A stretch of 21,265 nt of DNA from a virus: positions 1 to 21,265 of IMG/VR virus record IMGVR_UViG_3300034198_003986; one strand, written 5' to 3'. Each line of letters starts with the position of its first letter. Within the stretch, counting starts at the first letter, position 1. Shown piece by piece: positions 1 through 21,265 of the stretch. Position numbers and translations under genes: made by a program. Under the pieces are notes generated by a model. The model did no database searches, had not been told where the DNA came from, and saw nothing but the letters and a program-made list of their open reading frames with translations.

Positions 1-98
1 CCACCGCCTTTTCCGTAAAGCTTGGTCTTCCCGTACAGCCCTTCCTTACGGAACCCTTCAATGTCGTACCCCGGCCCTAATTCCCAATTATGTTTCAT
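1..98 (-). CDS. Partial gene, N-terminus only, unknown function
   Basis: An ATG at 98-96 overlaps the stop of the upstream gene in an ATGA junction, the arrangement used repeatedly in this cluster. The reading frame stays open to the left edge of the window and gives 32 complete codons beginning MKHNWELGPGYDIEGF and ending in KLYGKGG. The piece is rich in glycine and charged residues. It is too short to recognise. By position, next to internal-virion-type genes, it may be another virion or DNA-ejection component, but that is inference from neighbours only. Confidence 0.6.
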   Translation of the reverse strand, partial: MKHNWELGPGYDIEGFRKEGLYGKTKLYGKGG

Positions 99-550
99 CG
101 CGCTACCTCGGATATTGATTTCTGATATATCTGGCATTCTTTTTCGTAGCCCAGTTCATCAGTATATTTTTTCCAACCAAAACGCCCAACAAACTCTACG
201 CCAGAACACCCATTTGCTTTGGCGTGTGCTTCTATAGCGTCTTGCATTTTTTGGTTGAACCCGTCTTTCATACTTCCCGGTTCTGTTGTGCAATGCTGAA
301 TGCACATCAATTTCTTTTGCGGATATATCTTGGCTTCAAGGCAGAAAAATCCGATTACTTCTTTTGTCTCTTCAATATAAATCAGCCACAAGGTAAATAG
401 CCCTGTGTAGAAAAACCTAACAATATCATCTACCGCACATCTCCCGTTGGTCATGTCCGCCGCCGTAACGAGGTACTTGTAGATCAAAGGAATATTCCGC
501 GTTAACGCTCCGTTTGGCACCACGCAGATATTTAATTCTTTGTCTGTCAC
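95..550 (-). CDS. Internal virion protein A-like / GNAT-like protein
   Basis: This 151-residue protein has the look of a degenerate GNAT acetyltransferase fold: a central pair of beta strands around residues 54-80 (LWLIYIEETKEVIGFFCLEA), a helix ending in AHAKANGCSGVEFVGRFGW near residues 108-127, and a terminal tyrosine-rich segment. I do not see the classical acetyl-CoA loop (Q/R-x-x-G-x-G/A), so activity is doubtful. In T7-like and other short-tailed phages, proteins of this kind in this position are annotated as internal virion protein A (gp13-like), linked to virion assembly or ejection. It overlaps both neighbours by four bases (ATGA at 547-550 and 95-98). The family link is from memory of similar phage proteins; GNAT activity is unsupported. 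Confidence 0.7.
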   Translation of the reverse strand: MTDKELNICVVPNGALTRNIPLIYKYLVTAADMTNGRCAVDDIVRFFYTGLFTLWLIYIEETKEVIGFFCLEAKIYPQKKLMCIQHCTTEPGSMKDGFNQKMQDAIEAHAKANGCSGVEFVGRFGWKKYTDELGYEKECQIYQKSISEVAR

Positions 551-2460
551 GTTGGCATAAACTTCATCGGGTTAATCTGTTTTCCCTGTTTGACGTTACC
601 GGTTCTGGCTTTCCTTACCCTGTCCATCATCTCGTATAGCCGCTGCCCCCCTGCTTTGGTGGAGCCATTGCCAAGGTGAGACACGACATCAGCGGGTATG
701 ACAAACTCCCCATCCGCCAATGCAGCACGTTGCGGGCGTTCCCCTTTGATTACCGCCGGTATGTCATCGCTCATACCGTCTCCCGGCCCATCCAGAAGCT
801 TACCCCCTGCGGCGTATTCTGGCATCATTGCTGGCCCGCCTATTGCGAGCTTCTTGGCCCTTATCGGCCCCCCGGCTTTATCTCCTCCAGAAGAATCAAA
901 GTAATTGTCGTGTGCGTCCCCAGCACCCTGAGTTGCAGGGGCTACGTAGTTGGGGTTAGCAATATATGCTTGACTGACAGGATCATATACAGTGGCATCA
1001 GTTGTGTTGTATATAGGAGCGAGGGTCGGCGCGGAAGCTTGTGGGCTAACTGGCGCGGACTTTACTCTAGCGTTTAAACCTTGCAGGTAGCCCATGAAGT
1101 CTCCTGCGCCTTGGTTGTTGACCTGCTGGAGCATGGGGGAGCTTGTTATTGCAGGCGTAGTTCCGGCGTTTAAACCTTGTAAGTAGTTTGTAAAATCTCC
1201 TGCGCCTTGGTTGTTAACCTGCTGGAAGAGTGGACTGGTAATGCCTCCCGTTGCCATTCTTCGTGGCTCCATAAGTCCCCCACTGGCGGCGTTACGAGTT
1301 TCTTCGGTATATTTTTTAACCCATTTAAGTACGTTCTTGTCAGCCTCGTCTTGCTCTTTTTTCTCGTCTGCAAATACATTGCTTTTTGCGTAGCGTTTAA
1401 ACGCAGAAGAGTCTTCCAGTGATGTAGGTACTTCTTCCCGACTACTCATAAATCCGCGAGCTTGCAGCGGCACATAGGAAGCAAGATCGGCGTCACTATC
1501 ACTAGAACTACCACCCCTACGCATAGCCTTAATCCCGCCACCTTCTCTAACGGCACGGGTTTGGTACGTCATAGGGGCGTAGCCTTGCTGAAGGAAATAA
1601 GGTTCCCCCGGCTGTCCCCACAGAGGATTACGAGTCCCCGGAGCATAAGTTGTGCTGGCCTGCTGATACGTTCTCGGCGGAAGGTTTGTAAGCCCCGGAT
1701 TCCGGTTAGTCAGCGCCATAAGCCCCAGCCCCGCACCGATGGCGGCTCTTCCTTCATTCTGCTTTACCCATTCAATTGGGTCAGAAAGGAAGCGGGCTTT
1801 ACCAGCGGGCTTGTTAAGTGGCGACCCACTTTGAGGGCTTGGTGCGGATTGCGCGGGGGCTGCTGGCGTGGACGACAGAGGTGGCTGCGGTGGAGCAGCA
1901 GATTCAGCGCCAAGATTAACTCTTTTTATATACTCAGGATCGGTATATTCAGCGCCAAGATTAACTCTTTTTATATACTCAGGATCGGTATATTCAGCAG
2001 CGCGACTTTGATCTTCAATAAGTTGCTTATATTTATCAGCCGCCAATGCGGATTCTGGGTCGGAAATATAGTTTCCCGTTGGGGGCGGCATTCCCGCAAG
2101 TTGGTTTCCCACGTTCTTTGATAATAGATCGACAGAAGCATTTCCAGTATTTGCCACCATCGTTGATGGCCCCGGCATTGCTTCAATAGCGGCCAAATCT
2201 TTGGCAGCTTGGGCATTAAGCGCCTGCTGACCGGAAGTAAGGTCTTGTGCAATCGAAGGAGTGCCAGAACCCAGTAGCCCTTCAAATCCCTTGCCGGGGC
2301 CGAGTCCCCCAAAGATACCCCCGGTAATTCCGCCCATAAGCAGGCTCTGGCCAAGATTTGAAAAAGGGTCTCTGCCTTGAATGATGTTGCTAACGCCACC
2401 GATGGCGGCTGAAGTAAGCGCCCCTTGTATTATAGCCCCGCCAAAAAGTTCAAAAGCCAT
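547..2460 (-). CDS. Large glycine-rich internal virion/ejection-type protein
   Basis: The protein has 637 residues and starts at an ATG with a good ribosome site (AGGAGAGTTAGC before ATG). The N-terminus (about residues 1-60) is a small-residue, hydrophobic, glycine-rich segment that could associate with membrane. The middle is proline/serine/glutamine-rich and of low complexity. It contains a perfect duplication of 15 residues (AEYTDPEYIKRVNLG) and a second, 32-residue-period repeat (QQVNNQGAGDF...YLQGLNA). The C-terminal 90 residues are compact: GPGDGMSDDIPAVI, then LADGEFVIPADVVSHLGNGS and YEMMDRVRKARTG. I recognise that C-terminal block as common in uncultured podovirus virion proteins, usually of unknown function. 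An ejection or internal core role is inferred from its length, its N-terminus and the neighbouring gp13-like gene. No lytic domain is visible. Confidence 0.75.
   Translation of the reverse strand: MAFELFGGAIIQGALTSAAIGGVSNIIQGRDPFSNLGQSLLMGGITGGIFGGLGPGKGFEGLLGSGTPSIAQDLTSGQQALNAQAAKDLAAIEAMPGPSTMVANTGNASVDLLSKNVGNQLAGMPPPTGNYISDPESALAADKYKQLIEDQSRAAEYTDPEYIKRVNLGAEYTDPEYIKRVNLGAESAAPPQPPLSSTPAAPAQSAPSPQSGSPLNKPAGKARFLSDPIEWVKQNEGRAAIGAGLGLMALTNRNPGLTNLPPRTYQQASTTYAPGTRNPLWGQPGEPYFLQQGYAPMTYQTRAVREGGGIKAMRRGGSSSDSDADLASYVPLQARGFMSSREEVPTSLEDSSAFKRYAKSNVFADEKKEQDEADKNVLKWVKKYTEETRNAASGGLMEPRRMATGGITSPLFQQVNNQGAGDFTNYLQGLNAGTTPAITSSPMLQQVNNQGAGDFMGYLQGLNARVKSAPVSPQASAPTLAPIYNTTDATVYDPVSQAYIANPNYVAPATQGAGDAHDNYFDSSGGDKAGGPIRAKKLAIGGPAMMPEYAAGGKLLDGPGDGMSDDIPAVIKGERPQRAALADGEFVIPADVVSHLGNGSTKAGGQRLYEMMDRVRKARTGNVKQGKQINPMKFMPT
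1072..1263 (-). repeat. Imperfect 96-bp direct repeat within a coding region
   Basis: Two units begin at 1072 and 1168, each with gtttaaacctt, and share a nearly identical core (tctcctgcgccttggttgtt) about 30 bases further on. The period is 96 bases or 32 codons, and the translated core is QQVNNQGAGDF...YLQGLNA. The first 60 bases are well conserved and the remainder has diverged. This is an older duplication than the 45-bp one in the same gene. Confidence 0.85.
1903..1992 (-). repeat. Perfect 45-bp tandem duplication within a coding region
   Basis: Two identical 45-base units lie head to tail at 1903-1947 and 1948-1992, followed by the first bases of a third (ttcagc). The unit is 15 codons, so the frame is kept and the protein gains a second AEYTDPEYIKRVNLG segment. 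The absence of any mismatch, including at third codon positions, suggests a recent duplication or an assembly artefact. Confidence 0.95.
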
Positions 2461-2461
2461 G

Positions 2462-2896
2462 CTAACTCTCCTTTAGCAGACTAGGCATATCAGAAGTCAA
2501 ATTAAAATCAACTTCCTCGACAAGCATAGCCTCTAATTTATTTATGTCTGTCTCCGGGGTCGAAAAGATGTTCTGGAACCGCACAGTTTCTATTGCGTAC
2601 GCCATCTTGCGACCTTTACCCGCCATAAATACTGCCGGGGCGGAAATTTCTTTCCTGACTCCATCTTCACCCACAACAAGCATTCGCCCTTCGACCATAC
2701 TGCATAGATGCTCAGTCTTGTGGGCCTTTCCTACAATGACATGCCCAGCCGGGATAATAATCTCCCGGATATAAATGTTAGGCCCAAAATAATGCTCCAC
2801 ATGAAACTTAACCTGCGGCAACAAGCAGACATTAGCGACAAAATTGTCTAGCACCTCTTTGGGCAGACGGTCTGTCGATACAATATCTGCGCTCAT
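2462..2896 (-). CDS. Cupin-fold protein
   Basis: This 144-residue protein carries a single cupin-like core at about residues 42-112. It has an entry strand (IYIREIIIPAGHVIVG), a histidine-containing loop (KAHKTEHLCSMVEG, His59 and His63), a second strand (RMLVVGEDG) and a return strand ending at FQNIFSTPETD. Cupins bind metals and small ligands in many enzymes and sugar-modifying proteins. In phages such short cupins usually sit near tail genes and have no assigned role. The start codon overlaps the stop of the upstream gene (ATGA, 2893-2896) and the gene ends one base before the next ATG. The fold assignment is moderately sure; the function is unknown. Confidence 0.7.
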   Translation of the reverse strand: MSADIVSTDRLPKEVLDNFVANVCLLPQVKFHVEHYFGPNIYIREIIIPAGHVIVGKAHKTEHLCSMVEGRMLVVGEDGVRKEISAPAVFMAGKGRKMAYAIETVRFQNIFSTPETDINKLEAMLVEEVDFNLTSDMPSLLKES

Positions 2897-3348
2897 ATAG
2901 CGGCCATAACCTTGTATTTTGGATTATCCGACTGCTGGGCGCTTACCCCCAACGTTTGCAGTGCTTGCATTATCATCGGGTCAGCTTTGCTCATGTAGAT
3001 AACCCGTATTCCCCCCTGCTTCAACAGGGCAATCGCTTGCTCCACAGTCTTTGCAAAGATTTGAGGCGGCTCTACAGAGAAGAAATAAACCTGCATAGCT
3101 GTCTGGGACAGGGGCTTATACCCCAAAACCGTGTTCCCTATGCGTTTAAACTTGACACCCGATTGCACGGCGGCTTTGATTAGTTGTAGCCCTTGCGGGG
3201 GAGAAATGCCCCCCCTGCGAAAGTAGGCGTTGATAATGTCGATTTCCCGCAGCCCCTCTGCGCCTGATACACCGCCCATAGCTGGGCGCATAAAACCCGC
3301 ATTTCCGGCGTTTAAACCACCTATGCCTTGTTGTGCCATCTCAGCCAT
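2893..3348 (-). CDS. Hypothetical protein in tail/internal-virion region
   Basis: The protein has 151 residues. The first 30 residues are glycine- and methionine-rich and low in complexity (GIGGLNAGNAGFMRPAMGG). The remainder looks like a compact alpha/beta domain: a helix with GLREIDIINAYF, a strand-helix unit with QLIKAAVQSG and FKRIGNTVLGY, and a C-terminal unit with TVEQAIALLKQGGIRVIYMS. I do not recognise the family. The start has a clear ribosome site (AAGGGG before ATG). Its 3' end overlaps the cupin gene by four bases, so the two are probably translated together. A virion-associated role is inferred from position only. Confidence 0.7.
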   Translation of the reverse strand: MAEMAQQGIGGLNAGNAGFMRPAMGGVSGAEGLREIDIINAYFRRGGISPPQGLQLIKAAVQSGVKFKRIGNTVLGYKPLSQTAMQVYFFSVEPPQIFAKTVEQAIALLKQGGIRVIYMSKADPMIMQALQTLGVSAQQSDNPKYKVMAAI

Positions 3349-3364
3349 AAAAACCCCTTAAGAA

Positions 3365-3394
3365 CTTATAGGATAAAACTCTCGCCGTTTTAAA
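3365..3394 (-). promoter_or_regulatory. Weak candidate sigma70-like promoter
   Basis: Read on the minus strand, TTTAAA (3394-3389) is followed after 18 bases by TATAAG (3370-3365), in the 53-base gap before the gene starting at 3348. The -10 box matches the consensus at five positions, but the -35 is poor and the spacer slightly long. It would drive the left-end block of internal-virion-type genes. Confidence 0.25.
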
Positions 3395-3401
3395 CATATT
3401 A

Positions 3402-4055
3402 TCACTCATATATAGACGACACCACATCCGAAACTCGGACTACGGTAACGATCACAGAAGGTATAGCAGGGCGGGTTGGGCTGGTGCCAGCGGGGTATTG
3501 TTCTATCCGCGCACCCACATCAGTCGTACACCACATAAGTTCGATGTAATCAATTGCTTGGACTTCTACGACGAAGTTCAAAGAGCCAATAACATGGTAA
3601 GGAGCGCCAGCAGATTTTCTGGTTGCAAGACCAAACCGGCTGTTTGAGTTTGCAATGTCTACCCCATTTTTCCGAAGCCAAATGTCTATGTCTTGTGGCG
3701 CATTGGTGTCGTTGGCCAATTGAGCGCTGAACTGAATGTTGTAGATTCCAGCGTCTTCAACTGTGATCTGGGAAGAGCTTACGAGCGAAACACCTTGAGA
3801 GATGTCTGTGGTGTTTAACGTTATGGCGTAAGCAGTTGTGGTGCTGGTGGCAGTCTGATCCGTGGTGTCGTAAAAAGAACCATGGGAAAACGTCAGGTAG
3901 TCTCCGCCACGAGGCCCAAACAGAGCGGAGGTTACGTTATCTAACGTGTTGAAATATACCCGTAATTCGCGGTAAATCTGGTCGTGATGGCGAGCCTCAT
4001 AATTCTGTGGCGCATTGATAAGATTAGGCGCTTTAGTCGCGCGAAGGATACCCAT
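3402..4055 (-). CDS. Tail fibre-like protein with C1q/TNF-like jelly roll
   Basis: This 217-residue protein begins with an adaptor-like helix region (residues about 1-48, with APQNYEARHHDQIYRELRVY and FNTLDNVTSALFG), which probably docks it to the tail. It is followed by a beta-rich domain at about 50-217. The pattern AGIYNIQFSAQLAND, then IDIWLRKNGVDIANSN and the closing FVVEVQAIDYIELMW matches the C1q/TNF-like jelly roll found in trimeric phage fibres. The start codon directly follows the stop of the nozzle gene (TAAATG), so it is likely co-translated. I infer a role in host binding or as a small trimeric tip; the target is unknown. Confidence 0.7.
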   Translation of the reverse strand: MGILRATKAPNLINAPQNYEARHHDQIYRELRVYFNTLDNVTSALFGPRGGDYLTFSHGSFYDTTDQTATSTTTAYAITLNTTDISQGVSLVSSSQITVEDAGIYNIQFSAQLANDTNAPQDIDIWLRKNGVDIANSNSRFGLATRKSAGAPYHVIGSLNFVVEVQAIDYIELMWCTTDVGARIEQYPAGTSPTRPAIPSVIVTVVRVSDVVSSIYE

Positions 4056-6449
4056 TTAGCTTTTGCGGCCATCAGGACGAATATCAATTCTTGGCGCACC
4101 CAACTGCCAAGCCACACCTAACCCATCTGATCTAATTTCAAACGCCATTTGCCGCCCACGCACTCTGGTCATCACTTGACCGGAGAATTGTTGCACTGTG
4201 TAGGCACGCTCGGTACTGTAGCTTTGACTACTAATGACCTCCGGGGCGCTTGGCGTTCCATAAGCTGTACCGGAGTTTTGTCTGGGTTTGCAAACCATTG
4301 TAACCGCAGGGTAATCAGGTGCCGGAGTCGTGGAGCCGTCAAAAGTCAAATCGGGCAAAATGCGCCAGATATAACCAAAGTTATGCCCGTCTCCAATGTC
4401 AAAATCGGAAGAGCTAACATAGGCTTCAATCGGTACTGGTGTTGCGGTGGATAAGTCATCGTTATCCACCTCGTGGTACATAATCTGGTTAGGCGCGGCA
4501 AGTCCCGCCGTGGAATACGCAACATGAGAAGCCGCAGTAGTGTTGTTGTATCCTCTAATGCAATCACTAAGCGCGACTGGAGTTCTTGCTCCATAATAAA
4601 TATGCTCGTTATCAATTTGAATGATCCCAGTTGCTGGGTATGAAGAGGCGTCCAACAAATTTATTGTGGTGCTGGAAGATGTTATACCTGCGGAAAGATA
4701 ACTTACTGATACGCTAAACGCGCCCATTGGTTTACGACGAACAGAAGAATCCAGCCAAGCTGTGCGGTTCATTGCTCCGTAATACCATACATTATCAAGA
4801 TAATTAAACACTACATATCGGTCATTGACGGTGCTGTTAAGAGACGGATAAAACCACCAAATCTCGCTGTATTGCTCACTGCTTCCAGCCATTATTTGGA
4901 ATCTCTGATTTGGGTTTATTCCGTCAAATACAAACTGTCGTACCGAACAAGGCAATGTTTGAACTCGGCCATCATACATATAGAACTTGTCGATACCCAT
5001 CCAGAACAATACGTTGCTGGAACTAGCTACAGCATTAGGGGACGCAATAGAAATACCGTCCATTAGCAAGTTCACACCCCATACATAAGGTGGCCCCAAG
5101 TATTGCATAGAGTAAATAGCACTGTCAGACCAGACTACAAACTCTTGCCTAGAGTGCCGCCCCGTCACCAGACGCGAACCATGAGAAAGGTGAAGCTCAC
5201 CGGATTGGTTATTTGCCGCAGGAACCCACTGATAAATGTTTTCTTGGTCAGACCACCGAACCAACATAGGATCGAAATCGGTGTTAGCATCGCCCGGATC
5301 ATATGGGTTTGAACCTACAGCTATTGCAAAACGTTGAACACCTGAAGTGTGCATTTCATATACGCGATTTGGCACGAAATCATCATCGTAGCCCGCAGTA
5401 ACCGTCAAACTTTTCAAAGTTACAGCGCGAGATGGGCTGAGAGTAGTGTTGGCGACCCAATAATAAATTGGGCCTTCCCGAATAGCAGCAACCAAGTCTT
5501 GGCCATAATTATCAAGTGACCACAAACGAAGTGAAAAAGTGTCAGTAACACTTTCTGACCCAGAAAACTCGACGCCCCATCCGTCAAGATAACCAACAAT
5601 ACTGGCGGTAGACGCTATCTCTTGGCCCACACTTACCGTGTAAGTTCCAGTACCGCCCGTACCAGTTCCAAATGCAGTGACTGTAGTACCGGCAGTAATT
5701 CCGGTGCCGCTAATAAGCATAGTTTCCAGTATAGCTCCAGAGGCAACGGCAGACACAGTCATAACGGTGCCTGCACCGGGTGGAGTCCCATCGTCAATAG
5801 TAGCGGTAAAGTCGGCATATACAGTATTTCCGCCCCAAGGCCCAAGCCCATATCCGGTTCCAAACGACGAAATGGAATTGCCTGCATTTATTTGATACGC
5901 CGCGCTTACAGCCGCGCCGCCACCAGACCCGGTGGCCGAAGCAGCAGTCGGGAGAATAATTTGATAAGTATTTACGGTAGGCACCGCCACAACCTCAAAT
6001 TCCGCATTAAATACAGTATAGTTTGCGCCAGTAACTCCAGAGAATGTTACAAAGGTGCCAACCGTAATGCCGTGCGCGGTGTCTGTGACAGTAACCAGTT
6101 TTGATCCATTAGCTATAGCAAACGGATTTGTGTTAATGGTTGTAGTATTGCGGATAGGCGTAATGTCGTAGAAAGCCCCGCCGTTTTCTGTGTAGAGCTT
6201 TTGCTCCGTGCCAAGAGCCAATAGATTGCTGCTGTTGAGCGTCACCCAATTCCAAATATTACGGCACACGCCTTTATACGTAGAAAATACACCCGCCACC
6301 GATACGGCGAGGTTCTGCCATCCACCAATTTTCTCTGGAAAGCCGGAACGAAACCGAATCTTGTCGCAGTCGTACCATCCCCCCTCACCGGCATAGTTGG
6401 TGTTCTCTCGGTTAATGCCGGGTTTGAACTGAAGTTTGGATAATGGCAT
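4056..6449 (-). CDS. Tail nozzle / tubular protein B-like, with inserted modules
   Basis: The N-terminus ([20 protein letters not shown], then [18 protein letters not shown]) is typical of a phage family annotated as tail tubular protein B or stabilisation protein, which forms the nozzle of short tails. Beta-propeller-like strands follow, with repeated segments such as [28 protein letters not shown] and [15 protein letters not shown]. At 797 residues it looks longer than the usual nozzle. At least three modules seem to account for this: an HGI/FCCH-like module (residues about 116-168), an [15 protein letters not shown] module (about 212-282) and an IDNEHIYY...CIRG module (about 590-650). The last is closely related to a segment of the adaptor encoded at 15476-16393. 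The nozzle family is well supported; the module boundaries are my estimates. Confidence 0.82.
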
Positions 6450-6464
6450 GTTTCATATACCTGT

Positions 6465-6977
6465 TTAGCCTAACATTCCCGTGGCAAATGCCTTACTTTC
6501 TTCAACGCGTTTAAGCCAGCCTGCACCAAATACAGGAAACGTGTTAAGCCCCTTATAGAAATGTCTCTTGCAATTGGAAAAAGACGTAATAAGCGTTTTG
6601 GGTTCTGTGTCACAAATAGCTTTCAATGTGATAGGGCCAATGACCCCGTCAGCGGTTATATTTAGCGAGCTTTGAATAGTCTTGATAGCCCGAAATGGCC
6701 CAGCATTAACAGCAAAATCAAAGGCAAGATAGTCAATACCATTAGGTAGTTCATCACAACGGCATTTGTCCCAATATTTTTGCTTGTACAGGGGGTTAAC
6801 CGCTTCGACTGTAAGACTACGCATAACTTGTTCATCTACTGGATGCCCTATGTACTCTTCCCAAACAGTTTGAGTAACCCCAAGGTTTGTGCGACCACCG
6901 GGGTCACTGGGATGATTAACATACCCCCCTTCATGGCGAAGAACTTGGATAAAAGATTTATCCCAATTTTCAACCAT
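6465..6977 (-). CDS. Endolysin, GH108 N-acetylmuramidase family
   Basis: This 170-residue lysozyme cleaves the glycan of peptidoglycan to release progeny. The catalytic signature is RHEGGYVNHPSDPGGRTNLG at residues 14-33, with Glu16 as the presumed catalytic acid. The C-terminal half carries the PG_binding_3-type pattern (FDFAVNAG near 86-93 and TADGVIGPITLKAI near 108-121). I chose the ATG at 6977 because it overlaps the holin stop in TAATG, as at many junctions here. An in-frame ATG five codons upstream (6992) would lie inside the holin gene. No signal peptide is evident, so export depends on the holin. Its length is normal for the family. Confidence 0.9.
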   Translation of the reverse strand: MVENWDKSFIQVLRHEGGYVNHPSDPGGRTNLGVTQTVWEEYIGHPVDEQVMRSLTVEAVNPLYKQKYWDKCRCDELPNGIDYLAFDFAVNAGPFRAIKTIQSSLNITADGVIGPITLKAICDTEPKTLITSFSNCKRHFYKGLNTFPVFGAGWLKRVEESKAFATGMLG

Positions 6978-7348
6978 TACTTTTTTGACCACCCAGCTAC
7001 TATTCTAGAACCAAACAAAAAGCCAAATGCGATATTGGCTGCTTCTAATGCAAGAGTTCTGATAGCGTCACTAACTGGGTAATAAAGAGTTGATATTCCT
7101 ACAGCTATAACCAGCAACGCGCCGACATACCTAGCAGACGCACGAAGGTCTACAACCCACTGACTCGGAGTGCCAATCGGCGTATCCAGTTTAGCAAGAG
7201 CCTCTATCCTTGAAACCTCATTTTGATCCAGTTTAATCTGCTCATCAACGGTAGTAGGTTTAACCCCACCAACCCACTTAGTCACTAACTGCTTACCAGA
7301 TTCAACAACAACCGGAATTAACGCACCTATTATCGACTCTAAAATCAT
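6977..7348 (-). CDS. Holin, GTA_holin_3TM-like
   Basis: The protein has 123 residues. It has an N-terminal hydrophobic, possibly amphipathic, helix (MILESIIGALIPVVVE), a charged middle (residues about 30-70), and two strong membrane segments at about 73-91 (YVGALLVIAVGISTLYY) and 97-117 (LALEAANIAFGFLFGSRIV). It ends in lysines. This matches small phage holins of the type found with gene-transfer agents and many podophages, which open the inner membrane for the endolysin. It sits immediately upstream of the endolysin, with the stop and start sharing one base. The ribosome site is weak (AAGG). Assignment rests on topology and context. Confidence 0.78.
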   Translation of the reverse strand: MILESIIGALIPVVVESGKQLVTKWVGGVKPTTVDEQIKLDQNEVSRIEALAKLDTPIGTPSQWVVDLRASARYVGALLVIAVGISTLYYPVSDAIRTLALEAANIAFGFLFGSRIVAGWSKK

Positions 7349-7377
7349 GTGTTTGCCTTATAATTTATTTTGCGTGA

Positions 7378-7647
7378 CTATCTTTTTTTGATGTTAACCA
7401 CTCTGCTGTTTTGCTCCAGAGCCTCAAACTGGTGCGACTGAAAAGCCTTTATTTCTGCTACTCTGCCGCTTGCCCAAATTTGCTCCCAACCGTCTCCGGT
7501 TACTTTTATCGACCCCTTTGCGACTACCGTAATATGCGCGGTGTCTTCGTCGTGAACATGATTTGGAAGGACATCGCCAACTTCTTCAAAATCATATATG
7601 ACGCCGTCTATATTCTCGGCGGTAAAAGTTTTTCTAACCAATGACAT
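7378..7647 (-). CDS. Small cupin-like protein
   Basis: This 89-residue protein has a single cupin motif. The first half is LPNHVHDEDTAHITVVAKG (His30, His32, Glu34 and His38 as possible metal ligands), and SHQFEALEQNSRVVNI closes the barrel with His72. That ligand set is fairly complete, so metal binding is plausible. Its start lies 14 bases inside the preceding gene, and it is followed by the holin after a short gap. It is the second cupin in the window and does not closely resemble the one at 2462-2896. Its role is unknown; association with the tail or with a small-molecule modification is only inference. Confidence 0.72.
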   Translation of the reverse strand: MSLVRKTFTAENIDGVIYDFEEVGDVLPNHVHDEDTAHITVVAKGSIKVTGDGWEQIWASGRVAEIKAFQSHQFEALEQNSRVVNIKKR

Positions 7648-7891
7648 TTGGCTCTCCCACAGTTGGATCAGATTCGGGGGGCGGAAGCGGCGGAATGTAC
7701 TCGGTTACGGGGCCAAAATCCCCCGCAGCACAACGGTTAAAAATCTCAACGCCGTGGGCTGTGCAATCCCTTGGGGACGCGCCAAATGGTACAGCTTCAA
7801 GCAGGTGGTCAAATTTCACTTCACACATGATATAAGTGTGTTCTGCGTCCATCCACTGCGGATTGAATACTTGCGAATAAGATAGATACAT
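7634..7891 (-). CDS. Small conserved tail-region protein
   Basis: This 85-residue protein begins YSQVFNPQWMDAEHTYIMCE and ends in a proline-rich tail (PPLPPPESDP). The core looks like a small alpha/beta fold, with AHGVEIFNRCAAGDFGPV near residues 45-62. I have a sense of similar short proteins following fibre genes in related phages, possibly fibre chaperones or attachment factors, but I cannot name a family. The start overlaps the fibre stop by one base (TAATG at 7891), so it is translationally coupled to the fibre, which favours a fibre-related role. Confidence 0.65.
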   Translation of the reverse strand: MYLSYSQVFNPQWMDAEHTYIMCEVKFDHLLEAVPFGASPRDCTAHGVEIFNRCAAGDFGPVTEYIPPLPPPESDPTVGEPNVIG

Positions 7892-9009
7892 TAAGCTATC
7901 CTCACAAAAAGTCCCGGTGTTCCGTCAGTCGAATTAGTGCAAGAGTCATAATTCCTAGCCCCAACACCAGACAACGAACGCCATGTTCCGGTTACGGCGG
8001 TGGTATCAAACCCAGTGGCAGCAACTCCGGGAACAAATACATTTCCGCTACGTGTAACCGCATTAAACCCACTGCCAGCACCGGCCACACCGGAAGCATA
8101 ACCTAGTGATCCTGCTGATAGAGCTGTCGAATCACAAGCAACAGATGAAGATGAAAAGTTGTATAAAACAGCAATAGACCCTACTGCAAGAAATGTCGGA
8201 GGGCCGGAACTAGGGGTGGTAGAAGCCCAAGTTGTGCCATTAGAAGTCAACACATTACCGCTTGTTCCGGGAGCTACAAACGTGACGGCTGAAGTGCCAT
8301 TGCCAATAACAACGCTATTTGCCGTAAGAGTAGTCGCACCGGTTCCTCCGTTGGCCACTGGAAGTGTTCCTGTGACCCCAGCCGTAAGTGACACCCCTGT
8401 ACAATTAGACAACGTGCCAGAAGTCGGCGTACCCAGTATTGGTGTCGTCAGCGTTGGGGAAGTTGCCAGCACAATACCACCAGAACCTGTGACAGACTGC
8501 CCAAGCGCCGTGGAGACGCCAGTACCAAACGAAGTAATACCAGTCCCACCGGAAGCTACCGGAAGCGCCGCACCAAGAGTTAATGACGGTATATGGTCAA
8601 TGGCGGACACAACGTCGGTGCCGTCAGTATAGATATAAGCGTACTTACCATTTGGCACCGTGACACCGGTACCGGCGCTAGTCTTGACGACAATACTTCG
8701 GCTACCAGTAGTGTTATTGCGGACGATGTAGGGCTTTTGAATCGTCGGGACGATCAGATTCCGCGTGGTCGTAAGAGAAACCGAAGATGTGACATTTAAA
8801 GCCAAATTCCTAGCCGTCTGGGTGGCGTTAGAATCTGTCAAGCTAATGGTCAGATCAGCGTCGGACGTAAAATTTGGGTTGCCATAGCCCACAATTGACT
8901 GCTCCAACGCTGTGCCAAGGTTGGTGTTGGTCGTAGTACCCCAAGTACCTGCCTGCTCGCCAGTTGTGATAAGCTCTATTTTTAGGTTTGCTGAATACGT
9001 AGATGCCAT
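7891..9009 (-). CDS. Tail fibre protein
   Basis: The 372-residue protein begins STYSANLKIELITTGEQAGT followed by WGTTTNTNLGTALEQSI. This N-terminal segment recurs in many phage fibres and is taken to attach to the tail. The middle is a threonine/glycine-rich beta stalk with typical trimeric-fibre phrases: LPVASGGTGITS, LPVANGGTGATT and SGNVLTSNGTTWAST. The C-terminus ends in TGTWRSLSGVGARNY and LFVRIA, similar to receptor-binding tips that close with an L-[FW]-V-R-[IL] strand. It probably contacts the host surface. The ribosome site AGAGG precedes the ATG, and a likely promoter lies just upstream. The 3' end is coupled to the 85-residue gene. Confidence 0.85.
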   Translation of the reverse strand: MASTYSANLKIELITTGEQAGTWGTTTNTNLGTALEQSIVGYGNPNFTSDADLTISLTDSNATQTARNLALNVTSSVSLTTTRNLIVPTIQKPYIVRNNTTGSRSIVVKTSAGTGVTVPNGKYAYIYTDGTDVVSAIDHIPSLTLGAALPVASGGTGITSFGTGVSTALGQSVTGSGGIVLATSPTLTTPILGTPTSGTLSNCTGVSLTAGVTGTLPVANGGTGATTLTANSVVIGNGTSAVTFVAPGTSGNVLTSNGTTWASTTPSSGPPTFLAVGSIAVLYNFSSSSVACDSTALSAGSLGYASGVAGAGSGFNAVTRSGNVFVPGVAATGFDTTAVTGTWRSLSGVGARNYDSCTNSTDGTPGLFVRIA

Positions 9010-9061
9010 CTATAACCTCTTTGGTTAGGTTGCAATACTGCTTCACGCGTAGGATTTTGTC

Positions 9062-9089
9062 ATTGTAGGCTTAACAAGCACTAAATCAA
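9062..9089 (-). promoter_or_regulatory. Likely sigma70-type promoter before the tail fibre gene
   Basis: On the minus strand, TTGATT (9089-9084) and TACAAT (9067-9062) are separated by 16 bases, in the 178-base gap upstream of the fibre gene. The -10 box matches consensus at five positions and the -35 at four. A start near 9055 would give a leader of about 45 bases ending in an AGAGG ribosome site. The rest of the gap (9010-9187) holds a short hairpin just after the upstream stop (gggcg/cgccc at 9171-9184) and one GTTTAAAC site, and no convincing gene. Confidence 0.45.
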
Positions 9090-9187
9090 CAGGTATTACG
9101 CATATAGAGTACCCCCTATTGCCATGTTTAAACGATTCTATGCCAAATAGCCATTTCTGTAAACGCACGGGGGCGTAAGCGCCCATA

Positions 9188-11404
9188 TCAATTAACCGGA
9201 GTCCAATTCGTTGTTTGAGCGGAATTTACCGGAATCCAACTTGTAGCCGCTGAGTCATCTACGGGAACCCAATTTCCTGTCTGGTCGTCGTCTACAGGAC
9301 GCCAACCAAGCTCCCGCACGGTAACTACAGGGGCATACGGCAGAATAGCGACTACCGCCGTTTCCGGCGCAAATACATACCCGGTCAGTATCGTCGGAAG
9401 GCTTCCGCTTATAGAAACATTTCCGGCACTGGGAGTAATAGTAACCCGTTGAAGCACCGATGGCGCTATGCCTGTAAGGGATAATACCCCCGCAGATGGG
9501 GTTATTCTGGAGTCTTTTATTACTGTTGGCGCGATTCCAGTAAGGCTTGCAGCCCCCACGGAGGGGGTAATTCTAAAATCCGTTTTTACCGTTGGGGCAA
9601 TCCCAGTAAGGCTTATAACCCCCGCACTGGGAGTTACACTTAAACTACTCCCGCTATTAACTACTACAGGGGAAATACCGGTAATAGCTACAGCCCCAAC
9701 GGACGGGGTAATTCGGAAGTCGGTCTTTACGGCTGGGGCAACCCCGGTAATAGCCAATGCCCCCACAGAGGGCGTAATTTTAATGTCAGTCCGTAGGGTG
9801 GGCGCAATTCCGGTAAGGCTCACCGCCCCCACAGAGGGCGTAATTTTAATGTCAGTCCGTAGCGTGGGAGCTATCCCGGTAAGGCTTATCGTCCCGGCAG
9901 AAGGGATGGCCACAGTCCCAAGAATAAGACTTGGCGCAATCCCGGTAATACTTACAGCCCCGATAGAAGGAGTTACGCTTACATTCGCCCCACTTGAAAG
10001 TACAGGCGCACTTCCAGTTATAACTGTAGTACCAGTGGAAGGGGTTATGTAAAAGTCTGTTTTTACAGTCGGGGCAACTCTAGTAAGAGCTACTGTTCCT
10101 ACATTGGGGATAACCGCCGTACCAAGAACAAGGCTGGGGGCGATTCCTGTAAGAGTAAGAGATATAGCAGCGCCACCGCCCCACGGATCACCGCCCCAAC
10201 TATTTTGCCCCCAACCTGTTCCCGGTCGAACGGCTACCCCTGTTGTAGTTGTCGGCGCTGCTCCAGTAGTAACCACAGCCCCAACACTGGGGGAAATCCG
10301 TATGGGAACCACTACATCGGGCGCAATGCCCGTAAGACTTACCGTCCCTTTTGTCGGGGATATTACCGTCCCCAATATATCTGTAGGGGCAATCCCGGTA
10401 ATACTTACAGCCCCTACCGATGGAGTAATTACAGTGCCGGTAACATCTGTTGGCGCAATTCCGGTAAGGCTCACCGCCCCCACAGAGGGCGTAATAGAAG
10501 TATTGATGGCAGCGGGCGTGTAAATGATAATGATGTAACCATTACCCCCTGCGCCGCCCACATTACCGCCGCCACCGCCGCCACCGCCCGTGCCACCCGC
10601 ACCGCCAACCGCACCAGCAGTGGTTTCCGCACCGCCACCGCCACCGCCGGGGCCACCCGTACGCCCGCCTGCCGTAGCAGTAAACTGAGTCCATGTAGAA
10701 CCCTGACCCCCAGAGCCACCGCCATCAGCCGCGCCTGCGCCGCCGCCCCCCGTACCCGCAGTACCCGCAGCACCCGCCGTCGCACCACCACCGGTACCGC
10801 CATTGCCGTTACCGCCCGCACCGAATGTTGTTGTGCCAGCACCACCAGCAGATGATGTGCCGCCCGCAGCGCCGCCGCCACCACCATGCGCATCAGCGCC
10901 AGCAGAGGTTTGATCGCCTTGACCACCAACTTTTGAAGCCTGCGCTGATCCGGCAGAATCATAAGAAGACGCGGAACCACCACCGCCGCATGTGAGAATA
11001 GTGGTACTGCCGATGCCGCCAGTACCGCCAACTTGCTGCGTACCGGAGCCACCTGTCGCAAGCCCCCCCGCTCCCGCAGTAATACCCGCAGATGCCGATC
11101 CGCCTTTAGCTCCAGCGGAAGCGGTATTAACCGCAGCACCATTAAACCAAGTATCGCCGCCGTTTACACCGGCTGCACCGCCTGTTCCTACAGTAAATTG
11201 GGCTGTCCCACCGGGGGTGAGGGTAATATTGGAAACAGTGGCAGAACCGCCACCGCCACCACCGCCTGCACCCGCAGCCGCGCCACCAGAACGACCGCCA
11301 CCGCCACCGCCAATACAAATAATACGGTTGGTATTAGTCCAATCGGACGGGACAGTCCATGGCGAGGAATCGCCAACCTGTAATATGACTACGGTGTCAG
11401 CCAT
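9188..11404 (-). CDS. Polyglycine and repeat-rich tail/adhesin-like protein
   Basis: The 738-residue protein has three regions. Residues about 1-35 form a small cap (VVILQVGDSSPWTVPSDW). Residues about 35-295 are dominated by glycine runs alternating with short strands and end in GGNGYIIIIYTP, as in glycine-rich domains that fold as stacked polyglycine-II helices in phage adhesins such as S16 gp38. Residues about 304-690 hold about sixteen copies of a 22-residue repeat (consensus ITPSVGAVSLTGIAPT plus a variable linker), one interrupted by a W/G-rich insertion (GWGQNSWGGDPWGGG). The last 40 residues carry four W-x-P-V repeats with an 11-residue period (GWRPVDDDQTG, NWVPVDDSAAT). It probably forms an elongated surface structure for host contact. 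The gp38 analogy is inference from composition. Confidence 0.75.
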   Translation of the reverse strand: MADTVVILQVGDSSPWTVPSDWTNTNRIICIGGGGGGRSGGAAAGAGGGGGGGSATVSNITLTPGGTAQFTVGTGGAAGVNGGDTWFNGAAVNTASAGAKGGSASAGITAGAGGLATGGSGTQQVGGTGGIGSTTILTCGGGGSASSYDSAGSAQASKVGGQGDQTSAGADAHGGGGGAAGGTSSAGGAGTTTFGAGGNGNGGTGGGATAGAAGTAGTGGGGAGAADGGGSGGQGSTWTQFTATAGGRTGGPGGGGGGAETTAGAVGGAGGTGGGGGGGGNVGGAGGNGYIIIIYTPAAINTSITPSVGAVSLTGIAPTDVTGTVITPSVGAVSITGIAPTDILGTVISPTKGTVSLTGIAPDVVVPIRISPSVGAVVTTGAAPTTTTGVAVRPGTGWGQNSWGGDPWGGGAAISLTLTGIAPSLVLGTAVIPNVGTVALTRVAPTVKTDFYITPSTGTTVITGSAPVLSSGANVSVTPSIGAVSITGIAPSLILGTVAIPSAGTISLTGIAPTLRTDIKITPSVGAVSLTGIAPTLRTDIKITPSVGALAITGVAPAVKTDFRITPSVGAVAITGISPVVVNSGSSLSVTPSAGVISLTGIAPTVKTDFRITPSVGAASLTGIAPTVIKDSRITPSAGVLSLTGIAPSVLQRVTITPSAGNVSISGSLPTILTGYVFAPETAVVAILPYAPVVTVRELGWRPVDDDQTGNWVPVDDSAATSWIPVNSAQTTNWTPVN
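9400..10495 (-). repeat. 66-bp tandem repeat array in the adhesin-like gene
   Basis: Roughly sixteen 66-base units encode the 22-residue repeat described for the gene. Most have diverged, but neighbouring copies around 9760-9860 are almost identical in DNA (acagagggcgtaattttaat recurs exactly 66 bases apart), so copy number is probably changing by slippage or recombination. The left boundary is approximate because the last copy is degenerate. Confidence 0.85.
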
Positions 11405-11422
11405 CGCCTACCCTAAATAGCA

Positions 11423-11488
11423 ATTCCGCACATTTGCGCAGTGCGGAATACTTCTACTGACTGGCGGTGTAGTTTTTGCCGCACCGCC
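11423..11488 (-). other. Two inverted repeats in a 95-base gap
   Basis: The gap between the genes ending at 11500 and starting at 11404 contains two hairpins. One has a perfect 9-bp stem (attccgcac 11423-11431 with gtgcggaat 11441-11449, 9-base loop). The other has a 7-bp stem (ggcggtg 11463-11469 with caccgcc 11482-11488, 12-base loop). Neither is followed by a clear U-run on the minus strand, so they are not strong intrinsic terminators. They could be RNA-processing or mRNA-stability structures that separate expression of the two genes. Confidence 0.5.
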
Positions 11489-11499
11489 CTACTCTTCAA

Positions 11500-11985
11500 T
11501 TAACCCAGAGTGAACACCCCTGTAGCAGCGGGAAGAATGGTCAGAGTGTTAGGAGAAGCTACCGTAAATTGCGCGGTAGACAACGCAGCATAGCAAATAG
11601 GTACTCCGTCAGCAGCGGCGGTGCTAGTGCGAATGACCGCATACCGGACGTTTGTAAGAGGGCCAGCCGAAGCGGTGACAATCACACCCGTTGTAGTGTA
11701 CGAGAACTTCATCGTCGATGTGTTCGCGCCAACCGCCCAAGTAACCCCGCCAGCAGCCAATCCCCCTGCGGCATATCGCCCAGACGAAGTACCAATCTCG
11801 CTGCCGATAGACGACCAAAGTGTTATACCGGGAGTCGGAGCGCCTACCGAACGGGCGATAGACAAGTTGGCGGAAGCGGCAGTGGTGTGCAGCGCCATCT
11901 TGAACGTACCTGAACTAAGCTGAAGACCCGCAGTCCCCATGCGGCGTTTAGCAACGCCAAATACTTTCCATGTTCCAGCAGCCAT
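11500..11985 (-). CDS. Putative virion protein, related to the 149-residue protein
   Basis: This 161-residue beta-rich protein contains FKMALHTTAASAN, a GTSSGRYAAGGLAAGGVTW segment around residues 64-82, KFSYTTTGVIVTASA, and NTLTILPAATGVFTLG at the end. The order of elements (FK-A-L, then G-x-x-Y-x-A-GG, then a strand with a FTV segment near the end) parallels the protein encoded at 13589-14038. I infer they are distant paralogues of a small tail or head structural protein common in uncultured phages. A good ribosome site (GAAGGGG) precedes the ATG, three bases after the stop of the methyltransferase fusion. No enzymatic motif is seen. Confidence 0.68.
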   Translation of the reverse strand: MAAGTWKVFGVAKRRMGTAGLQLSSGTFKMALHTTAASANLSIARSVGAPTPGITLWSSIGSEIGTSSGRYAAGGLAAGGVTWAVGANTSTMKFSYTTTGVIVTASAGPLTNVRYAVIRTSTAAADGVPICYAALSTAQFTVASPNTLTILPAATGVFTLG

Positions 11986-11988
11986 ATA

Positions 11989-13398
11989 TTACCCCTTCAT
12001 ATCTGTTGTAATCTCTGCACCTGTGCTGAGAATATACGCCAATAAGCCATCGCCGTGAATTTGCAGGTCTATATCTTCGCACATGAACTGTATAAACGCC
12101 ATAAACTCCTGCGCTTGAACGATGTGCCAACCTGTTGTAAGGAATTCCCGATCCGTAGGAACCCCTTTAACGCTCAAAACCGTGCGGAGAATAAACTCGC
12201 CGTCATTTTCTTTTTGGGCATACGCATGATGGTTTTTTTCGGTAACGCAGGAATCGCACCCAAAAAGGTGAAACTTACGATACCCAAGTAGCCGCATTAA
12301 CGGGATAGTGCGGAGAAGCACAGTAGTACCCCCCGGAATATTCCACCACTGCTTATTGTACGCCTTGTCCAAAATATCTTTATATTTCTCGCCGCCTACG
12401 TGCCAAAGGTACGTCCGATCTTTAGGCAAGCCGTCCAATGTCGAAGGGTGACATTGCGAGGAAATAAGGTAAACACACCCATCAACAACCGGCTTTGCGA
12501 AACGGGCGTTATGTTTTTGGGCATCTACGATAACAGTGGCAGATGGAGTAAGACCATTTTCCAGCGCCCAGTTGTATGCGCCGTTCATGGTAATCAACTT
12601 AACCCCGTTTTGCCGAAGAGTCTTGATTTCTTCCAGATGGTCGTTAAGAGAAGGGCCACCGCCAAGAATCATGCACTCAATATCATTGGTATCGTGCGGA
12701 GATACTTGTTTCCAGTCTTGAGACACATTATGCTCAATATTGAGAATAATCTTGTCTTCTGCCACATTTACTACGCCTTTGTCGTAAAAGAGCTTGGCTT
12801 CTGCCCATGCACTGACGTAAAAAGCGCATTCTCCAGAATACTCCGCCGACCAATGCACAACGCATTCGCGCTTGCGAAACTGTTCCAGCCACCATTCATA
12901 CGGGCGGACGGTCAGATGCAAGGCATGTCCAATCAGCTTGCCGCAGTTATCATCCTCGGTGCTAATAGAGAAAAATACATGCGGAGCGGCCATGAGGATG
13001 TTATTAAGAACTTTATCCACATCCTCCGGGGGAATATGCTCCATTACATCCGTGCAAAATCCGTAAGTCGCTTTATGCTGGATGGGCTTCGTAAGGTCGG
13101 CTTGAAAGAAACGTAGCGAGTCTTTTTGAAACTCCAGCATGTCGCGGATGTCTTGATCTAGGCAGTTATCCGCAAAGTCCAGCATGGTCACATTCAAACT
13201 CCCCCCAGCGGGGGGCGGTAGTGCCATAAGCAATGAAGCCCTGCCAGTGCCGCAGCCAAAGTCTATTACCGTCGATCTGGCGCGAGGGCGAGCCTGCAAC
13301 AAGAAACTTGCAACAGACCGTTCACCCGGAGCAACTTCGCGGTATACGGGATGATCCCACATACGCGTGTATATCTCTTGCTCGGAAGGGCGAGTCAT
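11989..13398 (-). CDS. SAM methyltransferase fused to DUF115/MptE-like domain
   Basis: The 469-residue protein has two domains. Residues about 40-150 form a class I methyltransferase with motif I DFGCGTGR (46-53), an acidic end of strand 2 (MLDFADN) and a post-motif TDVMEHIPP. Residues about 240-400 resemble the DUF115/MptE-like family found in Maf flagellin glycosylation proteins and a pterin diphosphokinase: CMILGGGPSLNDHLEEI, then LITMNGAYNWALENGL and ATVIVDAQ. I chose the ATG at 13398 because it forms an ATGA overlap with the preceding stop; an in-frame ATG at 13413 is possible but has no ribosome site. The fusion suggests sugar or nucleotide-sugar modification, perhaps methylation of a surface glycan. 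Substrate is unknown. Confidence 0.82.
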   Translation of the reverse strand: MTRPSEQEIYTRMWDHPVYREVAPGERSVASFLLQARPRARSTVIDFGCGTGRASLLMALPPPAGGSLNVTMLDFADNCLDQDIRDMLEFQKDSLRFFQADLTKPIQHKATYGFCTDVMEHIPPEDVDKVLNNILMAAPHVFFSISTEDDNCGKLIGHALHLTVRPYEWWLEQFRKRECVVHWSAEYSGECAFYVSAWAEAKLFYDKGVVNVAEDKIILNIEHNVSQDWKQVSPHDTNDIECMILGGGPSLNDHLEEIKTLRQNGVKLITMNGAYNWALENGLTPSATVIVDAQKHNARFAKPVVDGCVYLISSQCHPSTLDGLPKDRTYLWHVGGEKYKDILDKAYNKQWWNIPGGTTVLLRTIPLMRLLGYRKFHLFGCDSCVTEKNHHAYAQKENDGEFILRTVLSVKGVPTDREFLTTGWHIVQAQEFMAFIQFMCEDIDLQIHGDGLLAYILSTGAEITTDMKG

Positions 13399-13589
13399 CG
13401 GTTTGTTTTCCATTGTTCGTATAGAGTTTTAGGGAATACTTCCACCCCAGCGCGATTCTTTTCCAGAGCTTTGGCAAAAGCCAAAAACATCGCCCGTTCC
13501 GTTTCTGGAACTTGCGTGATCAACATTCTTTCCGTGACTAGCGCACGGGGGGGATACCCTATAAACGGTGAAGAACCCGTAAAACTCAT
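13395..13589 (-). CDS. Small hypothetical protein
   Basis: This 64-residue protein starts MSFTGSSPFIGYPPRALVTE and has a helical C-terminal half (TERAMFLAFAKALEKNRAGV). It resembles nothing I can name. The start is placed at the ATG that shares one base with the stop of the upstream gene (TGATG); an in-frame TTG one codon upstream is less likely. Its 3' end overlaps the methyltransferase fusion by four bases. Tight coupling on both sides supports a real gene. Confidence 0.62.
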   Translation of the reverse strand: MSFTGSSPFIGYPPRALVTERMLITQVPETERAMFLAFAKALEKNRAGVEVFPKTLYEQWKTNR

Positions 13590-14038
13590 CAACTCACCCT
13601 TAAGATTGCGTTAGTATAATCCGCAGTGGGGAACACTACGGTAAACGTTTGATTCACCGCCACTTTGCTCGCTCCAAAGTACAAGACCGCAACTGCTTTG
13701 TTTCCTTGGGAACTGTTGTAGATCAACGCTGCAATAGCGGCAAATGAGGCTCCGACCCATGAAGCGTTGTTAAACCCAAGATACGCTACACCGTTACTGA
13801 TAAGGGGCGTGGGGTTAATGGTAAGAACCACTCCGCCAGCAGAATACCCCGTGCCTACAACTTCATCAGTGGTGCTATATACCGTGGTACTGGAACTTAA
13901 GCTCGCCCCCGGTGCGTACAATGCCAGTTTAAACACATCAGCGTCGGTAGAAGCGCGTATTACCGTGGTTCCAAACGCATGGATACCAGACAAAAGTTCT
14001 GTCTTGTAGCTGTCACACGCCGTTTGTAATATGGTCAT
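13589..14038 (-). CDS. Putative small virion structural protein
   Basis: This 149-residue protein is beta-rich. Segments include DADVFKLALYAPGASL, TVYSTTDEVVGTGYSAGG near residues 52-69, a GFNNASWVGASF strand and VNQTFTVVFPTADYTNAILR at the end. I recognise the YST..EV.GTGY.AGG phrase from small proteins beside adaptor genes in uncultured podoviruses, where they are annotated as virion or minor tail proteins. The start shares one base with the stop of the adaptor gene (TAATG at 14038), suggesting assembly in the same connector region. It appears distantly related to the protein at 11500-11985. Confidence 0.7.
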   Translation of the reverse strand: MTILQTACDSYKTELLSGIHAFGTTVIRASTDADVFKLALYAPGASLSSSTTVYSTTDEVVGTGYSAGGVVLTINPTPLISNGVAYLGFNNASWVGASFAAIAALIYNSSQGNKAVAVLYFGASKVAVNQTFTVVFPTADYTNAILRVS

Positions 14039-14676
14039 TAAGTCACCGGAACGCGAAGTTGCCCGCTGCGATACGCATCACGCCTGTCTTTGCCATCGCC
14101 CAATTGCTTCAGTAACGCAAGAGATTCTTGGTACTTGCCTTCGTAGTTGGCGATAATATCTGCTTCGCCTTTCATAAACAAATAGGCTTCCCGCAATGCG
14201 CCATACAGCAACACAGTTTCAAAATTGTTCCCAAGCCAAGAAGTACCTGCATCAACAATACTTTCTGGATAATAGTAGTAATGAAGCTCCACATCGTAGA
14301 TAACATCTGGCGTGGGGCCAAGTATCAGCGTGTTCTCGTCAAACTGAGCGTAGTGCTGCGGTGTTCCTGTTACGCTGGGCGTAGGATATGCCTCGCGTAT
14401 GTAGTTAACATCTTTGTTCAATAGAAAAGTCTGTGCCTCAGTTACAGGGTCTATGACAGACAAAGAAAACGTAGCAAGCCAATCCGTGGGCAGGGTAAGG
14501 TATTTATTGTCGGCAGTTATGCTACCCGTTTGATTTTTGCGTATAGCGGGTATCTGTACACTGTTGTAGATACGCTCTTCTGCAAGCTGCACAAAAACGG
14601 GTATGTTGGCTACAAACGTCGATTCTGTATTCTCGACGTAATCTTGGATTGCTGTAACCAACTCGGAGTAGTTCAC
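14038..14676 (-). CDS. Head-tail adaptor protein, SU10 adaptor / tubular protein A-like
   Basis: This 212-residue protein has the helix-strand-helix layout of podovirus adaptors that sit between portal and nozzle. It shows an N-terminal helical region (NYSELVTAIQDYVENTE, then FVQLAEERIYNSVQIP), a beta insertion (YLTLPTDWLATFSLSV, LILGPTPDVIYDVELHYYYY), and a C-terminal helix pair (GALREAYLFMKGEADIIANY). This matches the SU10 adaptor-type family (tail tubular protein A-like). The start codon is GTG (14674-14676). The nearest ribosome-site-like sequence is AAGG about 13 bases upstream, which is weak. It is a second, distinct adaptor beside the one at 15476-16393. Confidence 0.8.
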   Translation of the reverse strand: MNYSELVTAIQDYVENTESTFVANIPVFVQLAEERIYNSVQIPAIRKNQTGSITADNKYLTLPTDWLATFSLSVIDPVTEAQTFLLNKDVNYIREAYPTPSVTGTPQHYAQFDENTLILGPTPDVIYDVELHYYYYPESIVDAGTSWLGNNFETVLLYGALREAYLFMKGEADIIANYEGKYQESLALLKQLGDGKDRRDAYRSGQLRVPVT

Positions 14677-14687
14677 TTCGATCTACC

Positions 14688-14924
14688 TTATGCCATCGGC
14701 CCGCGAGCCATCTTGCCCTTAGTCTGGGCCTTCCCGCCACGCACTTGAATGCCAGATGTTTTGATAGCGTTATTCATGGACGTACTTACATGCCCAACGC
14801 TCATGGTCTGCTTGTCCAGATTACCCCCATCAGTGCCAAATCCGGGGTTCTTTTGTACAGTCACCGCTTTGCCCTTCATGGTATGCGGAACAGCATACGC
14901 AGAAGCTGGTTTGTTATTGGCCAT
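14688..14924 (-). CDS. Small basic protein with GGK...RGPMA tail
   Basis: This 78-residue protein is rich in glycine, lysine and threonine. Its N-terminal half includes YAVPHTMKGKAVTVQKNPGF, and its C-terminus is VRGGKAQTKGKMARGPMA. That ending resembles short tags seen on other small proteins in aquatic phages. It is probably unstructured or nucleic-acid binding by charge. Its start shares one base with the stop of the 50-residue gene upstream (TAATG). The function is unknown; it is one of a row of short basic genes between the glycosyltransferase and the SU10-type adaptor. Confidence 0.68.
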   Translation of the reverse strand: MANNKPASAYAVPHTMKGKAVTVQKNPGFGTDGGNLDKQTMSVGHVSTSMNNAIKTSGIQVRGGKAQTKGKMARGPMA

Positions 14925-15076
14925 TATCGACTCCGCTGATTGTTGGCACGAGCCATATTTCGGCCTACTGCCTTCATGCTCGCAGAAGTTACGCCGCCCT
15001 TTTTCATGCCGTGCATGGATTTTTCGTGACCTTTAATGCCTTTTTTTACTTCCATCTTAACCTGTTTCTTGTCCAT
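14924..15076 (-). CDS. Very small basic protein (50 residues)
   Basis: A 50-codon gene starts at an ATG (15076-15074) with a strong ribosome site (AGGAGATATAA) and ends in a TAA that overlaps the next ATG by one base. It begins MDKKQVKMEVKKGIKGHEKS and ends NMARANNQRSR, with a HGMKKGGVTS centre. It is highly positively charged. The ribosome site and the one-base coupling make it a convincing gene despite its size. I recognise the K-K-G-I-K-x-H-E-K-S-M-H phrase loosely from small phage proteins of unknown role. It might bind DNA or RNA. Confidence 0.7.
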   Translation of the reverse strand: MDKKQVKMEVKKGIKGHEKSMHGMKKGGVTSASMKAVGRNMARANNQRSR

Positions 15077-15085
15077 TTATATCTC

Positions 15086-15469
15086 CTATGTGACCGCTAT
15101 TGTAACGTCACCTACATCCACTGTCAGCAACAGGTTATTGGGGGTTAACCCATTATCCCTAGCGCCGCCTACAGGATTCCACCCCCACTGGATAATCCGG
15201 CTACCCCCGCTGGGTTCTCCATCAGTCCCTACTCCAGAGGCAACATAACTTGTATCTGGCCTCGGATTGCGTATTGCTTGAGGGTCATTTACAGGATACA
15301 TCCCCAACTGTAACTGCGGCTGATCCGGCTCCCAGCATTCGCTGCATACCAAAATATTAACGTTTCTGGTCTTTATGACCAGCTTGCGCAATTGGCTTAA
15401 TTTGAAACGGAAACCGCACCGGTCACACTCCGCTATCGCATTTTTGCCTGAAGCAAAAGGACTTGGCAT
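15086..15469 (-). CDS. Zinc-ribbon protein
   Basis: This 127-residue protein has an N-terminal zinc ribbon with two CxxC knuckles: CDRC (Cys15, Cys18) followed by GFRFKLSQLRKLV, and CSEC (Cys42, Cys45) followed by WEPDQPQLQLG. The remainder is a less ordered segment (RNPRPDTSYVASGVG) and a C-terminal strand pair (NLLLTVDVGDVTIAVT). Such zinc-ribbon proteins next to adaptor genes are common in uncultured podoviruses and may be structural or connector-associated rather than transcription factors. It lies seven bases downstream of the adaptor stop. Zinc binding is well supported by the motif; the role is inferred. Confidence 0.75.
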   Translation of the reverse strand: MPSPFASGKNAIAECDRCGFRFKLSQLRKLVIKTRNVNILVCSECWEPDQPQLQLGMYPVNDPQAIRNPRPDTSYVASGVGTDGEPSGGSRIIQWGWNPVGGARDNGLTPNNLLLTVDVGDVTIAVT

Positions 15470-15475
15470 CAGCTA

Positions 15476-16393
15476 CTAGAAATACAATTGACGCGGAACG
15501 AAACGAACCGGGGCTTTATCCCGGTCTTCCGTAGCAGCCCATTCCCACGCCTCGTCATAATCTGCTTTCAAAAGCTGTACACGAGCTTCTGCACCGGGGA
15601 GCTTCTTGGCTAAGTTATAAGCCAGCCCAGCAACCATACACGGGATAAACCTAAACGGTATGTCCTGCCCGTTAATCCCATTACCTGCGTCCTGCATACG
15701 CCGCAAGCGCCAATACACAAAGGTATACGTATTACCGCTATCCGGCACCGGCCACACGTTGATGGCGGGCAGGTTAATCACGTATACGGCAGTTGAAGTG
15801 GCATGGGTTGCCGCAGTGGTATTGGCCTGTCCCCGGACACAGTTCTGAAGCGTCGTACTGGTGGTGCCACTGTAATAGATAATCTCGGAGTCCAGACGTA
15901 TAAAACCTGCGCTGGCCAAACCCACTGTCGTACTTAAAGTAATTGTGGTGTCTGTCGCGGATAGCGTTTCGTTCAAAGTTATAGTCGTTGGCGCAGTAGC
16001 CCCCGTCTGCCGGTTAACCCATACTTGAATGGGCCTGCCAGTGGCAAGCTTATTAGGGATAGTTGCGTACGTCGGCTCACTTATACGGCTGATAGTAATG
16101 TCTATCTGCCCAGTACCGGTACCCGTGCGAACCACATGATCCATCAAATCAACAGTATCTACAGGGAGCGCATAGACACCTTGGCCCGACACCATGGCAA
16201 TCTGCCCTTGCTCCACAGTCCATAGGTTTATACCCCTATTTGCCCACTCAATAGTAAGCAAATTCAAAGACCTTCGGGCAGTCTTTAGGTCGTACCCGCT
16301 ACGTAGTTCCGCCCCACAACGCTCAAAAGCCTCTTCAACAAGACTATTGAGGTCTAAGGAAAATTCCGTAGTTCCGGTGGTGTTGTACGCCAT
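15476..16393 (-). CDS. Head-tail connector/adaptor protein with inserted module
   Basis: The 305-residue protein begins with a helical adaptor domain (residues about 10-60: LDLNSLVEEAFERCGAELRS, YDLKTARRSLNLLTIEWANR) and continues with TVEQGQIAMVSGQGVYALP. This signature is typical of a podovirus head-tail connector family annotated as adaptor or tail tubular protein. Between VWVNRQTG (about 124-131) and LPAINVWPVPD (about 208-218) sits an insertion of some 75 residues with DSEIIYY...NCVRG and NTTAATHATS. It closely parallels a segment of the nozzle protein. The C-terminal helices (DIPFRFIPCMVAGLAYNLAK, DYDEAWEWAATEDRDK) complete the family pattern. It starts in a TAATG junction with the 41-residue gene. 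Confidence 0.85.
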   Translation of the reverse strand: MAYNTTGTTEFSLDLNSLVEEAFERCGAELRSGYDLKTARRSLNLLTIEWANRGINLWTVEQGQIAMVSGQGVYALPVDTVDLMDHVVRTGTGTGQIDITISRISEPTYATIPNKLATGRPIQVWVNRQTGATAPTTITLNETLSATDTTITLSTTVGLASAGFIRLDSEIIYYSGTTSTTLQNCVRGQANTTAATHATSTAVYVINLPAINVWPVPDSGNTYTFVYWRLRRMQDAGNGINGQDIPFRFIPCMVAGLAYNLAKKLPGAEARVQLLKADYDEAWEWAATEDRDKAPVRFVPRQLYF

Positions 16394-16518
16394 TACCTAA
16401 CCTTTTTAGCTTTCCCACCCTGTTTAAACACTTTAACAGGCTCGTTTCCGTCGCGCTTTTTAGTAAGCCGAGGAGCTTTTGAGGGGGCTATTACCCCCAT
16501 CCCGCGAGAGGGGCGCAT
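16393..16518 (-). CDS. Very small basic protein (41 residues)
   Basis: A 41-codon gene begins with MRPSRGMGVIAPSKAPRLTK and ends KVFKQGGKAKKVR. The ATG (16518-16516) lies one base after the stop of the upstream 340-residue gene, and its own TAA overlaps the ATG of the adaptor gene (TAATG at 16393), so it sits exactly between two coupled genes. I recognise MRP-[ST]-[RK]-GMG.I.PSK as the opening of a recurrent small protein in uncultured phages, function unknown. The open frame extends further upstream inside the preceding gene, but that extension has no support. It is strongly cationic. Confidence 0.75.
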   Translation of the reverse strand: MRPSRGMGVIAPSKAPRLTKKRDGNEPVKVFKQGGKAKKVR

Positions 16519-16519
16519 T

Positions 16520-17542
16520 TTAACGCATCTTGCAGTTGGTCTTGCCGCGTTGAGCAATACCGTCGGCGCGAGCGGATACAGAGCCACCAGAGGCAAACTT
16601 CACAATACCTCCACTAGCCATCCGAATCTGGGTGCCTTTGGTCTTGCCCCGCTGCTCAATGCCGCCACCGCGCACAAACTTCATGCCCTTCGCTTCCTTT
16701 TCCTCATGCTTAATCATAGATGCCGGAGCGCCCTTCTTCTTGAAGAACTCTACCTCTTTTTTAACCATCGCTTTGGATTCTTTCATCATGCCTCCTTTGG
16801 CGTACCCTTTGTCCTGCATTCTTCGGATTAGCGCATCCTGCGCCTGCTTACCCGTAAAACCTCGTTTACCGTATATGTTGGAGGCCGCAGGGGGAGGCGT
16901 ATTCTCGCGTAATGCCCCGCGCGTACGTGCAGATTCTTTCTCCGATTGCTCTAAGAAACGCTTCCTCTCGGCATAGGTTCTTCCGGGGACACGAACCGCC
17001 GCCCCCACTTTGCCTGCGGCCATAACCCCCCTCCCAACCGGAAGCACTTCTGCCGCAGTCTCTAACCGTTTTTTTGCGTCCTCTTCATCCGCGACATACA
17101 GTGCGCCGCGCGCTTGATTCCCCGTCTTACCGTAGCGTCCTTGCTGGGGGGTGGATTTTTTATCCTCTGCGCCATCCTCTCGTTCCGAAACGTTGCGACT
17201 TTGTGGACTTTGTGGACTTTCTGCCGCAGTAGATTCCGGCTCAGAAGCGTACTTCCCCCTGAGAGATTTCTGAAGGTCAGAGGGGCCGGAATAGGGGTTG
17301 TCGCGGTCTACATCCCCTCCGCCGGAATATCCTGCGTACTTAGTAAGTTTCGTAAAGGGCATATCCATCTTGCCGTGCCGCGTGTCCTGCCGGTTGATCT
17401 TAGCCATTCCGCCCCCCGCCATTTTCACGCCCTCTTTGGACATGCGCTCTGCGGCAGATTGCTTGATACCACTGCTTTTGGCAATGGCAGGATTATGCGC
17501 GGCGGCGCGAAAAAGCTTCATCTGTTTGGGTGTCCAAGGCAT
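16520..17542 (-). CDS. Basic, low-complexity protein with two RGKT tags
   Basis: The 340-residue protein begins MPWTPKQMKLFRAAAHNPAI, followed by a serine/glutamate/arginine-rich low-complexity middle (residues about 75-150). A helical segment follows (LIRRMQDKGYAKGGMMKESK, MVKKEVEFFKKKGAPASMIK, near 230-275). The C-terminus holds two copies of a short tag: RGGGIEQRGKTKG (about 289-301) and RADGIAQRGKTNCKMR, the last residues of the protein. A third copy closes the gene just upstream. The KESKAMVKKEV...KKGAP.SMIKHE phrase recurs in small proteins of uncultured phages. Start and upstream stop share one base (TAATG). The function is unknown; the composition suggests nucleic-acid or scaffold binding. 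Confidence 0.72.
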   Translation of the reverse strand: MPWTPKQMKLFRAAAHNPAIAKSSGIKQSAAERMSKEGVKMAGGGMAKINRQDTRHGKMDMPFTKLTKYAGYSGGGDVDRDNPYSGPSDLQKSLRGKYASEPESTAAESPQSPQSRNVSEREDGAEDKKSTPQQGRYGKTGNQARGALYVADEEDAKKRLETAAEVLPVGRGVMAAGKVGAAVRVPGRTYAERKRFLEQSEKESARTRGALRENTPPPAASNIYGKRGFTGKQAQDALIRRMQDKGYAKGGMMKESKAMVKKEVEFFKKKGAPASMIKHEEKEAKGMKFVRGGGIEQRGKTKGTQIRMASGGIVKFASGGSVSARADGIAQRGKTNCKMR

Positions 17543-17592
17543 TATACAAATCTCCCTTTGGTCTTACCCCGCTGCTCAATACCGCCACCACG
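16536..17592 (-). repeat. Three dispersed copies of a tag-encoding sequence
   Basis: Near-identical stretches of about 38 bases occur at 16536-16573, 16635-16672 and 17555-17592, each containing a form of ttggtcttgcc...gctgctcaat. On the minus strand they encode [AG][DG]GI[AE]QRGKT[KN]. The copies at 16635 and 17555 are the closest pair and sit in different genes, so the tag has moved or been duplicated at the DNA level instead of arising by convergence. The coordinates span the three copies and the unrelated sequence between them. Confidence 0.85.
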
Positions 17593-17790
17593 AGCGTAAG
17601 CAGAGGTTTTAACTGAGCCACCTTTCTTGAGTACTTTGCCCATTTCAGTTTTGGTGGTCGGAGCGGCTTCTTCTTTTTTACGACGTATTTTGTCCCGCGC
17701 TTCATCCGCCGCCTGTTGTTGCGACGGGGTTAGTTTTTGCGGTTCTTGCGGCTCTTGCGGTTTAGGGACGGGTAGTTTTTGTTCAGCCAT
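17542..17790 (-). CDS. Small basic protein ending in an RGKTKGR tag
   Basis: This 82-residue protein has a proline/glutamine-rich N-terminus (KLPVPKPQEPQEPQKLTP), a charged helix (DEARDKIRRKKEEAAPT) and a C-terminal GGG-containing tag that ends the protein (ARGGGIEQRGKTKGRFV). The tag matches ones in the next gene almost residue for residue. The start has an AGGAGCC ribosome site, and the stop overlaps the next start (TAATG). The tag's placement at the extreme C-terminus of two successive proteins suggests a shared binding or targeting signal; this is inference. No family is recognised. Confidence 0.7.
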   Translation of the reverse strand: MAEQKLPVPKPQEPQEPQKLTPSQQQAADEARDKIRRKKEEAAPTTKTEMGKVLKKGGSVKTSAYARGGGIEQRGKTKGRFV

Positions 17791-17799
17791 AGTAGGCTC

Positions 17800-18045
17800 C
17801 TATATTTTTTGGCGCTCTATGATGCGATCAAGTTTTTCGTCCATCTTGTCCAACCGGGCATTTATACGATGCTGGAAGTCAAGTAACGCCGCTTTTTCTG
17901 CCGTGCGTTCAGCCTCAACAATTGCCAAACGTTTATCCAATGTAGTATACGCATATACTACTGCCAGCGCCGCAGTAGCAAAACTAAGAATGTCCGCAAG
18001 GCTTATTTCTTTCTTGAACGTCCAAGGTTCTTTTGGGTATTCCAA
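17800..18045 (-). CDS. Small single-pass membrane protein with coiled coil
   Basis: This 81-residue protein has a hydrophobic segment at about residues 16-36 (LADILSFATAALAVVYAYTT) followed by a long charged helix (LAIVEAERTAEKAALLDFQH, then RLDKMDEKLDRIIERQKI) with heptad-like spacing, probably a coiled coil. The start codon is TTG (18045-18043), supported by a strong ribosome site (AAGGGGG six bases upstream). Proteins with this layout in phages include small holin-like and XhlA/DUF2730-like membrane anchors. Its distance from the lysis pair at 6465-7348 makes a lysis role uncertain. Function unassigned. Confidence 0.68.
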   Translation of the reverse strand: MEYPKEPWTFKKEISLADILSFATAALAVVYAYTTLDKRLAIVEAERTAEKAALLDFQHRINARLDKMDEKLDRIIERQKI

Positions 18046-18055
18046 GTATGCCCCC

Positions 18056-18310
18056 TTAGCATTTCCATGCCCGAAGGCTTTTGTTAATACGACTATTCGG
18101 GTCTTTGGCGGTCTTCTCTGAGGTTAACTTCTTCTTCATACCCGTCATCCTCGCGCAAAAGGAATCTCGGCGGGAGCCTCCTTCTGGCTGTGGTCGCTTC
18201 AATCCGGGCTTTCCGGGATTGGCCGCGTTGTAAGAAGCCCTCCCCTTCGCGTTCAAGCCCCCACTGGGATTTTTCCCTTCTGCTCTTTGCCATGCTGGAC
18301 TCTTTGCCAT
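18056..18310 (-). CDS. DUF6321-like small basic protein
   Basis: This 84-residue protein has the pattern SPAWQRAEGKNPSGGLNAKG, then SYNAANPGKPGLKRPQPEGG, SRRDSFCARMTGMKKKLTSE and DPNSRINKSLRAWKC. I recall this order of blocks from a conserved family of uncultured and marine phages listed as DUF6321, but cannot check it here. It is very basic, with two cysteines (in SFCARM and at the last residue). The start shares one base with the glycosyltransferase stop (TAATG at 18310). Conservation of the family suggests a virion or DNA-packaging-related function, which is not established. Confidence 0.75.
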   Translation of the reverse strand: MAKSPAWQRAEGKNPSGGLNAKGRASYNAANPGKPGLKRPQPEGGSRRDSFCARMTGMKKKLTSEKTAKDPNSRINKSLRAWKC

Positions 18311-19062
18311 TATGCCGCATCACTCATGCTTTGGTTCTGTATCATGGAGGGATACAAAACGTCGTTGCCAAAATCGCTCATATGCTCCACCACACCCATA
18401 TGGCCCAACTTGATCGTCGGGTCAACCCAAACAGAAAACCCTGCCGCTCTGGCGCGATCACAGAACAGAAAGTCTTCGCCAATCATGCCTTCAGGGGTGA
18501 CTTTAAAGTCAAAAAAACTATACAGACGGTTAGGGCTGTTTGAGTCCAAATGCTCCCATTCAGGGTGCGCGTCACGCAGCACTTCAAACACATCTCTGCG
18601 TATCATCATAAACCCTGTTGCAACCCGATACGCCTTGACCAAACCATCCTCATCCATTGTCACTTTTCCAGTGGCTCCATCAATCCCAGTGCTGCCATCA
18701 ATAGAAAGAATATAGGTCTTGGGTTCTTTGCGAGCTACGTACGCTCCGGCAACCACAGGGCGTTCCTGATTCCACGCCATAAGACGAATGACTGACTCAG
18801 GTTCAAATGTCATATCCGCGTCAATGAACATCAGATGATCGCAATCGGATTTCAGGAAGTTATGCGCGATCACATTACGCGCACGGGATACTACGGAACA
18901 TCCACAGATGCTGTTTACCTGAATGTCAATCCCATGCTGCAATACCATCTGGCTTAATTTCATCAGAGATACAGCCATACTTACTGTAACCTTATGGTCA
19001 TACGCTGGCAGACCAATCATCAACTTCTTGCCCGCCAGATTAAAGCCCTTTTGAGATTGCAT
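18310..19062 (-). CDS. GT-A fold glycosyltransferase
   Basis: The 250-residue protein transfers a sugar from an activated donor. It opens with a strand-loop typical of GT-A enzymes (KLMIGLPAYDHKVTVSMA, residues about 13-30), continues with SRARNVIAHNFLKSDCDHLM, and has the metal-binding FIDADMTFEPESVI segment with a DAD motif at 81-83. An acceptor-side GEDFLFCDRARAAGF (GED at 195-197) and a later KLGHMG histidine complete the pattern. It resembles the ANP1/MNN9-like group carried by several podoviruses. With the methyltransferase-DUF115 protein it may modify glycans on the virion or the cell surface. Donor and acceptor are unknown. It starts three bases after the upstream stop. Confidence 0.85.
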   Translation of the reverse strand: MQSQKGFNLAGKKLMIGLPAYDHKVTVSMAVSLMKLSQMVLQHGIDIQVNSICGCSVVSRARNVIAHNFLKSDCDHLMFIDADMTFEPESVIRLMAWNQERPVVAGAYVARKEPKTYILSIDGSTGIDGATGKVTMDEDGLVKAYRVATGFMMIRRDVFEVLRDAHPEWEHLDSNSPNRLYSFFDFKVTPEGMIGEDFLFCDRARAAGFSVWVDPTIKLGHMGVVEHMSDFGNDVLYPSMIQNQSMSDAA

Positions 19063-19065
19063 TAC

Positions 19066-19590
19066 TCACCCGTAAAAGATTGTTAAACCGGTTTGATTTG
19101 ACATAAGCGCATATATGCCGCCTTTATACGCCATGATACCTTCCCCCGGAAGCAGCACATTCATGTTTTGCGGCACACCAGAAGTAGTAAGCGCAGCCGT
19201 ATCAAAGGAAGTCATCCACCGGCCAGTCGTATACGTGCAGCCGGTACCTGCAACAATGGTGCCGGAATTGATGTCAGTCACTGTAAACGTATTCGCATCC
19301 GCTACTGTAACAATTGTGTAGTTCCCATTGGTAGCGGATACGCCAGACGCCGCAGCAAACGTAATGCCGATCTGCTGGCCAACAACAAGACCATGCGATG
19401 TGCTGGACACCGTAATAGTATTTGAAGAGCGGCCATAGGTGCCGCCGGTTACAGGAGCGACGTTCGTGTCGTAGAAATTTATAGTGCCAGCGGTAGCACT
19501 TGCAGTGAAAGCAAAACTTTTTAAGCGATACCGCCCTAATACGCAAAAACCCGTACTGTTTAAATGCGCCGATAAAATATCAGTTTGCAT
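19066..19590 (-). CDS. Putative virion protein with FCCH-like module
   Basis: This 174-residue protein has an N-terminal strand region (GFCVLGRYRLKSFAFTASAT) and a central module at about residues 54-111. That module has the pattern NTITVSSTSHGLVVGQQIGI, then NGNYTIVTVADANTFTVTD. It is related to the repeated HGL/FCCH-like modules of phage structural proteins, and another copy lies in the nozzle protein (4056-6449). The C-terminal part (ALTTSGVPQNMNVLLPGEGI, AYKGGIYALMSNQTGLTIFY) is compact and beta-rich. An AGAGG ribosome site precedes the ATG. Position after the capsid gene suggests a head or connector decoration, but no function is established. Confidence 0.7.
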   Translation of the reverse strand: MQTDILSAHLNSTGFCVLGRYRLKSFAFTASATAGTINFYDTNVAPVTGGTYGRSSNTITVSSTSHGLVVGQQIGITFAAASGVSATNGNYTIVTVADANTFTVTDINSGTIVAGTGCTYTTGRWMTSFDTAALTTSGVPQNMNVLLPGEGIMAYKGGIYALMSNQTGLTIFYG

Positions 19591-19613
19591 AATAATCCTC
19601 TATAAAGTTAACA

Positions 19614-19629
19614 GGGGGCCAAAGCCCCC
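19614..19629 (-). terminator. Weak intrinsic terminator-like hairpin
   Basis: A 6-bp all-GC stem (ggggg-c at 19614-19619 with gccccc at 19624-19629, 4-base loop) lies in the 56-base gap after the stop of the 170-residue gene. On the minus strand it is followed by TGTTAACTTTATAG, which is only moderately U-rich, so termination would be partial. It may attenuate transcription between the two putative virion genes. Confidence 0.45.
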
Positions 19630-19646
19630 GTCAGAAGATCAGAAGA

Positions 19647-20159
19647 TTAAGAATACGGCGTAATAACAGTACCGCTACCCACGAAAGTTCCTTTTACCGA
19701 CCATTTAGCCGCAGCAAAAGACGTAAGCTCCAAGCGGCTTCCGGCAGCGGCACCGCCAGAAGTAGTGGAGTTCAAGGTTATGATGGTGCTGGCAGTGGAG
19801 TTAAACGCCGCAGTGGTGGAGCCAGCTACGATGATCTGCCCAACAAACGCATCGCTACCCCCACAAGTGATAGTTTGCGCAGTGGCTCCAGCAGAAGCGG
19901 CAGTAAACACAAGAGTAAACAACACGCCCAAATTATTGGAAGAGTTAGGATCAGCGCCGGGGCCAGATGCCGAGGAATCCGCAGTGGCCACAATTGTGGG
20001 GAGAGTAATAGCGCAAGTGGCGGGGACAAGCAGAATATGCCCCGCATGGGTGGCAACCGAAAGAGTCGCCGTGGCACCAAGGACAATGATGTTACCCGCG
20101 CCTTGGGAGTACATTCCATTAAGCGAACGAACTGGCCCATCGAATGTGGAAATAGCCAT
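19647..20159 (-). CDS. Putative head/virion structural protein
   Basis: This 170-residue protein is rich in alanine, serine and threonine. It starts AISTFDGPVRSLNGMYSQGA, continues with several beta strands (LSVATHAGHILLVPATCAIT, LGVLFTLVFTAASAGATAQT) and ends LTSFAAAKWSVKGTFVGS. The opening resembles small proteins located just downstream of capsid genes in uncultured phages, which are thought to be decoration or head-fibre proteins. A GGAGAT ribosome site precedes the ATG. It has no enzymatic motif, and the assignment to the capsid is from position and composition only. Confidence 0.68.
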   Translation of the reverse strand: MAISTFDGPVRSLNGMYSQGAGNIIVLGATATLSVATHAGHILLVPATCAITLPTIVATADSSASGPGADPNSSNNLGVLFTLVFTAASAGATAQTITCGGSDAFVGQIIVAGSTTAAFNSTASTIITLNSTTSGGAAAGSRLELTSFAAAKWSVKGTFVGSGTVITPYS

Positions 20160-20274
20160 ATAAATCTCCGTGTGTTAGCACATTCCCATATCGTCTCTAA
20201 CAAGTCTGCCCAGCCAGTCGATATGAGTAAAATTCTGGGGTCTGTGGGCTTTATATCAGGTGAGGGAGAAGCCG

Positions 20275-20325
20275 TCAATTATTTGGTTGTACTTCTTGAG
20301 ATTTGCGATTATTTGGGTAATCCAT
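20275..20325 (-). CDS. Possible 16-residue leader peptide with strong ribosome site
   Basis: An ATG at 20325-20323 has an excellent ribosome site (AAAGGAGGCTAT). It opens a 16-codon frame, MDYPNNRKSQEVQPNN, which ends at a TGA. A TTG overlaps that stop in a TTGA arrangement like the ATGA junctions elsewhere, and its frame stays open into the next gene. The first 40 or so codons of that frame look protein-like (DIKPTDPRILLISTGWADLL). The leader could start a coupled small gene, or the pair could be one gene broken by a frameshift. Otherwise the 20160-20443 gap holds only the capsid terminator. Confidence 0.4.
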   Translation of the reverse strand: MDYPNNRKSQEVQPNN

Positions 20326-20379
20326 ATAGCCTCCTTTGACTTAGCTACAGGCAATCCATAACTTCCCCATTGTAGCCGC

Positions 20380-20412
20380 AACACAAAAGAAAAGGCCCAC
20401 CGAAGTGGGCCT
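20380..20412 (-). terminator. Strong intrinsic terminator after the major capsid gene
   Basis: An 8-bp perfect stem (aggcccac 20393-20400 with gtgggcct 20405-20412) closes on a four-base loop that reads TTCG on the minus strand, a very stable tetraloop. The transcribed strand continues TTTTCTTTTGTG, a good U-tract. It lies 31 bases after the capsid stop codon, so most transcripts of the capsid gene should end here. Uncoupling the capsid gene from downstream genes fits its high expression. Confidence 0.9.
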
Positions 20413-20443
20413 AATCCTGCCGCTAAGTGCTTGATTCTATTGC

Positions 20444-21265
20444 TTAACTACCGCTAGAACCAAAGATACCCAGCGGATCGCTCCAGCCAAACGAATAACG
20501 CTCGCGTGACTTGTAACGTACGTTCCCGGTATCGAAATCCCCGTCCATGGAATTTGCCAGCGGAGTACGAACAAAGTGCTTCAAGCCATTCGGTACGTCC
20601 GTCGTCAAGAACCAACCGTTGATATCGGTCAAGAAGTGATTGACCGTGTAACCGCCCGGAATGGAGCCGTTGTTTTTCAACGCGTTGATGTCGTTGTTGT
20701 TGGTGCTAACGCGAAGTTCCGTTTCCAGAAGACGCGTTGCAACGAACATCAGGTTCGGCGGAACAATCAGCTTTTTCGGCTTGGCTGCGATCAGCAGGCC
20801 ACGCTCGTCCGTCCATCCGGCAATCTGAATAACCGCAGCTTCCAAGGAAGTCTCATTCAGATCAGCAGACGCAAGAACGTTGCTGTTGGTACCGCCAGAA
20901 ATCAGCGGATGGTCAGACGCAATCAAGGTCTTACCATCACCGCCAGTCGGGCCACCAGTAAAGGAGTTATTCAGCACAGAGGCTGCTTTGACCTGTTTGG
21001 TGTACGCCATGGCGCGAGCCAACGCTTTGGTATAACGAGCCGACAGGCTGTCATACAGGTTATCTTCAACCGCTTCTTCAGTGATTGAGAAACCCAAAGC
21101 AATAGTCTCGTGCTGGTATCGCGCTGTCCATGCCTCCTGCCCGTTGTCATACGAGATTGCAGCGCCCTCGTTTTTGACCGGTGCGGCACTAAAGCCCGAC
21201 AGTTTCACTTCTTCTTCAAAAGAACGCTCGGAAGTCTCGGTTTCGTAGATTTCCTTGTGCTCTTC
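20444..21265 (-). CDS. Major capsid protein, 5' end outside the window
   Basis: The frame is open to the right edge, giving 273 codons without the start. The visible part begins EEHKEIYETETSERSFEEEV and contains a HK97-type capsid pattern common in podoviruses: KLSGFSAAPVKNEGAAISYD, ARYQHETIALGFSITEEAVE, then SARYTKALARAMAYTKQVKA and VLNNSFTGGPTGGDGKTLIA. It ends in YSFGWSDPLGIFGSSGS. A GTG within the frame at 21208 is not the real start, because the coding frame continues upstream without a stop and with family-like sequence. The protein forms the icosahedral shell. It is the first gene of this window's cluster, and upstream genes (portal, scaffold, terminase) would be expected to the right. 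Confidence 0.9.
   Translation of the reverse strand, partial: EEHKEIYETETSERSFEEEVKLSGFSAAPVKNEGAAISYDNGQEAWTARYQHETIALGFSITEEAVEDNLYDSLSARYTKALARAMAYTKQVKAASVLNNSFTGGPTGGDGKTLIASDHPLISGGTNSNVLASADLNETSLEAAVIQIAGWTDERGLLIAAKPKKLIVPPNLMFVATRLLETELRVSTNNNDINALKNNGSIPGGYTVNHFLTDINGWFLTTDVPNGLKHFVRTPLANSMDGDFDTGNVRYKSRERYSFGWSDPLGIFGSSGS

What the first reader, a model, noticed from the sequence alone, without database searches (positions are those of the whole stretch)
16536..17592. A portable basic C-terminal tag (GI-x-QRGKTKGR) shared by neighbouring proteins
Three copies occur in two successive genes, two of them at the very C-terminus. The DNA is also near-identical over about 38 bases, so this is duplication and not chance. 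I recall similar endings on short proteins of uncultured phages. A mobile tag of this kind could be a packaging, DNA-binding or head-targeting signal, which to my knowledge has not been defined.
Basis: partly seen in the sequence, partly recalled or inferred. Interest (0 to 1): 0.68.

Follow-up and report, generated by a model that had tools for sequence, protein, structure and literature searches.

The report
Shared C-terminal tag in phage head island
Hundreds of otherwise unrelated small proteins made by one abundant group of mostly uncultured aquatic phages end in the same 16-residue tag, which probably acts as an address label that sends diverse helper proteins into the virus head, although no experiment has tested this yet.

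Summary
In detail: three copies of G-I-x-Q-R-G-K-T lie in two successive minus-strand genes, two of them C-terminal. The finding is much larger than the window. I found 755 tagged ORFs in 300 IMG/VR loci. The main form (471 of 755) has exactly five residues after the core threonine (consensus RADGIAQRGKT[KR]G[KR]xx-COOH). The proteins in front of the tag look unrelated: only 3 of 695 same-contig pairs share detectable sequence outside the tag, and all 755 have pI above 9. Silent sites vary almost freely, so selection acts on the peptide. DUF6321 homologues end in ...W[NK]C with or without an added tag, and the tag was gained or lost at least twice. The tag always lies in a variable gene island between major capsid and head-tail adaptor genes. 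In a tag-blind sample by capsid gene, 36/36 islands of the window's clade carry the tag or a sister version, against 1/48 and 0/73 in sister clades. The N-terminal module of the window's 340-aa protein also occurs in jumbo-phage proteins detected in virions by mass spectrometry. Best reading: a C-terminal head-targeting signal for accessory internal proteins, working like the T4 capsid-targeting sequence without belonging to that family. Virion location of tagged proteins is inferred.

The parts
17545..17595 (-). C-terminal tag, copy 1: ARGGGIEQRGKTKGRFV-COOH
   Evidence: same +5 spacing from the core T to the stop as in 471 of 755 tagged ORFs
17542..17790 (-). Tagged 82-aa protein, basic, with an APTTKTEMGK segment also seen in tagged proteins of other contigs
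   Evidence: no Pfam or PHROG family above noise
16523..16582 (-). C-terminal tag, copy 3: SVSARADGIAQRGKTNCKMR-COOH (type I)
16601..16675 (-). Internal tag copy 2, long form: VRGGGIEQRGKTKGTQIRMASGGIV
   Evidence: in the homologous genes of other contigs this long form is the C-terminus
16520..17542 (-). Tagged 340-aa protein of the KQH family
   Evidence: AlphaFold2 confident only for residues 1-40 and a few helices, tag regions without structure and pLDDT about 50
17414..17542 (-). N-terminal KQH module (MPWTPKQMKLFRAAAHNPAIAKSSGIKQSAAERMSKEGVKM), predicted three-helix bundle
   Evidence: PHROG 25121 'virion structural protein' E=2e-4; homologous modules in phiKZ165.1, CBB_322 and 121Q gp51
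18056..18310 (-). DUF6321 protein, untagged here; homologues in other contigs carry the tag after the terminal Cys
   Evidence: Pfam PF19846 E=7e-19
17800..18045 (-). Small membrane-anchor/coiled-coil-like island protein
   Evidence: PHROG 24782 E=3e-9; the comparable 79-aa island gene is present in 58/121 loci
16393..16518 (-). Small basic island protein MRPSRGMGVIAPSK..., untagged
   Evidence: homologous small gene usually just before the adaptor
15476..16393 (-). SU10-like head-tail adaptor gene, downstream border of the island
   Evidence: Homologue in L143 hits Pfam SU10_adaptor E=2.5e-8; adaptor downstream in 100 of 104 first-set loci and 153 of 153 second-set loci
20444..21265 (-). Major capsid protein (partial), upstream border of the island
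   Evidence: Pfam Phage_capsid_4 E=8e-13 and Mu-like gpT E=8e-9; MCP upstream of the tags in 58/58 and 94/94 loci

Best explanation
The tag is a C-terminal address label that brings a changing set of small, basic, largely unstructured accessory proteins into the phage head during assembly. The labelled proteins would then be packed with the DNA and probably ejected into the host, where their fast-changing bodies would act (for example in counter-defence). SHOWN: portable C-terminal peptide, peptide-level conservation, unrelated bodies, strong positive charge, fixed island between capsid and adaptor genes, restriction to one capsid clade, tag disordered in models.
For: Selecting C-termini only by the upstream flank, and leaving out every copy that matched a search pattern, 194 of 254 had exactly 13 residues after the Asp, with G, G and T invariant (194/194) and K in 192/194. 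755 tagged ORFs in 300 loci, 1-6 per locus; only 3 of 695 same-contig pairs similar outside the tag; all pI > 9. Peptide-level selection. Tag added to otherwise complete DUF6321 proteins, at least two gains or losses. Island position fixed and strand constant in both samples. Tag-blind MCP sampling: 36/36, 1/48, 0/73. Islandless relatives with the same capsid lineage exist, so the tagged genes are accessory. Modules homologous to the N-terminus of the window's tagged protein sit in CBB_322, found in virions with 30 peptides (PMC5259590), and probably in phAPEC6 gp161c, matched by gene order and mass (PMC7247149). Precedent: T-even internal proteins are highly diverse and share only a capsid targeting sequence (PMC3012670).
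Against: No tagged protein has been shown in a virion and no proteome of a tagged phage was found. The known signals (T4 CTS, P1 DarB) are N-terminal. No maturation protease was recognised in the head module, so T4-like removal of the signal is not indicated. Clade linkage with the capsid would also hold for any other lineage-specific function. The basic tag could bind DNA. The KQH module is separate from the tag, so its virion location does not prove what the tag does.
Confidence: 0.52

Rival explanations
1. The tag is a DNA-binding or DNA-condensing tail: tagged proteins coat or compact phage DNA, and packaging is a passive result of DNA binding.
For: Tag carries 4-6 basic residues and all 755 tagged proteins have pI above 9; Gly/Lys/Arg-rich, no structure in models.
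Against: Non-specific DNA tails do not need invariant G, T, A and D residues or a fixed distance to the C-terminus; no AT-hook GRP core.
Confidence: 0.2
2. The tag docks proteins at the neck or portal vertex, or is a structural connector of the head-tail junction, rather than a cargo label.
For: The island directly precedes the SU10-like adaptor gene in nearly all loci.
Against: Bodies are unrelated, variable in number and largely disordered; sister clades build the same module without them.
Confidence: 0.1
3. The tag works inside the infected cell and not in the particle, for example as a sorting, membrane-docking or turnover signal for late proteins.
For: No virion proteome exists for a tagged phage; a fixed C-terminus is also typical of degrons and PDZ-type ligands; some tagged proteins begin with a hydrophobic stretch.
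Against: Location within the head gene module and a virion-proven N-terminal module on the main tagged family.
Confidence: 0.14
4. The tag is a recombination-born DNA repeat without peptide function, spread as a linker between modules.
For: 92% DNA identity over 38 bases in the window.
Against: Third positions are nearly free while the peptide is near invariant; tag peptides are no more alike within a contig (0.705) than between contigs (0.701).
Confidence: 0.02
5. The motif is a Walker A phosphate-binding loop (GxxxxGKT) of a small NTPase.
For: G-IAQR-GKT fits the Walker A consensus.
Against: K is replaced by H, R or F in some tags; the motif lies 5 residues from the stop in an unstructured tail; no NTPase fold or family.
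Confidence: 0.01

Closest known systems
T4 capsid targeting sequence (CTS) of internal proteins (PMC3012670)
   Same: A short terminal peptide is the only conserved part of a highly diverse set of small proteins encoded by one phage group.
   Different: T4 CTS is N-terminal and taken into the scaffold core; this tag is C-terminal, basic, and in a different capsid lineage. Packaging is unproven here. No sequence comparison with CTS was run.
P1 DarB N-terminal capsid signal (PMC9024508)
   Same: A terminal peptide suffices to target a reporter to the head.
   Different: N-terminal, and no consensus among Dar proteins; here the consensus is very strong and C-terminal.
KQH module proteins of jumbo phages (CBB_322, 121Q gp51, phiKZ165.1)
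   Same: Homologous N-terminal module of about 43 residues as in the window's 340-aa tagged protein; CBB_322 detected in virions by mass spectrometry.
   Different: The jumbo proteins whose C-termini were read (CBB_322, 121Q gp51, phiKZ165.1) lack the tag.
DUF6321 (Pfam PF19846) proteins of cyanophages and pelagiphages
   Same: One of the bodies to which the tag is attached; same gene island.
   Different: Most DUF6321 proteins end at the conserved Cys without a tag; function unknown.
Sister tag RGAGCAxKGVRPCKMV
   Same: Same place at the C-terminus of KQH-family and other island proteins; shared G-[CI]-A-x-x-G...KM pattern.
   Different: Replaces or joins the RADG tag in a few members of the clade; not annotated either.

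Membership tests
T4-type capsid targeting sequence | Short terminal peptide shared by otherwise unrelated proteins of one phage | tested here: met
   3 of 695 same-contig pairs similar outside the tag
T4-type capsid targeting sequence | Located at the N-terminus | tested here: not met
   C-terminal in 755 ORFs; main form exactly 5 residues after the core T
T4-type capsid targeting sequence | Removed by a prohead protease | tested here: inconclusive
   No protease recognised between portal and MCP in one genome by Pfam or PHROGs; cleavage itself cannot be tested
T4-type capsid targeting sequence | Necessary and sufficient for packaging into the head | not testable with these tools
   Needs a packaging experiment
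Walker A P-loop NTPase | GxxxxGK[ST] with essential lysine | tested here: not met
   Consensus fits most copies, but K is replaced by H, R or F in some
Walker A P-loop NTPase | Loop between a beta-strand and a helix in an NTPase fold | tested here: not met
   Tag is a C-terminal tail without helix and with low pLDDT in two models
AT-hook DNA-binding motif | GRP core flanked by basic residues | tested here: not met
   Core is RGKT[KR]G, no proline
LPXTG / PEP-CTERM type C-terminal sorting signals | Signal followed by a hydrophobic transmembrane stretch and basic end | tested here: not met
   Main form has only 5 residues after the core T, no hydrophobic stretch
KQH module family (PHROG 25121 and relatives) | Conserved ~40-residue N-terminal helical module | tested here: met
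   Window 340-aa protein: PHROG 25121 E=2e-4; family consensus 74% identical to phiKZ165.1 over 43 aa
Mu gpT-like capsid / SU10-like adaptor phage clade | Capsid, adaptor and gene order | tested here: met
   Window MCP is 86% identical to that of L143; placed among tagged members in the MCP tree

The most novel reading that the evidence does not exclude
A whole phage clade uses one near-invariant C-terminal sorting code, read by a lineage-specific head component, to load a rapidly changing set of basic effector proteins into its virions: a general protein-delivery system of aquatic phages that sits in no family library I searched.
Probability: 0.42. Interest if true: 0.87.

Novelty: new variant of a known kind. 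Interest (0 to 1): 0.71.

Why it matters
If it is a head-targeting label, it lets anyone list, from sequence alone, the internal and probably ejected proteins of an abundant, mostly uncultured phage group. Such proteins are otherwise unrecognisable: of 117 representative tagged proteins only one matched a Pfam family. It would also give a short C-terminal handle for loading proteins into phage heads and make head-protein sorting testable in existing isolates. If the reading is wrong, an unusually conserved peptide of unknown purpose on hundreds of proteins remains to be explained.

Tried and rejected
DNA-repeat or linker without peptide function: rejected by the codon test. Walker A loop: rejected because K varies and no fold is predicted. 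One homologous family: rejected, but family counts depend on the method. Single linkage by phmmer gave 79 families in 120 loci; with 300 loci it chained 502 proteins into one group (120 groups in all), while BLAST with a coverage rule gave 350 clusters, 260 of them singletons. I therefore rely on the same-contig pair test. Published sequence: no paper contained the peptide strings, and DUF6321/DUF6496 gave no papers. PDB and PHROGs with the tag alone: nothing. Foldseek with the two models: no significant match. tblastn of tag peptides in 50,697 phage records: only MinM2, Pag-Yong1 and Pra-JY27; other queries gave nothing or noise, and short or masked queries make this search weak. Prokaryote genome scan: 4 hits, of which two are phage-like contigs in lake MAGs, one ends a 613-aa ORF that may be a misassembly, and one is internal and probably chance. 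A first MCP tree used a wrong frame for the window and was replaced.

Full report
OBSERVATION. The three copies are real. On the minus strand, gene 17542-17790 (82 aa) ends ARGGGIEQRGKTKGRFV, and the next gene, 16520-17542 (340 aa), has an internal copy and ends SVSARADGIAQRGKTNCKMR. The repeat finder reports the same three places: 92% identity between two and 74% for the third. The window is a 21,265-base virus record.

EXTENT. Two further scans with other versions also filled their limits. In all I found 755 tagged ORFs in 300 loci, 1 to 6 per locus. Three lengths occur: 471 with five residues after the core T, 253 with a long end (mostly one gene per contig, the KQH family) and 23 with two residues. 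By contrast a comparable pattern found 4 places in 85,000 prokaryote genomes. tblastn found the tag in three near-identical isolate records, MinM2, Pag-Yong1 and Pra-JY27, on a 308-aa protein near the capsid gene ending RDGCAKRGRTKGRFI.

ASCERTAINMENT. Because the scans asked for the core, I re-selected C-termini by the upstream flank alone and set aside every copy matching any scan pattern. Of 254 such copies, 194 had exactly 13 residues after the Asp, with G 194/194, G 194/194, T 194/194 and K 192/194; the last two residues are mostly hydrophobic or Cys.

PEPTIDE, NOT DNA. Synonymous codons are mixed at every conserved position. Third-position identity between same-peptide tags is 0.50 within and 0.44 between contigs, against 0.43 and 0.37 expected from codon usage. 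Tag peptides are equally alike within and between contigs (0.705 and 0.701). Selection on the peptide is therefore the main cause; the closer match of two copies in the window may be a local duplication.

PORTABILITY. Only 3 of 695 same-contig pairs of tagged proteins show similarity outside the tag by phmmer at E 0.01. Among 117 representatives only one had a Pfam match (DUF6321), and few had any PHROG match. DUF6321 gives the cleanest case: 10 of 61 distinct homologues carry the tag after the terminal Cys where the others stop. The tree, poorly resolved, still forces at least two gains or losses. The bodies are short and disordered in composition, so very remote homology among some of them cannot be excluded.

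PLACE. In 121 loci all tags lie on one strand; MCP, portal, scaffold-like, GroES-like and terminase genes are always upstream, and the SU10-like adaptor and following genes downstream. The 189 new loci repeat this, with 2 tiny fragments lacking a marker. To avoid sampling by the tag I collected loci by capsid gene. Where capsid and adaptor were both present, 32 of 36 islands of the window's clade have the RADG tag and the remaining 4 a sister tag (RGAGCAxKGVRPCKMV-like; one island has both). The DSL-LC04-like clade has 1 of 48 and the CRP-902-like clade 0 of 73. The island is longest in the window's clade (median 3.6 kb, against 2.2 and 1.1 kb). In the MCP tree the tagged rows fall in one supported clade. 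Relatives such as CRP-902 lack such an island, so the tagged genes are accessory.

LINK TO THE VIRION. The N-terminal module of the window's 340-aa protein matches PHROG 25121, a virion structural protein. The family consensus is 74% identical to phiKZ165.1 over 43 residues and matches CBB_322. CBB_322 begins with this module and was detected in CBB virions with 30 unique peptides (PMC5259590). The 121Q homologue gp51 (29.05 kDa, next to a 60.14-kDa protein and topoisomerase genes) fits phAPEC6 gp161c (28.98 kDa), found in virions with 6 peptides (PMC7247149); that assignment rests on gene order and mass. This places the module, not the tag, in virions.

STRUCTURE. AlphaFold2 gives a confident helical module at residues 1-40 of the 340-aa protein and no structure for the tags. 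The tag on DUF6321 is likewise unstructured. A motif that is invariant yet has no fold of its own is best explained by recognition in trans (inference).

MECHANISM. I favour a C-terminal head-targeting label for diverse accessory proteins. [quoted passage not shown] P1 DarB has a similar N-terminal signal (PMC9024508). This tag differs in its end, sequence and capsid lineage, so I do not file it as a member. DNA binding is the main rival, because all tagged proteins are strongly basic. No experiment or proteome on a tagged phage was found.

LIMITS.

Noticed in passing
L369 6242-6757, L387 6784-7200, L408 9696-10493, L409 2563-3003: A sister C-terminal tag, GGxVRGAG[CI]A..GVRPCKM[VM] or similar, replaces or joins the RADG tag in some members of the same clade.
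   Followed up: partly
window 14688-14924 (-): 78-aa basic protein ending SGIQVRGGKAQTKGKMARGPMA; the L143 homologue ends DGIKIRGTGAATKGVMARGPMA. It resembles the tag and is conserved between the adaptor-side genes.
   Followed up: no
L586 3001-3177 (phiKZ165.1), L585 2501-5044 (CBB_322), L149 3001-3792 (121Q gp51): The KQH module stands alone in phiKZ-like jumbo phages and at the N-terminus of virion proteins in Rak2-like phages; its function there is unknown.
   Followed up: partly
L143 4908-5312: GroES-like gene (PHROG 3188) between portal and scaffold-like genes; GroES is also annotated there in the isolates of the sister clades that were read.
   Followed up: no
window 18310-19062 (-): Glycosyltransferase-like gene inside the capsid-adaptor interval, also seen in a minority of related loci (24/121).
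   Followed up: no
L127 5997-7839 in reverse-complement coordinates of the locus (Patulibacter MAG contig JALRCL010000652.1): A 613-aa ORF that ends with a perfect phage tag after an unrelated membrane-like stretch; possibly a misassembled contig end.
   Followed up: no
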